Part shown: positions 1-59,094 of the stretch, piece by piece | Layout: each line of letters starts with the position of its first letter | How positions within the stretch are numbered: the stretch's first letter is position 1 | NCBI GenBank assembly: GCA_024398615.1 | Contig: JAKSIU010000016.1 | Coordinates: forward strand, 1 to 59,094 | Direction: 5' to 3' | DNA: 59,094 bases | DNA from: Bacteroidaceae bacterium | Lineage (GTDB): Bacteria; Bacteroidota; Bacteroidia; Bacteroidales; Bacteroidaceae | Program-made: the position numbers and the translations under genes | Notes under the pieces: generated by a model | Databases searched by the model: none | What the model was told of the DNA's origin: nothing | What the model saw: only the letters and a program-made list of their open reading frames with translations

Positions 1-52
1 TCCTGTTCAGACTTGCTTCAATCTATGCCTTCCCCCACTAAATATCGACTGA

Positions 53-373
53 GCCATAATACCGCCTGAGCAGCAGTGGGGCATATGTTTCTGGTGTCCG
101 ACTGACTCACCGTCCAACAGCGGCTGGCGTGCCGATACTCCCGTAGGATTGTGGACAATTGACTTCTACCGCAAGCACACATACGCCGGTGTGGTCCGTG
201 GGCTTGGAGGCGTCCCCTCATCGGTGGAACCCGTTAACTGGTACGATCCGAATGTGGGTCGGGGTCACAGTATTTACAGCATTTCGGGAACAGCCCTGCC
301 TGAAGGGGCAGACTTGGAGTCACTGCCTGAAGGCTTCTACATAATTGACGGGCACAAGGTCGTCAATCGTTGA
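53..373 (+). pseudogene. C-terminal remnant of a secreted protein
   Basis: The frame is open from a stop at 50-52 to the stop at 371-373; the first ATG is at 149, but the frame reads sensibly before it. The product has a tryptophan/tyrosine-rich body and ends LPEGFYIIDGHKVVNR, which looks like the short C-terminal tail ('G-Y-I-x-x-G-x-K-V') common on Bacteroidota secreted proteins. No signal peptide is present, so this is an end fragment. The stop at 50 and the loss of frame just upstream suggest either a frameshifted gene or a junction at the window edge. The family cannot be named. Confidence 0.4.
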
Positions 374-380
374 TCTGCAA

Positions 381-416
381 CTGGCGGGAAGCAGTCGGAA
401 TTCTGCTTCCCGCCAG
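381..416. terminator. Hairpin between convergent genes
   Basis: A perfect 14-bp inverted repeat, CTGGCGGGAAGCAG at 381-394 and its complement at 403-416, surrounds an 8-nt loop. It lies between the end of the plus-strand fragment and the end of the minus-strand nuclease gene. No strong T-run follows, so it may be a barrier or 3'-end stabiliser rather than a classical intrinsic terminator. Confidence 0.5.
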
Positions 417-445
417 TATTGATTTGTTCCTATAGGCTTGAAGTA

Positions 446-1399
446 TTATTGTTCTTCAATTCTGTCAACCTCTTCCGGTGACAGACCGGTCCAATTGCAT
501 ATCGTTTGAACGGGGACGCCGGAATATTTCATTTTTGCTGCAACAGAGAGGACGCCTTCTGTGCGTCCCTGCTCCAAACCCTGCTCCAAACCCTGTTCCA
601 TACCTAACTTCAATCCCTTTTCAATAGCGGTCTCAAGTTCGCTGCGACGGTCAAGCTCGGCATGGAACTTGGCCAGATAGTCCATCTGTTCTTCGTACGT
701 CATGGTGGTAAAGTTAGAGATATCGAACAGCTTTTCCAAACCTTTATCGTGAAATTCTTCGGGGACGGACTTCAGTGACCCCATATTGCGGAGCAACCAT
801 ATCATTCTGTCGGCCAGACTGTTCAAATCAGAAACTCCCTTCTTGAACTTGGGGAGTTCCACTGTCACATAGTGCACGTTGTCCGTCAGGGTCTTGCTGA
901 TGTCGCTGTCATTGCGTATGCAGAAGCTGTTGATTACGCTGTCCGTAGTCCTGCCACCTTCCATGCTGAAATCCATGATGGCAATGATGTACAGCGGTGC
1001 CAGCTGATAATCCCTGTTGCCGCCCCGTACCTGCTCCCGTATGGGATAGGTGGAGTAATACACCAATCTGTCATTGAAATCTTTCTTGTCGGCCAGCTGC
1101 ATCTCGATGACCACAGTCTCTCCGTCTTCGGTCGTGGCCTTGATGTCGAAAACCGTCTTCTTGTCATCTTTGGAATCGCCAACGTTTTCCTGATTGCCCA
1201 GTGTCAAGGTACTGACGTGCAGGTCGGGCAGAATGCTGTCAATGAGCATCTTTAGCAGCTCTTCATTTCCCGGTGTTCCGAAGACGCGTTTGAACGCATA
1301 ATCCACCCGGAGGTCGATGAACCTGATGTCCTCATCACCCGGGTTGATCACTGCCGCAACTGGTGCGGAAATTTCTTTTTCTGATTTTTTCATAATCAA
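446..1399 (-). CDS. Rpn family PD-(D/E)XK nuclease / transposase-like protein
   Basis: This 317-aa protein has the opening IDLRVDYAFKRVFG typical of the Rpn/PDDEXK_2 family, whose members are recombination-promoting nucleases related to IS-encoded proteins. The nuclease core is visible as FDIKA (Asp85) followed by VVIEMQL (Glu99-x-Gln101), the E-x-Q form of the third motif. The C-terminal third holds a short GLEQG repeat (three units, encoded by near-identical 15-bp DNA at about 566-602), the low-complexity tail usual in this family. It is a single-gene unit with its own -7 box upstream. Family members are often multicopy and variable in tail length. The biological role (repair, defence or selfish element) is not settled by sequence. 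Confidence 0.85.
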   Translation of the reverse strand: MIMKKSEKEISAPVAAVINPGDEDIRFIDLRVDYAFKRVFGTPGNEELLKMLIDSILPDLHVSTLTLGNQENVGDSKDDKKTVFDIKATTEDGETVVIEMQLADKKDFNDRLVYYSTYPIREQVRGGNRDYQLAPLYIIAIMDFSMEGGRTTDSVINSFCIRNDSDISKTLTDNVHYVTVELPKFKKGVSDLNSLADRMIWLLRNMGSLKSVPEEFHDKGLEKLFDISNFTTMTYEEQMDYLAKFHAELDRRSELETAIEKGLKLGMEQGLEQGLEQGRTEGVLSVAAKMKYSGVPVQTICNWTGLSPEEVDRIEEQ

Positions 1400-1478
1400 T
1401 TAGATTTGATGTGTTTATAAAATAGTATTCATGGCATACCAATTCATCAAGTGCTGTGATTTCATGGATTACCGATGG

Positions 1479-1486
1479 CAAAAATA
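1479..1486 (-). promoter_or_regulatory. -7 box (TATTTTTG) for the Rpn-like gene
   Basis: The reverse strand reads TATTTTTG, a perfect match to the Bacteroidota -7 consensus TAnnTTTG. It sits about 80 bp before the ATG of the nuclease gene. No clear -33 element was seen. Confidence 0.5.
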
Positions 1487-1570
1487 GCTGATGTCTGTGA
1501 TAACTGCACATATTTTTGCAATATATACCAATTATTCGGTGCAGATAAAGATACGATGTCTATTAATTCT

Positions 1571-1578
1571 TATTTTTG
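1571..1578 (+). promoter_or_regulatory. -7 box (TATTTTTG) for the 1618-3885 pair
   Basis: TATTTTTG matches the Bacteroidota -7 consensus and lies 39 bp before the ATG at 1618. The two genes that follow are 12 bp apart and probably share this promoter. Confidence 0.55.
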
Positions 1579-1617
1579 CTTCATGGAATATGACATTATT
1601 GACCAAATAAACAGACA

Positions 1618-2442
1618 ATGAGAAAGACAGCATTATTCTTTGCAGTTCTGGCATGCGGAACCGTTTTCGCACAGAACCGTCCGGGGGCAGCGCAGCAGGC
1701 ACAGCCCACTTCTGTCAACCCGGTCTTTGACAAGTACAAGCAGCCGGACGTTTCACTTGACGTCTATTTCGACAAGAGCGGCAGCAAGGCGGCAACCCCT
1801 GACAAGGACGGTTTCATTCGCCGTTGGAGCCTTCTGGAACCTATTTCCAAACCGGAAATCAGGTCCAACACCCTGTTTACCGATTCATGGCTTAGAAACG
1901 AGTTCGCACATGAGTATTTTGAGGGTCAGATGACCATACTGCCCGATGACGGCCAGACTGTCGAGGTATCAATCCAGAAGCAGGCCGCACGCGGACCGCA
2001 GGGAATGGGAATGCCGCGGGGAATGCAGGCTCAGCCGGCAGCACCGGAATATGAGAAAGTACCTCTGAAATGGCACTGTCTTGACAGCAAACGCTACAAT
2101 GTGAAGCTGTACCGTTTCGCAAAGGCACAGTCATTGCGTCCTACCGAAGGGCTGTTCCTTGCCGTTACCGTAGTCAATGCTCCGGCAGATATGACAGTAC
2201 GTCTGGCAGCCGGTTCAAACTCGGCATCAATGTGGTGGGTGAACGGCCAGGAGGCTCTGCTTCTGTCAGGTGACCGCCGTATGGTTGTCGATGACGGTGT
2301 ATCGAAGGCCATCACCCTGAAGAAGGGAAAGAACATAGTCCGCGGTGCCATTATCAACGGCCCGGGCATGAGCGATTTCTGCCTGCGCTTCCTTGATGAA
2401 AGCGGCAAGCCTGTAACTAACCTCACAGTAACCAACAAGTAA
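1618..2442 (+). CDS. Secreted beta-sandwich accessory protein, function unknown
   Basis: The 274-aa product starts with a Sec signal peptide (MRKTALFFAVLACGTVFAQ). I do not recognise a named family. The last 70 residues (WWVNGQEALLL, then VSKAITLKKGKNIVRGAIINGPG) look like the galactose-binding-like beta-sandwich found on many polysaccharide enzymes, where a 'W-V-N-G-x-E' strand is followed by an 'L-K-K-G-x-N' strand. Residues about 125-142 are a low-complexity insert rich in Gly, Met, Pro and Gln (GPQGMGMPRGMQAQPAAPE), comparable with inserts in other secreted enzymes of this window. It is 12 bp upstream of the GH43 gene, so it is probably co-transcribed and may help bind or process the same polysaccharide. 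Confidence 0.6.
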   Translation: MRKTALFFAVLACGTVFAQNRPGAAQQAQPTSVNPVFDKYKQPDVSLDVYFDKSGSKAATPDKDGFIRRWSLLEPISKPEIRSNTLFTDSWLRNEFAHEYFEGQMTILPDDGQTVEVSIQKQAARGPQGMGMPRGMQAQPAAPEYEKVPLKWHCLDSKRYNVKLYRFAKAQSLRPTEGLFLAVTVVNAPADMTVRLAAGSNSASMWWVNGQEALLLSGDRRMVVDDGVSKAITLKKGKNIVRGAIINGPGMSDFCLRFLDESGKPVTNLTVTNK

Positions 2443-2454
2443 ATCCGCACAGTT

Positions 2455-3885
2455 ATGAAAAAGATATTAGCAGCAGCTGCACTGTCAGCAATGGCATTAG
2501 GGGCATCGGCCCAGATTACAGGTGATATTTTCATTCATGACCCTTCGACCATTGTCAGGTGCAATGGAGTTTACTATACGTTCGGTACAGGAAGCGGTGG
2601 TCTTATGTCCGATGACGGTTACACCTGGCGTTCGGGTGCCGTCCGTCCCGGTGGCGGTGTCGCTCCCGATGCCCTTAAGATCGGTGACAGATACCTTGTC
2701 ACATATAGCGGCAACTATCCCGGCACTCAGGGAAAGACCCACGGTATTGCCACTACAATGTGGGCTACCACCCTCAATCCCGATTCAGTCGATTATTCCA
2801 AGGAGGAACTGGTTGCATGGGCAGGAGCCGATGACGACTGCTACTGCATTGACCCGGCACTTCTGCTTGATCCTACAACCGGCAGGCTGTGGATGTCATA
2901 CGGAACATATTTCGGTGCCATCCGCATAGTGGAACTTGATCCCAAGACCGCAAAACGTCTTGAAAAGAGCGAACCGGTGGACATTGCCATTGACTGCGAG
3001 GCAACAGCCCTGATGTACCACAACGGATGGTACTATCTGCTGGGTACTCATGGAACATGCTGCGACGGCACCAATTCGACCTACAACATTGTCTGCGGCC
3101 GTTCAAGAGAGGTCACAGGCCCGTATGTCGACAATGTCGGCCGCGACATGCTGCAGGGTGGCGGCAAGATGGTCCTTTCGGCAGGTAACCGCGTTACGGG
3201 CCCGGGCCATTTCGGCCATTATGTCGAGGAGGAAGGATGCGAAAAGATGTCATGCCATTTCGAGGCTGACTTCGAGCGCAGCGGCAAGAGCGTGCTCGGC
3301 ATCCGTTCACTGCTTTGGAAGAATGACTGGCCAGTGGCTGCCGATCCATTCAAGGAAGGTACCTTTGAGATCGAGTCGGAACGCCGCGGCTATGCCCTTG
3401 AACTGGCAGTCGACTTTGTGAGAATCAACGCCGGCCGTGGATTCGGCAACGCATCGACTCCGAACGAGTCAATTCCCAACCAGATGCTGTCCGATGTAAT
3501 CGGTGACTGGCCAAAGGGCAACATTGACGTACGTCTTGGCGACTACATGTTCCGTCCTCACCAGAGATGGACTGTGACAGCCGTCGGTGACAAGGGCGGT
3601 TATCTGGGCGCACCTTATTATAAGATTACCATTGAGGGCAGCAACCGCGCGCTTGCAGCAACCGCTGACGGCGAACTGACAGCTGTTCCACAGTACACCG
3701 GCGCTCCTGAACAGCTTTGGAGAATCGAACAGCTTATTGACGGAACATACCGCATAATCAACGAGAAGGTTCCGGGCAAGGAAGGCAAACAGCTGGCTCT
3801 TGTCTGCACCGGTGACTGCTCGCTGACTCTTGGAAAGTATGATTTCAACGATGTGAACTGCAAGTGGAATTTCCGCGACAGATAA
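2455..3885 (+). CDS. GH43 arabinanase-like glycoside hydrolase with C-terminal beta-trefoil-like domain
   Basis: The 476-aa secreted protein (signal peptide ending GASAQ) is a five-bladed propeller enzyme of family GH43. The three expected carboxylates are visible: Asp29 in IHDPST (base), Asp133 in IDPALLLDP (pKa modulator) and Glu182 in DCEATALMYHNGWYYLL (acid). The GTCCDGTNSTYNIVCGRS and GGGKMVLSAGNRVTGPGH segments match endo-1,5-alpha-arabinanases closely. The last ~110 residues resemble a ricin-type carbohydrate-binding trefoil (ALAAT...GAPEQLWRIEQ...GTYRIINE). Likely role: cleavage of arabinan, or arabinose release, in the periplasm or at the cell surface. Exact subfamily and endo/exo mode cannot be fixed by eye. 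A terminator follows. Confidence 0.85.
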   Translation: MKKILAAAALSAMALGASAQITGDIFIHDPSTIVRCNGVYYTFGTGSGGLMSDDGYTWRSGAVRPGGGVAPDALKIGDRYLVTYSGNYPGTQGKTHGIATTMWATTLNPDSVDYSKEELVAWAGADDDCYCIDPALLLDPTTGRLWMSYGTYFGAIRIVELDPKTAKRLEKSEPVDIAIDCEATALMYHNGWYYLLGTHGTCCDGTNSTYNIVCGRSREVTGPYVDNVGRDMLQGGGKMVLSAGNRVTGPGHFGHYVEEEGCEKMSCHFEADFERSGKSVLGIRSLLWKNDWPVAADPFKEGTFEIESERRGYALELAVDFVRINAGRGFGNASTPNESIPNQMLSDVIGDWPKGNIDVRLGDYMFRPHQRWTVTAVGDKGGYLGAPYYKITIEGSNRALAATADGELTAVPQYTGAPEQLWRIEQLIDGTYRIINEKVPGKEGKQLALVCTGDCSLTLGKYDFNDVNCKWNFRDR

Positions 3886-3904
3886 ACTGACTGCGTACAA
3901 AAGC

Positions 3905-3937
3905 AGAGCCGGATTCCCAGTCGGATCCGGCTCTTTT
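3905..3937 (+). terminator. Intrinsic terminator after the GH43 gene
   Basis: AGAGCCGGAT at 3905-3914 pairs with ATCCGGCTCT at 3925-3934 and is followed by a T-run, about 20 bp after the GH43 stop codon. Confidence 0.8.
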
Positions 3938-4044
3938 GCCCTTTATTTGAGGACTGTCAAAAACAAATTGGTGCAGCTTTGTGCAAGTGCTTGTAAATCA
4001 ATGCGGTCGCGTAAGCTGTGTAAAACTTGAAAATCAGGGATTTC

Positions 4045-4075
4045 TTGTTTCGGATGAATCAATGGCATAACTTTG
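4045..4075 (+). promoter_or_regulatory. Promoter with -33 TTG and -7 TAACTTTG close to the start codon
   Basis: TAACTTTG at 4068-4075 is a perfect -7 box and TTG at 4045-4047 gives the usual 20-bp spacing. Transcription would start at about 4080-4084, at or just before the first ATG (4081), so the transcript is leaderless or starts translation at the ATG at 4096. Confidence 0.6.
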
Positions 4076-4080
4076 CGGAT

Positions 4081-5802
4081 ATGGAAACATGCAGAATGAC
4101 ACATAGGTTGCCGGCTTTGCTGCTGTCATTGGCGGTCATGCTTTCTGTCATATCGTGCAATAAGGAATTGCCACGTATGATGGACCGTGCGGAATCGTTG
4201 TTCGGAACGGATGACAGTACCGCATTGGCAATACTTGACAGTGTGGCCCGGTTCAGGATTGAAGAACCTTCGCTGAATGCGCGTTATGCCCTGCTTCATT
4301 CCGAAGCGCTTTACAAGAACTGCCGCAACGTGCCGGACGATTCTCTGATAATGGTTGCGGTCAGCTTCTATTCTGAAGGCAAGGACACTGAACGGCAGTT
4401 CCGTTCATATTATATGCTCGGCTGCATCCAGTCCGAACTGGGCCTGAGCGGTAATGCCATAGTGTCGTTGGGACAGGCCGAGCAGCTTGCATCGGAGATT
4501 GATGACGAATACCGGCTGGGACTGCTGTATTATTCTTTGGGCAACGAGTATTTCAGCTCGTTCGATTTCAATCACGCACGCATGTACTATGAAAAGGCGT
4601 ATGACAGTTACGGACTGGCCGATAAGCCGGGACACAGACTGGATGCCCTTTACGGACTGGGCCGATGCCATCTGCAGGCTGCGGACTATGGACTTGCGTA
4701 TCAGATATTTGCCAAAGTAAGGGAAAATGCCGAAAAGGAAGGGGATGTGGCCCTGATGCACGATGCCATGGTGGCTATGATATCATGTGGTCTGGAAAGC
4801 AATGACAAGTACAACCTGGATAATGATGTGAACAGCTACCTGGAACTCTACGGAGAACCGGAAAAGGAAGTTACCACGTTGTGGACATTCTCCAGATATT
4901 TCATCAGCCGTGGACAATACGGTCAGGCGTCTTCACTCATTGACAGGGGATGGCAATGCGCAGCGGACGCATCGGATTCGGCAAAACTCTGGTTTGCCAA
5001 GGCTGAACTGGACGAACACATAGGACTTTTGGATTCATCGATCAACGAGTACATGAATGCTGTTTATGCTTCAAATCTTGACGTGCAGGGTTTCCTGAAC
5101 CAGCCAATATCATTCAGCCAGAGCGATTACTTCAAGACCGCGGCGAAATTGGAATCGCTTAAAGCGCAGCACCGGACCCGTACAATCATCTTCATGCTGG
5201 TGACATTCGTGCTGCTTGCCGCTGTCCTGCTTCTGATAACCGTATCGCGCAGACTGCGTTTTGAATCAGACCGTAAGGAACTGCAGCTCACGATACACGA
5301 ACTGAGGCTCAAGGAAGACTCGAGCGGTGATACCATCAGCCGTTTGAACAGCCAGGTCAATGCCCTGTTCAGCAGCCAGTTCTCTGATTTGGAGCAGATG
5401 CTTGACAAGATGGTCGAGCTGGAGGAAATCAATGCCATACCGAAAAAGGGCAGTCCGGCTCCGGAAAAACTGACATCAGAGAAGCTGTACGAACACCTGA
5501 AAGCGAAGATTGAGGAAATGAAGTCGGAACGTAACCAGCAGCAGCTTGACAGGCTGATTGACTCGACTTTCAACAACCTTATGCGGCGGCTGTCACAGTT
5601 GCCTGTGAACCTTTCGGACAATGACTTGAGTATTCTCAGATTCTCAATTGCAGGCTTCCCGGTAAGAGTCATAAGCAGAATAATGGATATAGCGGCCAAT
5701 ACCATATATCAGAAACGCTACAGGATTCTGAACCGCATAGGCAAAGCCGACCCTGCAGTGCAGGATGAGATTTCAGGACTGATAAAAGGAAACAACAAAT
5801 AA
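4081..5802 (+). CDS. Membrane-spanning TPR sensor with cytoplasmic helix-turn-helix domain
   Basis: An upstream TTG at 4027 is in frame but lies before the promoter, so the start is ATG 4081 or 4096 (573 or 568 aa). The N-terminus is a lipoprotein-like signal (LLLSLAVMLSVISC). It is followed by tandem tetratricopeptide-like helices over about 330 residues (for example LLYYSLGNEYFSS and LDALYGLGRCHLQ). One strong membrane segment (TIIFMLVTFVLLAAVLLLI, about residues 370-390) leads into a coiled coil. A C-terminal domain with a LuxR-like pattern follows (LSDNDLSILRFSIAGFPVRV, then RIMDIAANTIYQKRYRI). This order implies a periplasmic TPR sensor joined through the membrane to a DNA-binding domain, a common Bacteroidota one-component regulator design. 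It leads a three-gene set with 12-13 bp gaps, and may regulate that set. Confidence 0.75.
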   Translation: METCRMTHRLPALLLSLAVMLSVISCNKELPRMMDRAESLFGTDDSTALAILDSVARFRIEEPSLNARYALLHSEALYKNCRNVPDDSLIMVAVSFYSEGKDTERQFRSYYMLGCIQSELGLSGNAIVSLGQAEQLASEIDDEYRLGLLYYSLGNEYFSSFDFNHARMYYEKAYDSYGLADKPGHRLDALYGLGRCHLQAADYGLAYQIFAKVRENAEKEGDVALMHDAMVAMISCGLESNDKYNLDNDVNSYLELYGEPEKEVTTLWTFSRYFISRGQYGQASSLIDRGWQCAADASDSAKLWFAKAELDEHIGLLDSSINEYMNAVYASNLDVQGFLNQPISFSQSDYFKTAAKLESLKAQHRTRTIIFMLVTFVLLAAVLLLITVSRRLRFESDRKELQLTIHELRLKEDSSGDTISRLNSQVNALFSSQFSDLEQMLDKMVELEEINAIPKKGSPAPEKLTSEKLYEHLKAKIEEMKSERNQQQLDRLIDSTFNNLMRRLSQLPVNLSDNDLSILRFSIAGFPVRVISRIMDIAANTIYQKRYRILNRIGKADPAVQDEISGLIKGNNK

Positions 5803-5814
5803 GCGACCATAATT

Positions 5815-7875
5815 ATGAAAAGATTCCTTCCACTTATTCTGGCAATTGCCGCTGCTGTAAGCGCATCGGCCCAGGACAGGCTCAGCACCTGCAGCCATTA
5901 TAGCATTGTGAGTGACGATTATCACCGCCTGGTTGACAACAGGCTGGGCATCAGTGATCCTGCAGTCAAATGGTCTTATCATGTCATGCCCTCGTTCTCG
6001 CCTGAATATTCCGTAACGTGCAAGATTGGGAAATACGGAGCCGAACTCATTGCTTTCACTCCAAAGGAAAGCATCTGGTATGCGTCTGACAGAAAGGCTG
6101 TCAAGGTCAAAAGTGACACTCTCAGAATAAACCGGGAGCAGGCTGCCCGTCTGGACGCACTGTTCCGTCTGGCAGTGGAGTCATCGACCTTCCTGCCCGA
6201 TACCTCAAGTTTTTCCATTGAGGTGGATGAGGAAGGCCACCACAGGTATGGCTTTCAGTCAGTCGGTCTGGATGGGGAAACGTACGTGTTTATGAGCAGG
6301 GGTCGTGCGGCACAATGCTGGTCACCGCATAAGGGCGCATGTCTTGATATGGCGCGGACAGGCGATATGCTGTACAGTGCCGTCACCGGTTCGGACAAGT
6401 CTGTCTTGAATGAGGTTATGGAGCTAGTTGATCCCACTATGGACAAACTTCTGACACAGGTCCCCGACTGGTATCCCGCTTATCTTGAAGCGGAAACGTA
6501 TCAGCAAAGTTCTATCTATTATAATGACACTCCCGAACTGGCCGAGCCTTCCCATATGCATCTGTCTGCCCGCTCCGGTGCATATGTCCTTGAAATGGAC
6601 GGACGCAGTTTCGAGGGCGGCAAGTCAGAAATTCTGGACCTGATGTCCGATTTCTCATCCAACAGCCTGCTTATTGTGGATGACGGCAGCATACCGTGGG
6701 GCGATGCCCGTGATTTCATTTCGTGCACTGGTGCAAAACAGAACGGTCACACAGCCGTTCTGAATGATGTCAGCCAGAACCAATACTGGAAAGAGCGTGG
6801 CATCTCCAGTCTTCTGACGGTCATGCCCATGAAGAAGCCCATATCGGGCTCAGAAAACATGAAGTTGGAGGATGTGGCGGCCCGGCTGAACGCAGCGTTC
6901 ACATCGGACAGGGAATCGAAAGGTAAAGTCCTGCTGAGACCAAAGTATGACAGCTGTCTGGAACCCCTGACCTTTGATGTATTCGAAGTCGTTTCCACAC
7001 CCGATGAACTTCTGCTTATGTACAGGGCGGGCCAGAAAAACCGCTTTGCCGTAACAATGACCGATGACCTGGCACTCAAGGTCGGGAACAAAGTGTATGA
7101 GCTGACGGCATCGGATGGTATGGCGGACTGGTACGACAATGGTCAGTATTATATTCCGAAGTGTTCAAAATCCTTCGAAAAGGTATTCTGTGCTCATTTC
7201 CCGGTTTTGCCGGACGGAACGGAGGAATTCGATGTCATTGAATCCCGGACAGGCCGGGTGCTGGTGAAGGGGCTGAAACTTACAGATAAGGCTCCTGAGA
7301 ATGCCGTTGCACGTTTCGAATGCCTTGGCTACCATTATCAGGGTTCTTTTCTGGGAGGAATAGGTGCAGGAAATGTCGACACCTCAAGAGTCATTGTCAA
7401 CAGTCTGGAATGCTACAAGGACCGTACGGTTCTGACACTTACGCATCACAGTCCGGCACCGGGAATGGATGTGTTCGGTATGGGCATGGAAAATACCGTG
7501 CTTCAGCTCAATGGAGGACGGGCACTGAATCTTGTTGAAATTGACGGCAAGGCACTTGATACGCGGAAAGGGATAGACTGGCGTTTCATACGGACAGTCG
7601 GTGACTATGTTTTCCAGATGGTATTCGAGCCGATGACTGACAAGGAGATAGCTGCAATGCGGAAAGGTGTTCAAAAGGCCTTGAAATCCGGACTGCCGGA
7701 TTTCCGCGGACAGGCAATAGACGCTTTGGCCAACAGAAACGGAGTAAGTCAGTCTGCTTCAATACATCCGGCTGCCATGTGCCGTCTTTCCGGTCCTGAT
7801 GACTCCGGTTCATTAAGTTCAATGCTGTCAGGAACTCAGCAGACAATAACCATAGACATTTATCCGTCCAACTGA
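5815..7875 (+). CDS. Large secreted protein of unknown function
   Basis: The 686-aa product begins with a Sec signal peptide (cleavage near SASAQ|D). I do not recognise a domain. It is not low-complexity, has no membrane segment after the signal, and reads as a folded mixed alpha/beta protein. The middle (about residues 240-300, LEMDGRSFEGGKSEILDLMS...LLIVDDGSIPWGD) and the C-terminal ~200 residues look like separate domains. It starts 12 bp after the TPR/HTH regulator and ends 13 bp before the FISUMP lipoprotein, so the three are very probably one transcript and could form a sensor-plus-surface-protein module. Confidence 0.65.
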   Translation: MKRFLPLILAIAAAVSASAQDRLSTCSHYSIVSDDYHRLVDNRLGISDPAVKWSYHVMPSFSPEYSVTCKIGKYGAELIAFTPKESIWYASDRKAVKVKSDTLRINREQAARLDALFRLAVESSTFLPDTSSFSIEVDEEGHHRYGFQSVGLDGETYVFMSRGRAAQCWSPHKGACLDMARTGDMLYSAVTGSDKSVLNEVMELVDPTMDKLLTQVPDWYPAYLEAETYQQSSIYYNDTPELAEPSHMHLSARSGAYVLEMDGRSFEGGKSEILDLMSDFSSNSLLIVDDGSIPWGDARDFISCTGAKQNGHTAVLNDVSQNQYWKERGISSLLTVMPMKKPISGSENMKLEDVAARLNAAFTSDRESKGKVLLRPKYDSCLEPLTFDVFEVVSTPDELLLMYRAGQKNRFAVTMTDDLALKVGNKVYELTASDGMADWYDNGQYYIPKCSKSFEKVFCAHFPVLPDGTEEFDVIESRTGRVLVKGLKLTDKAPENAVARFECLGYHYQGSFLGGIGAGNVDTSRVIVNSLECYKDRTVLTLTHHSPAPGMDVFGMGMENTVLQLNGGRALNLVEIDGKALDTRKGIDWRFIRTVGDYVFQMVFEPMTDKEIAAMRKGVQKALKSGLPDFRGQAIDALANRNGVSQSASIHPAAMCRLSGPDDSGSLSSMLSGTQQTITIDIYPSN

Positions 7876-7888
7876 TAATTCTTGGGCT

Positions 7889-8764
7889 ATGAGGACTTGC
7901 ATACAACTTCTTGCGCTATCCGCCGCAATATGCGTTGCAGCCATAACCGCAGGCTGCAGGAACCGTGCTGCAGATACGGCTGCGCCCGTTTCCCAAACCT
8001 CCAGTATGGAGAACGGTCATGAGTGGGCAGATCTCGGGCTGTCGGTCAGGTGGGCTGCATGCAACGTGGGAGCCGTCAGTCCCGAAGAGTACGGAGACCT
8101 CATTGCCTGGGGCGAGACGGAACCTAAGTCCGCTTATGACTGGAACAATCTGAAGTACTGCCATGTCAGCAACAGCATCAGCTTCTCCAAATACATTACA
8201 GACGTTCAGCAGGACGATGCATTTCCTGAAAACGATAGTGAGGAATTATATTTTGAGTCGCTTCCTGTTATGCTGGCTCCAGACTCCAATGAATTCATCA
8301 TGATTCAGTACGCAGCATCCCGTTCCGATGCTGACAGCCGGTCTATGATTGTATACGGAATAATTGAAAATGCCTTTGAGACAGATGACAGGACCGTGTT
8401 GGAACCATCGGACGATGCAGCAAGTGTGAACTGGGGCGGCAGCTGGCGTATGCCGACCGATGCAGAGTGGATGGAACTTCTCAAGAACTGCAGTTGGACA
8501 TGGACCGAACAGAATGGAGTGAACGGCCACAAGGTGACAAGCCGCATCAACGGCAATTCCATTTTTCTCCCTGCTGCGGGCCATCACGATGACTTCCTGC
8601 ACATCCATCCGGGCTACGAAGACTCATTCGGCTATTATTGGTCATCTTCACTTGACTCCACGTTTCCGGAACATGCCATGATGACACTTATCGGCAAGCA
8701 GGGTGTCAGTACAGGTTCAGCTGAACGTTACATGGGGCTTAGCGTACGCCCTGTCTGCGAGTGA
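7889..8764 (+). CDS. FISUMP-domain lipoprotein
   Basis: The 291-aa product has a lipoprotein signal (LSAAICVAAITAGC, lipid cysteine about residue 28). The body shows the Fibrobacter succinogenes major paralogous (FISUMP) pattern in order: HEWADLGLSVRWAACNVGA, DLIAWGETEPKSAY, WGGSWRMPTDAEWMELL, IFLPAAGHHD, YYWSSSLDS and a terminal GLSVRPV. Such domains resemble the C-type-lectin-like/sulfatase-modifying-factor fold; their role in Bacteroidota surface lipoproteins is mostly unknown. About 80 residues (8190-8420) between the second and third motifs are an acidic insertion unlike the core. It is the last gene of the 4081-8764 set and overlaps the convergent acetyltransferase by 26 bp. Confidence 0.8.
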   Translation: MRTCIQLLALSAAICVAAITAGCRNRAADTAAPVSQTSSMENGHEWADLGLSVRWAACNVGAVSPEEYGDLIAWGETEPKSAYDWNNLKYCHVSNSISFSKYITDVQQDDAFPENDSEELYFESLPVMLAPDSNEFIMIQYAASRSDADSRSMIVYGIIENAFETDDRTVLEPSDDAASVNWGGSWRMPTDAEWMELLKNCSWTWTEQNGVNGHKVTSRINGNSIFLPAAGHHDDFLHIHPGYEDSFGYYWSSSLDSTFPEHAMMTLIGKQGVSTGSAERYMGLSVRPVCE

Positions 8765-9278
8765 AATTCATTACTCTGACGGGCTTGTCGGCACCGATCT
8801 CGAGGGTAGGGCAGAGTACCTCCTTGCCGGTGTCAATGAACCCGCACTTTTCCATCACCCTGCCTGATGCCGGGTTCTCGGGAAAGTAATCGCCCCAGAG
8901 CACGGTGAATCCCTTGACATTGAAGCAGTAATCCACCACTGCTTGCATCGCCTCGGTGCATATTCCCTTGTTCCAGTAAGGCCTGGCAATCCAGTAGCCA
9001 ACCTCGCACTGGTCATCTGCTATGTCAAGGTTTGACGCTGATGATGGAAGATACCCCACGCAGCCTATCGCTTCCGATGTCTCCTTCAGCTCCACAGCCC
9101 ACATTCCTTCGCAACTGAAGACTGTCTTTATCAGTTCAAGGCTTTCCTCTACGGATTTGTGCGGCGGCCATCCTGCGCGTGGACCCACGTCGGGGTCCGA
9201 TGCATATTTGAACAGAGTATCAGCATCGGATTCACGCCAGGGCCTGAGAATCAGTCTTTCTGTTTCCAATATCTGCAT
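8739..9278 (-). CDS. GNAT family N-acetyltransferase (RimJ/RimL type)
   Basis: This is a compact GNAT enzyme of about 179 aa. The opening MQILETERLILRPWRESDAD is the standard RimJ/RimL start, followed by VGYWIARPYWNKGICTEAMQAVVDYCF, the acetyl-CoA-binding motif A region, and NPASGRVMEKCGFIDTG near the end. The frame stays open to 9356, but the extra 26 residues are unlike the family, so ATG 9278 (or 9284) is preferred. Substrate is unknown; relatives acetylate ribosomal-protein N-termini or small molecules. Its 3' end overlaps the FISUMP gene tail to tail. Confidence 0.85.
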   Translation of the reverse strand: MQILETERLILRPWRESDADTLFKYASDPDVGPRAGWPPHKSVEESLELIKTVFSCEGMWAVELKETSEAIGCVGYLPSSASNLDIADDQCEVGYWIARPYWNKGICTEAMQAVVDYCFNVKGFTVLWGDYFPENPASGRVMEKCGFIDTGKEVLCPTLEIGADKPVRVMNFTRRQGVR

Positions 9279-9362
9279 GGTCATTTCTTGCGCCATCATT
9301 TCAGGTTGTTCTAATCTTATCGTCGTTGTATTATTGTTTAAGCTACAGGCTGACAAGGCTGT

Positions 9363-9644
9363 TCAATCAGCAAGAGGTATCATTATTCCGCACTGATAAT
9401 CAGGAGAATTGATATCGGTGCCGCAGTACCACTCCATGCAGCAGGCATTGTCCGCCCATCTGAATTCAGGGTGTGAAGGAAGCCATTCATTATGGAATAC
9501 TGCAAACTGCTGCTGGAAAGCAGCCATTCCGCCATCGAAATGGACTTTGAGCCAGCGTCCGCTCTCAAGAGGATTGTTGAAGGCGATTTCCTTTGACATA
9601 CCTATCACCTGCGCATTCTGCAGGATCATTATCTCGTATTCCAT
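9363..9644 (-). CDS. Half-length GyrI-like / effector-binding protein
   Basis: The 93-aa product resembles only the second half of the GyrI-like small-molecule-binding fold: a KVHFDGG...FAVFHNEWLPSH segment followed by MEWYCGTDINSPDYQCGIMIPL, where such proteins end 'Y-x-x-x-D-x-x-x-x-x-x-I-x-I-P'. Full members are about 150 aa and duplicated. The gene has its own good -7 box, so it is probably expressed rather than a random remnant. It could be a single-repeat effector-binding protein or a truncated gene. Confidence 0.5.
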   Translation of the reverse strand: MEYEIMILQNAQVIGMSKEIAFNNPLESGRWLKVHFDGGMAAFQQQFAVFHNEWLPSHPEFRWADNACCMEWYCGTDINSPDYQCGIMIPLAD

Positions 9645-9666
9645 AGCATTTTTATTGTTGATTGTA

Positions 9667-9674
9667 CAAATATA
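9667..9674 (-). promoter_or_regulatory. -7 box (TATATTTG) for the GyrI-like gene
   Basis: The reverse strand reads TATATTTG, a perfect Bacteroidota -7 match, 22 bp upstream of the ATG at 9644. Confidence 0.55.
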
Positions 9675-9756
9675 CGGATAATGTCTATATTTATAACAGG
9701 TGTTTTAAAACAAATGTTCTCAAATACCGATATCAGCACTTCTTGTGCGCAAGGGG

Positions 9757-9922
9757 CAAAAAAAAAGAATTCACTCACGTGAATTTCTTTTCTTCAATTG
9801 CCCCCGCAGGGACCATTTCCCTTGCGGAGTGAACCTTACAGTCTTCACAGATTTGCGGGCTCAATAACTAACCTAATTACTAACCAATTAATGCTTATGA
9901 GAATTACCTTGTTTTCTTATTT
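9757..9922 (-). ncRNA. Predicted orphan structured small RNA, about 165 nt
   Basis: This stretch has no open frame but shows all marks of a stand-alone minus-strand RNA gene. There is a perfect -7 box (TACCTTTG, 9929-9936), then about 165 nt, then an intrinsic terminator with nine Ts. Two further hairpins can be drawn inside: GUGAA/UUCAC enclosing a 10-nt loop (about 9828-9848), and CCGCAAGGGA with UCCCUGCGG around a 5-nt loop (about 9801-9827). It is not a tRNA, tmRNA or SRP RNA by eye. A Bacteroidota 6S-like RNA or a regulatory sRNA is possible. Confidence 0.6.
9758..9790 (-). terminator. Intrinsic terminator of the small RNA
   Basis: On the minus strand GTGAATTC-type arms (9767-9774 and 9779-9787, with one bulged base) enclose a 4-nt loop and are followed by nine Ts (9758-9766). 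Confidence 0.8.
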
Positions 9923-9928
9923 GCACTG

Positions 9929-9936
9929 CAAAGGTA
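9929..9936 (-). promoter_or_regulatory. -7 box (TACCTTTG) for the small RNA
   Basis: A perfect TAnnTTTG match on the minus strand, with no open frame downstream before the terminator at 9758. No convincing -33 element is visible. Confidence 0.6.
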
Positions 9937-10103
9937 TGGAGATTCTGCATACGCTGTATTTCTTAATGCGTTAATTAAATGATATTAATTGTTAAATGAA
10001 ATTAGCGGATAATTAACTTAAAAACGGAATCAAGTTGAATATTTAGCAACTTGATTCCGTTGTGAAATTGCATCAGGACTTATTCTGATGTATATCTTTT
10101 GTA

Positions 10104-13016
10104 TTAATATCCAAAGATCTGCTCCAGAGTAAGGCGCTCGATGTTGCCGAACTTTGAGATGTTCTCCATATCGAGGTCTTCCTCACGGCCAAGAATGGCA
10201 CGGTTGATGGAATGATTCTTCACAACTGACTGCTGGAACTTGACAATGTCGTCCAGGGTCATGTTCTGAATGTCTTCATAGATCTTCTTGTTCAGGTCAT
10301 AGTCGATTCCGCGTTTCTCAGCACTCAGGTATGCTCCGATAAGGCCGCGTGCGCTGGTCCTTTCAGAACGCATTGAAGAGATGAGACCGTTCTTGGCAAT
10401 CTGGAATGCCTTTTCGGAAACCGGCATATCGTTTGTGATTTCGTCAAAAGCAAGGATGGCATCAACGGCTTTGTCATTCTGAGTGGCAATGTAGTTGCGG
10501 AACGAGTAGCTGTTGCCGAGTTCGCTTGGGGTGGTGTAGGCGGCGCTGGCTGAATATGCAAGACCGCGTGCCTCACGCATTTCCTGGAATACAATTCCGT
10601 TCATGCCTGAGCCGAAATAGCTGTTGTACAGGGCAATGACTGCTGACTGCTCGGGATCGAACTGTTTGCCGTCGCAGAAATATGACTGCATGTAAATCTG
10701 GTTGGCATCGTACGGAGCCATGTAGATGACGGGATTCCCATCGGTCGTATGGTACTTGTATGTCAGCTTGTATTCAAGAGGCTTGGCGTTTTCAGCGACG
10801 TTGTGGCAGTCGGCGATTTCGGCCTTAGCTTCGTCAAGGCTGGCAGGACCGTAGTAGAATATGCGGTGCTGGCAGCTCGTGAGGTCGCGCAGGCTGGACA
10901 GAATCTGGTCACCGTTCAGACTGATGACTTCCTTTTCGGGGATTACCTGATTGTAGGGGTTGGTCTCACCGTAATTCATCCATGCGACAAGTGCGTTGAA
11001 GCAGCTTCTCTGGTCGGTCTTGCTCATTTGACGCATCTTGAGCAGGTCGGCCTTCAGGCCCCAGAGGATATCCTCGTCGCTCTTTGCTCCTGCAATGAGG
11101 TCCTCGAGCAGCTTGACTGCCTTGCCCATGTTCTCGGCAAGGCCGGTAACTGTTATGCTGGTATTGTCATCGGAAACTCCGATGTTGTAGCTGCATGCCA
11201 GATCATAGAAGGCTTCGCTGATTTCATCGGCAGTCATCTTGTCTGTTCCAAGATAACCTATGTAGTCCGATGCCAGGTCAAGCAGCTTGTCATCGGCATC
11301 ACCGCGGTTGAACTGGAAAGTCAGACGGAAAATGTCGTTGATGTGATTCTTGGTGTAAAGCATCTCCATGCCTTTGACATTGTCCTTGAGGACTGATTTC
11401 TCAAAGTCAACGAATACAGGCTCAATGGGTGTGACCTGTGTGTTCTGGATTTCGCGGAGGAATGCGCTTGATGTGTCACGGTTGGTGAAAATCGGGGTGA
11501 TGGCAGGCTTCTCGATCTTCTTGAAGTCGGTGGGCTGTCCCTGATGCTTATAGACCACTGCATAGTTGTTGTCGCACAGGTACTTGTTTGCAAAATCGAC
11601 AATCTGCTGCTTGGTTACGGTCTCGAGATCGTTCATCTGGTCAATGGCGTCCTTCCATTCAAGTCCGTTTACAAAGTTGTCAACGAACATGGAAGCGCGT
11701 GCCTCGTTGTTTTCAAGAGACTGCTGGATGCTGAGCTTCGTGTTGGCAACACAGGCAGGAAGAAGATTGTCTGAGAAGTTGCCTTCTCTGAGATTGCGGG
11801 CCTCTTCAAGCAGGATGTCCCTGACTTCCTCAAGAGTCTGTCCCTCTTTGGGATAACCCATCATGATGAACATGTCACGGTCGGCCAGTCCATAGACTCC
11901 GGCACCGGCTGCAAGCACCTTCTGCTTGTTGATGATGTTCAGGTCCACAAGTCCTGCCTTGCCGTTGTTCATGACCTCGCCGGCCAGTCCCTTGATGGTT
12001 GATGTCTTGGAATCGCATTCACCCGGAACTCTCCAGCCGATATATACCATCTCGGCTTCCAGTCCGGTGATGTCGGCCTGTGTGGGAGCGGTGAGCGGCT
12101 CTTCGTCCTTGAACTCGGGGCGCTTGAGGTCCTGGTTGGGCTTCAGCACGCTGAAATACTTGTCAATGATGGCGATGGTCTTGTCGAAATCAAAGTCTCC
12201 TGACATGCAGATGGCCATGTTGTTGGGAACGTACCAGTAGTTGTAGTAGTTCTTGATGTTGGTGATTGACGGGTTCTTGAGGTGCTCCTGCGAACCGAGA
12301 ACTGTCTGTGTGCCGTACGGGTGGTTGGGGAAGAGCAGTCCCAGCAGAGCCTCCTGGGCGCGGTAGCTGTCCTGTGTCAGTGACATGTTCTTTTCCTCAT
12401 ATACGGTTTCAAGCTCGGTGTGGAAGCCGCGGATCACGGCATTTGCGAAACGGTCGCTCTGGATGCGTGCCCAGTTCTCAATCTGATTCGATGGAATGTC
12501 CTCGGTGAAGCAGGTGACATCGGGGCTTGTGTAGGCGTTGGTTCCCTCTGCTCCGATTGATGCCATGAGCTTGTCGTATTCGTTGGGGATGAAAATCTTT
12601 GAAGCCTCGTATGACACGCTGTCGATCTGATGGTAGATCGCTGTACGCTCAGCCTCGTCGGTAGTGTTGCGATAGACCTCGAACAGACGTTCTATCTCAT
12701 CCAGCATGGGCTCTTCCTGCTCCCAGTTCTGGGTGCCGAACTGCTTTGTACCCTTGAACATGAGGTGCTCGAAATAGTGTGCCAGACCGGTGGTCTCAGC
12801 CGGGTCGTTCTTGCCGCCTACGCGTACCGGGATGAGCGTCTGTATTCTGGGTGATTCGGCGTTGCGGGTCAGGTAAACCTTCAGACCGTTGTCAAGTGTG
12901 TAGATGCGGGTCTCCATGGGATCGCCGGGGACGGTCTCGTACTCGTATTTCTTTGAACACGAAACGACACTGACAGCCAGGGCCAATGTCAGGAACGAAA
13001 TGATCGTTTTCTTCAT
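10104..13016 (-). CDS. M16 family zinc metalloprotease lipoprotein
   Basis: The 970-aa protein has a lipoprotein signal (LALAVSVVSC, lipid Cys20) and is exported. The inverted zinc motif HxxEH is HYFEH at residues 80-84, with the third-ligand region further on (ELETVYEEKNMS). The length fits a full four-domain M16 clamshell: an active N-terminal half and an inactive C-terminal half with its own REARGLAYSASAAY segment. Such peptidases degrade peptides inside a closed chamber; in Bacteroidota they occur as outer-membrane or periplasmic lipoproteins. It is a single-gene transcription unit with a clear promoter upstream. Confidence 0.9.
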   Translation of the reverse strand: MKKTIISFLTLALAVSVVSCSKKYEYETVPGDPMETRIYTLDNGLKVYLTRNAESPRIQTLIPVRVGGKNDPAETTGLAHYFEHLMFKGTKQFGTQNWEQEEPMLDEIERLFEVYRNTTDEAERTAIYHQIDSVSYEASKIFIPNEYDKLMASIGAEGTNAYTSPDVTCFTEDIPSNQIENWARIQSDRFANAVIRGFHTELETVYEEKNMSLTQDSYRAQEALLGLLFPNHPYGTQTVLGSQEHLKNPSITNIKNYYNYWYVPNNMAICMSGDFDFDKTIAIIDKYFSVLKPNQDLKRPEFKDEEPLTAPTQADITGLEAEMVYIGWRVPGECDSKTSTIKGLAGEVMNNGKAGLVDLNIINKQKVLAAGAGVYGLADRDMFIMMGYPKEGQTLEEVRDILLEEARNLREGNFSDNLLPACVANTKLSIQQSLENNEARASMFVDNFVNGLEWKDAIDQMNDLETVTKQQIVDFANKYLCDNNYAVVYKHQGQPTDFKKIEKPAITPIFTNRDTSSAFLREIQNTQVTPIEPVFVDFEKSVLKDNVKGMEMLYTKNHINDIFRLTFQFNRGDADDKLLDLASDYIGYLGTDKMTADEISEAFYDLACSYNIGVSDDNTSITVTGLAENMGKAVKLLEDLIAGAKSDEDILWGLKADLLKMRQMSKTDQRSCFNALVAWMNYGETNPYNQVIPEKEVISLNGDQILSSLRDLTSCQHRIFYYGPASLDEAKAEIADCHNVAENAKPLEYKLTYKYHTTDGNPVIYMAPYDANQIYMQSYFCDGKQFDPEQSAVIALYNSYFGSGMNGIVFQEMREARGLAYSASAAYTTPSELGNSYSFRNYIATQNDKAVDAILAFDEITNDMPVSEKAFQIAKNGLISSMRSERTSARGLIGAYLSAEKRGIDYDLNKKIYEDIQNMTLDDIVKFQQSVVKNHSINRAILGREEDLDMENISKFGNIERLTLEQIFGY

Positions 13017-13045
13017 TTTATGATTGTTTGGAAAAAATTACAGCG

Positions 13046-13053
13046 CAAAATTA
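13046..13053 (-). promoter_or_regulatory. -7 box (TAATTTTG) for the M16 protease gene
   Basis: The minus strand carries a perfect TAnnTTTG match 30 bp upstream of the protease ATG, in the 209-bp divergent region shared with the GH3 gene. Confidence 0.55.
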
Positions 13054-13225
13054 CTGTCTTTATAGAATGAGAGCAACGCTGAATTGAAAATAAATTCATA
13101 TTTGTTCTCCATTTGAAAATGAGTTTGTTGACAAAAGGTGTACATATCGTATTTTTTGACTATCTTGCACCGTTTTTTGAAAACTTTTGCAGATAGCATC
13201 CAAATCATCAACCAATAAACTTAAT

Positions 13226-15877
13226 ATGAGAAAGATTTCAGGCATCATTGCCATTACCGCAGCCATTCTGGTATCATGCGGTTCTGGAAAGTATGAGTAT
13301 CCTTTCCAGAATCCTAAACTCAAGACCGAAAAGCGTGTGGAGAACCTCATGTCGCTCCTTACACCGGAAGAGAAGGTCGGTCTGATAATGAACAAGTCCG
13401 TGTCAGTTGACCGTCTTGGAATTCCGTCATACAACTGGTGGAGCGAGGCATGTCACGGTGTCCGTCAGGGCGGATACACAGTGTTCCCACAGCCCATCGG
13501 TATGGGTGCTTCGTTCAACGATCAGCTTGTGTATGATGTGTTCAGCGCAGTATCCGATGAGGCACGTGCCAACTGGAACCGTTCAGATCATGACATCTTC
13601 GAAGTAGCCATGGGAGCCAATTACGTCCCAGGTAATCCGGAACTTACCTTCTGGTGCCCGAATGTCAACATCTTCCGTGACCCGCGCTGGGGCCGTGGCC
13701 AGGAGGCTTACGGTGAAGACCCGTACCACATGAGCGTGATGGGTGTTGCCAACGTCAAGGGTATGCAGGGCAATGACAAGAAGTACTACAAGACTCATGC
13801 CTGCGCCAAGCATTATGCAGTGCATTCAGGTCCTGAAGCACAGCGTTACCGTTATGATGCAAAGGTTTCAATGCGTGACCTTTGGGAAACCTATCTGCCT
13901 GCATTCAAGGCTCTGGTAGAAGAAGGCGATGTCCGTGAGGTCATGTGCGCATACAACCGTTACGAAGGTGATCCTTGCTGCGCAAGTGACCGTCTGCTTA
14001 CAAATATCCTCCGTGAGAAATGGGGTTATGAGGCAATCATCCTGACAGACTGCGATGCCATCAACAATTTCTATAACAAGAACCAGCACGGTACACATCC
14101 CGATGCAGTCAGCGCAAGTGTTGACGCTGTCCTTTCAGGCACGGATCTGGAATGCGGCAAGTCATTCATGAGCCTGGTGGGCGGTCTTGAGGACGGTAAG
14201 ATCAGTGAGGCTGACATTGACGTTGCTCTCCGTCGTGTACTGACCGGACGTTTCGAACTGGGTATGTTCGATCCTGCCGAGATGATTCCTTGGGCTAACC
14301 TTGGTGAGGATGTCATCAGCAGCGAAGCCAATGACGAGCTTGCCGTTGAAGCTGCACGCCAGTCAATGGTCCTGCTTAAGAATGACGGTGTCCTGCCTCT
14401 TGACAAGAATATCAAGAAGCTTGCTGTAGTCGGTCCGAATGCCAACGATAAGGGCATGATGAACGGTGAATACGGCGGCAGTCCTACTGACGAGCACTCA
14501 CGTTCACTGCTGGACGGCATCAGAAAGTTCTTCCCGAACACAGAAATCATATATGACAGAGCATGTGAAATCCGCAATGAATATTTCACGACCCAGTATG
14601 CACAGGATATGAATGGCGGTCAGGGCTTCAAGGCCGAATTCTGGAACAACACAGAGTTCAGCGGTGCTCCTGCCGTTACCGGTAACTACAAGGAAGTGAA
14701 TTTCTCGACTTTCGGTGCTTACAATTTCGCTGACGGTGTTGAGAAGGATAACATTTCAGTACGTCTGACAGGTAAGCTGACAGCTCCCTTCACAGGCGAT
14801 ATGAACTATAATATCAGTGGTGACAACGGTTTCAAGCTGTATGTCAACGGTAAGCTGGTTGAAGAGGCCAAGGCATCACAGGGTGGCCGTGGCGGATTCG
14901 GCGGATTCGGCGGCTTTGGCGGATTCGGCGGTTTCGGTGGTCGTGGCCAGCAGCCTCAGCTCAAGTCATTCCCGGTCAAGGAAGGTCAGTCTTATGACAT
15001 TAAGATCGAATACACTCACGCAACCGGTCAGTTCGCACGTCTGTCTGCACAGATCTGCCGTCAGGGAATTGCCGAATTCACAGATCTCGCAAACAAGCTG
15101 GTTGAACAGAATGTTGATGCAATCATCGTGATTGGCGGTATCACTCCTTCTATGGAGGGTGAAGGCGGCGATAAGCCCGACATTGAAATACCTGCAGTCC
15201 AGCAGCGTCTTGTCAGAGCAATGCATGCTACAGGCAAGCCGGTAATCTTTGTTGACTGCGCAGGCTCATGCATGGGATTCGGCAGCATCGAAGATCAGTT
15301 CGACGCTCTTATTCAGGCCTGGTATCCGGGTCAGGGTGGTGCTCAGGCACTTGCTGAAATCCTGAACGGTGACTGTAATCCGTCAGCCAAGCTTCCTGTC
15401 ACTTTCTACAAGTCAACAGACCAGCTGCCTGATTTCCTGGATTACTCAATGGAAGGCCGTACATACCGTTATTTCCATGGCGAGCCTCTGTATCCGTTCG
15501 GATATGGCCTCAGCTACACTTCGTATGAGTACGGTGAGGCAACTCTGTCAAAGGCCAGCATGAAGAAGAACGGCAAGGTCACCATCACTATTCCGGTTAC
15601 CAACACCGGCAGCGTGGATGGAACTGAAATCGTTCAGGTCTATGTCAAGAGCCTTGACAATCCGGCAGCTCCCATCAAGGGCCTGCAGGGCTTCAAGCGT
15701 GTGACTCTTAAGGCCGGCGAGACCGGTAAGGCAGTCATAGAACTGACAGGAAAGAACTTCCAGTATTATGATGAGTCTATTGACGAAGTATCGACATTCG
15801 CAGGCAAGTATCAGCTTCTGTACGGTTCATCATCGGACGACAAGGATCTGAAGGCACTTGACTTTGAGGTTCTCTGA
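13226..15877 (+). CDS. GH3 glycosidase (beta-xylosidase/glucosidase type) with PA14 domain carrying an FG-repeat insert
   Basis: Start chosen at ATG 13226, giving the lipoprotein signal MRKISGIIAITAAILVSCGS; an in-frame TTG at 13187 would put a polar extension before it. The product is 883 aa. The GH3 N-domain shows YNWWSEACHGV, the substrate-loop KHYAVHSGPE and the nucleophile segment ILTDCDAI (Asp about 275). The second domain begins at SMVLLKNDGVLPLD, and a PA14 carbohydrate-binding domain (FKAEFWNN...LTAPFTGDMNYNISGDNGFKLYVNG) is inserted in it. A fibronectin III-like domain closes the protein. Within the PA14 domain, a run of five GGF units flanked by arginines and ending RGQQPQ (14881-14960) fills a loop between two strands. 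The likely substrate is a xylo-, gluco- or arabino-oligosaccharide. Confidence 0.88.
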   Translation: MRKISGIIAITAAILVSCGSGKYEYPFQNPKLKTEKRVENLMSLLTPEEKVGLIMNKSVSVDRLGIPSYNWWSEACHGVRQGGYTVFPQPIGMGASFNDQLVYDVFSAVSDEARANWNRSDHDIFEVAMGANYVPGNPELTFWCPNVNIFRDPRWGRGQEAYGEDPYHMSVMGVANVKGMQGNDKKYYKTHACAKHYAVHSGPEAQRYRYDAKVSMRDLWETYLPAFKALVEEGDVREVMCAYNRYEGDPCCASDRLLTNILREKWGYEAIILTDCDAINNFYNKNQHGTHPDAVSASVDAVLSGTDLECGKSFMSLVGGLEDGKISEADIDVALRRVLTGRFELGMFDPAEMIPWANLGEDVISSEANDELAVEAARQSMVLLKNDGVLPLDKNIKKLAVVGPNANDKGMMNGEYGGSPTDEHSRSLLDGIRKFFPNTEIIYDRACEIRNEYFTTQYAQDMNGGQGFKAEFWNNTEFSGAPAVTGNYKEVNFSTFGAYNFADGVEKDNISVRLTGKLTAPFTGDMNYNISGDNGFKLYVNGKLVEEAKASQGGRGGFGGFGGFGGFGGFGGRGQQPQLKSFPVKEGQSYDIKIEYTHATGQFARLSAQICRQGIAEFTDLANKLVEQNVDAIIVIGGITPSMEGEGGDKPDIEIPAVQQRLVRAMHATGKPVIFVDCAGSCMGFGSIEDQFDALIQAWYPGQGGAQALAEILNGDCNPSAKLPVTFYKSTDQLPDFLDYSMEGRTYRYFHGEPLYPFGYGLSYTSYEYGEATLSKASMKKNGKVTITIPVTNTGSVDGTEIVQVYVKSLDNPAAPIKGLQGFKRVTLKAGETGKAVIELTGKNFQYYDESIDEVSTFAGKYQLLYGSSSDDKDLKALDFEVL

Positions 15878-15898
15878 TATTTCCAATCCTTATAACAT

Positions 15899-15929
15899 AA
15901 AAGGCGGCTTCTTGTTGAGGCCGCCTTTT
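15899..15929. terminator. Bidirectional terminator
   Basis: AAAAGGCGGC at 15899-15908 pairs with GCCGCCTTTT at 15920-15929; the A-run on one side and T-run on the other serve both the GH3 gene and the convergent lipoprotein gene. Confidence 0.85.
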
Positions 15930-15956
15930 CTATTGACTCGAGTTGTTGGAGCTTGG

Positions 15957-16535
15957 TTAGTCCTGATGCCCTTTCTTATATGCTATGTTGTAATTCCATT
16001 CTTCTGAGAAGAACATCTTAACATAGCAGAGCTCGAATGTGCCGTTGAAACTGTTGCCGCTAAGCTCTCTTTTGAATTCCTGTGCCGATGCAGGAGTGTG
16101 GCTGCAGCTTGTTCTTGTAACAAAACCGGTTGATATCTCATTGTCATTCTTGTCGTATATGACATAATGGACATGCAGGGAATACTGCATTGAATAGTCT
16201 CCATCCTGTACAGTCTTCTTCTCAATAACGTCAAGTCCAAGATCGGCAAAAAGTGATTTGTCGGCTGTCGGCGCTTTTTTGCATACTATGACGGCTTCGG
16301 GATTATTGGCATCAATCTCCTTTGAAACGGTGTTGCCTTCAAAATCCTTGCCGGTAACGGTGAATGAAAAATACTCTAGGACATCGTCCGATGGAACTCC
16401 CTGGTAATCCGGACCTGCCAGTTCGAAATGGATTTCGGCTCTACCGAAAGAATTGTTGCTTTCCTCATCGGAAGACTTGCTGCATGAGCAGAGAACCAGT
16501 GCACAGATTGCTGAAATGATAAATGCTTTTTTCAT
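15957..16535 (-). CDS. Hypothetical lipoprotein
   Basis: The 192-aa product has a clear lipoprotein signal (ISAICALVLCSC, lipid cysteine at 16 or 18) followed by a Ser/Glu/Asn-rich linker. The mature part reads as a single beta-rich domain (AEIHFELAGPDYQG, YFSFTVTGKDFEGN, SLHVHYVIYDKNDNE). I do not recognise a family. It has its own strong promoter, diverging from the QueH fusion gene. Confidence 0.65.
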   Translation of the reverse strand: MKKAFIISAICALVLCSCSKSSDEESNNSFGRAEIHFELAGPDYQGVPSDDVLEYFSFTVTGKDFEGNTVSKEIDANNPEAVIVCKKAPTADKSLFADLGLDVIEKKTVQDGDYSMQYSLHVHYVIYDKNDNEISTGFVTRTSCSHTPASAQEFKRELSGNSFNGTFELCYVKMFFSEEWNYNIAYKKGHQD

Positions 16536-16555
16536 ATTGATTCAAATAATTGGCG

Positions 16556-16563
16556 CAAAGGTA
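16556..16563 (-). promoter_or_regulatory. -7 box (TACCTTTG) for the lipoprotein gene
   Basis: Perfect TAnnTTTG on the minus strand, 20 bp before the ATG at 16535. On the plus strand TAATTTCG at 16584-16591, a one-base variant, ends 9 bp before the ATG at 16601 and may serve the divergent gene with almost no leader. Confidence 0.55.
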
Positions 16564-16600
16564 CACATTTTGAAACAGATTCTTAATTTCGCATCGGAAT

Positions 16601-17683
16601 ATGAAAGAGAACCCGAAAATCCTGTTGCATACATGCTGTGCCCCATGTTCGGGGGCAATAGTCGAATACATGCTGGAAAACGGCATGCGCCCCACCATAT
16701 ATTATTATAATCCGAACATATATCCTTTTGAGGAATATCTTGTACGTAAGAACGAGTGTACACGTTATGCCCAAAGTCTGGGGCTTGAAATAGTTGATGA
16801 AGCCTGGAACCATAGGGAATGGCTGTCCTGTGTCAGGGGACATGAAAATGAGCCGGAACGTGGAGCCCGATGTCTTGAGTGCTTCAGGATGCGGCTTCTT
16901 GAAGCTGCCCGTTATGCTCATGAACACGGTTATGACGTCCTGACATCGACTCTTGATTCAAGCCGATGGAAACGCCATGACCAGATTGTCGAAGCCGGTC
17001 AATGGGCTGTTGCACAGTTTCCCGGACTGACTTTCTGGGACAGGAACTGGCGTCAGGGTGGATTGCAGGAACGTCGCGGACAGATACTCAGGGAACAGGG
17101 ATTCTACAATCAGCAGTATTGTGGCTGTGAATTTTCCATGAAGGCTATGAAGACCGATGACAAGCAGAGCGTGAGAAAGCGGATACACCGGCTTGTGGGG
17201 ACAATGAGCGAAGAGGAGAAGATCGCGCAGTCAGCTGCAGTGTGGAACCGCATGGAGCAGATGCCGGTTTTCAGGGAGAGCAGACATATCCTGATGTATT
17301 GGGCCATGGCAGATGAAGTCCTGACGCAGGAATTCATACGCAGATGGAACGGTGAAAAGACATTCTATCTGCCGGCAATAGACGGCGATGAGCTGGTCGT
17401 TAAACGCTATGTGGGCGAGGATTCATTGGTGGCGGGGCAGCAGTTCGGTATTCCAGAACCCGATGGCCCCGTGGTGGATGACCTGTCGGCCATTGATCTG
17501 GTTGTGGTTCCGGGACGTGCCTTTGATTCCGACGGTCACCGTCTTGGCCGTGGCCGTGGCTTTTATGACAGGCTCCTGCCCAAGATGCCGGATACGAAAA
17601 AAGCCGGCGTCTGTTATGACTGCCAGCTTCTTCCTTCCGTTCCGGTTCAGGAAAATGATTTCCTGATGGATTTCATTGTCTAG
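16601..17683 (+). CDS. queH: Fusion: epoxyqueuosine reductase QueH + 5-formyltetrahydrofolate cyclo-ligase
   Basis: The 360-aa protein joins two enzymes. Residues 1-185 are QueH, which reduces epoxyqueuosine to queuosine in tRNA using an iron-sulfur cluster: LLHTCCAPC (Cys12, 13, 16), RCLECFRMRL (Cys91, 94), TSTLDSSRWKRHDQI and QQYCGCEFS (Cys174, 176) are all in place. Residues about 187-360 are 5-formyl-THF cyclo-ligase: RKRIHRLVG at the start, then IDLVVVPGRAFDSDGHRLG and the nucleotide-binding GRGRGFYDRLLP (about 317-327). Both parts look intact. The enzymes have no direct metabolic link beyond a shared GTP origin of queuosine and folate. The stop overlaps the convergent CobW gene by four bases. 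Confidence 0.88.
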   Translation: MKENPKILLHTCCAPCSGAIVEYMLENGMRPTIYYYNPNIYPFEEYLVRKNECTRYAQSLGLEIVDEAWNHREWLSCVRGHENEPERGARCLECFRMRLLEAARYAHEHGYDVLTSTLDSSRWKRHDQIVEAGQWAVAQFPGLTFWDRNWRQGGLQERRGQILREQGFYNQQYCGCEFSMKAMKTDDKQSVRKRIHRLVGTMSEEEKIAQSAAVWNRMEQMPVFRESRHILMYWAMADEVLTQEFIRRWNGEKTFYLPAIDGDELVVKRYVGEDSLVAGQQFGIPEPDGPVVDDLSAIDLVVVPGRAFDSDGHRLGRGRGFYDRLLPKMPDTKKAGVCYDCQLLPSVPVQENDFLMDFIV

Positions 17684-18897
17684 TCTGTGAGGCACTTGTC
17701 CAGCTCGGCCTTGATCAGTGCCTTGTCGAGGTTCTGACCTATGAAGACCAGCTTCTGCATGCGGTCACCGTATGTCTCGTCCCAGTCGGCTGCCAGTACC
17801 GGATCCTGCTGAAGCATTCTTACCAGCTGGTCCTCAGGCATGGTGGCGAACCATTGTCCCGAGTTCTTGAGTGACATCTGTTTTCCTGCCTGCTCGAAAA
17901 GATAGCAGGTGTCGTATTCATCGGCAAAATAGCAGATGCCCTTTGTGCGGATAATGCCCTTTGGCCATTTCTTGGCTACGAACCAGTCGAAATGGTTGAG
18001 ATCCATAGGCCTGCGTGCGTAATAGACGTATGTTCCTATTCCGTATTCTTCAACTTCACCGCCCTCGTGGTCATGATGGTGGTGATGCTCATGCTCGTGC
18101 TCATGATGATGCTCATGATGGTGCTCATCGTCGTCATCATCATCGTCATCGTCCTCATCCAATTCATGATGCTTCTCAACCTCCTGTATCCAGGTGGCAC
18201 TGGTGGCCACACGCTCGAAATCGAACAGACCTGTGTTCAGAATGTTGTCAAGGTCGGTGTCACCGTAGTCGCACTCGAGTATGCGGGCGCGTGGCTGGAG
18301 AGCACGCACGATCTTGCGTATTCTTTCCATTTCCTGGGCGTTTACCATCGATGCCTTGTTCAGAAGTATCAGGTTGCAGAATTCAATCTGCTGGATTACC
18401 AGATTCTCAAGGTCCTCTTCGCCAATGTTCTTCTTTACGAGGTCGTCACCGCAACCGAATTCGTCTCTCAGACGCAGGGCGTCAACCACGGTGACAATGC
18501 AGTCGAGCTGCGGAATGCCCTCCTTGGTGAACTTGGCATCCATGCGTGGAATCGAGCAGATTGTCTGGGCAATCGGTGCCGGTTCGCAAATGCCGCTGGC
18601 CTCAATGACAATGTAGTCAAAACGGTGTTGGGCGATGATCTGACGCAACTGCTCGACCAGATCCATCTTCAGTGTGCAGCATATGCAGCCGTTCTGAAGT
18701 GCAACAAGACTGTCGTCGTTCATGCCTACAACGCCTCCCTGCTGTATGAGGTTGGCATCAATGTTCACCTCGCCAATGTCATTGACGATAACCGCAAATC
18801 TGATTCCGCTGGTGTTGTTGAGGATCCGGTTGACCAGCGTAGTCTTTCCGCTGCCCAGATAACCGGTGAGCAGCAGAACAGGTGTCTTTTCAGTCAT
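17680..18897 (-). CDS. CobW/COG0523 family GTPase, probable zinc metallochaperone
   Basis: The 405-aa protein has the COG0523 hallmarks: Walker A GYLGSGKTTLVN (residues 12-23), the metal-binding CxCC motif CICC (71-74), a guanine-specificity NKAS (180-183) and a C-terminal CobW domain (TYVYYARRPMDLNHFDWF). Residues about 243-278 are an extreme metal-binding linker, about a dozen acidic residues followed by alternating His/Glu blocks (14 or more His), which strongly suggests zinc, nickel or cobalt loading. It is 6 bp downstream of the outer-membrane barrel gene and is probably expressed with it. The precise metal and client cannot be read from sequence; zinc is the usual one. Confidence 0.88.
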   Translation of the reverse strand: MTEKTPVLLLTGYLGSGKTTLVNRILNNTSGIRFAVIVNDIGEVNIDANLIQQGGVVGMNDDSLVALQNGCICCTLKMDLVEQLRQIIAQHRFDYIVIEASGICEPAPIAQTICSIPRMDAKFTKEGIPQLDCIVTVVDALRLRDEFGCGDDLVKKNIGEEDLENLVIQQIEFCNLILLNKASMVNAQEMERIRKIVRALQPRARILECDYGDTDLDNILNTGLFDFERVATSATWIQEVEKHHELDEDDDDDDDDDEHHHEHHHEHEHEHHHHHDHEGGEVEEYGIGTYVYYARRPMDLNHFDWFVAKKWPKGIIRTKGICYFADEYDTCYLFEQAGKQMSLKNSGQWFATMPEDQLVRMLQQDPVLAADWDETYGDRMQKLVFIGQNLDKALIKAELDKCLTD

Positions 18898-18903
18898 TTT
18901 TAT

Positions 18904-20193
18904 TTAGAACAGATAATTGAATCCGATATTTGTCCACAGACCGTTGCCGTCATTCTCGTCCATGGCCTTGGCGGCCTCGAACGATACTACCATGTTGTGG
19001 TTCATGACAAGCTTTACGCCGGCTCCGGCGGTCATGTGCATGGCGTCCTCGTTGCCTGACCATACGGTCGGGTCAAGGCAGGCTTTCTGTTCGTCAAGAC
19101 GGTAAGGCTGCAGAGTCTTGCCTGCGTCAAAGAACGGATTGAGTGCCAGCTGCCAGTTCTGGTTGATGAACTTGAAGTCAAGCACGCGACAGCGCAGTTC
19201 CGCGTTCAGCATTCCGAATCCCTTGCCCAGCACACCGTTGCGGTTCAGACCACGGACCGATGCGTTGCCTCCGATGCCCTCGGTGTACATCTTGCGGAAG
19301 AACATCGAGTTGATGTTGTTGACAAAGTAGTAGGGAATGTCGCCCCACAGATTGGTCTGGATCAGAAGACGGTAAGCAAAAGTGAACCTGTCACGCAGGA
19401 ACGAGATGTATTCGCAGCCTGTGAATGTGAATCCCAGATTGCTGTATCCGTTGCGGTCAATGATGTCGGGACTGTAAACGAGTGCAGCCTCAATGTTGAA
19501 ACCGCTTGTCGGGTCGCTGTCCTGGTTGCGGGTGTCATAGACAAGTCCGCCGCGCAGCTGTGTCACGTTTCCTCCATCCTTCTCGTTCTCTTTAATAAGG
19601 CCGCTATTCACATAATGGTCGAACAGGGTGGTCTGTCCGTCATAATCATCAATGTCAAGATGACTGGTGCTGATGTTGTAGAATGCCAGTCCGGCAGCCC
19701 AGTTCAGTCCGCCGGATATTTTCTTCTGCATGCTGGCCAGAGCACGGAACTGGTTGCGCGACATGAAGTTGAAGCCTGATTTTGCATCGGCTTCCAAAGT
19801 CATGGGCTCAATATAATCGGGTGTGAATGGATTCGCGAATCCGTTGAATCCGTAGAAACCGAATTTGGGAGCGTTGAAATATGTCACATCGTAGAAGAAC
19901 TTTCCGTCAGGAATCAGGTTCTTGAAATCGCCGTATGAGCGCAGGACGCTGGATCCCTTGGTGTAGGTCGATGCCTCAACGTTGATTTTGAAATTGTAGT
20001 TCGGATAATTCGTGCCGTCTCCGTAATTGAATATGTCACAGCACAGACCGTACTGGAATCCCAGATCGGAATCGAAGCCTACAACCGGAAGAGGTCCGAA
20101 ATTCCATCCGGTCTTGATGATTTCCTCCTTGTCTTTAGCCTGAAAAGGCATGGCCAGCAAAACTGCGGCAAGAAATGCAATGGTCTTTTTCAT
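18904..20193 (-). CDS. Outer-membrane beta-barrel protein of the BamA/TamA (surface antigen D15) type
   Basis: The 429-aa product has a Sec signal (cleavage near PFQA|K) and alternating hydrophobic strands typical of an outer-membrane barrel, ending in phenylalanine (NIGFNYLF), the usual Bam recognition end. The GNASVRGLNRNGVLGKG segment corresponds to the 'V-R-G' loop of Omp85 barrels, and DTRNQDSDPTSGFNIEAAL is the classic D15 strand signature. There are no POTRA repeats, so it is a short, barrel-only member with unknown cargo. It leads a two-gene transcript with the CobW metallochaperone, which hints at a metal-related role. Confidence 0.8.
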   Translation of the reverse strand: MKKTIAFLAAVLLAMPFQAKDKEEIIKTGWNFGPLPVVGFDSDLGFQYGLCCDIFNYGDGTNYPNYNFKINVEASTYTKGSSVLRSYGDFKNLIPDGKFFYDVTYFNAPKFGFYGFNGFANPFTPDYIEPMTLEADAKSGFNFMSRNQFRALASMQKKISGGLNWAAGLAFYNISTSHLDIDDYDGQTTLFDHYVNSGLIKENEKDGGNVTQLRGGLVYDTRNQDSDPTSGFNIEAALVYSPDIIDRNGYSNLGFTFTGCEYISFLRDRFTFAYRLLIQTNLWGDIPYYFVNNINSMFFRKMYTEGIGGNASVRGLNRNGVLGKGFGMLNAELRCRVLDFKFINQNWQLALNPFFDAGKTLQPYRLDEQKACLDPTVWSGNEDAMHMTAGAGVKLVMNHNMVVSFEAAKAMDENDGNGLWTNIGFNYLF

Positions 20194-20224
20194 AAAATGA
20201 CTGTTTGTGATTTGATTTCTAACG

Positions 20225-20232
20225 CAAAAGTA
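20225..20232 (-). promoter_or_regulatory. -7 box (TACTTTTG) for the barrel-CobW pair
   Basis: Perfect TAnnTTTG on the minus strand, 32 bp before the ATG at 20193. No obvious Zur-like palindrome was seen by eye. Confidence 0.55.
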
Positions 20233-20346
20233 GCAAAAAAAGGATGAGGTTGGCTACTGATTTCAATTATTGAACAAAAGTGTAATTGAAAGTCGGGTTA
20301 ATGTCATGTCTTTGCAGAATATCAAAATGAAACACACATATGAGCC

Positions 20347-20844
20347 ATGAACATGAATCTCTCATTTGAACACGGCATGGCCAGATACGGCCTTGAGGAA
20401 ATTCTCCGGCCGTTCTCTGAATCTGTCACTGTGAAATCGCGCGTCATGGAATCGGGAATGCTGCCGTATGGCCGGCTTGGCCTGATGGCGGCGGAAATGG
20501 AAAAGATCCTGCTGGAGGAGAAGTTCTTTCTTGACCGCCAGTGCACGATTGAGCGGCTTGCCAGGAAAATGACCACGAACCGGACATATTTGGCAGAAGC
20601 GGTCCATCGGCTTTACGGAATCAGATTCAGACCATTGGTGGCTATCCTGCGGGTGGAATATTCCAAGAGCCTGTTGGTGGAAATGCCTGATGTCAATATC
20701 GATCAGCTGTTGACGCAAAGCGGTTTCCTGTATATGTCACAGTATGACCGGAAGTTCCGTGAACTTAATGGCCTGACTCCCAGGGAATGGCGGCATATGG
20801 CATGTGAGGCGAAACAAAAATTACATGAAAATACAAGTGATTGA
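20347..20844 (+). CDS. Stand-alone AraC-type helix-turn-helix regulator
   Basis: The 165-aa protein is essentially only an AraC DNA-binding domain: the first HTH is TIERLARKMTTNRTYLAEAVHRLYGIRFRPLV (about residues 69-100) and the second is NIDQLLTQSGFLYMSQYDRKFRELNGLTPREWR (about 119-151). The ~60-residue N-terminal part is too short for a ligand-binding domain. It may need a partner or respond to no ligand. It lies directly upstream of the V-ATPase promoter (13 bp), so it could regulate that operon, but the promoter between them argues for separate transcription. Confidence 0.8.
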   Translation: MNMNLSFEHGMARYGLEEILRPFSESVTVKSRVMESGMLPYGRLGLMAAEMEKILLEEKFFLDRQCTIERLARKMTTNRTYLAEAVHRLYGIRFRPLVAILRVEYSKSLLVEMPDVNIDQLLTQSGFLYMSQYDRKFRELNGLTPREWRHMACEAKQKLHENTSD

Positions 20845-20856
20845 GAAATAATTCGC

Positions 20857-20864
20857 TAACTTTG
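20857..20864 (+). promoter_or_regulatory. -7 box (TAACTTTG) for the V-ATPase operon
   Basis: Perfect TAnnTTTG, 38 bp before the ATG at 20903. It also rules out the in-frame GTG at 20864 as the start of subunit E. Confidence 0.65.
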
Positions 20865-20902
20865 TGGAGCATCATCGTTATGAAAAACCATCAATTCAGA
20901 AT

Positions 20903-21493
20903 ATGAACAACAAGATACAGGAACTGACAGACATCATCTTCAATGAAGGTGTCGCAAAGGGACAGGCTCAGGCAGACAGTATTGTCGCCCAGGCTCAGAC
21001 TCAGGCGGAAACGATTCTGGCCGATGCCAGGAAAGAGGCATCTGAAATTGTTCAGACAGCCAGAAAGGAAAGTGCCGCACATTCGGAAAACGTACATAAG
21101 GAACTCAAGCTTTATGCGCAGCAGGTGCTTGAAGCGTTGAAGTCGCAGATTGCCACAACCGTGACGGACCGTATTGCCGGTGATGCAGTAAAAGGCCTCT
21201 TCGCTGATTCCGAGTCTTTCAATTCGCTTGTGCTTGAAATAGCACGCCAATGGGACGGTGCCCAGGCTCCGGTCATTTCGACAGCTCAGGCTGACAAAAT
21301 GAAGGCATGGTTCACCGCCAAGGCAAAGGACCTTCTTGACGGCGGTCTGGAGATAAGGCAGGTGGCCGGACGTGACGCTTTCTTCTCAATCCAGCCCAAG
21401 GACGGCTCATACCGCGTCGATTTCGGCGATGCAGAATTTGAGAACTGGCTCAAGTCCATGCTCAGAGACCAGATTGTCGAACTCCTTTTCTGA
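20903..21493 (+). CDS. ntpE: V-type ATP synthase subunit E (peripheral stalk)
   Basis: The 196-aa protein starts MNNKIQELTDIIFNEGVAKG and continues as a long Ala/Gln/Glu-rich helix (ADSIVAQAQTQAETILADARKEASEIVQTARKES), then a globular C-terminal domain, the layout of V/A-type subunit E. It forms the peripheral stalk that holds the A3B3 head to subunit I. No gene for its usual coiled-coil partner (subunit G/H) is present in the operon. First gene of the seven-gene V-ATPase operon. Confidence 0.8.
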   Translation: MNNKIQELTDIIFNEGVAKGQAQADSIVAQAQTQAETILADARKEASEIVQTARKESAAHSENVHKELKLYAQQVLEALKSQIATTVTDRIAGDAVKGLFADSESFNSLVLEIARQWDGAQAPVISTAQADKMKAWFTAKAKDLLDGGLEIRQVAGRDAFFSIQPKDGSYRVDFGDAEFENWLKSMLRDQIVELLF

Positions 21494-21505
21494 TACAACG
21501 GGTTA

Positions 21506-22348
21506 ATGTCCAAGTATTATTATCTGATTGCAGGACTGGCGGATCTTTCCTTCGACGAAGGCTTCCAGCTTTCTGACATGGACGGGATCAGACAGGAAAT
21601 CATTCAGGGGGTGAGCGGCGCAGACCGTCGGCTGCTTGAACTGCCCCTGCTCGAGAATGACTGCCGCCGTCTGGCTGCTCTGCTGGAAGGAAAAGACATT
21701 GAAGGCATGCCCTCCGGACTGATGGACGGATCCTTGCTGCAGGAAACCATTGACAGTGCCAAGGCCGATGAAGCCTGTCCGGCCGGCGTTCCGGCATTCA
21801 TGTATGATATTGCATGCAATTGTGTCCGGACGGATTCCGTAAAGGATATGGGCATTCAGGATATGCTGCTTGTGGGCTTCTATAAATATGGAATGGCTTG
21901 CGGCAATCCTTTCGTGCACGACTGGTTCGAGTTCAATCTTGACTTGAACAATGTCAGGGTTGCCATGACGGCACGCAAGTATGGTCTTGACATACGCAAG
22001 GCCGTTACGGGTGACAATGAGACTGCCCAGCAGCTGCGCAGTTCAGGCGCCCGTGACTGGGGACTGTCCGGCCAGCTGGATTTCTTTGACGAACTGCAGC
22101 GCATCAGTGAAGAGCAGGATCTTACCAGACGTGAAAAGATGATTGACATGATGCGCTGGCGCTGGCTTGAAGCGAACAGCTTCTCGTCGTTCTTTTCGGT
22201 CGAAGTCCTTTTCTCATATCTTGAAAGGCTCTCTATGGTACAGCGCTGGAGTACGATGGATCACGAAGGCGGAGAGAAGCTGCTCAGAGGACTCATTCAG
22301 GAACTGAAGGGTCAGGTTTCTGTCCCCGATGAATTCAAAAACAATTAA
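21506..22348 (+). CDS. DUF2764 protein of the V-ATPase operon, probable subunit C equivalent
   Basis: The 280-aa protein begins MSKYYYLIAGLADLSFDEG, the signature of DUF2764, which in Bacteroidota is found between subunits E and A of the V-ATPase. It is all-helical by composition. Its position is where subunit C is encoded in other bacteria, and no ordinary subunit C is present, so by context it probably caps the central stalk and contacts the K ring. The functional assignment is inference from gene order. Confidence 0.75.
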   Translation: MSKYYYLIAGLADLSFDEGFQLSDMDGIRQEIIQGVSGADRRLLELPLLENDCRRLAALLEGKDIEGMPSGLMDGSLLQETIDSAKADEACPAGVPAFMYDIACNCVRTDSVKDMGIQDMLLVGFYKYGMACGNPFVHDWFEFNLDLNNVRVAMTARKYGLDIRKAVTGDNETAQQLRSSGARDWGLSGQLDFFDELQRISEEQDLTRREKMIDMMRWRWLEANSFSSFFSVEVLFSYLERLSMVQRWSTMDHEGGEKLLRGLIQELKGQVSVPDEFKNN

Positions 22349-22359
22349 AACTACAATAA

Positions 22360-24117
22360 ATGGCTACAAAAGGAACAGTATGCGGAGTCATTGCCAACAT
22401 GGTCACACTGAAGGTTGACGGCCCTGTTGCGCAGAATGAAATCTGCTACATCGAGACAGGCGGCGACAGGCTGATGTCCGAGGTCATCAAGGTGGTAGGC
22501 GAAAACGTCTATGTGCAGGTGTTTGAAAGCACCCGCGGCCTGAAGGTCGGTGCACCGGCTGAATTCACAGGCCACATGCTTGAGGTTACCCTTGGTCCCG
22601 GCATGCTGTCACACAACTTTGACGGCCTTCAGAATGACCTGGACAAGATGACAGGCGTTTTCCTGAAGCGCGGTGAGTACACATATCCTCTTGACAATGA
22701 CCGCAAGTGGGCTTTCGAACCGATAGCAAAAGCAGGTGACAAGGTCAAGGCCAGCGCATGGCTCGGCAAGGTAGAAGAGAATTTCCAGCCGCTCAAGATA
22801 ATGATTCCGTTCCAGCTCGAAGGTGAATGGACAATCAAGTCGATTGCTCCGGCAGGAGAATACCGTATCATTGATACCATTGCAGTCCTTGAGAATGCAA
22901 AGGGTGAGACACTGGACGTGAACATGATTCAGAAATGGCCTGTAAAACTGGCCATGACAAACTATGAGGAAAAACCGCGCCCATTCAAGCTTCTTGAGAC
23001 CGGTGTCCGTTCCATTGATACTCTGAATCCTATCGTCGAAGGCGGTACCGGATTCATTCCCGGTCCTTTCGGAACAGGCAAGACCGTGCTTCAGCATGCA
23101 ATATCCAAACAGGCTGAGGCCGATATCGTCATTATTGCCGCCTGCGGTGAACGTGCCAATGAGGTTGTGGAAATATTCACGGAATTCCCGGAACTCGATG
23201 ACCCGCATACAGGCCGCAAGTTGATGGAGCGTACCATTATCATAGCCAATACCTCGAACATGCCGGTAGCTGCACGTGAGGCATCGGTCTATACGGCTAT
23301 GGCAATTGCCGAATATTACCGTTCAATGGGACTCAGGGTGCTGCTTATGGCCGACTCGACCAGCCGTTGGGCACAGGCACTGCGTGAAATGTCGAACCGT
23401 ATGGAGGAACTTCCCGGACCGGATGCCTTCCCTATGGATATATCGTCAATCATAGCCAACTTCTACGGACGTGCCGGTTATGTGAGACTTTACAACGGCC
23501 AGCCGGGCTCAATCACCTTTATAGGAACCGTGTCACCCGCCGGCGGTAACCTGAAGGAACCGGTTACCGAGAATACAAAGAAGGTGGCCCGTTGCTTCTA
23601 TGCTCTCGAGCAGGAGCGTGCAGACCGCAAACGTTATCCGGCCATCAACCCGATTGATTCATATTCCAAGTATCTGGACTATCCGGAATTCGAGAAATAC
23701 ATTACCGGACGTATAAATGACCAGTGGACAGGTAAGGTCAACGAACTCAAGACCCGTCTGCTGCGCGGCAAGGAGATATCGGAACAGATCAACATTCTGG
23801 GTGATGACGGCGTACCTGTGGATTATCATGTGACGTTCTGGAAATCGGAACTCATCGACTTCATAGTCCTGCAGCAGGATGCGTTTGACGACATCGATGC
23901 CGTGACTCCGATGGAGCGTCAGGAGACCATCGTGAACAGGGTCATTGACATTTGCCACAGTGAATTCAAGTTTGACAATTTCCTTGAGGTGATTGATTAT
24001 TTCAAGAAGGTCATCAACCTGTGCAAGCAGATGAACTATTCCGTTTTCGAGTCAGAGAAGTATTTCGAATACGAGAAGCAGCTGAACGCACTTCTTGCTG
24101 AACGCAGAACCGCCTAA
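22360..24117 (+). CDS. ntpA: V-type ATP synthase subunit A (catalytic)
   Basis: The 585-aa protein carries the P-loop GPFGTGKT (residues 235-242), the nucleotide-site segment ADSTSRWAQALREMSNRMEELPG, and a long N-terminal non-homologous region (LGPGMLSHNFDGLQNDLD onward) that marks V/A-type A subunits rather than F-type beta. It binds and turns over ATP in the A3B3 head. The spacing to DUF2764 is 11 bp and to subunit B 13 bp. Length and motifs are normal. Confidence 0.97.
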   Translation: MATKGTVCGVIANMVTLKVDGPVAQNEICYIETGGDRLMSEVIKVVGENVYVQVFESTRGLKVGAPAEFTGHMLEVTLGPGMLSHNFDGLQNDLDKMTGVFLKRGEYTYPLDNDRKWAFEPIAKAGDKVKASAWLGKVEENFQPLKIMIPFQLEGEWTIKSIAPAGEYRIIDTIAVLENAKGETLDVNMIQKWPVKLAMTNYEEKPRPFKLLETGVRSIDTLNPIVEGGTGFIPGPFGTGKTVLQHAISKQAEADIVIIAACGERANEVVEIFTEFPELDDPHTGRKLMERTIIIANTSNMPVAAREASVYTAMAIAEYYRSMGLRVLLMADSTSRWAQALREMSNRMEELPGPDAFPMDISSIIANFYGRAGYVRLYNGQPGSITFIGTVSPAGGNLKEPVTENTKKVARCFYALEQERADRKRYPAINPIDSYSKYLDYPEFEKYITGRINDQWTGKVNELKTRLLRGKEISEQINILGDDGVPVDYHVTFWKSELIDFIVLQQDAFDDIDAVTPMERQETIVNRVIDICHSEFKFDNFLEVIDYFKKVINLCKQMNYSVFESEKYFEYEKQLNALLAERRTA

Positions 24118-24130
24118 TACATTTTCAGTT

Positions 24131-25453
24131 ATGACAACAAAGGCATTCCAGAAGATATATACTAAGATCAGTCAGATTACCAAGGCAACCTGCTCGCTCA
24201 AGGCTCAGGGTGTGGGATATGATGAACTGGCTGTGATTGACGGCCGTCTGGCCCAGGTGGTCAAGATTGCAGGTGACGAGGTTACTCTGCAGGTATTCCA
24301 GGGCACTAACGGCATTCCCACCAATGCCGAGGTGGTGTTTATGGGTGAGGCTCCTTCCCTGAAGGTCAGTGAGTCGCTTGCCGGCCGTTTCTTCAACGCA
24401 TACGGAGATCCCATTGACGGCGGTCCTGCAGTTGAAGGTCAGGAGGTTGAGATTGGCGGTCCGTCAGTGAACCCCGTACGCCGTAAACAGCCGTCGGAAC
24501 TGATTGCAACCGGTATCGCCGGCATCGACCTTAACAATACGCTGGTATCAGGACAGAAGATTCCTTTCTTCGCCGATCCGGACCAGCCGTTCAACCAGGT
24601 CATGGCTACCGTGGCAATGCGTGCCCAGGCTGACAAGATCATACTTGGCGGTATGGGTATGACCAACGATGACTATCTGTACTTCAAGAACGTATTCTCG
24701 AACGCAGGTGCCATGGACCGTATCATAGGATTCATGAACACGACCGAAGATCCGGCTGTAGAGCGTCTGCTTGTTCCGGATATGGCTCTGACCGCCGCTG
24801 AATACTTTGCAGTCCAGAAGAACGAGAAGGTGCTGGTGCTGCTCAGTGACATGACATCGTATGCCGATGCTCTGGCAATCGTATCCAACCGTATGGATCA
24901 GATTCCTTCAAAGGATTCAATGCCGGGTTCCCTGTATTCGGACCTTGCCAAGATATACGAGAAGGCTGTGCAGTTCCCGTCGGGCGGTTCAATTACCATC
25001 ATAGCCGTTACCACTCTGTCAGGCGGTGACATCACTCACGCTGTACCTGACAATACCGGTTATATCACTGAGGGTCAGCTGTTCCTGCGCCGTGACAGCG
25101 ATATAGGTAAGGTAATCGTTGACCCGTTCCGTTCGCTGTCCCGTCTGAAACAGCTTGTGAACGGCAAGAAGACACGTGCCGATCATCCGCAGGTCATGAA
25201 CGCGGCTGTCCGTCTGTACGCTGATGCATCGAACGCCAAGACCAAGGTGGAGAACGGTTTCGACCTGACTGATTACGATGAACGTGCTCTGGCATTCGCC
25301 AAGGATTATTCGAACCAGTTGCTGGCCATTGACGTCAATCTCGATACCACAGAAATGCTTGATGTGGCATGGGGGCTTTTCGCCAAGTACTTCAAACCGG
25401 ATGAGGTCAATATCAAGGCCGCACTTGTGGAGCAGTACTGGCCCAAGGACTAA
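24131..25453 (+). CDS. ntpB: V-type ATP synthase subunit B
   Basis: The 440-aa non-catalytic head subunit. ATG 24131 (MTTKAFQKIYTKISQITKATCSL) is used rather than the in-frame 24095 start, which would overlap the end of subunit A. It lacks a P-loop, as expected, and has the family segments GRFFNAYGDPIDGGP, KIPFFADPDQPFNQVMATVAMRAQ and LSDMTSYADALAIVSNRMDQIPSKDSMPGSLYSDLAKIYE. It alternates with subunit A in the hexameric head. Confidence 0.97.
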   Translation: MTTKAFQKIYTKISQITKATCSLKAQGVGYDELAVIDGRLAQVVKIAGDEVTLQVFQGTNGIPTNAEVVFMGEAPSLKVSESLAGRFFNAYGDPIDGGPAVEGQEVEIGGPSVNPVRRKQPSELIATGIAGIDLNNTLVSGQKIPFFADPDQPFNQVMATVAMRAQADKIILGGMGMTNDDYLYFKNVFSNAGAMDRIIGFMNTTEDPAVERLLVPDMALTAAEYFAVQKNEKVLVLLSDMTSYADALAIVSNRMDQIPSKDSMPGSLYSDLAKIYEKAVQFPSGGSITIIAVTTLSGGDITHAVPDNTGYITEGQLFLRRDSDIGKVIVDPFRSLSRLKQLVNGKKTRADHPQVMNAAVRLYADASNAKTKVENGFDLTDYDERALAFAKDYSNQLLAIDVNLDTTEMLDVAWGLFAKYFKPDEVNIKAALVEQYWPKD

Positions 25454-25468
25454 TAACATACAGACTAT

Positions 25469-26092
25469 ATGGCCATCAAGTTCCAATACAACAAGACTTC
25501 GCTTCAGCAGCTTGAGAAACAGTTCAAGATACGCAAGCGTACCCTGCCCATCATCAAGAGCAAGGAGAGCGCGCTTCGTGTCGAGGTGAAGAAATGCAAG
25601 GACGATCTGGTCAGACTGGAAACGGAACTGGAGCAGAGCATAACGCGCTATGATTCCATGTTCGCTCTCTGGAACGAATTCGACCCGACTCTTGTCAGCG
25701 TCAGGGACGTGAACCTTAGTGTCCGAAAGATTGCCGGAACCCGCATTCCGGTGCTTGACGGAGTTGATTTCGATGTCCGCGAATTCAGTCTGTTCAGTCA
25801 GCCCAAATGGTATTATGATGGCATTTGCATACTTGAGAATCTGGCCCGCGCAGCCATATTGTGCGAATTCACTCAGGCCAAGCTCGCTCTGCTTGAGAAG
25901 GCACGCAAGAAGACCACTCAGAAGGTCAATCTGTTTGAGAAGGTGCAGATTCCTGGTTATGAGGATGCCATACGAAAGATAAAGCGCTTCATGGAAGATG
26001 AGGAGAATCTCTCCAAGTCCAGCCAGAAGATATTGAAGTCGCTTCTTGAAAAACGTGAAACCGCTAAAGAAGAGGAGGAGTCAGCACTATGA
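25469..26092 (+). CDS. ntpD: V-type ATP synthase subunit D (central rotor)
   Basis: The 207-aa protein begins with the long helix FQYNKTSLQQLEKQFKIRKRTLPIIKSKESALR and ends with a second long helix, the antiparallel coiled coil of the V/A-type central shaft. It rotates inside A3B3. Its normal partner, subunit F, is not encoded in the operon. Its stop codon overlaps the start of subunit I (ATGA), indicating translational coupling. Confidence 0.92.
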   Translation: MAIKFQYNKTSLQQLEKQFKIRKRTLPIIKSKESALRVEVKKCKDDLVRLETELEQSITRYDSMFALWNEFDPTLVSVRDVNLSVRKIAGTRIPVLDGVDFDVREFSLFSQPKWYYDGICILENLARAAILCEFTQAKLALLEKARKKTTQKVNLFEKVQIPGYEDAIRKIKRFMEDEENLSKSSQKILKSLLEKRETAKEEEESAL

Positions 26093-27933
26093 TAGAAAGA
26101 ATGAAGAAACTGACCTTCCTGGTCTATCATAATGATTATCAGGGTTTTCTGGAGCATCTGCGCGAACTTGGCGTAGTCCACGTCGTGGAAAGGCAGACAG
26201 CCGATTCTGACCAGCCTGCGCTTACCGACAAGATACGTCAGCTGGAGCGTATGCGCAGCGTGGCATCGGCTTTTGACGGTATCGTAGCCGGAGTACCCGA
26301 AGGTGCTGCAATTCCTGAGACGAAAGTGGCCGATGCGGCTGAAGCTGTTCAGACATATGACTCGCTTGTCCAGAAGCAGACCGAGATTGAACAGCAGGTA
26401 TCGGCATTGGACAAACTCTGTCAGCAGACTGAACCTTGGGGCGATTTCAATCCCGAATCGGTGAAACGTCTTGAAGATGCAGGTTATGTGATGCAGTTCT
26501 TCTCATGTCCGGAACGTTCATGGAATGAGGAATGGACATCGCAGTACAATGCTATGGTCATTAACACTGAAGGTGGACGCCGTCTGTTCGTGACGCTGAT
26601 GCATAAAGGTCAGGAGGCTGCTCCCGATGCCGATGTTGTCCCCATGCCGACGATGTCACTGAGCGCCATGCGTCAGCGCATTGCCGAACTGGAATCGGAA
26701 GCTGAAAGGGTAAAGGCCGAGACCATGGGACTTGCCGTCTCATCGGCCTCAATAATGAAGGACGCGTGCAGGGAACTGCAGCAGAACGTCGAGTTCTCCA
26801 AGGTGGAACTGAATACGGAAGGTGTTGCCGACGGAAAGGTGTGTCAGCTGGAAGGCTGGGCTCCTGCCTCTACCATTCCGGCACTGCAGGAATATCTGGA
26901 TACTGTTTCATGTATCTATCAGGTCGATATGCCGACACCTGAAGACGATGTTCCTATCAAACTCCGCAACGGTCGTTTTGCCAGGTTGTTTGAGCCGCTT
27001 ACCGGCATGTATTCTCTGCCGAGCTATGGTGAACTGGATCCGACTGCGGCTTTTGCTCCGTTCTTCACACTGTTCTTCGGACTTTGTCTGGGCGACGGCG
27101 GATACGGTTTGCTTGTGCTTCTTGCCTGCACTTTCGCAAAGAAGAAATTTCCTGCACTCAAGGATTACATGACGCTGGGCCAGTGGCTTGGCGCGTCAAC
27201 CATACTTGTGGGTCTTCTTACCGGAATGGTCTTCGGCATTTCACTGGACAGTGTTCCATGGCCGTGGCTTGCCGGAGTCAAGGACAAGTTCATAACGGAC
27301 AACAATTACAGTGTCATGGGCTACAGCCCCATGATGGTGTTCGCCATTTGTGTGGGCGTGCTCCAGATCCTGTTTGCCATGGGCTTCAAGATTGTCCGTA
27401 CAACGATACAGTATGGAGTGAAATATGCGCTCAGCGACATGGGATGGCTGGTGCTGCTTGTCGACATGATTGTACTGCTCTGCCTCAAGTTGTCGGGAAC
27501 TGACATTGCTCAGACTGCCATGTATGTGATTCTGGGAATTGCAGGCGTATGTGCGGTTCTTATACTGTTCTTCAATTCTCCCGGAAAGAATCCGTTCGCC
27601 AATCTTGGTTCCGGCCTTTGGGGAACATACAACATGGTCAGCGGACTGCTTGGCGATGTCCTTTCGTACATCCGTCTGTTTGCACTTGGACTTGCCGGCG
27701 GTATATTGGGTGGCGTGTTCAACAGTCTCGCATTCCAGGCAGGCGGAGGCCTTCCGGCCTGGATAGGCTGGCTGCCTACGGCATTCATCCTGGTGTTCGG
27801 TCACGGACTGAATCTGTTCCTTTGCGTAATCAGTTCAGTGGTGCATCCGCTCAGGCTTACCTATGTCGAGTTCTTCAAGAACGCAGGTTTTGACGGAGGC
27901 GGCAAGGCCTATCGTCCGTTTTCAAAGAAATAA
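26089..27933 (+). CDS. ntpI: V-type ATP synthase subunit I (membrane stator)
   Basis: The 614-aa protein has a cytoplasmic N-terminal half (residues about 1-310, coiled-coil arms such as LVQKQTEIEQQVSALDKLCQQ) and a membrane half with about eight helices. The family signature FAPFFTLFFGLCLGDGGYG (about 325-343), the GLLTGMVFGIS segment, and the arginine-bearing DVLSYIRLFALGLAGGILG are present; the last includes the Arg that faces the K-ring glutamate. The C-terminal GHGLNLFLCVISSVVHPLRLTYVEFF is also canonical. It forms the ion half-channels. Confidence 0.95.
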   Translation: MIERMKKLTFLVYHNDYQGFLEHLRELGVVHVVERQTADSDQPALTDKIRQLERMRSVASAFDGIVAGVPEGAAIPETKVADAAEAVQTYDSLVQKQTEIEQQVSALDKLCQQTEPWGDFNPESVKRLEDAGYVMQFFSCPERSWNEEWTSQYNAMVINTEGGRRLFVTLMHKGQEAAPDADVVPMPTMSLSAMRQRIAELESEAERVKAETMGLAVSSASIMKDACRELQQNVEFSKVELNTEGVADGKVCQLEGWAPASTIPALQEYLDTVSCIYQVDMPTPEDDVPIKLRNGRFARLFEPLTGMYSLPSYGELDPTAAFAPFFTLFFGLCLGDGGYGLLVLLACTFAKKKFPALKDYMTLGQWLGASTILVGLLTGMVFGISLDSVPWPWLAGVKDKFITDNNYSVMGYSPMMVFAICVGVLQILFAMGFKIVRTTIQYGVKYALSDMGWLVLLVDMIVLLCLKLSGTDIAQTAMYVILGIAGVCAVLILFFNSPGKNPFANLGSGLWGTYNMVSGLLGDVLSYIRLFALGLAGGILGGVFNSLAFQAGGGLPAWIGWLPTAFILVFGHGLNLFLCVISSVVHPLRLTYVEFFKNAGFDGGGKAYRPFSKK

Positions 27934-27959
27934 GTAATAACAATCAAATAATAAACAAA

Positions 27960-28409
27960 ATGAATTCATGTCTTCTGCTTGCCTATCTTGGAATAGGCCT
28001 GATGATTGCCCTTTCGGGCACAGGTAGTGTGTTTGGTCTGACCATCTGCGGAAATACCGCTATCGGTGGTCTAAAGAAACGTCCTGAAGCTCTGGGTACA
28101 TTCGTACTGCTGTCAGCACTCCCTTCAACTCAGGGTATTTACGGTTTCGTGGGCTATTTCCTTATCATCGGTAAGGTGTCTGCTGCAATCACTGCAATGC
28201 AGTCAGCTGCCATTTTCGGCGCTTCTCTGGCTGTAGGCGTTGTCTGCCTTCTGTCAGGTATCCGTCAGGGCCAGGTCTGCGCAAACGGTATCAGCGCTAC
28301 AGCCAGCGGTCATAATGTGACTGCCGGTACCATGGTCATGGCTGCATTCCCGGAGTTCTACGCCATCCTTTCACTGCTGTTCCTCATTCTGATTGGCACG
28401 ACAATCTGA
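27960..28409 (+). CDS. ntpK: V-type ATP synthase subunit K, Na+-type ion ring
   Basis: The 149-aa protein is the four-helix (two-hairpin) ring subunit. Compared from memory with Enterococcus hirae NtpK, whose Na+ ligands are Leu61, Thr64, Gln65, Gln110 and Glu139, this protein has Leu54, Thr57, Gln58, Gln103 and Glu132, a constant offset of seven. The site is in LPSTQGIYG, IRQGQ and FPEFYAIL. The complete set implies a sodium-coupled rather than proton-coupled enzyme. It is the last gene of the operon and a strong terminator follows. Confidence 0.93.
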   Translation: MNSCLLLAYLGIGLMIALSGTGSVFGLTICGNTAIGGLKKRPEALGTFVLLSALPSTQGIYGFVGYFLIIGKVSAAITAMQSAAIFGASLAVGVVCLLSGIRQGQVCANGISATASGHNVTAGTMVMAAFPEFYAILSLLFLILIGTTI

Positions 28410-28460
28410 TGAATTTACTTAGGGCTGCTTCCCTTAAGTGGTGACGGTCCCTGTTGTATT

Positions 28461-28500
28461 GTCCGAGGGCTTGCTGGAGCGGGCCTTCGGACTCTTTTTT
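28461..28500 (+). terminator. Intrinsic terminator of the V-ATPase operon
   Basis: GTCCGAGGGC at 28461-28470 pairs (with minor mismatch) with the arm ending CCTTCGGAC at 28492, followed by a run of Ts to 28500. Confidence 0.8.
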
Positions 28501-28543
28501 ATAAACTCTGTTAAATAATGTTCCGGCGCGCCCATATTATGCG

Positions 28544-28551
28544 TAACTTTG
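28544..28551 (+). promoter_or_regulatory. -7 box (TAACTTTG) for the glycogen genes
   Basis: Perfect TAnnTTTG, 16 bp before the ATG at 28568, downstream of the V-ATPase terminator. Confidence 0.6.
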
Positions 28552-28567
28552 CGGACTGAAACACATT

Positions 28568-30250
28568 ATGACTGATATGAAGGACGCAAAGATGAAGCCC
28601 GATTATATTTTTTCTGTCAGTTGGGAAGTATGCAACAAGGTCGGAGGAATATATACCGTGCTTTCTACCCAGGCCAAGACATTAATGGAAGCCAGCGGCG
28701 CGACCCTCATCTATATAGGCCCTGATTTCTGGAAGGGTAAGGACAATCCGCTTTTTACTGAAGATAAGTCGCTTTATCCTGAATGGATAGCGCGTTTCAT
28801 GGAATCCGATGGTATAGCCGTGCGTATGGGTCGATGGAATATTCCCGGTAACCCTATGGCCATGCTGATTGATTTCAGTTCCTGCTTTGACAAGAAGAAC
28901 TGGATATATTCGCGGGCCTGGGATCTGTTCCAGGTGGATTCCCTCCATGCATATGGTGACTACGACGAGGCTTCCATGTTCTCATTCGCAGCTGCATTGA
29001 CAGTCCGCAGCTTCTACTACTATGCCATAGGACCTAAGTACAAGGTAGTCTATCATGCACATGAATGGATGACCGGACTTGGAGCTCTGATGATCAAGCA
29101 TTTCGTTCCGGAAATAGCGACGGTCTTCACCACTCATGCCACGTCAATAGGCCGTTCCATCTGCGGTAACGGAAAACAGCTGTATGAGTATTTCTCCGGA
29201 TATCACGGAGACCAGATGGCACGTGAACTGAACATGGAATCCAAGCATTCCATTGAAAAGCAGACCGCCTGGAACGTTGACTGTTTTACGACTGTAAGTG
29301 ACATCACTGCCAGAGAGTGTACCCAATTGCTTGACATAACGCCACACGTGGTCACACCTAACGGCTTTGAGAACGACTTCGTGCCGGATTCGAAACATTT
29401 TGCAGCCAAACGTTCCAAGGCCCGCAAATCCATACTGAAGGTGGCCAACACCCTGTTCGGTACTGACTGGGGCGATGAGACATGTATTATAGGAATAGGT
29501 GGCCGTTCGGAATTCCGTAACAAGGGAATTGATCTTTTCCTCGATTCTCTGCGCAATCTCCGCGATAGCGGAATGGTCGGAAATCACCATGTTCTGGCTG
29601 TGGTCAATGTGCCGGGGTGGGTAAGAGAACCCAGAACAGATCTCCAGAATGCACTTGCCGCAAAGCATGGTGCCGGAGCTCCAATGCCTGCCCCATACCT
29701 GACGCACTGGCTTCATGATATGGCCGAAGACCGTATTTTGAATGCTGTCATATGCAATGGATTCCGCAATGAGGCCCATGACAGCGTGAAAGTCATGATG
29801 GTGCCTTGCTATCTTGACGGCAATGACGGCATATTCAACATGAACTATTATGACCTGCTCATAGGACAGGACCTGGCAATATATCCGTCATATTATGAAC
29901 CTTGGGGCTACACTCCTCTGGAGAGTGCCGCTTTCCATGTTCCCACTGTCACCACTGACCTGTCCGGATTCGGACTGTGGGCAAACGGCGTAAACGGACG
30001 TGAATGCGTGCTGACAGACGGTGTCGCCGTAGTGCACCGTACCGATTCCAACTGGAATGAGGCATCGGACTCCATCAGGGATATGATGAGACAGCTGCTG
30101 AATATGGATTCCAAGGACATTGCCAAGGTTTGCAAGGCGGCATCGGAACTGGCGTCAAAAGCACTGTGGAAGCATTTCATACATTATTATACCGATGCTT
30201 ATGACATGGCTCTGAGAAGGTCGTTGGGGTCGGTTTCAGAGAATAAGTGA
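28568..30250 (+). CDS. Glycogen synthase, GT3 (eukaryote-like) type
   Basis: The 560-aa enzyme has the GT3-type opening [18 protein letters not shown] rather than the bacterial GlgA 'K-V-G-G-L-G-D' opening. It continues with [43 protein letters not shown] and the C-terminal donor-site segment [32 protein letters not shown]3 enzymes extend alpha-1,4-glucan with UDP-glucose in yeast and animals; the Bacteroidota form is shorter, lacking the phosphorylated N- and C-terminal regulatory tails. ATG 28577 is an alternative start. It is 25 bp upstream of the phosphorylase gene, forming a synthesis/degradation pair. Confidence 0.9.
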
Positions 30251-30275
30251 AAACAAGAACATTTCTATATACAAG

Positions 30276-32840
30276 ATGAAAATTAAAGCAAGTAACTCGA
30301 ATCAGCCAACGTGGCGTGAAATCAACGTAAAGTCAAGTGTTCCCGAATCATTGCAGAAACTTGATGAGATTGCCCATAACATATGGTGGGTATGGAATCA
30401 GGAGGGAAAGGATCTGTTCAGCAACATTGACCCTGCACTTTGGACCAGGATCCATCACAATCCGGTACGTATGCTTTCTGCTCTGGGGTATGACAGATTG
30501 GAAGAACTGGCAAAGGATAAGCAGTTCATCGAGAAGATGAATGCTGTTTATGACAAGTTCCGCGCGTATGTTGACTGCGAACCTGACCGCTCACGTCCAT
30601 CGGTCGCATATTTCTGTATGGAATATGGCCTGACCCATGTCCTCAAGATATATTCAGGCGGTCTTGGAGTACTTGCCGGTGACTATCTGAAAGAGGCCAG
30701 TGACAGCAATGTCGATATGGTCGGTGTAGGTTTCCTGTACCGTCACGGCTATTTCACCCAGACCCTTTCAATGGATGGCCAGCAGATAGCAAACTACGAG
30801 CCGCAGGACTTCTCGTCACTTCCCATCGAGCGTGTCTTCAATGCCGATGGACAGCCGCTTACCGTTGCCGTCCCCTATATCAATTATACGGTATATGCTT
30901 CAATCTGGAAGGTGAATGTGGGCCGTGTATCCCTGTATCTCCTGGATACCGATAACGAACTGAACAGCGAGTTCGACCGCCCGATCACTTCACAGCTTTA
31001 TGGCGGTGACTGGGAAAACCGTCTCAAGCAGGAGATCCTGCTGGGTATTGGCGGCATGCTGACTCTTGAGGCACTTGGAATAAAGAAGGATATCTACCAC
31101 TGCAATGAAGGACATGCTGCACTCTGCAACCTGTACCGTCTTACACAGTATGTGAAGCAGGGACTCAGTTTCAATCAGGCTATGGAGGTTGTACGCGCAT
31201 CGGCTCTCTATACCGTTCATACACCGGTTCCTGCCGGTCATGACTATTTTGACGAAGGTCTGTTCGGCAAGTACATGAGCGGATATGCACAGCAGCTCGG
31301 CATTTCATGGGATGAACTTATGGATATGGGCCGTACAAATCCCGGTGACCATAACGAACGTTTCTGCATGTCAACATTCGCATGCAACACCTGCCAGGAG
31401 GTCAACGGTGTAAGCTGGCTTCATGGAGAGGTTTCAAAGAAGATGTTCAGCGGTATCTGGAAAGGCTATTTCCCGGAAGAGAGCCATGTAGGTTATGTGA
31501 CCAACGGCGTTCACATGCCGTCATGGGCATCAAAGGAATGGATGGCGCTCTATGCCAAGTATTTTGACGGGGACTTCCTTAAGGACCAGTCAAACGGGAA
31601 GATATGGGAAGCCATCTACAAGGTGCCTGACAAGATCGTCTGGGACCAGCATCTGGATCTGAAGCGCCAGCTCATAGAATTCATCAGAAAGTCATTCCGT
31701 GAGACATGGCTCAAGAACCAGGGCGATCCTTCGCGTATCGTGTCACTCATGGAGAAAATCAATCCGAATGCTCTGACAATAGGTTTCGGCCGCCGCTTTG
31801 CAACATACAAGCGCGCCCACCTGCTGTTCACGGATCTGGATCGTCTTGCCAAGATCGTGAACAATCCCAAGTATCCTGTACAGTTCCTGTTCACAGGTAA
31901 GGCACATCCTCATGACGGTGCAGGTCAGGGACTAATCAAACAGATCATTGACATAAGCCGTCGTCCTGAATTCCTTGGAAAGATCATATTCCTTGAGAAC
32001 TATGACATGCATGTGGCACGTCGTCTTGTATCGGGCGTGGATATCTGGCTCAATACTCCTACACGTCCGCTTGAGGCATCGGGTACCAGCGGCGAAAAGG
32101 CACTGATGAACGGTGTGGTCAATCTGTCAGTACTTGACGGATGGTGGTATGAGGGTTATCGCAAGGGAGCAGGATGGGCTCTGACAGACAAGCGTACCTA
32201 TCAGAATCAGGCATATCAGGACCAGCTTGATGCTGCTACCATCTACAGCCTCCTTGAAAATGAGATACTGCCTCTGTACTATGACCAGGATGCAAATGGC
32301 ATGAGCGAAGGCTGGGTGAAGACAATGAAGAACTCAATCGCTCAGATTGCACCTCATTACACCATGAAGCGTCAGCTTGATGACTACTACAGCAAGTTCT
32401 ACTGCCGTCTTGCCGAACGTTCACACATTCTCAGTGAAAACAATTTCGAGAAGGCCCGCCAGCTGGCAGCATGGAAGGAAATCGTGGCAGAACGCTGGGA
32501 TTCCATCCAGGTGGTAAGTTCAAACAAGAGCGACTCCGTCATTCAGAACCTCTTCGAGAGCGGCAAGCCGTATTCAATGGAATATGTGATTGACGAGAAG
32601 GGACTGGACGATGCTGTTGGAGTTGAAATGGTCATAATGCATACCGATGCAGACGGCCATGACGTTCTGGACCGCGTTGTTCCCCTTGAACTGGTGAACC
32701 GTGACGGTAATCTTTATACATTCCGTGCCCAGACCAAGAACGATTTCTCAGGTTCGTTCAAGATCTGTTACCGCATGTATCCAAAGAACCCGAACCTGCC
32801 TCACCGTCAGGACTTCTGCTACGTCAAGTGGTTCTATTGA
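30276..32840 (+). CDS. glgP: Alpha-glucan (glycogen) phosphorylase, GT35
   Basis: The 854-aa enzyme belongs to the alpha-glucan phosphorylase branch that starts with an extra N-terminal domain ([20 protein letters not shown]). The substrate and cofactor regions are intact: [32 protein letters not shown] near residue 110, and the PLP-lysine segment [25 protein letters not shown], with Lys608 as the Schiff-base residue. It releases glucose-1-phosphate from alpha-1,4-glucans. Co-transcribed with the glycogen synthase; a strong terminator follows. Confidence 0.95.
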
Positions 32841-32858
32841 TCCGTTGAAATACATGAA

Positions 32859-32897
32859 AACAATTGAGGCTGTCCATCGGGCAGCCTCAATTGTTTT
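32859..32897. terminator. Bidirectional terminator
   Basis: AACAATTGAGGCTG at 32859-32872 pairs with CAGCCTCAATTGTT at 32882-32895, with T-run on one side and A-run on the other, between the convergent phosphorylase and OmpH genes. Confidence 0.85.
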
Positions 32898-32916
32898 TTA
32901 ATGTGGTTCCGGATTA

Positions 32917-33492
32917 TTATTCGGCCTTTTCGTATGCTGCGTTCAGACCTTCAATCACATCGGCAGTGATGTCAAGAGCTTCGTCTGAATAGAGCAGGGC
33001 GGCTTTGGTGATTATCATATTGTAGCCGTGCTCCTTATTGTATTCCTTGAGGAATGCGTCAATGGCTTCGCTGACCTTCTGTGAGTTGGTGGCGTTTTCA
33101 AGGTCCAGCTCCCGACTGTACTGGGCTGTCTTCTCATCAATGGCCTGAGCCTTCTTCTGTATGCGGTTCTGCTCAGACTGTGCGCGTTCCCTGCTTGAGA
33201 ACACGTTGTTCAGTACCTTCTTGTTGAAGTCTTCATAGTCGGCTTCAAGTTTCTTGGTGTCTTCTGCAAGGACAAGACTGTAGTTCTCCTGCTTGCGCAT
33301 GAGCTCTTCAGCCAGGTCAAGATAGAAGTTGTAGTTGCTCAGAAGTGAATCCACGTCGACATAGGCAATCTTAAGACCAGTTGTAGGAACAGCTTCCTTA
33401 TTATTGTTGCTGCTGCTTGAATTGTCAACCGGCTGTGCACACTGGCAGAACATGAAGACTGCCAGAGCTGCAATGAGAGTTTTGGTTTTCAT
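32917..33492 (-). CDS. OmpH/Skp-family periplasmic chaperone, lipoprotein form
   Basis: The 191-aa product has a lipoprotein signal (LAVFMFCQC, lipid cysteine about residue 18), then a Ser/Asn linker, then the OmpH opening LKIAYVDVDSLLSNYNFYLDLAEEL. The central ~90 residues are a charged coiled coil (the Skp tentacle), and the C-terminus returns to a small beta domain (GYNMIITKAALLYSDEALDIT). Skp holds unfolded outer-membrane proteins in the periplasm; lipid anchoring of an OmpH protein is a Bacteroidota variant. It follows the small membrane protein gene by 31 bp. Confidence 0.85.
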   Translation of the reverse strand: MKTKTLIAALAVFMFCQCAQPVDNSSSSNNNKEAVPTTGLKIAYVDVDSLLSNYNFYLDLAEELMRKQENYSLVLAEDTKKLEADYEDFNKKVLNNVFSSRERAQSEQNRIQKKAQAIDEKTAQYSRELDLENATNSQKVSEAIDAFLKEYNKEHGYNMIITKAALLYSDEALDITADVIEGLNAAYEKAE

Positions 33493-33523
33493 TATTTTCA
33501 GTTAATTGTTGGTTTTTGTCTCA

Positions 33524-33730
33524 TTAACGTTCGCGCACGGCCATCGGGTTTTCCATTCTTGCCTGCGCGTCCTGTGTTTCAACACATCCTATGCCTCTTT
33601 TTCTCATGGCAGGATTCTTTCCTACGTGGATATTCGGAAATTTTCCGCCCTTTCTTATCCAGATGCCCACTGACAGCAGTGCAACACCTGTAAGAAGAAA
33701 AACGATAGCCAGTAACAGTGTTTTCAACAT
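33524..33730 (-). CDS. Small membrane protein with a conserved-looking GIGC tail
   Basis: Start chosen at ATG 33730 (68 aa), because the in-frame extension to 33796 overlaps the divergent promoter of pepD. The product has one N-terminal membrane helix (LLLAIVFLLTGVALLSVGIWI) and a short soluble part containing FPNIHVGKNPAMRKRGIGC, then VETQDAQAR. I recall this combination as a recurrent small Bacteroidota protein without known function; the single cysteine and invariant-looking basic patch are notable. It probably shares a transcript with the OmpH gene. Confidence 0.6.
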   Translation of the reverse strand: MLKTLLLAIVFLLTGVALLSVGIWIRKGGKFPNIHVGKNPAMRKRGIGCVETQDAQARMENPMAVRER

Positions 33731-33737
33731 AAGCGTG

Positions 33738-33745
33738 CGAATATA
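33738..33745 (-). promoter_or_regulatory. Possible -7 box (TATATTCG)
   Basis: One mismatch to TAnnTTTG, 8 bp before the ATG at 33730. The same variant lies upstream of ruvC at 46145-46152. Confidence 0.3.
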
Positions 33746-33767
33746 GTGATTTTTATGCTGAATGCTG

Positions 33768-33775
33768 TATATTTG
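33768..33775 (+). promoter_or_regulatory. -7 box (TATATTTG) for pepD
   Basis: Perfect TAnnTTTG, 19 bp before the ATG at 33795, in the divergent region shared with the small membrane protein. Confidence 0.6.
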
Positions 33776-33794
33776 GAAAACAAATTGAATTATC

Positions 33795-35246
33795 ATGGAT
33801 AAAATGAAGAAGCATGCTGATAGGGTGATGGATATATTTGCCGCTATCTGTGAGATTCCCCGTCCTTCGGGACATGAGGAACAGATTGGAAAATTTCTAA
33901 TGGATTTTGCCGGCAGTCATGGACTGGAATGCGTTATGGACAAGACCGGGAATGTGATAATCAGAAAACCGGCAACCCCAGGCAAGGAAAAATGTCAGAC
34001 GGTGATACTGCAGGCACATCAGGATATGGTGTGTGAAAAGGATGCCACCCTGGAACATGATTTCATGACACAGCCTATTGAGACCTATGTCGAGGACGGT
34101 TGGCTCAAGGCCCGTGGCACCACATTGGGAGCCGATGACGGCATGGGCATAGCAATGGCGCTTGCCATACTTGAGGCCGATGACATAGCCCATGGTCCTG
34201 TCGAATGTCTTTTCACGGTATCGGAAGAGACCGGACTGACCGGAGCCGAGAATCTTGAGCCTGGCATGATGAACGGCAAGATGCTTATCAACCTGGATTC
34301 CGAGGATGAGGGCGAGATATTCATAGGTTGTGCCGGTGGAATGAACACCCGTATTACGTTCGACTACAAGCCGCAGACCGTCCCGGCCGGATATTTCTTC
34401 CTGAATGTCAGCGTGGACAAGTTGCACGGCGGTCATTCGGGTGATGATATTGATAAGGGATTTGCCAATGCCAACAAGATACTTGCCCGTTTCCTGTGCC
34501 AGTCCATGAGCAGATATGATATGCGTCTCTGCAGCATATCGGGCGGAAACCTCTCCAATGCCATACCCCGTGATGCCCAGGCACTTATCGCGGTTCCATC
34601 GGCCTGCAAGGAGAGCATCCGTGTGGACTTCAATGTGTTTGCCAGCCAGATTGAGAACGAATTCCATGTCACTGAAAAGGAAATGGTGTTCAGAATGGAA
34701 TCGGCTGGTGCTGTGGAAGAGTGTATAGATCAGTCTGTTGCCAAGAATATCATACTGGCTCTGACTGCCGTCCATAATGGCGTCTTTGCCATGAGCATGG
34801 ATGTCAAGGGACTGGTTGAAACATCGTCCAATCTTGCCAGGGTACGTACTGAAAACTCGCAGGTCAGCATAGTGACCAGCCAGCGCAGTTCGGTGGAAAG
34901 CGCCAAGCTGGCTGTGCGTCAGGCGGTTGCATCGTGCTTTGAGATGGCAGGCGCAAAGGTGGTAAGTAATGATGGCTATCCAGGCTGGACACCCAATCCG
35001 AATTCCAGACTGTTGGAGATATCAGTAGCCACTTACCGTGAACTTTTCTCCAAGGAACCTAAGGTCAAGGCAATTCATGCAGGTCTGGAGTGCGGACTGT
35101 TCCTGAACTCGTATCCTGATCTGGACATGATATCAGTGGGTCCTACACTGCGCGGTGTCCATTCTCCGTCGGAGCGTCTTGAACTGTCAACCGTTCCAAT
35201 GGTGCTTGATCACCTGATTGCCATTCTTGACCGCATTCCCGAGTAA
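33795..35246 (+). CDS. pepD: Aminoacyl-histidine dipeptidase (PepD, M20 family)
   Basis: The 483-aa cytosolic dipeptidase shows the dinuclear zinc site of M20C enzymes: HQDMV (His75, Asp77), GADDGMG (Asp114/115), SEETGLTGAENL (Glu144/145), then NLDSEDEGEIFIGCAGG and a C-terminal VGPTLRGVHSPSERL segment. The length matches the family. It cleaves X-His and similar dipeptides. Monocistronic, with its own promoter and a strong terminator. Confidence 0.95.
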   Translation: MDKMKKHADRVMDIFAAICEIPRPSGHEEQIGKFLMDFAGSHGLECVMDKTGNVIIRKPATPGKEKCQTVILQAHQDMVCEKDATLEHDFMTQPIETYVEDGWLKARGTTLGADDGMGIAMALAILEADDIAHGPVECLFTVSEETGLTGAENLEPGMMNGKMLINLDSEDEGEIFIGCAGGMNTRITFDYKPQTVPAGYFFLNVSVDKLHGGHSGDDIDKGFANANKILARFLCQSMSRYDMRLCSISGGNLSNAIPRDAQALIAVPSACKESIRVDFNVFASQIENEFHVTEKEMVFRMESAGAVEECIDQSVAKNIILALTAVHNGVFAMSMDVKGLVETSSNLARVRTENSQVSIVTSQRSSVESAKLAVRQAVASCFEMAGAKVVSNDGYPGWTPNPNSRLLEISVATYRELFSKEPKVKAIHAGLECGLFLNSYPDLDMISVGPTLRGVHSPSERLELSTVPMVLDHLIAILDRIPE

Positions 35247-35272
35247 TGGCATAAATGGTATGACAATTGTGG

Positions 35273-35307
35273 AAAGCGCTGAAAATTATTTGATTTTCAG
35301 CGCTTTT
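35273..35307 (+). terminator. Intrinsic terminator after pepD
   Basis: AAAGCGCTGAAAAT at 35273-35286 pairs with ATTTTCAGCGCTTT at 35293-35306 around a 6-nt loop, followed by T. Confidence 0.85.
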
Positions 35308-35356
35308 GTCGTTAAAATGTTGTAAAATTGCGAATCGTCAAAACAACTATTCACAT

Positions 35357-38300
35357 ATGGTCAGAACAAAGAAAAATCTGATGTGGGGAGTTGCCGCAGT
35401 GCTGCTTCTTCCTGCTGCTGTAGCAACGGCAGTCGTTGCCGGTGCCGATTCAGAACCGAACATGAGACCTTTGGGTCCGTGTGATGTCTATGCCGAAGGC
35501 GGAACGCCATGCGTGGCCGCACATTCTACTACCAGAGCCCTATTGAGGGACTATGACGGACCTCTGTATCAGGTGATGCGCCAGTCCGATGGCAAGACAC
35601 TTGATATAGGTGTGGTTCCTGCCAACGCCAATGACGGTGGCGGATATGCCGATGCAGCAGCTCAGGACGAATTCTGCAAGAATACATACTGCTGGATCAC
35701 AGTTCTGTATGACCAGTCCGGTAAGGGCAACCATCTTGTGCAGGCTCCACGCGGAGGATTCGGCGGTCCGGCTATGGGCGGTTTCAATAACGTGCCCCTG
35801 GCTGATTGGGCCCCTGTAACCTTGAATGGCCATAAGGTCTATGGACTGTTCATCGCTCCCGGTATGGGCTTGCGCTGGAATGATGCCCATGGTACTGCCG
35901 TTGACGATCAGGCCGAAGGCCAGTACTGGGTAATCAGCGGCCATCACTACAATACCGGATGCTGCTTTGACTATGGCAATGCCGAAACCGACAGCCGCGA
36001 TGACGGTGACGGCACAATGGAAACCACATATTTCGGCAATCAGCCTTCTTGGTATCGTGGTCAGGCCCCAGGTCCGTGGATCATGACTGATCAGGAGAAC
36101 AACCTTGTGGGTTGTGTCAATCCCGATCCCAATGACAAGTACTGTGCTGACATACCAAGCGTAAATTACCGCTTTGTCACTGCAACTGCCGACGGTGAAC
36201 CTCACCACTGGCGTTCCATGGGCGGTGATGCCCAGAGAGGTGATCTGCAGATAATGTATGACGGCCAGCGTATCCAGAATCCGCGCAGCAGCTACGATCC
36301 CATGCGTAAGCAGGGAGCCATCCTGCTGGGTAACGGCGGTGACAACTCCAACGGTTCATCGGGCACATTCTACGAAGCAGCCATGACGGCCGCAGGTACA
36401 TTCCCGACAGTTGAAACCAATCAGGCACTTCAGGCCAATATCGTTGCTGCCGGTTATGACATCCATTATCTGTCCATCTCAAGTCCGGATAAGATTGACA
36501 AGCCCAATCTGCTGCAGACCTTTGCACCAAAGTCCACTCAGACTGTAGCTGTCAAGTTCACCAATATCACTGACAGCGAAATCAGAGACCTGACCATTGC
36601 GGTGGAAGCTCCACGCGGTTGGAAGGTATCGGTTCTAGGCTCTAAGGACAAGGTCAGGAAAGTCAACTATGCCGTGGCTCCCGGACAGAGTGTGGTGGCT
36701 CAGTTCAGTGTCAGGTCGTCAAAGAAGGAATTCAATGGCGATATGCGTGGAAAGGCAGTGTGGACCGGTGCAGACGGACAGCAGGAGCAGTTCGCAGTCC
36801 AGAAGGTCCGCAACGTGAAGCCGGTTACAATCAACGAATTCAGTCTGGCCGATGGTCAGGGCAATCAGACCAACCAGTTCATCGAACTCTACAACGCCGG
36901 TGACAGGACGGCCGACATTTCGGGCTGGACACTCACACATCATGCAATAAATATGCCCTATTTTTCATCTGTCGAGATTCCTTCAGGTACAAAGCTGGCT
37001 CCAAAGTCATACTATCTTTTGGGTCTTGCAACATCCGGTCTGGCAGTACAGGCCGAAAAGGGTGAAAGCACAATCTGGCTTCGCTCGGTTGAAGGATTGA
37101 ATGAAGGCGATGAGATAACTGTCGGATCAGAGAAAGTGCGTATCAAGTCAATAATCAGACCTGAAGCTGCAGCTCAGAACGGACGCGGCGGCTTTGGCGC
37201 ACAGGTGGCATCGACCACTATCTGGCAGCCGCTGCCCGAAGGACCTGTCATCACTGTTCCGGCAGGTTCCAATAATATCCCTGTCACATCAGTCAACGGG
37301 TTCAAGGTGGGACAGAAGATCGCCATCGGTTATGGTGCTACCTATCCTGCAGTATCCAACTCACTTGAGAAATACGAGATAGTTACCGTTACTGAAGTTG
37401 GCAAGCCCGGAACCCAGGCATATCTGGCAATGGATGCCAAACCTGGAGATACCAACATCAAGATGTCTTCTACACAGAACATCAGCGTAGGTGACCGTAT
37501 CCGTCTTGACATTGACAGTGAAGGTCATGGAATTGAATGGGTTACCGTAAAGAATGTTGGTACCCAGTCGCAGCGCAATACCTTTAACGGTCCGCTGCGT
37601 CCCGATGAGAATCCCGGAACTGGAATCGATCTGGAAGAACCGCTCAAGTTCGCCCATTCCAGCAATATGCCTTACAGCGTCTGGGGTACAGGCATCACAT
37701 TTGAACCTGCAACAAAGTTTGACCACAGCAGTAACGAACCCGTTCTGCCGCTTGCATATGGAATTGAACTTGACAGACCGCTTGCCAAGAGCCATCCTAT
37801 CAACGAGGCTGTAGTCGATGCCAGCGTTACGAATGTCGGTTATCAGGGTGAAACCGCTGCCGATCTCCTGTTCGGCGGCCCGGCTCTGACCGCATCGGGC
37901 AATATGACACTACGTACAGACAAGGGCCTGATAGCCGATGCCCTCAACTGGGGTGGAGTCATTGATCCGTGGCTTTCTGAAGGATATCACGGCGATGCAG
38001 GAGCCAATGCTTCCGGCAACCATGCCGCTGTTCCTCAGGCTGGTCGTGGTGGTCGTGGCGGTTTCGGCGCACAGCCCCAGCAGCCGGCAGCACAGCCGTG
38101 GGTAAGCTCCGGCCGTTATCCTGATGGTGCCGATTCCGATGATAACCGTGCAGATTTCCATGTCCAGACATCATCGACAATAGCCGGTGCCGCAGCAAAG
38201 GGCAGCGTCAACTTCAAGGTGACCGATACTGATTTCTTCAGGTTAGGTCAGACCGTCTGGATTGGCAGCGGTGCAAATAAGGAACAGGTTAAGGTGGCAG

Positions 38301-38689
38301 TAGTTGGTACACCGGGATATACACGTCTTTCAGAAGCCGTTCAGGCCGGTGAGAACGTTATCAAGGTGGCATCGGCCCAGGGATTCAACGCAGGCCAGAT
38401 ACTGGAACTGGAATCGGCAGCAGGCAAGGAGAAAGTCACAGTTGCTGAAGTCAAGATCGTTCAGAGGCGCGGATTCGGTTTCGGCGGCTTTGGCGGTCGC
38501 GGACAACAGCAGGGGCCTCAGCCAAGCGATGAAATTACGCTGGCACAGCCGTTGGCCAATTCGTATTCGGCAGGCGATGAACTTGCCGGATCGGGTATCA
38601 CATTGGGCGCTCCTCTTATGAATGATCATGCCGCAGGTGAACCTGTGGCCTATAGCATTCCGACTCCAGGTGCTCCGAACAGGTATTAA
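35357..38689 (+). CDS. GH54 alpha-L-arabinofuranosidase (AbfB-like) with NEW3, lamin-tail and repeated beta modules
   Basis: Start at ATG 35357 (1110 aa); an in-frame TTG at 35306 lies before the signal peptide (LMWGVAAVLLLPAAVATAVVAG). Residues 40-370 match the fungal AbfB catalytic domain: GPCDVYAEGGTPCVAAHSTT, FCKNTYCWITVLYDQSGKGNHL, GCCFDYGN, WIMTDQENNL and GNGGDNSNGSSGTFYE. Cys42/52, 107/112 and 202/203 match the three disulfides of the fungal enzyme, including the vicinal pair. Glu247 (nucleophile) and Asp329 (acid/base) are present. Instead of the fungal arabinose-binding domain there is a NEW3-like domain (about 380-490), a lamin-tail domain (about 490-600) and repeated beta modules. 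Three Gly/Arg/Phe/Gln-rich inserts break the C-terminal half. First gene of a three-gene operon. Confidence 0.9.
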   Translation: MVRTKKNLMWGVAAVLLLPAAVATAVVAGADSEPNMRPLGPCDVYAEGGTPCVAAHSTTRALLRDYDGPLYQVMRQSDGKTLDIGVVPANANDGGGYADAAAQDEFCKNTYCWITVLYDQSGKGNHLVQAPRGGFGGPAMGGFNNVPLADWAPVTLNGHKVYGLFIAPGMGLRWNDAHGTAVDDQAEGQYWVISGHHYNTGCCFDYGNAETDSRDDGDGTMETTYFGNQPSWYRGQAPGPWIMTDQENNLVGCVNPDPNDKYCADIPSVNYRFVTATADGEPHHWRSMGGDAQRGDLQIMYDGQRIQNPRSSYDPMRKQGAILLGNGGDNSNGSSGTFYEAAMTAAGTFPTVETNQALQANIVAAGYDIHYLSISSPDKIDKPNLLQTFAPKSTQTVAVKFTNITDSEIRDLTIAVEAPRGWKVSVLGSKDKVRKVNYAVAPGQSVVAQFSVRSSKKEFNGDMRGKAVWTGADGQQEQFAVQKVRNVKPVTINEFSLADGQGNQTNQFIELYNAGDRTADISGWTLTHHAINMPYFSSVEIPSGTKLAPKSYYLLGLATSGLAVQAEKGESTIWLRSVEGLNEGDEITVGSEKVRIKSIIRPEAAAQNGRGGFGAQVASTTIWQPLPEGPVITVPAGSNNIPVTSVNGFKVGQKIAIGYGATYPAVSNSLEKYEIVTVTEVGKPGTQAYLAMDAKPGDTNIKMSSTQNISVGDRIRLDIDSEGHGIEWVTVKNVGTQSQRNTFNGPLRPDENPGTGIDLEEPLKFAHSSNMPYSVWGTGITFEPATKFDHSSNEPVLPLAYGIELDRPLAKSHPINEAVVDASVTNVGYQGETAADLLFGGPALTASGNMTLRTDKGLIADALNWGGVIDPWLSEGYHGDAGANASGNHAAVPQAGRGGRGGFGAQPQQPAAQPWVSSGRYPDGADSDDNRADFHVQTSSTIAGAAAKGSVNFKVTDTDFFRLGQTVWIGSGANKEQVKVAVVGTPGYTRLSEAVQAGENVIKVASAQGFNAGQILELESAAGKEKVTVAEVKIVQRRGFGFGGFGGRGQQQGPQPSDEITLAQPLANSYSAGDELAGSGITLGAPLMNDHAAGEPVAYSIPTPGAPNRY
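37178..37206 (+). repeat. FG/RGG-type low-complexity insert 1 in GH54
   Basis: Encodes NGRGGFGAQ, placed between a V-x-I-x-S strand and the following W-Q-P-L strand of a repeated beta module. Confidence 0.7.
38039..38098 (+). repeat. FG/RGG-type low-complexity insert 2 in GH54
   Basis: Encodes a Gly/Arg run (AGRGGRGGFG) followed by a Gln/Pro/Ala tail, in the second lamin-tail-like domain just before SSGRYPDGADSDDN. Confidence 0.7.
38465..38521 (+). repeat. FG/RGG-type low-complexity insert 3 in GH54
   Basis: Encodes RRGFGFGGFGGRGQQQGPQ, placed between the V-A-E-V-K-I-V strand and the E-I-T-L-A-Q-P-L strand of a repeated beta module, the same loop as insert 1. Confidence 0.7.
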
Positions 38690-39788
38690 GCGATTGCTGG
38701 TGCCGCTGGTCCTGGCGGCACTGGCACTCTGTGTCTGGATGATGGTGCATGCCCTGTCAGGCATGTCCATGCCGGGCTGTGGAACCGGCAGCGGCTGTGA
38801 CAGCGTCATGTCAGGCCGATGGGCTTACATAGCCGGACTCGTGCCGGTCAGTGCGTTGGCCGTGGGTGCCTATCTTGCACTGCTGCTCTGCCTGTTCTCA
38901 TTCAAGTCCGATGCCCGTACCGCCAGTCGCATAATGCTCGTGCTTGGCGGTGCAATAATTGGCATGGCGCTTTGGTTCACTGCAATCCAGGCATTTGTGC
39001 TTCATACCTTCTGCAAGTACTGCATGACTGCCCATGCATTGGGTACAGTCATAGCGGTTCTGATAATCTGCTCGTGTACAGGCCACCGCTGGCAGTGGCT
39101 GGCTGCCGGAATTGGACTCGCGGCACTGACAGCGGCCGTACAGTATGACACTCTGCCCGATGCTGCATATGCTGAAGGAGCCGCACAGGAACCTCTGCCT
39201 CTGTTTTCAGCGGATCAGGTTCCGACAGTCGGTTCAAAGGATGCTCCCGTTCAGGTGGAGCTTATGTTTGACTACCGGTGTTCCCATTGCCGGAGTCTGC
39301 ATGCCATGCTGCCTCAGCTTGTAGATATGTTCCAGAGTAGGGTGGCGTTCCTGCTTCTGCCGACTCCCTTGAGCAATGCATGCAACTACTACATACCGCA
39401 GGGACCGGATCCCTTCGAGGGCTCATGTACCCTGACCCGTCTGGCACTTGCCGTCTGGCAGGCCGCACCTGACCGCTTCCCGGAATATGACGGGTGGCTG
39501 TTTCAGGAAGGTCCTGACGGCTGGTATCCCAGGACGGAGTCCGATGCTGTAATCATGGCGCAGCAGATTGTTGCCGATGATGACGCGTTCGAATCGGCTT
39601 ACAGCAATATGTGGACCATGGATTATCTGACCAAGGTGTTTGAACTATTCGGACGTACCACGAACGGCAGGAGCGGCGGGATACCGCGATTTGTCTATGG
39701 CCAGAAATGGCTGGTTCCTGATGCCGATACGCCGGAGGCCGTCTATGAACTGTTGGAGAAACTAATCAACCGTAATGATGAAGAATAA
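38622..39788 (+). CDS. Fused VKOR - DsbA-like disulfide-forming membrane protein
   Basis: The 388-aa protein (from ATG 38622, overlapping the GH54 gene by 68 bp; GTG 38673 or TTG 38694 are later alternatives) starts with a vitamin K epoxide reductase domain of about four or five membrane helices. The loop pair GCGTGSGCDSVMSG (Cys53, Cys59) and the active-site CKYC (131-134) are present. After a linker comes a soluble periplasmic thioredoxin-fold domain with the DsbA motif FDYRCSHCRSLH (Cys220-Cys223) and a cis-Pro-type GGIPRFVYG near the end. Together this is a self-contained system: quinone-linked VKOR reoxidises DsbA, which inserts disulfides in exported proteins. It lies between two disulfide-rich GH54 enzymes, overlapping both. 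Confidence 0.9.
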   Translation: MIMPQVNLWPIAFRLQVLRTGIKRLLVPLVLAALALCVWMMVHALSGMSMPGCGTGSGCDSVMSGRWAYIAGLVPVSALAVGAYLALLLCLFSFKSDARTASRIMLVLGGAIIGMALWFTAIQAFVLHTFCKYCMTAHALGTVIAVLIICSCTGHRWQWLAAGIGLAALTAAVQYDTLPDAAYAEGAAQEPLPLFSADQVPTVGSKDAPVQVELMFDYRCSHCRSLHAMLPQLVDMFQSRVAFLLLPTPLSNACNYYIPQGPDPFEGSCTLTRLALAVWQAAPDRFPEYDGWLFQEGPDGWYPRTESDAVIMAQQIVADDDAFESAYSNMWTMDYLTKVFELFGRTTNGRSGGIPRFVYGQKWLVPDADTPEAVYELLEKLINRNDEE

Positions 39789-42474
39789 ACTGATGATTGC
39801 CGCTACGGCTGCAGTGCTGGTTCTGCCGGCCATCCTGTCTGTCTGTTGTCAGGGAGGAAGTAAACAGGGACCGTGTGATATCTATGACCGTGAGGGAACG
39901 CCATGCGTTGCCGCACACAGTACTACACGCCGTCTGTATTCCAGATATGACGGCCCGCTGTATCAGATTCAGAGAGAGTCTGACGGAGAGAAACTTGATA
40001 TAACCCAGACCTCTGACGGTTATGCCGATGTGAACCTGCAGAGGGGCTTCTGTTCCGGCACCACATGCTTCATAACGGTCATATATGACCAGTCCGGTCG
40101 CGGGAATGACCTTAAGCAGGCTGCACCCGGTACTTTCAAGGGACCGGCCAAAGGTGAATTCAACACAATGGCCATTGCCGACATGGCTCCGGTTCTTGTG
40201 AACGGTCACGAAGCCTACGGCCTGTACATCATGCCGGGCATGGGATACCGCAACAACAACGCCTCGTATCTTGCCATCGATGATGAACCTGAGGGCATCT
40301 ACTATGTGATTGACGGCACCCATTTTGACAGCGGATGCTGTTTTGACTACGGCAATTCATCGACCAACGGCAAGGCTGTCGGCCGTGGAACCATGGAGAC
40401 CACATATTACGGAACGGCAACGGCCTGGGGCAGCGGTAACGGCGAAGGACCATGGATCATGGCCGATATGGAAGCCGGACTCTTCTCGGGCTTCAGCGCA
40501 AAGAAAAATGATGTCCCTTCCATTACGGACTGGCGTTTCGTGAGCGTGTTTGTGAACGGAGGCGGCGGCAACCGCTGGGATCTGCGTGGAGGCGATGCCA
40601 CAACCGATTCCCTGACCACGTTCTACAGTGGCGAACGTCCCCATGTTGAAGGAAATGACAACTATTACCCGATGCACCGCAAGGGAGCCATTCTGCTTGG
40701 CAACGGCGGTGACAACGGCAACGGCAGCGCCGGCACTTTCTATGAAGGTGTAATGACACAGGGCTATCCAACTGACAATGCCATTGCACTGGTGCAGAAG
40801 AATATAGCTGCACAGAAGTACAGGGCCTATCCGCTCACTCTGTCGCATGTACGCTCATTTGCACCGGGGAGCGGACAGACTGTAACGGCCACTTTCACCA
40901 ACGTGACAGACAGCCCCATGGACAGCGTCGGATTCACGGCCATGATTCCATCGGACTGGCTTGTGGAATATCCTGATGCCACAAGCGGAAGTCGTCTTGA
41001 ACCCGGTGAGAGCATGACCTGGCGTTTCACTCTGATTTCGCCTGACAACAGTGGCGGCACCTTCTCGAATGCCGATAACCTGCAGGTCCTGGCAAAGACC
41101 TCAAACGGGAGCTATGAAGTAACGGCAAAACTGCGTTCGGCAAGCCCCGTCAAGATCAATGAGCTCAGACTGGCCGGTGCGCCACAGAGGCAGAATGACC
41201 AGTTCATTGAACTGTATAACCCCACTGAAACAGCCATAGACCTGTCCGGCTGGAAACTGCGCGTGCAGCGCAGCGGGTGGGCTCCTGTCGATGTCCTGAC
41301 ATTGCCTGCCGGAACGGAGATTGCCGCAAACGGATTCCTGCTTGTGGGAACAGCCGGCAATTATGCTGCTCTTGGAGCCGGTGCCGGTTCGACTGCCATA
41401 TATCTTGGACAGGATGCAGCCTCGGTCCAGGTCCTCAGAATAGGAGGTTCAGACTACACTGTGTCCAAGGTCGGAACGCCAGCCGGACAGCTTACTACCG
41501 TGTTCATTCCGGTATCGACAGGACCATGGCTTGAGATTCCGGCCGGAAGTACAAATGTTCCGGTCACTTCAAATTCCGGCTTCAAGGCCGGTCAGCTTAT
41601 GGGAATAGGTCTTGGAGACCGCTTCGAATCTGTAACGGTAACTCAAGTCGGTACGGCTGCAACCCAGACGGTCCTTGCCGCAGCGGTTGCTGTCGGTGAC
41701 ACTCGTATAGAGCTTGAATCCAATGACCGTCTCCAGCCGGGCGACGAGATTACAATAGGTACCGGCCAGCGTAAGGAACTGGCAGTCGTGAAGAGCATAG
41801 AGAGAGTGGCATCGGCCCCTCAGGGACGTCGCGCACCAGGTGCCCAGCCGCGTGAGACCGGTATAGTTGAACTTAAAAAGCCATTGGCACAGGCTCAGAT
41901 GTCAGGTGTTGACGTGTCATGCCCCGGAACGGGAATCAGCTTCACTCCAGCACTTCGGTATGCTCACGAAAGCGGTGATGCCGTTCAGTCCCTGGGCCTG
42001 CCTTATGAACTTGACCGTCCGCTTGAAAAGGCCGTGGAAATGCTCGATGCCGTATGTGACGGCAGTCAGGGATTCTCCCAGGAGGCTGATGCCTGGATAG
42101 GTTACGCTCTATCCGTCCAGGCCGGAATGGTGGCTCTCTATACACCGACCGGGGTCTTGGCCGATGCCATAGTCTATGGTTCGCAACAGAGCAGTTCAAG
42201 TGCCAACGGCACCATTGCCCAGCCGCAGATTGCAGTTCTTGAGGGCGATCAGGATGGTGGCGGATGCATTGCTGTGGTACCTCGTCCGCAGAACCAGGGA
42301 TTCGGCGGATTCGGAGGGTTCGGCGGAAGACAACGGTTCTCTGCTACTCCAGCCGCTGGAAATACGGCGGGACGCAGTCTGGTCCGTATTCCTGATGGAA
42401 CTGACAGCGACAATCTCTGTGTGGATTTCCGTGCATCGGACAATCCTACACCGGGAGAAGCCAATAAAGAGTAA
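39775..42474 (+). CDS. Second GH54 alpha-L-arabinofuranosidase, lipoprotein, with NEW3/lamin-tail modules
   Basis: The 899-aa product starts within the end of the VKOR gene (14-bp overlap; ATG 39778 is equally possible). Its signal is of the lipoprotein type (LPAILSVC, lipid Cys24), unlike its paralogue. The GH54 domain (residues about 32-350) again keeps Cys34/44, Cys93/98, the vicinal Cys188-Cys189 in GCCFDYGN, Glu233 in WIMADMEAGLFSG, and Asp313 in NGGDNGNGSAGTFYEG. A NEW3-like domain, a lamin-tail domain (KINELRLAGAPQRQNDQFIELYN), repeated beta modules and a second lamin-tail end (SLVRIPDGTDSDNLCVDF) follow. A GGFGGFGG insert lies before that end. The pair looks like an old duplication: domain order is the same but sequences have diverged. 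Confidence 0.9.
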   Translation: MMKNKLMIAATAAVLVLPAILSVCCQGGSKQGPCDIYDREGTPCVAAHSTTRRLYSRYDGPLYQIQRESDGEKLDITQTSDGYADVNLQRGFCSGTTCFITVIYDQSGRGNDLKQAAPGTFKGPAKGEFNTMAIADMAPVLVNGHEAYGLYIMPGMGYRNNNASYLAIDDEPEGIYYVIDGTHFDSGCCFDYGNSSTNGKAVGRGTMETTYYGTATAWGSGNGEGPWIMADMEAGLFSGFSAKKNDVPSITDWRFVSVFVNGGGGNRWDLRGGDATTDSLTTFYSGERPHVEGNDNYYPMHRKGAILLGNGGDNGNGSAGTFYEGVMTQGYPTDNAIALVQKNIAAQKYRAYPLTLSHVRSFAPGSGQTVTATFTNVTDSPMDSVGFTAMIPSDWLVEYPDATSGSRLEPGESMTWRFTLISPDNSGGTFSNADNLQVLAKTSNGSYEVTAKLRSASPVKINELRLAGAPQRQNDQFIELYNPTETAIDLSGWKLRVQRSGWAPVDVLTLPAGTEIAANGFLLVGTAGNYAALGAGAGSTAIYLGQDAASVQVLRIGGSDYTVSKVGTPAGQLTTVFIPVSTGPWLEIPAGSTNVPVTSNSGFKAGQLMGIGLGDRFESVTVTQVGTAATQTVLAAAVAVGDTRIELESNDRLQPGDEITIGTGQRKELAVVKSIERVASAPQGRRAPGAQPRETGIVELKKPLAQAQMSGVDVSCPGTGISFTPALRYAHESGDAVQSLGLPYELDRPLEKAVEMLDAVCDGSQGFSQEADAWIGYALSVQAGMVALYTPTGVLADAIVYGSQQSSSSANGTIAQPQIAVLEGDQDGGGCIAVVPRPQNQGFGGFGGFGGRQRFSATPAAGNTAGRSLVRIPDGTDSDNLCVDFRASDNPTPGEANKE
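42290..42337 (+). repeat. FG-type low-complexity insert in the second GH54 protein
   Basis: Encodes QNQGFGGFGGFGGRQR. Codon choice varies between repeats (GGA TTC, GGG TTC), so it is not a fresh slippage product. Confidence 0.7.
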
Positions 42475-42481
42475 ATTTGGC

Positions 42482-42489
42482 TATCTTTG
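42482..42489 (+). promoter_or_regulatory. -7 box (TATCTTTG) for the GH97 gene
   Basis: Perfect TAnnTTTG in the 52-bp gap after the GH54 gene, 37 bp before the ATG at 42527. It suggests GH97 can be expressed separately from the GH54 operon. Confidence 0.55.
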
Positions 42490-42526
42490 TGACTCCTGAC
42501 GAAATTACTAACAATTAATCGATTAT

Positions 42527-44530
42527 ATGAAGAAAATTCTTTCACTGACTGCGGCGCTTCTGACCGTGTGTTCGTTTGCATCGGCCCAGATTCAGGATCT
42601 GGCCAGCCCCGACGGCAAACTGGTGGTGTCTTTCAAACTGACTGACACCGAGACTCCAACCTATTCAGTCAAGTATGACGGCAAGGACATGCTCATGGAT
42701 TCTCCAATAGGCATCATGCTGGACATGGGCTCGAAACCTACCCTTCAGGGACTTCCCCAGGGACGTGAGGCCGGAAACGGTGACTTCACCAAGAATCTTA
42801 CCCTGGTGAGCGTGAAGGATAACGAGGCCGTTGCCGATTATTCACTTGACCGCATCAAGGTCGCACATGTGAACCACAAGTATGTCCAGCGTGTAATCAC
42901 CCTGCAGAACGCTTCAAGACAGAACATCGAGTTCGAATTCCGCGTAAGCGACAACGACATTGCCTTCCGTTATAACATTCCGGTAGGCCAGCAGCGCAAG
43001 AGCACACGCGTGCTGTTTGAGAACTCTGGTTTCACTTTCCCTGACGGGACCACGACATTCCTGACAGACCAGAGCGATGCCATGATAGGCTGGCAGCGTT
43101 CAAAACCCAGTTATGAAGAGGGTTACACCAATGACGGCCCAATGTCGAAGAAGTCAGGTTACGGCCACGGATACACATTCCCGGGCCTGTTCCATGTCGG
43201 TGAAAACGGCTGGGTCCTTCTCTGCGAGACCGGAGTCAGCAGCCGCTACTGCGGAAGCCGCCTCAGTGACTGCGTGAACAATACCTATAAGATAGAATTC
43301 CCAATGCCCGATGAGAACAACGGTAACGGTACCGTATGCCCGGCCGTCCGTCTTCCGGGTTCAACCCCATGGCGTACCATTACCGTGGGCTCGACACTTG
43401 CACCAATCGTAGAGACTACAGTCATGTGGGATTACGTGGAACCGGTTTATGAGACCACACACAAGTACAAGTACGGACGCGGCACCTGGAGCTGGATCGT
43501 ATGGCAGGATGCATCGTGCAACTGGGATGACCAGATCAAGTTCATCGACCTTGCAAGCGCCATGAATTTCGAATATATCCTGATTGATGCCGGTTGGGAC
43601 CAGAACATAGGCTATGACCGCATGGAACAGCTCATCAAGTATGCGAACTCGAAGAATGTCGATGTGTTCCTCTGGTACTCATCAAGCGGAAACTGGAATG
43701 ACATCACCCAGAGCCCGATCAACAGGATGGACAACTCGGTAGTTCGCAAGAAGGAGATGGCTTGGCTTGAGAAGGTCAACTGCAAGGGTATCAAGGTTGA
43801 CTTCTGGGGCGGTGACAAGCAGGAGACCATGCAGCTTTATGAAGAGGTTCTTTCCGATGCCGATGACCACGGCCTGATGTGCATCTTCCACGGTTGCACC
43901 ATGCCTCGTGGCTGGGAGCGCATGTATCCCAACTATGTGGGTTCAGAGGCAGTCCTTGCCAGTGAGAACATGTACTTCGGTCAGGGCGCCTGCAACGAGG
44001 AGGCCTTCAAGGCAACCCTGCATCCGTTCATCCGCAACACCATGGGCTGCATGGAGTTCGGAGGCTGTTTCATGAACCGCATCCTGAACAAGCAGAACAG
44101 TGGCCGCGGCTCAAAGCTCATGACCGGTCCTATCTTCCAGATTGCTACCGAAGTGGTGTTCCAGAACCCGATTCAGAACATTGCCATCTGTCCCAACAAC
44201 CTTGAGGATGCTCCGGAAATCTGCATGGACTGGCTCAAGACTTCACCTACACAGTGGGAGGAGACCAGATTCATTGACGGCTATCCCGGCAAGTATGTCA
44301 TCCTGGCACGTAAGGACGTTACTGGCAAGTGGCACGTAGCCGGTCTGAACGCTACTAAGGAGCCCATTAAGGAAAAGATTGCATTGCCGTTCTTTGAGGA
44401 TGGGACAGTTCAGGTCTATTCTGACGATGCATCGTTCGAGAACCCGACCCTCAGCAGTGTCAAGTACAAGGGAAAGAAGGGCTATCAGATTGAGATCGCA
44501 CCTAACGGCGGCGTAATTATCGAACAGTAA
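42527..44530 (+). CDS. GH97 glycoside hydrolase, probably retaining alpha-galactosidase type
   Basis: The 667-aa secreted enzyme (signal ending ASAQ) has the three GH97 parts: an N-terminal beta-sandwich (LASPDGKLVVSFKLTD), a catalytic TIM barrel (RGTWSWIVWQDASCNWDDQIKFIDLASAMNFEYILIDAGW) and a short C-terminal sandwich. GH97 contains inverting alpha-glucosidases such as SusB and retaining alpha-galactosidases. The segment CKGIKVDFWGGDKQETMQLYE places Asp425 where the retaining members have their nucleophile, so alpha-galactosidase-like activity is more likely. This would suit removal of galactose side chains from plant polysaccharides. The next feature is an unusually long terminator. Confidence 0.9.
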   Translation: MKKILSLTAALLTVCSFASAQIQDLASPDGKLVVSFKLTDTETPTYSVKYDGKDMLMDSPIGIMLDMGSKPTLQGLPQGREAGNGDFTKNLTLVSVKDNEAVADYSLDRIKVAHVNHKYVQRVITLQNASRQNIEFEFRVSDNDIAFRYNIPVGQQRKSTRVLFENSGFTFPDGTTTFLTDQSDAMIGWQRSKPSYEEGYTNDGPMSKKSGYGHGYTFPGLFHVGENGWVLLCETGVSSRYCGSRLSDCVNNTYKIEFPMPDENNGNGTVCPAVRLPGSTPWRTITVGSTLAPIVETTVMWDYVEPVYETTHKYKYGRGTWSWIVWQDASCNWDDQIKFIDLASAMNFEYILIDAGWDQNIGYDRMEQLIKYANSKNVDVFLWYSSSGNWNDITQSPINRMDNSVVRKKEMAWLEKVNCKGIKVDFWGGDKQETMQLYEEVLSDADDHGLMCIFHGCTMPRGWERMYPNYVGSEAVLASENMYFGQGACNEEAFKATLHPFIRNTMGCMEFGGCFMNRILNKQNSGRGSKLMTGPIFQIATEVVFQNPIQNIAICPNNLEDAPEICMDWLKTSPTQWEETRFIDGYPGKYVILARKDVTGKWHVAGLNATKEPIKEKIALPFFEDGTVQVYSDDASFENPTLSSVKYKGKKGYQIEIAPNGGVIIEQ

Positions 44531-44548
44531 CAAACAGGGCGCGAACAG

Positions 44549-44611
44549 CGCGAACAGGGGACAGGTTCCGTTCAGGCTTGAACGGAACCTGTCCCCTGTT
44601 CGCGGTTTTTT
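44549..44611 (+). terminator. Very long perfect-stem terminator
   Basis: A 26-bp perfect inverted repeat (44549-44574 with 44579-44604) encloses the 4-nt loop GGCT and is followed by GTTTTTT. It includes the segment GGGGACAGGTTCC, and a short direct repeat (GCGCGAACA) lies at its left foot. Stem length is far above that of ordinary terminators. Confidence 0.85.
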
Positions 44612-44673
44612 GTTATCGGTCTTTAACGTCTTTTATGGAATACATGGTGTAACAATGGGAATTTCCATACGTC

Positions 44674-44700
44674 ATGATTATGAAAACGCTTAAAAGATGA
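44674..44700 (+). other. Possible 8-codon leader ORF duplicated from the downstream start
   Basis: ATGATTATGAAAAC occurs at 44674-44687 and again at 44700-44713, at the true gene start. The first copy opens an 8-codon frame that ends in TGA overlapping the ATG at 44697. It may be translated and coupled, or may be only a small duplication. Confidence 0.3.
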
Positions 44701-45461
44701 TGATTATGAAAACACGTGTAATGATTGTTGGTTTTGCAGTGGCAGGGCTGCTGCTGGCCGTTGGGACGGCAAATGCACAGGAGCGTGTTGTAAGGGTTGA
44801 CCGTCCGGAAAGAGAAGTAGTTGGAACCCGTAACATTCCCGGTGGCGTAAGCCGTGAGCCGGAGATGAGAGTACCTGAAAGACGCGGTCCTGAGAGAAGG
44901 GAACCGGAACGTATGCATTTTGACGACAGAGGTCACAGGGATCTGCGCCCGGTTACTGAAGCTGTAGTGACTGTCATTGTCCGTGCGGCATTCGATGCAG
45001 ACCGTCTGGCACGTACAAGGGATATTATCCGTGAAGGTGGCATGTTCTATGCCGATCAGGTATATGACATAGCACGCACGTTCAGATTCAATCAGGACCG
45101 TATCGAGTTCCTTGAAATGGCGTATGACATCACCGTTGACCGTTGCAATTTCTACAGGGCCGTTGAGACACTCACATTCCGTACAGACCGTGAAAGGCTT
45201 ATGGAGGTTCTGACAGAACGCGCATACCGGACGCAGGACTGGATTCCAAGATATGCCGTTGCCAAGGGTGAATACAAGGCTATGCTGCGTACACTTGATG
45301 CTCTTGATTTCGATTCAGACCGTGAACTGATGATAAGGTTCATTGCCGCAAGCGGACAGCTCACCATGAAGCAGATTGCCGGTCTGACCGATACAATGAC
45401 ATTTGCAAGCAACCGTCGCCATCTGCTGGATGATCTGAGACGTATTTATGATAGAAGATGA
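44697..45461 (+). CDS. DUF4476 domain protein, exported
   Basis: The 254-aa protein has a Sec signal (MIVGFAVAGLLLAVGTANAQ), then a charged Arg/Glu/Pro-rich linker (residues about 30-85, with repeated PER units), then two DUF4476-like helical repeats. Each repeat is built from alternating 'F-x-x-D/N-R-x-x-x-L/F' units such as FDADRLARTRDII, FRFNQDRIEFLEMA, FRTDRERLMEVL, FDSDRELMIRFI and FASNRRHLLDDL. DUF4476 occurs widely in Bacteroidota exported proteins; its function is unknown. The first ATGs (44697, 44700, 44706) are close and cannot be told apart. Confidence 0.75.
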   Translation: MMIMKTRVMIVGFAVAGLLLAVGTANAQERVVRVDRPEREVVGTRNIPGGVSREPEMRVPERRGPERREPERMHFDDRGHRDLRPVTEAVVTVIVRAAFDADRLARTRDIIREGGMFYADQVYDIARTFRFNQDRIEFLEMAYDITVDRCNFYRAVETLTFRTDRERLMEVLTERAYRTQDWIPRYAVAKGEYKAMLRTLDALDFDSDRELMIRFIAASGQLTMKQIAGLTDTMTFASNRRHLLDDLRRIYDRR

Positions 45462-45509
45462 TGATTCTGTAGGGATAGAGTTTTTGTTAAACAAGTAGTT
45501 TTGGGAAGT

Positions 45510-46127
45510 TTATTTTGGTGGGTCACCGGCTGTCATATCTGATGGCCGGTGACTTTTTGATACGCGGTCTGCGTTTCCGGCAATGAACTCCTTCCAGCTT
45601 CTGGGACCTTTGACATCGGACTCCGGACGTCCCATCTGCAGGAAATGACAGTAGGCGGCACCGAGCGCATCGGTGGCATCCAGGTATTTGGGCATGTCGG
45701 TCTCGCTGATGTTCAGCATACGCTGGAGCATGGCAGCCACCTGCTCCTTGCTGGCACTGCCGTTTCCCGTTATGGCCATCTTGATTTTCAGAGGAGCGTA
45801 TTCGTGGATGGGAATGCTGTGGTTTATTGCTGCGGCAATGGCAACTCCCTGGGCACGTCCCAACTTGAGCATGGACTGCACGTTCTTCCCGAAGAAAGGG
45901 GCTTCAATGGCCATCTCGTCCGGCAGATATTCGTTGATGATGCCGCCTACACGCTGGAAAATATGCCCCAGTTTCAGGTACATGTCTTTCTCCTTATGCA
46001 GGTCAATCACCCCCATGGAAATGAGACTGGCCTTGTTCCCAAGAACCTTGATGACTCCATATCCCATTATATTCGTTCCGGGGTCAATGCCCAGAATTAT
46101 TCTCTCCGCAAGATTTTTATTCTCCAT
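45510..46127 (-). CDS. ruvC: Crossover junction endodeoxyribonuclease RuvC
   Basis: Start at ATG 46127 ([25 protein letters not shown]), 205 aa; an in-frame upstream ATG adds only a basic stretch that overlaps the promoter region. The four acidic catalytic residues are seen as GIDPGT, AIEAPFF, and [12 protein letters not shown] near the C-terminus, the RNase H-like arrangement of RuvC. It cuts Holliday junctions with RuvAB. The C-terminal ~18 residues are a poorly conserved tail that overlaps a terminator on the other strand. Confidence 0.95.
45522..45558 (+). terminator. Intrinsic terminator of the DUF4476 gene, inside the ruvC 3' end
   Basis: GTCACCGGC at 45522-45530 pairs with GCCGGTGAC at 45545-45553, followed by five Ts. 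It overlaps the last codons of the convergent ruvC gene, so the two functions share the same bases. Confidence 0.75.
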
Positions 46128-46173
46128 TTTGATTTTTCGTGATGCGAATATACGCAATATCCAAACCTTTTGC

Positions 46174-46181
46174 TACCTTTG
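46174..46181 (+). promoter_or_regulatory. -7 box (TACCTTTG) for the tRNA-Ala gene
   Basis: Perfect TAnnTTTG, 31 bp before the mature tRNA 5' end. Confidence 0.65.
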
Positions 46182-46212
46182 CAGCACAATTAAGCCCATT
46201 GGGGCGGTTTTT

Positions 46213-46286
46213 GGGGCATTAGCTCATCTGGCTAGAGCGTTTGACTGGCAGTCAAGAGGTGACGAGTTCGAGTCTCGTATGCTCCA
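46213..46286 (+). tRNA. tRNA-Ala (anticodon GGC)
   Basis: A full cloverleaf can be drawn: acceptor GGGGCAT pairs with ATGCTCC, D-stem GCTC/GAGC, anticodon stem TTTGA/TCAAG with loop CTGGCAG (GGC at 46247-46249), T-arm ACGAG/CTCGT with loop TTCGAGT. The acceptor has the G3-U70 pair that defines alanine tRNA. No CCA is encoded. It is followed by a hairpin terminator, and the pyrimidine-rich island begins just downstream. Confidence 0.95.
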
Positions 46287-46295
46287 CTGAAACAG

Positions 46296-46323
46296 CGTCC
46301 ACAGCATTCTGTGGACGTTTTCG
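46296..46323 (+). terminator. Terminator after tRNA-Ala
   Basis: CGTCCACAG at 46296-46304 pairs with CTGTGGACG at 46309-46317 around CATT, then TTTTCG. An 11-bp tandem duplication (AAACCCTCCTA, 46330-46351) follows. Confidence 0.7.
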
Positions 46324-46366
46324 TTTCAAAAACCCTCCTAAAACCCTCCTATAAATTTCTACAGAC

Positions 46367-46396
46367 GAAAAATCCGGATGCATCACTGCACCCGGA
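46367..46396 (-). terminator. Minus-strand terminator without an obvious gene
   Basis: On the minus strand TCCGGGTGCA and TGCATCCGGA enclose GTGA, followed by TTTTTCG. No minus-strand gene ends here; it may be a relic or serve antisense transcription out of the island. Confidence 0.5.
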
Positions 46397-46473
46397 CCTA
46401 CGAATTTATAACGACACCTTTATGGCTTGGCATCATTACATCTGCAAAAATAGAAATAATATTTAGGAATCGC

Positions 46474-46481
46474 TAACTTTG
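46474..46481 (+). promoter_or_regulatory. -7 box (TAACTTTG) for the amidase gene
   Basis: Perfect TAnnTTTG, 46 bp before the ATG at 46528. Confidence 0.55.
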
Positions 46482-46527
46482 TCCCCGGAGTCCGTAAGCT
46501 GCAATAACACTAAATCCAGCAGCACCT

Positions 46528-47124
46528 ATGAAAATCTTCCTAGACAACGGCCACGGCTCCGACACCCCCGGCAAACGCTCACCAGACGGCACATTTCTCG
46601 AATACCACTACAACCGGCTACTTGCCTCGCAAATCACCTCCACGCTCCAATCCCTTAATTACGATGCCGAGCTTCTGGTTCCTGAGAAAATCGACATTCC
46701 CCTGAAAGAACGCTGTCATCGTGTCAACACCTGGTGCAATGCTCACGGAAGCACCAACGCTATCTGTATCAGCATTCACTTCAACGCTCACGGCAACGGC
46801 TCAGAATGGACACAGGCCAAAGGATGGAGCATCTACACCTCCAAAGGCAATACGAAAGCAGACCTGCTCGCTGAAAGCATAGCACAGGTAGCCACAGAAC
46901 TCCTCCCGGATATGCGGCTCCGCTCCGACCCCGCAGACGGTGATCTCGACATTGAGGAAGACTTCTACATTCTCAAAAGAACCGTCTGCCCCTGCGTATT
47001 ATCTGAAAACGGCTTTATGACAAATTCAGATGAATGCAGATGGCTGATGACAAACGAAGCCATAGCCATCCTGTCAAACGTTCACGTCAATGGCATCATC
47101 AACTACCTGAAGATGCAGAAATAA
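46528..47124 (+). CDS. N-acetylmuramoyl-L-alanine amidase (Amidase_3)
   Basis: The 198-aa zinc amidase shows FLDNGHGSDTPGKRSPDG (zinc His9), ISIHFNAHGNG (second zinc His) and CVLSENGFMTN (catalytic Glu). There is no signal peptide or binding domain. Such short, signal-less amidases are recurrent in Bacteroidota mobile or accessory loci, where they may act like phage endolysins or be released on lysis. Codons are strongly C-rich, unlike ruvC or the V-ATPase genes and matching the rest of the island, a sign of different origin. Confidence 0.9.
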   Translation: MKIFLDNGHGSDTPGKRSPDGTFLEYHYNRLLASQITSTLQSLNYDAELLVPEKIDIPLKERCHRVNTWCNAHGSTNAICISIHFNAHGNGSEWTQAKGWSIYTSKGNTKADLLAESIAQVATELLPDMRLRSDPADGDLDIEEDFYILKRTVCPCVLSENGFMTNSDECRWLMTNEAIAILSNVHVNGIINYLKMQK

Positions 47125-48080
47125 AAACTGCTATTTTCACCATTAGCCTCTCCAGCACCGTAATTAAGATCTTTCGGACCCGCCCTGTAGCGGTAGCAGC
47201 CAGCGGCTCAGGACATCAACCTCAACCATCGTCCGGAAGTGGGGTAGCATCATCAACCATTACAGCCGTCAGGACCGCCGCTGTCTGGATTGTTTAACCC
47301 GTGTCAGCCGTGCCGACTGCGGTATTCCACTGCGCGTGCCGGGCAGAGGCTTTCCGCTCTGTCCGTCGCGCGAATCGGAGTGCATAGCCGCAATCACGCT
47401 CCAATCCTCTGACCGTCATCGCTCCGTTCCACACCCCAGCCGCCCCGCCTGCCACTTCCCGGAGAACCGGCACCGACACCAGGACCGGCATCGCCATAAC
47501 CATATATACAGCGGTGTTCCGTACCGTTACCGCCAGCCGGAAGACCCCGTCCGTCCCTGACGGTCCTTGTATGGTGTCCTCCGTCCGTCGGCAACCGTCC
47601 TCCACGCTTCTTTTAGTTGACGGCTGACGCCGCCAACTCCGGCTACCGGTTTCTATTACCAGTATCGGTATCAGTCCGCTATGTAACATAATGGAAAGCT
47701 TAGTTATGCTCTCCGTTCGTCGCGCGCTCCTCTCTGCAAGCATAACTCCCATTATATTAAATAGCTCCATCACTGCTTTCTGCACCGTTCCAAAAATTAC
47801 CGTCGCACGCTGCTTTCCTGCCGTGAACTGACGTTCCCGTCAGGCGCACCCACAGGTGCTGGGTCGGCACTGCCGCACAGAACCGTCCGCGTCCGCATAG
47901 CGTCCTGCTCCCGGTACTGCGCTCTGTGCGCTCCAAGGTAGTAGGGACGGGTGTGTGGCTGCCATAGTCATCCACACACCCGTCCCTCCCTTTTCCGACT
48001 CCGTTTCCGTCACTGCGCCAGGCAATCACGCCCTCCGGCGTGACACACCTGTCTCCGTTCCGTCCACTCCGACCCTCCAG

Positions 48081-48213
48081 CACCCGATGTTGCCATCAAC
48101 ACCCGATGTTGTCATCAGCACCCGATGTTGTCATCAGCACCCGATGTTGCCGTCAGCACCAGATGTTGCCGTCAGCACCAGATACTACTATCGGCACCAG
48201 ATAGTCATCGCAG
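48081..48213. repeat. 19-bp tandem repeat, seven units
   Basis: Units of CACCCGATGTTGTCATCAG and variants occur seven times head to tail without spacers. The first five are nearly identical and the last two diverge. The period is not a multiple of three, so it cannot encode a constant peptide repeat. Confidence 0.9.
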
Positions 48214-48261
48214 TTCCCGACAGCCACAATCGCCACCTCACCTGCCGCATAGGATTGTTGC

Positions 48262-48357
48262 CACCATCACCGGAAGTCAGCCACTGGTGCTGCTGTCTTC
48301 CGAGGACTTCGTCTTCTGCAGACAGCATCCCCAGCGTCTGACCTCCTCCGTACTACC
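48262..48357. repeat. Dispersed ~95-bp repeat, copy 1
   Basis: Contains CACCGGAAGTCAGCCACTGG, then TGTCTTCCGAGGACT and CTGACCTCCTCCGTA in the same order as the other copies. Confidence 0.7.
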
Positions 48358-48969
48358 ATACAGGAACATTTCCCCGCTCCGTCTTTCTCACCCGGGCTTG
48401 CAGCCAGTCGGGGTGCTGCGCCCACCACCTGCACTGCACTGCGGTTTGCACTACGCAGCCAGAGCCTCCATTGCGCAGGGCTGACCTACATTCCGTGGCA
48501 GGAACGCTGACGGCCACTCACGGAATCGTGGCCATCCGGCAGAAGTCCCCGCGCAAACAGCCTGCACGCTGACAAACGCTGGCACTCACGCGCACGTGGC
48601 TGTCACCATCCCTGCTACTGCATTGCGGACAGCCACTGCTCCATTCCGGCTCTGGCTTCTCCGTTCCAACCTCCGTTCCGTTTCTGTGGCGTTCTACGCA
48701 CCCCAACTCACTGCAAGCCCTACCGGAATCGGTATCAGGAAGAGTACAGCCACTTTCCGGCACCATCCGGCTCGCTACAATGAATACCATAGCACCCTTG
48801 ATGTCAGAAGTTACATCCGCACCTGCGCGTGGGCCTATCTATTGCCGCCATCACCGGATGTCTGTCAAGTCGCGCAGACTTCCGCTACTTCGTGGCTCCA
48901 GAATCTGCGTGTCTTGACAGACATCCTCCGTATTCCTCTCCAGAACCGGACTTCCATTCAGCGTTACCG

Positions 48970-49062
48970 ACACCATCACGGAAGTCAGCCGATGGTGCTG
49001 ACATCTTCCGAGGACTACGTCCCTACAGGTGTCATCCCCATCGTCAGACCTCCTCCGTACCA
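48970..49062. repeat. Dispersed ~95-bp repeat, copy 2
   Basis: Same landmarks as copy 1 (CGGAAGTCAGCC, ATCTTCCGAGGACT, CAGACCTCCTCCGTA) with point changes and length differences that shift the frame. A weaker relative begins near 48844. Confidence 0.7.
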
Positions 49063-49097
49063 CTCTCCAGAACCGACCCTCCATCTGGCTTCACCGC

Positions 49098-49190
49098 AAT
49101 CATCACCGGAAGTCCGCCACCGGTGCTGCTGTCTTCCGAGGACTGCGTCTTCTGCAGACATCATCACCGCTGTCAGACCTCCTACCGTTA
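49098..49190. repeat. Dispersed ~95-bp repeat, copy 3
   Basis: Same landmarks (CACCGGAAGTCCGCC, TGTCTTCCGAGGACT, GTCAGACCTCCTACC). Most similar to copy 1. Confidence 0.7.
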
Positions 49191-49762
49191 CAGCACGGAG
49201 GACCGTCATCGCCGGTTGCCGTCTTCACGTGGCTGCAGAGAGTCATTGCGACTGCGTCGCAATGACACACTGCATCCACTCCCGCATCACATATCAGAAC
49301 CAGTACTGCCGTCTTCACCGGCGGTCTGACACAGTACGCATCCCTACATGGCTGCGCCATTACGGGCTACGCACAGAGTCAGCCCGCCTCCCGCACCAGA
49401 ACCGGTACAGCATAACAGGACCGGAATACCGAAATCACCCCGACCGGCAGCACAGCATATTTCAGCCTTGTTGCCATCAGCCCGCTCCGCGTCTTTCCGC
49501 GGAGTCATCGGAGCCCTACAGCCGAGGCTTCGTTCCTCAGCCCCTGCTTCCGTTCTCCGCTGCCTGAACCGCTCCAAGCCGCTCCGCAACCGATGCAGCC
49601 CGCATCAGTCGAACACTCCCGACACACCAAGGACAGAATCAGCCCTACAGTCCATAACCGCTTGCTCATTTCACCGTTTTTTCGTATATTGTAGTGCCAG
49701 TTAACCCTGTTTCAGCAAGTATGGCACATACCTTCCACCTTCCTATAAACCACCTTTGAGAT

Positions 49763-49800
49763 TAAGAGTTCTTATGTTGTATACCACATAAGAACTCTTA
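49763..49800. repeat. 15-bp perfect palindrome at the left edge of the recombinase element
   Basis: TAAGAGTTCTTATGT at 49763-49777 and its complement at 49786-49800 enclose TGTATACC. The 9 bp TAAGAGTTC recur in direct orientation at 53624-53632 beyond the right inverted repeat and could be a target duplication or terminal repeat. Confidence 0.7.
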
Positions 49801-49814
49801 TGTTGTCTTTGCTA

Positions 49815-49879
49815 TTATGTTGTGTAAAGAAGCCATTTCTTTGAAACTTCTGGACTTATCTCGCGGCTACACAACATAA
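49815..49879. repeat. Left paired inverted repeats of the recombinase element
   Basis: TTATGTTGTGTA at 49815-49826 faces its complement TACACAACATAA at 49868-49879. The same core forms the pair on the right side, so each end carries two inverted binding-site-like units about 40 bp apart. Confidence 0.75.
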
Positions 49880-49946
49880 ATTTGTACGGGAGTTTCGATT
49901 GAGTATTTTAATGGTGTTAACTATTAATCCTTAAAATTACTCAAAA

Positions 49947-51560
49947 ATGTTGAAACAAATGTACAAATCCGAGTATGCACTTAGGCGTCACTTGGAAGCT
50001 CCGCTACTTCGAGAACGTGAAGAGTATCTATCCCACTTATCTCAGAAGCATCTTAACACACACAGAATGATGATGTACGAAAACTGCATACTGTTCATCA
50101 TCAATTACTTCAATCTCAAAGACAGCGACACATCAAAAATCACGTTGGAAGAACTGGAACGGTGCCGTGCTAAATGGTTGAAATCCAGGCCAAGATCAAA
50201 TGGCTCGGATAAGTCATACCGGATAGCTAGAGCAAAGTTCACACAAATCTCAACATCATGGTTGACATGGATAGGCCGTCTTGATGACCGTTACAACGAT
50301 CCTCAGAACATCTTCAATGTCATCTTTACATGCTCCTTCTTTCGATGCCGCTTCTTCACCGCTCCTATGTACCAAGAAAGAGAATCATACTTGAGTTATC
50401 TGGTATCAACGGGTATGTGCACGGCCGTAGTTCGAGTCAATGCCACGTTCCAACTGCATGTGATAGAATATCTTCGTCTAAACAGACCAAGGAAGGTATC
50501 ATTGGAGGAAATCGAGAAAGCAGCTGCGTCGTGGGATAGGACTTCAAGCAAGTCAACAGGTAAGAAACGAGGAAACAAAGACAGTAAGAATCAGTTCCTT
50601 TGGACAGCAAAGACATGGCTATCGTTCTGCGGATGTTATTCTCCCGCTGAGAATAATCCATCACAATATATCTTCGCTGAGAGCTACCTGAAATGGCTAA
50701 TGGAAGAATGCGGATACTCTACCTACACATACGATATCCGCAAGGTGCATCTAAAATCGTTCTTTGAATACTTGAAACAGCAGTCCGTAAACCTGGACAG
50801 CCTATCGACTTCAGATATTGATGCTTTCATCGAAAGAGAAAAGTCAAGGAACTTGTCAAGAGCTTCAATAGCAGGCCTAATCGCCACCCTCAGAAACTTC
50901 GTTGACTATGCCGCTCAGCAAGGGTGGTGTAAACAAGGACTCAAAGACACGATACTAACAACTAGGACTTATAAGCAGGAAACTCCTCCTGCTTATGTAA
51001 CCTGGGATGTTGTAAAGCAAGTCATTGATACACAAGATCAGGAAACGGCAGTTGGAATACGTAACAGAGCAGCATTATTGCTTATGGCGACCTATGGGCT
51101 GCGAGAATACGAGGTCTTAAATCTTAAGATACGGGACATCGACTGGAGGAACGAGAAATTGCATGTAAAAAGAGCAAAAAGTGGACGTGAGCAATACCTT
51201 CCTCTTGTGCGAGAGGTAGGAGATGCCATTATCAAATATCTGAAGGAGGGTCGATATAATCAGACATTGGACGACCATCTGTTCATCACAACACGCGCAC
51301 CATATAACAAGTTAAACAACAGCGGACTCTACTGGTGCGTGAGTGCTGCTCTAAAGAAAGTTGGAGCAACCCCGCTGAAGTATGGGCCCCACACACTCAG
51401 GCACAGTTGCGCGACTCATCTTGTAAACAGTGGTCACACTCTCAAGGAAGTGGCGGATCTTCTTGGACATCAGGGGCTTGATACTACGAGAGTCTATGCA
51501 AAAGTTAATCTTACCGCTCTTCGTAACGTGGCGGATATGAACTGGGAGGTGGGACTATGA
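49947..51560 (+). CDS. Tyrosine recombinase, first of trio (RitA-like)
   Basis: The 537-aa protein has a long N-terminal part containing two SAM-like DNA-binding regions (an apparent duplication, LEELERCRAKWLKS and LEEIEKAAASWDR), then the catalytic domain with the expected residues: Arg in ATYGLREYEVLNLKIRDIDW, His-x-x-Arg in HTLRHSCATHL, His in LLGHQGLDTT and Tyr in RVYAKVN. The stop overlaps the next start (ATGA), so translation is coupled. The largest of the three, as in RIT elements. Confidence 0.9.
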   Translation: MLKQMYKSEYALRRHLEAPLLREREEYLSHLSQKHLNTHRMMMYENCILFIINYFNLKDSDTSKITLEELERCRAKWLKSRPRSNGSDKSYRIARAKFTQISTSWLTWIGRLDDRYNDPQNIFNVIFTCSFFRCRFFTAPMYQERESYLSYLVSTGMCTAVVRVNATFQLHVIEYLRLNRPRKVSLEEIEKAAASWDRTSSKSTGKKRGNKDSKNQFLWTAKTWLSFCGCYSPAENNPSQYIFAESYLKWLMEECGYSTYTYDIRKVHLKSFFEYLKQQSVNLDSLSTSDIDAFIEREKSRNLSRASIAGLIATLRNFVDYAAQQGWCKQGLKDTILTTRTYKQETPPAYVTWDVVKQVIDTQDQETAVGIRNRAALLLMATYGLREYEVLNLKIRDIDWRNEKLHVKRAKSGREQYLPLVREVGDAIIKYLKEGRYNQTLDDHLFITTRAPYNKLNNSGLYWCVSAALKKVGATPLKYGPHTLRHSCATHLVNSGHTLKEVADLLGHQGLDTTRVYAKVNLTALRNVADMNWEVGL

Positions 51561-52507
51561 AAGTACGTGACATGGTAAGACAATATATTGTCTACAGACG
51601 AGCTATTGGAGATAAGTTCGAGTCTGCAGAAGAGATGTTGAACACGTTCGTGAAGTATGTAGGAGAGGATGCCGATATCCAATCTATAACGTCTGAAGTC
51701 TGCGAGAAATATCTTGTGGGTGATGACCATGGATCAACAAGGCGATGGCTTACACGTCACATGGTGCTGAATGGACTCTTCAAATGGGCGATTGCCCGAG
51801 AAATCTTATCCCATAATCCTTTGCCAAAAGATAAACCCAGAGAGCCGGAACATATGAAGCCATACATCTACTCAAACGATGAGCTCAGGTTGCTGTTCGA
51901 CTGTGCACTCAAATATCAGAGAGGAAGATGTGTTTGCTATCCGGAGAGTATGCAATGCATACTGCGTCTTACTTACATGCTTGGGCTGAGAATACGGGAA
52001 ACGCTGAATATCAAAATATCTGACATAGACATGAAGGAACAGACGATATACATACAATGCTCCAAGTTCTTTAAGTCGAGGATAGTCCCATATAATACTC
52101 AAGTTCAGTCAGTTCTTCAGGAGTATATTACGTGGAGGGGATCCAATGGACAACCAATGCGTCCTGACTCGCTACTGTTCTTGGATAGGTCAGGGAATGC
52201 CCTAAGAGTCAGTGCGATAGAGAATAACTATGCCCGTGTGCGAAAGTTGGCTGGTATCAAAAGAGATGACGACAGTCCATATCAACCCCGAATCCACGAC
52301 CTTCGGCATAGCTTTGCGGTTCATCGACTTACAGCATGGTATGATGATGGGGTTGATGTGCAGAAAATGCTGCCGGTTCTATCCACTTACATGGGCCACT
52401 CACAGTTGGCCCATACGTCTATCTACCTCACGATGACAGACCGTCTGCTGGGTCTTGCCAATAATCGCTTTGAAATCTATGCTATGGGAGGAATGAACCA
52501 TGAATGA
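51557..52507 (+). CDS. Tyrosine recombinase, second of trio (RitB-like)
   Basis: The 316-aa recombinase carries Arg in YMLGLRIRETLNIKISDID, His-x-x-Arg in HDLRHSFAVHRL, His in YMGHSQLAHTS and Tyr in IYLTMTDRLL. Its N-terminus (VRDMVRQYIVYRRAIGDKF) is the core-binding domain. It overlaps RitA by four bases and RitC by eight. Confidence 0.9.
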   Translation: MKVRDMVRQYIVYRRAIGDKFESAEEMLNTFVKYVGEDADIQSITSEVCEKYLVGDDHGSTRRWLTRHMVLNGLFKWAIAREILSHNPLPKDKPREPEHMKPYIYSNDELRLLFDCALKYQRGRCVCYPESMQCILRLTYMLGLRIRETLNIKISDIDMKEQTIYIQCSKFFKSRIVPYNTQVQSVLQEYITWRGSNGQPMRPDSLLFLDRSGNALRVSAIENNYARVRKLAGIKRDDDSPYQPRIHDLRHSFAVHRLTAWYDDGVDVQKMLPVLSTYMGHSQLAHTSIYLTMTDRLLGLANNRFEIYAMGGMNHE

Positions 52508-53522
52508 GAGAACGGACAAAACGGTATATGCCGGTTACTGGCTCAAGCGCTTCCTTGGCGAATACATGGTAACCGTCAAGAACTTGTCTGAAAATACCAG
52601 ACACAGCTATCGAGACACCTTCAGGATGCTATTGTTGCATGTCTCCTCAATAACAAAATGCCCGGCAGATAAAATCAAGTTGTCAGAAGTGACAGCTTCG
52701 TTGGTTGTTGGCTTCCTTGATAGTCTTGAAGAATCAAGAGGGTGTTCTGTACAAACACGTAATCAGCGGCTTGCTGCAATAAAATCCTTCGTCAAGTATG
52801 TATCATTGCACAGTCCAGAGCATCTTGAATGGTGTCGTTCGATACATAACATCCCCAAAAAGAAAACCATCAAAAAGCAAATAACATATCTGGAAAAGCC
52901 GGAAATGGATGCGCTCCTGGCAGCTCCAGACAAGAAAACTGTTCAAGGATGGAGGGACTATGTGCTTCTGCTGTTCCTTTACAATACAGGAGTACGAGCA
53001 GAAGAAGCGGCTTCATTGAAAATCAAAGACATATCAGAGCAGTCCGCTAAATCCGGAGTGTCCATTGTGACAATCGTGGGCAAGGGAAGAAAAACAAGGC
53101 GGTGTCCTCTTTGGAAAAGTACGACAGACGCACTTCAAACCCTATATCGGAATAGAGAGCCAGACTGCCATGTCTTCATAAATAGGTTGGGAATGCCGAT
53201 GACAAGATATGGTGTATATGAGGTTGTTACCAAGTATGCAAAGATGATAGAATCCACCTTCCCCGATGTTGCAAACAAAAGGGTGACCCCACATACAATA
53301 CGACACACAACGGCAACTCATCTTCTTCAATCTGGCGTTGATATCAATACAATACGAGCATGGCTTGGGCATGTGTCGATCAATACGACGAACATATACG
53401 CAGAGGTAAATATGGCCATGAAAATCAAGGCACTCCTCTCTTGTGAAGTTGTCGATGAGTCCAAGAGGAGAAAAAGGTGGAGTGAAGACAAAGGTCTGAT
53501 GGCCTTCTTGGATAATCTATAA
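52500..53522 (+). CDS. Tyrosine recombinase, third of trio (RitC-like)
   Basis: The 340-aa XerC/D-like recombinase has Arg in LYNTGVRAEEAASLKIKDIS, His-x-x-Arg in HTIRHTTATHLL, His in WLGHVSINTT and Tyr in NIYAEVNMAMKIKAL. All catalytic residues are intact, so the trio is likely functional. The ~20 residues after the domain are basic (SKRRKRWSEDKG). Confidence 0.9.
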   Translation: MNERTDKTVYAGYWLKRFLGEYMVTVKNLSENTRHSYRDTFRMLLLHVSSITKCPADKIKLSEVTASLVVGFLDSLEESRGCSVQTRNQRLAAIKSFVKYVSLHSPEHLEWCRSIHNIPKKKTIKKQITYLEKPEMDALLAAPDKKTVQGWRDYVLLLFLYNTGVRAEEAASLKIKDISEQSAKSGVSIVTIVGKGRKTRRCPLWKSTTDALQTLYRNREPDCHVFINRLGMPMTRYGVYEVVTKYAKMIESTFPDVANKRVTPHTIRHTTATHLLQSGVDINTIRAWLGHVSINTTNIYAEVNMAMKIKALLSCEVVDESKRRKRWSEDKGLMAFLDNL

Positions 53523-53541
53523 GGTCGACTTGGAAGGAAAA

Positions 53542-53611
53542 AATTATGTTGTGTCGAGGAAAAATGTTAACTTTATGTATCAAAACGTTAGGCCTTTGAC
53601 ACAACATAATT
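53542..53611. repeat. Right paired inverted repeats of the recombinase element
   Basis: AATTATGTTGTGTC at 53542-53555 faces its exact complement GACACAACATAATT at 53598-53611. The core is the same as at the left end. Confidence 0.8.
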
Positions 53612-53657
53612 GGCTTCGCCACATAAGAGTTCAAGCATACATAACACCATATACCCT

Positions 53658-54404
53658 ATGCCAAGATACTACCCCAATTCCAGATTCTCCGACTGCTGGT
53701 CATCGGCAGGCAACGTCACATTCTTCCACCGCAACGGAGTATGCTTCTGGAAGAAGCGTCCTCGTCCGGACTTTCCCGGTACTCCAGACCAGCTCGACCA
53801 GCTCCAGGTGCATCACCGGGCAATCAATGCCTGGAAACGTCTCAGCCACGACACACAGACCGAATGGAACCGTCTTGCCGTTCCCGTGGTCAGCCATCGT
53901 CCGCCATTCGACGGGAAAGGCCGCATATCCGGCTACAACCTCTTTGTCAGTGCCTATCACGGATTCGCACAGTTGGGTGACGAACACGTTCCGGAGCCGC
54001 AGCCGTTTCATGACTTCCCGGTATTTGTCGCGGAATACTCCGGCATTGGAACTGTCCATCAGGAACAGGACACCCCATCAGACATAATTCTGAAATTCCG
54101 GGTACTTATGCCCGAATGTCAGGAGCCGACCGGATACCGCCTGATGACGCGCCTGCAATTCACATATCCGGGCATGGGCCGACAGCCCGGATACCTGCGC
54201 AGCCACATAGCCGCCGGCAACTGCACCTCGTCCGACTGTATCGTTGAAGTGCCGGTTGCAGATTACGCACGCAAATGGAATCTGAGCCTGAGCCAGTACC
54301 AGGTGCACTGCCGCTACCTGCTCATCGATACGCTTACCGGCTACCGCTGCAATTACAGGAAGACATCGTTCCTGTTGTCAAAGACACACATCACCGACAC
54401 CTGA
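53658..54404 (+). CDS. Hypothetical protein of Bacteroidales accessory loci
   Basis: Start at ATG 53658 (248 aa, MPRYYPNSRFSDCWSSAGNV); the frame is open further upstream but that part lies in the recombinase element's right end. I recall similar proteins ('S-A-G-x-V-T-F', then 'S-H-R-P-P-F-D-G ... I-S-G-Y-N-L-F-V-S-A-Y-H-G-F') as multicopy Bacteroides hypotheticals, often near signal-less amidases. The N-terminal ~100 residues form one domain (PGTPDQLDQLQVHHRAINAWKRL) and the rest is beta-rich. No function is known. C-rich codon use matches the amidase 7 kb upstream, so both probably belong to one island split by the recombinase element. Confidence 0.65.
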   Translation: MPRYYPNSRFSDCWSSAGNVTFFHRNGVCFWKKRPRPDFPGTPDQLDQLQVHHRAINAWKRLSHDTQTEWNRLAVPVVSHRPPFDGKGRISGYNLFVSAYHGFAQLGDEHVPEPQPFHDFPVFVAEYSGIGTVHQEQDTPSDIILKFRVLMPECQEPTGYRLMTRLQFTYPGMGRQPGYLRSHIAAGNCTSSDCIVEVPVADYARKWNLSLSQYQVHCRYLLIDTLTGYRCNYRKTSFLLSKTHITDT

Positions 54405-54491
54405 GATACCATCCGGTACGGCATTGACTTCTGTTACCATCTTCTACCACAACGATACCCTGTCTGACAACAGCTGCCTGCTGTTCCTCGG

Positions 54492-54530
54492 AGCAAAAAA
54501 AAATGAGGTGGCCATCTGACCACCTCAAAA
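54492..54530 (-). terminator. Intrinsic terminator of the minus-strand RND operon
   Basis: TGAGGTGG at 54504-54511 pairs with CCACCTCA at 54520-54527 around an 8-nt loop. On the minus strand the hairpin is followed by nine Ts (54495-54503). Confidence 0.8.
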
Positions 54531-54686
54531 CAGGACCGCGATAAATGGGGATATTCTACAACAGTCCAGCTTCTTTTTCCCTGATTATTTCCTTCAGTTG
54601 CTGGAGTGCGATCTTACCTTCTGACAACAGTCTCCTGATGACAGACAACAAGAAGTGTACTTGAAACTGTATTTGCAATGCCGTAT

Positions 54687-55076
54687 TCAGTATCGTGCAT
54701 GATTCACAATGAATACCCGCCAGTACAAGCCGAACGGCAGCTTTCTGCGCAGGGCGGCTCTTACCTTGCCGGCCTCAGCTTGTGTCAGTACCAGAAGCGC
54801 GGGTATATGTTCCTTCCTAAAACCTGACAGAGTCAGAATGAGCATACCGGTCTCATAATCGATGATGCCGTACCTAGCACGCACAAAGTTCCGGTACATT
54901 TCGAAGTCCTCGAACAGCACCTTACAGATTGACTCAATATCAAGTTCGGTTTTTCTGTCCGTACTGAGCAGGTCTATGACGGTCTTCGCATACAGTTCGG
55001 AATGTGTGAATGAATCGAACAATGCGCCGAACTCACCTATCAGCTCACTCTCATCGTGTTTCTTGAATAATCCCAT
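54687..55076 (-). CDS. Small hypothetical protein at the end of the RND operon
   Basis: The 129-aa product (MGLFKKHDESELIGEFGALF) is soluble and mainly helical with no signal peptide. I do not recognise it. It begins 6 bp after the RND permease stop, so it is co-transcribed and cytoplasmic. On the minus strand downstream, an open frame ending at 54559 continues with an amphipathic helix-like sequence (RRLLSEGKIALQQLKEIIRE) out of frame. This could be another small gene without a clear start, or a frameshifted tail of this one. Confidence 0.6.
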   Translation of the reverse strand: MGLFKKHDESELIGEFGALFDSFTHSELYAKTVIDLLSTDRKTELDIESICKVLFEDFEMYRNFVRARYGIIDYETGMLILTLSGFRKEHIPALLVLTQAEAGKVRAALRRKLPFGLYWRVFIVNHARY

Positions 55077-55082
55077 AATATT

Positions 55083-58000
55083 CTAACTTTTACAATTTGA
55101 CGACATATTTCCTTTCCTTCTCCTGCGTCCGTCCATCGGGAAGAACACCGGCATGACCAGGACGATGGCAATGACCGAGAACAGCATGCCGCTCATCACG
55201 CCAATGGCGAAGCTGAACCAGAACATGTCACGGCGGCCGTCAAAGAGGAAAGGAATAAGGCCGAGGACGGTGCTCAGGATGGTCAGCATGGTGGGTACTA
55301 TCTTGCGGTTGAAGGCCTTCACGTAGTTCTTCAGGCCCGTACGGCCGGTGGCGCTGCAGATGGTCCGGTATTCAGATGTCAGGTAGATGCCGGCGTTCAC
55401 AGTGATGCCGCACAGCATGATCATTGCCGCGAAGGCGCCCTGGCTGAAGGATATCTTGAAGATGGTGAACGCCACGAACATGCCAATGAAGCTGACCGGA
55501 ATCAGACTGATGATGGCAAGCGGATGCAGCAGAGATTCAAATATGCATGCGCATATCATGAAGATTACCAGTATGACCACGAATATGAGCACGGTCTTCT
55601 GCTTCTGCTCGCTCCACCAGTAGGAATAGCCGCTGTCCCCGGCCCTGAAGCCCATGGGCAGAATCTCATTGAAGCGGTCAATCAGGGCGGAGGACATCTT
55701 GGACTGCAGGTCGTACGAGCCGATGAACTCATAACCCACGGTAATGACATATTCCTGGTTGCTACGGCTGATGTCAAGGCCGGTACGGCGTTTGGTCACC
55801 GACCCGACATCATTCAGCCTGGTCTTCACGCTGTCAATGCTGACCATGTCGTTTCTTATGTGCCACAGGTCGAAGTAGTCCGTCTCACTGGAGCGCAGAC
55901 GCACCGGGACCATCCTGTCTCCGTCAAACACCTGTCCTATACGGCCGTCGTACAGCTGCTCGCCCAGGTATGAGAAATAGCGGTTCACGTTGATGCCGGT
56001 CCGCGCTATCTTCTCCCTGTCATAGTCCAGGCAGAACTCATTGGCCACGTATGAATTGTATCCGGCCGAGAAGCCCGCATCGGGCACGCGGTGGTTTGCC
56101 TTGAGCGAGTCAATCATATCCCCGGCATAGCGGTACAGCAGGTCATAGTTGTATCCGTATAGCTGTATGCTGTGTGACCAGGACGTGCGATAGACGCTGT
56201 TGCTCAGGTACTGGTCGTTCTCGTCAAGCGCGGGTATGTTCCAGGTGGCGCCGCCGTAGCGTATGGCCTTGGACCAGAGCTGCTGCTTGAGCTCATACGG
56301 GAAACGCGTGCGCTGGTATTCGTCCTTGAAATGTATCTCAATGGTGCCCGACGTGCCGCTCAGCGAGGTACGGAACATGCTTATCTCATCGAACTGCTGC
56401 AGCCAGTTCTCCATCTCGCTTACCACATCGTTGAGCTGCTGCACGTTCAGCCCCTCGGCCATGCCAGCATATACGTTCAGGACCACCTCACGCTGCTCCT
56501 CGTCACGGCCGCCCATGTTGAAACCGCCCGAGCCATGCTTGCTGTACAGGTTCAGCATGCCGCCAAGCGGATACTCGAACCAGGCCTTGTGTCTCTGGTA
56601 CCACTTGCCGCCGATAGTCATGTTGTACAGGCCTACCAGACCTCCCTTGTCCCGCTCTTCGTAGTCCTTGACATTTTTGTGATGGACCGATGCTGGCAGC
56701 AGATGCAGGGGTATGCCGAAAAGCCATACTATGGCCACGATGAACACCCAGCGGTGACGGCTGCCCCAGGCGGACAGTCTTGTGTAACGGTCCGTCCATC
56801 GGACCAGACGGCGCAGACGGCGCGTGCTGTTCCTTACCACACCCTTGCTCTGGAGCGGCATCTTCTCGAGCAGGGCCGGCACGAACAGGAAGGCAATTAT
56901 CATTGACAGGGTCAGGTTGATGACAATGACCCAGATGAAGTCCGTCAGGTTCTGGCGGGACTGCTCAGGCAGGAAGAACACAATGAGAAGTGCTGCAATG
57001 GTTGTCAGCAGCGCTCCGGCTATGGATGTCATCACCTCCCGGTTGCCGTAATAGGTGTAGTGATCGGCTATCACGATGGCCGTATCGATGATGATGCCCA
57101 GCGACACCGTTATGCCCGCCATGGAGTACAGCTCTATGTCTATCCCGAACAGGACATAGAAGATGAAGGCGCTCAGAAGGTTGGCCGTGATGGTCAGCCC
57201 AATGACCAGCAGGTAGCGCAGGCTGCGGCTGACGGCCAGGACGAACAGCAGCAGTATGGCCAGAGCCATGACGGCACGAAAAAAGATCTTCTGTATCTCA
57301 TTGTTCAGGTTCTCCGATGCGTCATAGGCAAGCCGCATGGCAAAGTCCTCAGGGAACGACCGCTCCAGCTCGCTCATGCGCCGCTTCACGGCGTCGGTGA
57401 CGGTCAGGGTGTTGATGCCGTCCTGGGCCTGCACGTACAGGTCTATGGTGTTGAGACCGTTGATGCGGTTGTACGAGTCCGGTGTCTGCTCCTGGTACCG
57501 GACGGTGGCAAAGTCACCCATACGGTACAGGCGGTCACCGACCTTGCGTATGGGGATGTTCTCCAGCTCGCCCTGCAGGTCCTGTGACTTCATGCGCACC
57601 AGCATCAGGCTGTTCTCCACGACCTGAGTGCCGACAATGCTGTTCTGGAAATGGCCGTTCAGCGCCGAGCTAAGGTCACCGGGTGTCAGACCCACGGCCC
57701 TGAGCGAGTTCGGGTCAAACGTCAGCACCCACTCGAAGGGCATGGCGCCCGATGTGCCAACCTCATCGACACCCTCGATGCGTGACAGCGGGGTCACCAG
57801 ATGCTCCTCGGCATAGCGGACTATCTCCGATGCCGGCATGTCGGCGTTGATGGTGTACTGCAGGATGGTCGTGGTGCCGCCTCCACCTCCGCCGGCTGAG
57901 CCGCTGACTGACGGATGCACCCCGGCGGGCAGCTTGTCACGTATCTGACGCAGGCGTGTCGAGACCTCGAAACGTACTGTCTCCATGTCTGTTCCCTCCT

Positions 58001-58283
58001 TGAAGCTCATGCTGACGTTGCCCCAGCCGTGTCCGGAACGCGCGCTGATGCCGCTGACACCCGTGACGGTGTTCATGGCACCCTCGATGAGGGAAGTCAC
58101 CTCGGACTCCACCACACGGGCCGACGCGTCATAGCTGAAGCTGACCGTCAGGCTCCGGTTCCTGGAAACCGGACGGTACTGGACAGTGAGCAGCGGGATG
58201 CACGCGGCACCCACCACCATGAGCACTATCATGATGAGGATTATGCTGAACGCATGGCTCTTTCCCTTCTGTGCGGTGCTCAT
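55083..58283 (-). CDS. RND efflux transporter permease (AcrB/MdtB type)
   Basis: The 1066-aa protein has the standard RND layout: a first membrane helix (FSIILIMIVLMVVGAACIPLL), a large periplasmic loop, helices 2-6 with the proton-relay SLGIIIDTAIVIADH, a second large loop, and helices 8-12 (ICACIFESLLHPLAIISLIPVSFIGM, MIMLCGITVNAGIYLTSEYR). The first loop contains a run of six glycines (SGSAGGGGGGTTT), odd for a porter domain. The gene starts in the stop of the upstream permease (TGA/ATG overlap), so two different permeases are made together, as with MdtB/MdtC, and may form a mixed trimer. The adaptor and outer-membrane genes must lie beyond the window edge. Confidence 0.9.
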   Translation of the reverse strand: MSTAQKGKSHAFSIILIMIVLMVVGAACIPLLTVQYRPVSRNRSLTVSFSYDASARVVESEVTSLIEGAMNTVTGVSGISARSGHGWGNVSMSFKEGTDMETVRFEVSTRLRQIRDKLPAGVHPSVSGSAGGGGGGTTTILQYTINADMPASEIVRYAEEHLVTPLSRIEGVDEVGTSGAMPFEWVLTFDPNSLRAVGLTPGDLSSALNGHFQNSIVGTQVVENSLMLVRMKSQDLQGELENIPIRKVGDRLYRMGDFATVRYQEQTPDSYNRINGLNTIDLYVQAQDGINTLTVTDAVKRRMSELERSFPEDFAMRLAYDASENLNNEIQKIFFRAVMALAILLLFVLAVSRSLRYLLVIGLTITANLLSAFIFYVLFGIDIELYSMAGITVSLGIIIDTAIVIADHYTYYGNREVMTSIAGALLTTIAALLIVFFLPEQSRQNLTDFIWVIVINLTLSMIIAFLFVPALLEKMPLQSKGVVRNSTRRLRRLVRWTDRYTRLSAWGSRHRWVFIVAIVWLFGIPLHLLPASVHHKNVKDYEERDKGGLVGLYNMTIGGKWYQRHKAWFEYPLGGMLNLYSKHGSGGFNMGGRDEEQREVVLNVYAGMAEGLNVQQLNDVVSEMENWLQQFDEISMFRTSLSGTSGTIEIHFKDEYQRTRFPYELKQQLWSKAIRYGGATWNIPALDENDQYLSNSVYRTSWSHSIQLYGYNYDLLYRYAGDMIDSLKANHRVPDAGFSAGYNSYVANEFCLDYDREKIARTGINVNRYFSYLGEQLYDGRIGQVFDGDRMVPVRLRSSETDYFDLWHIRNDMVSIDSVKTRLNDVGSVTKRRTGLDISRSNQEYVITVGYEFIGSYDLQSKMSSALIDRFNEILPMGFRAGDSGYSYWWSEQKQKTVLIFVVILVIFMICACIFESLLHPLAIISLIPVSFIGMFVAFTIFKISFSQGAFAAMIMLCGITVNAGIYLTSEYRTICSATGRTGLKNYVKAFNRKIVPTMLTILSTVLGLIPFLFDGRRDMFWFSFAIGVMSGMLFSVIAIVLVMPVFFPMDGRRRRKGNMSSNCKS

Positions 58284-59094
58284 CTCTCAGTCTTCCTGTA
58301 AATCACGTAATACGCTATCGGTACAAAGAACACACTGACGAACGTACCGGCTATCATGCCCGCAATCAGTGTCAGGGACATGGGGTACTGCAGGTCGCTG
58401 CCCATGTCGCCGCGCACCAGGAACGGGGCTATGGCGAGGATGGTGGTCAGCGATGTCATCAGGATGGCCTTGAGACGGCGGCTGCCTGCCTCCATGATGG
58501 CGCGTTTGAGGCCGCAGCCCTTCTCACGCAGGCGGTTGATGGTGTCGACCTTCAGGATGGAGTCGTTGATGACTATGCCGCACATGACGACCAGTCCTAT
58601 CATGGACATCAGGTTGACGCTCTCGCCGGACACCCACAGCGTGGCCAGGACGGCAAAGATGTCTATGATGAGCTCACTCATGATGATGAGCGGCTGCACC
58701 AGACTCTCGAACTGGGCGGCAAGGATGAAGAACAGCAGCAGGATGGAGATGAGCAGCACCATGCACAGCTCGCGTATCATGTCGCGGTTGGTGAAGTACG
58801 AGCCGGTATAGCTCACGTCGAAACGGTCATCGGCCTTGACGACTTCGGATATGCTCTCCATGGCCTGGCGCGCCTCACGGCCCTTCACGTCAAGCACCAG
58901 CGGGTAGTATTCGCCGTCCACTCCCGATGTGATGGACTTGAAGTCACGGTTGCGGGTCTCCCTGAGCAGAATCTCCAGCGGCACGCGTCCTCCCATGGTC
59001 TCGATGTAGCTGCCCTGGATAAGGTCGCGGGCCTGCTTCTCACCCATGCCTATGACCACCGGCATGGACATGTCACCCCTGGATATGCGGAGGA
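58280..59094 (-). CDS. RND efflux transporter permease, C-terminal part (cut by window end)
   Basis: The frame is open to the edge at 59094, so the N-terminal part is missing; about 270 residues are visible. They cover the end of the second periplasmic loop and the last membrane helices: FFILAAQFESLVQPLIIMSELIIDIFAVLATL, NLMSMIGLVVMCGIVINDSILKVDTINRLRE, and LKAILMTSLTTILAIAPFLV, all standard RND C-terminal motifs. It is upstream of and overlaps the second permease gene by four bases. Confidence 0.9.
   Translation of the reverse strand, partial: LRISRGDMSMPVVIGMGEKQARDLIQGSYIETMGGRVPLEILLRETRNRDFKSITSGVDGEYYPLVLDVKGREARQAMESISEVVKADDRFDVSYTGSYFTNRDMIRELCMVLLISILLLFFILAAQFESLVQPLIIMSELIIDIFAVLATLWVSGESVNLMSMIGLVVMCGIVINDSILKVDTINRLREKGCGLKRAIMEAGSRRLKAILMTSLTTILAIAPFLVRGDMGSDLQYPMSLTLIAGMIAGTFVSVFFVPIAYYVIYRKTER

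Follow-up and report, generated by a model that had tools for sequence, protein, structure and literature searches.

The window, a stretch of 59,094 nucleotides, belongs to a genome of 2.46 Mb (81.7% complete) from Candidatus Colenecus, which has been described as a Bacteroidaceae genus of mammalian guts (PMC8957277). According to the list of open reading frames, three genes follow each other on the plus strand in the order GH54-L, VKOR-DsbA fusion and GH54-S (Table 1). The original prediction had claimed this order and the overlapping ends, which were confirmed, together with the common strand, from the open reading frames and the Pfam matches. The two overlaps had been given as 68 and 14 bp. 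The 14-bp overlap between the stop codon of the fusion and the ATG of GH54-S is present in the DNA, while that of 68 bp between GH54-L and the fusion requires an unproven start at ATG 38622, with GTG (-20) and TTG (+4) as alternative starts. Among 16 related loci, one of them unmeasured, there are seven in which an ATG lies between -1 and +6 relative to the GH54 stop codon, and the remaining ones have more distant starts or just a GTG or TTG nearby.

A perfect hairpin of 16 bp, ending in four T on its 3' side, separates the dipeptidase gene from the operon. The fold of this region (35265-35320) has an energy of -21.2 kcal/mol (z -5.9), which none of 200 shuffled sequences equalled. The hairpin is a possible terminator at the upstream edge of the operon, and a consensus terminator scan did not list it among its calls. 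At the other end, TAnnTTTG motifs, which we take to be the Bacteroides promoter motif, are located at 42472 and 42482, just 5' of the GH97 gene, and this gene may therefore be transcribed separately from a promoter of its own. Relatives of GH97 occur near the GH54-fusion pair in L185 (Pfam GH97) and L298 (judged by an identity of 24-28%). No Rfam match was found within the operon.

Table 1. Features of the operon and its edges (positions in the window).
Feature	Position	Strand	Remarks
Hairpin, perfect 16-bp stem	35272..35307		four T at 3' end; between dipeptidase gene and operon
GH54-L	35357..38689	+	1110 aa; predicted exported alpha-L-arabinofuranosidase; GH54 catalytic domain, NEW3, lamin-tail
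Vicinal Cys-Cys codons of GCCFDYGN, GH54-L	35960..35965	+	in every compared GH54 covering the site
Extra cysteine pair 253/263 of GH54-L	36113..36145	+	mark of the GH54-L clade
VKOR-DsbA fusion	38622..39788	+	388 aa counted from ATG 38622, an uncertain start
VKOR four-helix domain	38700..39065	+	Pfam and structure model
VKOR loop cysteines C53, C59	38778..38798	+	invariant in 10-row alignment
VKOR active site C131-K-Y-C134	39012..39023	+	both cysteines and H138 (CXXC+4) invariant in 10 rows
DsbA-like thioredoxin-fold domain	39189..39785	+
DsbA active site C220-S-H-C223	39279..39290	+	C220, H222 and C223 invariant in 10 rows
Second cysteine pair of DsbA domain, C254, C269	39381..39428	+	both invariant in 10 rows
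GH54-S	39775..42474	+	899 aa; second predicted arabinofuranosidase; GH54, NEW3, lamin-tail
GH97 glycosidase, next gene	42527..44530	+	PF10566

The GH54 enzymes

Both GH54 proteins match PF09206 over profile positions 1-314 of 315 (E = 4e-118 for GH54-L and 9e-126 for GH54-S), and both carry NEW3 (NPCBM_assoc) and lamin-tail (LTD) domains in Pfam. In an alignment with fungal AkAbfB, whose catalytic residues we take to be E221 and D297, the catalytic Glu and Asp columns are kept in both enzymes. The likeness extends over the whole catalytic domain (PDB 1wd3/6sxt, E about 1e-104) and includes the three cysteine pairs. The six canonical cysteines, which form the three disulfides of AkAbfB and include the vicinal pair, read CCCCCC in both GH54s, as had been predicted, but the count for the catalytic domain of GH54-L has to be corrected to eight (residues 42, 52, 107, 112, 202, 203, 253 and 263). 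The additional pair 253/263 is found in all GH54-L copies covering the site and is missing in AkAbfB and in GH54-S, so that GH54-L differs from AkAbfB by a fourth cysteine pair. Moreover, fungal AkAbfB carries a CBM42 domain, which is not among the Pfam matches of the window GH54s with their NEW3 and lamin-tail domains. Arabinofuranosidase activity is predicted for both enzymes.

In a midpoint-rooted FastTree phylogeny of 128 catalytic domains, with identical ones represented once, GH54-L, which has the extra cysteine pair, is separate from GH54-S, which lacks it. AkAbfB, the single fungal sequence used, groups with non-Bacteroidota, mostly actinobacterial GH54s, and a specially fungal origin of the window enzymes was rejected. 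The earlier label 'fungal-type' misleads, because GH54 is widespread among bacteria (PMC8155123) and AkAbfB is placed among bacterial sequences. At least 572 bacterial matches were confirmed by a contig scan, and 80 of these matches were kept for study.

Several branches of GH54-S are devoid of the second cysteine pair or of others (patterns CCLG, CCCG, CASC and SCSC); in the GH54-S of the window all six cysteines are intact. This loss does not match physical linkage to the fusion: GH54-S of L074 and L076 adjoins the fusion yet lacks the second cysteine pair, and the copies in L086, L087 and L088 are unlinked and intact. The eight cysteines of GH54-L are kept in 25/25 distinct, fully read copies from VKOR-holding Bacteroidota genomes. 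In a post hoc comparison, L-clade cysteines were intact in 25/25 cases with VKOR and in 2/4 without it (p 0.015), one of the two broken cases, G606, being a truncated copy at a contig edge that contains an in-frame gap. In L188 (G1010), with no VKOR match in the genome, both GH54s have lost some disulfide cysteines. Eight cysteines are kept without the fusion in the Opitutae locus L186, whose genome gave no VKOR match, and in the Actinomycetes MAG L242, where the locus alone was examined and contained no VKOR. The canonical cysteines are likewise intact in G592 (a contig-end fragment), G595 and G1014, in which no VKOR was found; the two genus genomes among these three are 81-83% complete.

The VKOR-DsbA fusion

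The middle gene matches PF07884 (VKOR) with 50.5 bits at a cut-off of 27.5 (E = 3e-13). The Thioredoxin_4 match of its DsbA half stays below the cut-off of 23.2 bits in the window (21.5 bits, E = 3e-4) and in L007, lies above it in L185, L298 and L070, and is missing in L293. In a structure model based on a three-row alignment (mean pLDDT 66, about 40-70 in the VKOR part), the VKOR part matches 4nv2, 3kp9 and human VKOR, and the C-terminal part matches ScsC/DsbA-type structures, displaying a thioredoxin fold with a helical insert and a CXXC motif. The predicted CKYC site and loop cysteine pair of VKOR and the DsbA-like CSHC site are all present, in folds that the model matches. Cysteines C254 and C269 are probably structural and would pair with each other.

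Like Synechococcus VKOR (3kp9/4nv2) and the clostridial VKOR-DsbA, the fusion combines a four-helix VKOR domain, a loop pair and a CXXC motif with a periplasmic thioredoxin-fold domain. It differs from known VKOR fusions in its DsbA/ScsC-type C-terminus, its extra cysteine pair and its tie to GH54. Most other Bacteroidales VKORs comprise 500-570 aa with a longer N-terminal region, which is presumably C39-peptidase-like, and some have a thioredoxin-like end. The window VKOR carries a His at CXXC+4, a position at which Tyr and Trp have been reported in the human and mycobacterial enzymes (PMC11208910).

Scored with a local profile built for the fusion, members reached at least 172 bits, fragments at contig or locus ends 81 and 34 bits, and every other VKOR at most 63 bits (at most 39.5 for those detected in the order and the family). 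Counting the GH54-linked copies, VKOR was found in 20/393 genomes of the order and 26/201 of the family. No subfamily member was detected beyond GH54-linked loci in the samples of the order (393 genomes), phylum (395) and class (267): the best phylum match after the window reached 60 bits, with the fetched matches scoring at most 63 on the local profile, and in the class only the window's own copy was found at E 1e-20. The stretches examined around 56 further GH54 loci (L189-L244, mostly Actinobacteria) contained no fusion either. A plasmid home found no support, as tblastn of the fusion against 72,556 plasmid records gave no match.

Distribution and linkage

GH54 is rare in the order (4/393 genomes, one with a weak partial match), and in the family sample it was found in 9/201 genomes, all nine from Candidatus Colenecus. 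Among 37 genomes of this genus, many of them incomplete, 21 have VKOR and 26 have GH54; both occur in 21, GH54 alone in five, VKOR alone in none and neither in 11 (Fisher p 5e-6, which ignores kinship, the 21 VKOR cases sharing ancestry and so not being independent). VKOR is present in five and absent from three of the eight genomes that are at least 90% complete. The fusion is the sole VKOR match in each VKOR-holding genus genome, and DsbB (PF02600) was found in 0/37.

The fusion lies directly behind a GH54 gene in 31/33 copies followed, in several Bacteroidota lineages and with differing neighbours. The adjacency expected in the original prediction was thus borne out: within the genus all 21 copies are located directly behind GH54, 20 behind GH54-L and one (G596) behind GH54-S, and none of the 11 GH54-less genomes has a fusion. 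Three of these cases are incomplete or broken. In G534 the C-terminal part of GH54-L lies upstream of the fusion and runs to the contig end, in G594 the first 61 residues of the fusion stand behind GH54-L at a contig end and the remainder starts another contig, and a broken GH54-L frame in G612 means that the fusion adjoins a GH54-L end piece. Outside the genus the count is 10/12 (G178, G074, L178, L185, L291, L292, L294, L295, L296 and L298), including two genomes of another family from the order sample (G178 and G074, both with the pair) and a Mucilaginibacter MAG (L298). Ten of these further copies were drawn from 18 genomes picked for GH54, some VKOR being present in 12/18; eight lie behind GH54, L297 starts at a contig edge, and L293 (G1018) is found 6 bp behind two carboxylesterase (COesterase) genes in a gene cluster that we take to be SusC/SusD-like. 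Without the GH54-picked genomes the linkage is 23/23.

Viewed from the enzyme, the fusion is directly next to GH54-L in 30/32 resolvable Bacteroidota copies, a count that excludes G592 and G606 (cut by contig ends) and includes G534, read from its C-terminal part only, as well as six pairs which are not independent evidence because they were found through VKOR itself. The two exceptions are G596, with its fusion behind GH54-S, and G1010 (L188), whose genome yielded no VKOR match. From beyond Bacteroidota, one Opitutae and one Actinomycetes sequence also fall into the L clade, neither with the fusion. The full order GH54-L, VKOR, GH54 occurs in only 3/31 loci (the window, L076 and L185), some loci ending shortly after the fusion, and the second GH54 is mostly located elsewhere. 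The module that had been proposed therefore holds for GH54-L plus VKOR-DsbA but not for both GH54s; an adjacent VKOR is usually lacking in the GH54-S clade but not in the GH54-L clade.

The neighbours of the pair vary. Most of the genus has GH43 and a TonB-dependent receptor, the window a dipeptidase and GH97, G610 and G596 GH115, L185 GH43, a GH51-type protein and GH97, and L008 a hybrid two-component regulator. A few flank genes are common to different lineages, and within the genus most loci have common flanks. In G596 the usual GH54-L locus (L102) is without a fusion, and the fusion (L074) is found about 4 bp behind GH54-S and before GH115. In G548 (L091), GH54-S directly adjoins GH115. 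The fusion of G596 has left GH54-L and moved behind GH54-S, with an assembly error in this MAG being possible.

The trees of GH54 and the fusion have 13/23 splits in common, compared with at most four in 1000 shuffles, and the Mantel r is 0.92, in an analysis of 26 of the 31 pairs from which G596 and four incomplete pairs were omitted. Upon inclusion of G596, 10/24 splits are common (at most three in shuffles) and r drops to 0.44, below the best permutation (0.535). A lower r is expected if the partner in G596 is of the other GH54 clade. The window fusion may fall outside its genus, which would point to a separate transfer; holding the two together gave a p-AU of 0.06, with long branches.

Cysteines in exported proteins

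An excess of even cysteine numbers is a known mark of general oxidative folding (PMC12453122; PMC5403849). Among predicted exported proteins with 1-10 cysteines, 28 had even and 43 odd numbers in G000 (97 exported; window plus 400 kb), and 27 had even and 34 odd numbers in the VKOR-less G457 (76 exported; 400 kb); these counts cover about a sixth of the two genomes and rely on our own gene caller and a crude signal-peptide rule. The absence of an even-cysteine excess thus gives no sign of general disulfide formation. Cysteines per 100 residues amounted to 1.29 in exported and 1.65 in cytosolic proteins of G000, and to 1.13 and 1.60 in G457; the exported density did not differ between the two genomes (p 0.34). 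A tendency of obligate anaerobes to keep cysteines out of their exported proteins has been reported (PMC12453122). In the genus, this depletion is only mild.

Discussion

We propose, with a probability of about 0.74, that the fusion is a client-linked, quinone-coupled disulfide oxidase that resembles DsbL/DsbI-ASST in its working without being homologous to it. GH54 would reach the periplasm with free cysteines and receive a disulfide from the CSHC site of the DsbA domain. The reduced CSHC would then be re-oxidised by the VKOR loop pair C53/C59 and subsequently by CKYC (C131/C134), which would pass its electrons on to a quinone; in an anaerobic cell this would be menaquinone. Through its place in the operon, the oxidase would be supplied where and when GH54-L is made, in cells without a detected DsbB or other VKOR, and GH54 activity would depend on it. 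GH54-L should need the fusion most, as its eight cysteines probably form four disulfides, the vicinal pair included. E. coli without dsbA and dsbB regains disulfide formation when given a VKOR-DsbA fusion from Clostridium (PMC12453122), and in anaerobically growing E. coli a human VKOR variant has been shown to use menaquinone (PMC11208910). The original reading of the fusion as a dedicated folding helper is supported by linkage and co-inheritance, with the folding role itself inferred.

It seems unlikely that the fusion serves the wider set of exported enzymes in arabinan/xylan clusters, with GH54 merely its commonest neighbour. Such clients are suggested by the two COesterase genes preceding the fusion in the SusC/SusD-like cluster of G1018, by a G596 gene 31-32% identical to these esterases that precedes GH54-S and the fusion, and by GH43, GH97, GH115 and the GH51-type protein among the neighbours; however, 31/33 copies lie directly behind GH54, and the exported cysteine density does not differ (p 0.34) with and without the fusion, in one genome each. 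We consider it very improbable that the fusion is the general disulfide oxidase of the cell and stands in the operon by chance. Its being the sole VKOR match in genomes without a detected DsbB would fit this role, but it is absent from 16/37 genus genomes, including 3/8 of those at least 90% complete, is never found there without GH54, and accompanies exported proteins with more odd than even cysteine counts by the crude signal-peptide rule. A housekeeping copy in other contexts was not seen, no sampled member lying outside GH54-linked genomes, and that assignment was rejected.

The chances are slimmer still that isomerase or redox-switch action on GH54 disulfides, such as the vicinal pair, is the main task of the DsbA half, and not their formation: the fused VKOR would keep CSHC oxidised, this site has the His of the CPHC site of DsbA, and a separate oligomerisation domain is not evident. 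Least likely of all, and highly improbable, is inherited hitch-hiking with no functional tie. While most genus loci do have common flanks, the pair also occurs with other flanks in another family, in other Bacteroidales MAGs and in the Mucilaginibacter MAG, the fusion of G596 left its first locus and became associated with another GH54, and an ATG lies close to the GH54 stop codon in 7/16 related loci.

The client-linked oxidase that we favour is of a kind already known, as oxidase pairs in an operon with their client are represented by DsbL/DsbI and ASST, which form a three-gene operon of an oxidase pair and an exported client in uropathogenic E. coli (PMC7810732; PMC6067686). In the window, the fusion likewise stands in an operon-like order with GH54, the exported enzyme that would be its client. 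The fusion is not a member of that system, since its membrane partner matches VKOR and not the DsbB type. DsbL/DsbI are two DsbA/DsbB-family proteins in a cell that also has DsbA/DsbB, whereas the window has a single VKOR-DsbA fusion, a putative glycosidase client and a genus background in which no DsbB was found. The literature searched, which included few subscription journals, yielded no printed description of a VKOR-DsbA form of such a system, of a glycosidase as client, of a linkage that is nearly exclusive across lineages or of a setting without other DsbB or VKOR.

The finding that in some gut and environmental Bacteroidota GH54-L is nearly always followed by the fusion in its operon suggests that this enzyme brings its own folding helper along into cells that seem to have none. 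Somewhat short of an even chance, we would extend this to a cassette of client and oxidase that can be transferred: in Bacteroidota that lack general oxidative folding, individual exported enzymes rich in disulfides would come with a quinone-coupled VKOR-DsbA of their own, the fusion having become a near-obligate companion of GH54-L that can switch clients (GH54-S in G596, carboxylesterases in G1018), and fusion-less GH54s tend to shed their disulfides. A client and its oxidase in one transcription unit would provide a clean pair for the study of oxidase specificity, and the presence of a VKOR-DsbA gene in a locus for polysaccharide degradation may point to enzymes that depend on disulfides. 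Bacterial production of GH54 and similar enzymes may benefit from the fusion as well. As to how anaerobes that exclude cysteines can take up disulfide-dependent enzymes, the operon offers a direct and testable answer.

A GH54 Pair Without VKOR, Broken GH54 Genes, and a VKOR-DsbA Fusion Beside Carboxylesterases

A GH54-S gene and a GH54-L gene, representing the two clades without and with the extra catalytic-domain cysteine pair, are arranged in tandem in L188, and a search of the 5.9-Mb genome holding this locus revealed no VKOR match. Single disulfide-pair cysteines have been lost from both GH54 genes alike, leaving their partner cysteines orphaned. Disrupted GH54 genes (frameshift, stop or deletion) were found in L078, L076, L072, L103, and L061 (genomes G612, G610, G611, G413, and G606, respectively), which could reflect decay or assembly error.

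Leaving aside contig-edge cases, the only subfamily fusion found apart from GH54 is located in L293. The genes that precede it there are two carboxylesterases of type B (PF00135), with SusC/SusD-like genes, assigned by eye, nearby. The type-B carboxylesterase family has a conserved disulfide. In L074 (G596), a gene with 31–32% identity to these carboxylesterases is directly followed by GH54-S and the fusion.

VKOR Active Site and Other Features of the Window

A histidine at CXXC+4 of VKOR was present in all 10 aligned subfamily members. In other VKORs, according to PMC11208910, quinone binding is affected by the residue at this position. The 19-bp repeat of the window lies in a region where ORFs overlap on both strands. 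Three neighboring, partially overlapping tyrosine recombinase genes resemble "recombinase in trio" elements.

Coordinates of the features described
Locus	Position	Feature
L188	7872-14597	tandem GH54-S and GH54-L
L293	6688-9447	fusion away from GH54, behind two carboxylesterase genes
L074	4532-6190	carboxylesterase-like gene
Window	39024-39035	residues 135-138, VKOR histidine (CXXC+4)
Window	~47.3-49.7 kb	overlapping ORFs
Window	48078-48202	19-bp repeat, 5.6 copies
Window	49947-53522	recombinase trio, all same strand, PF00589 match each
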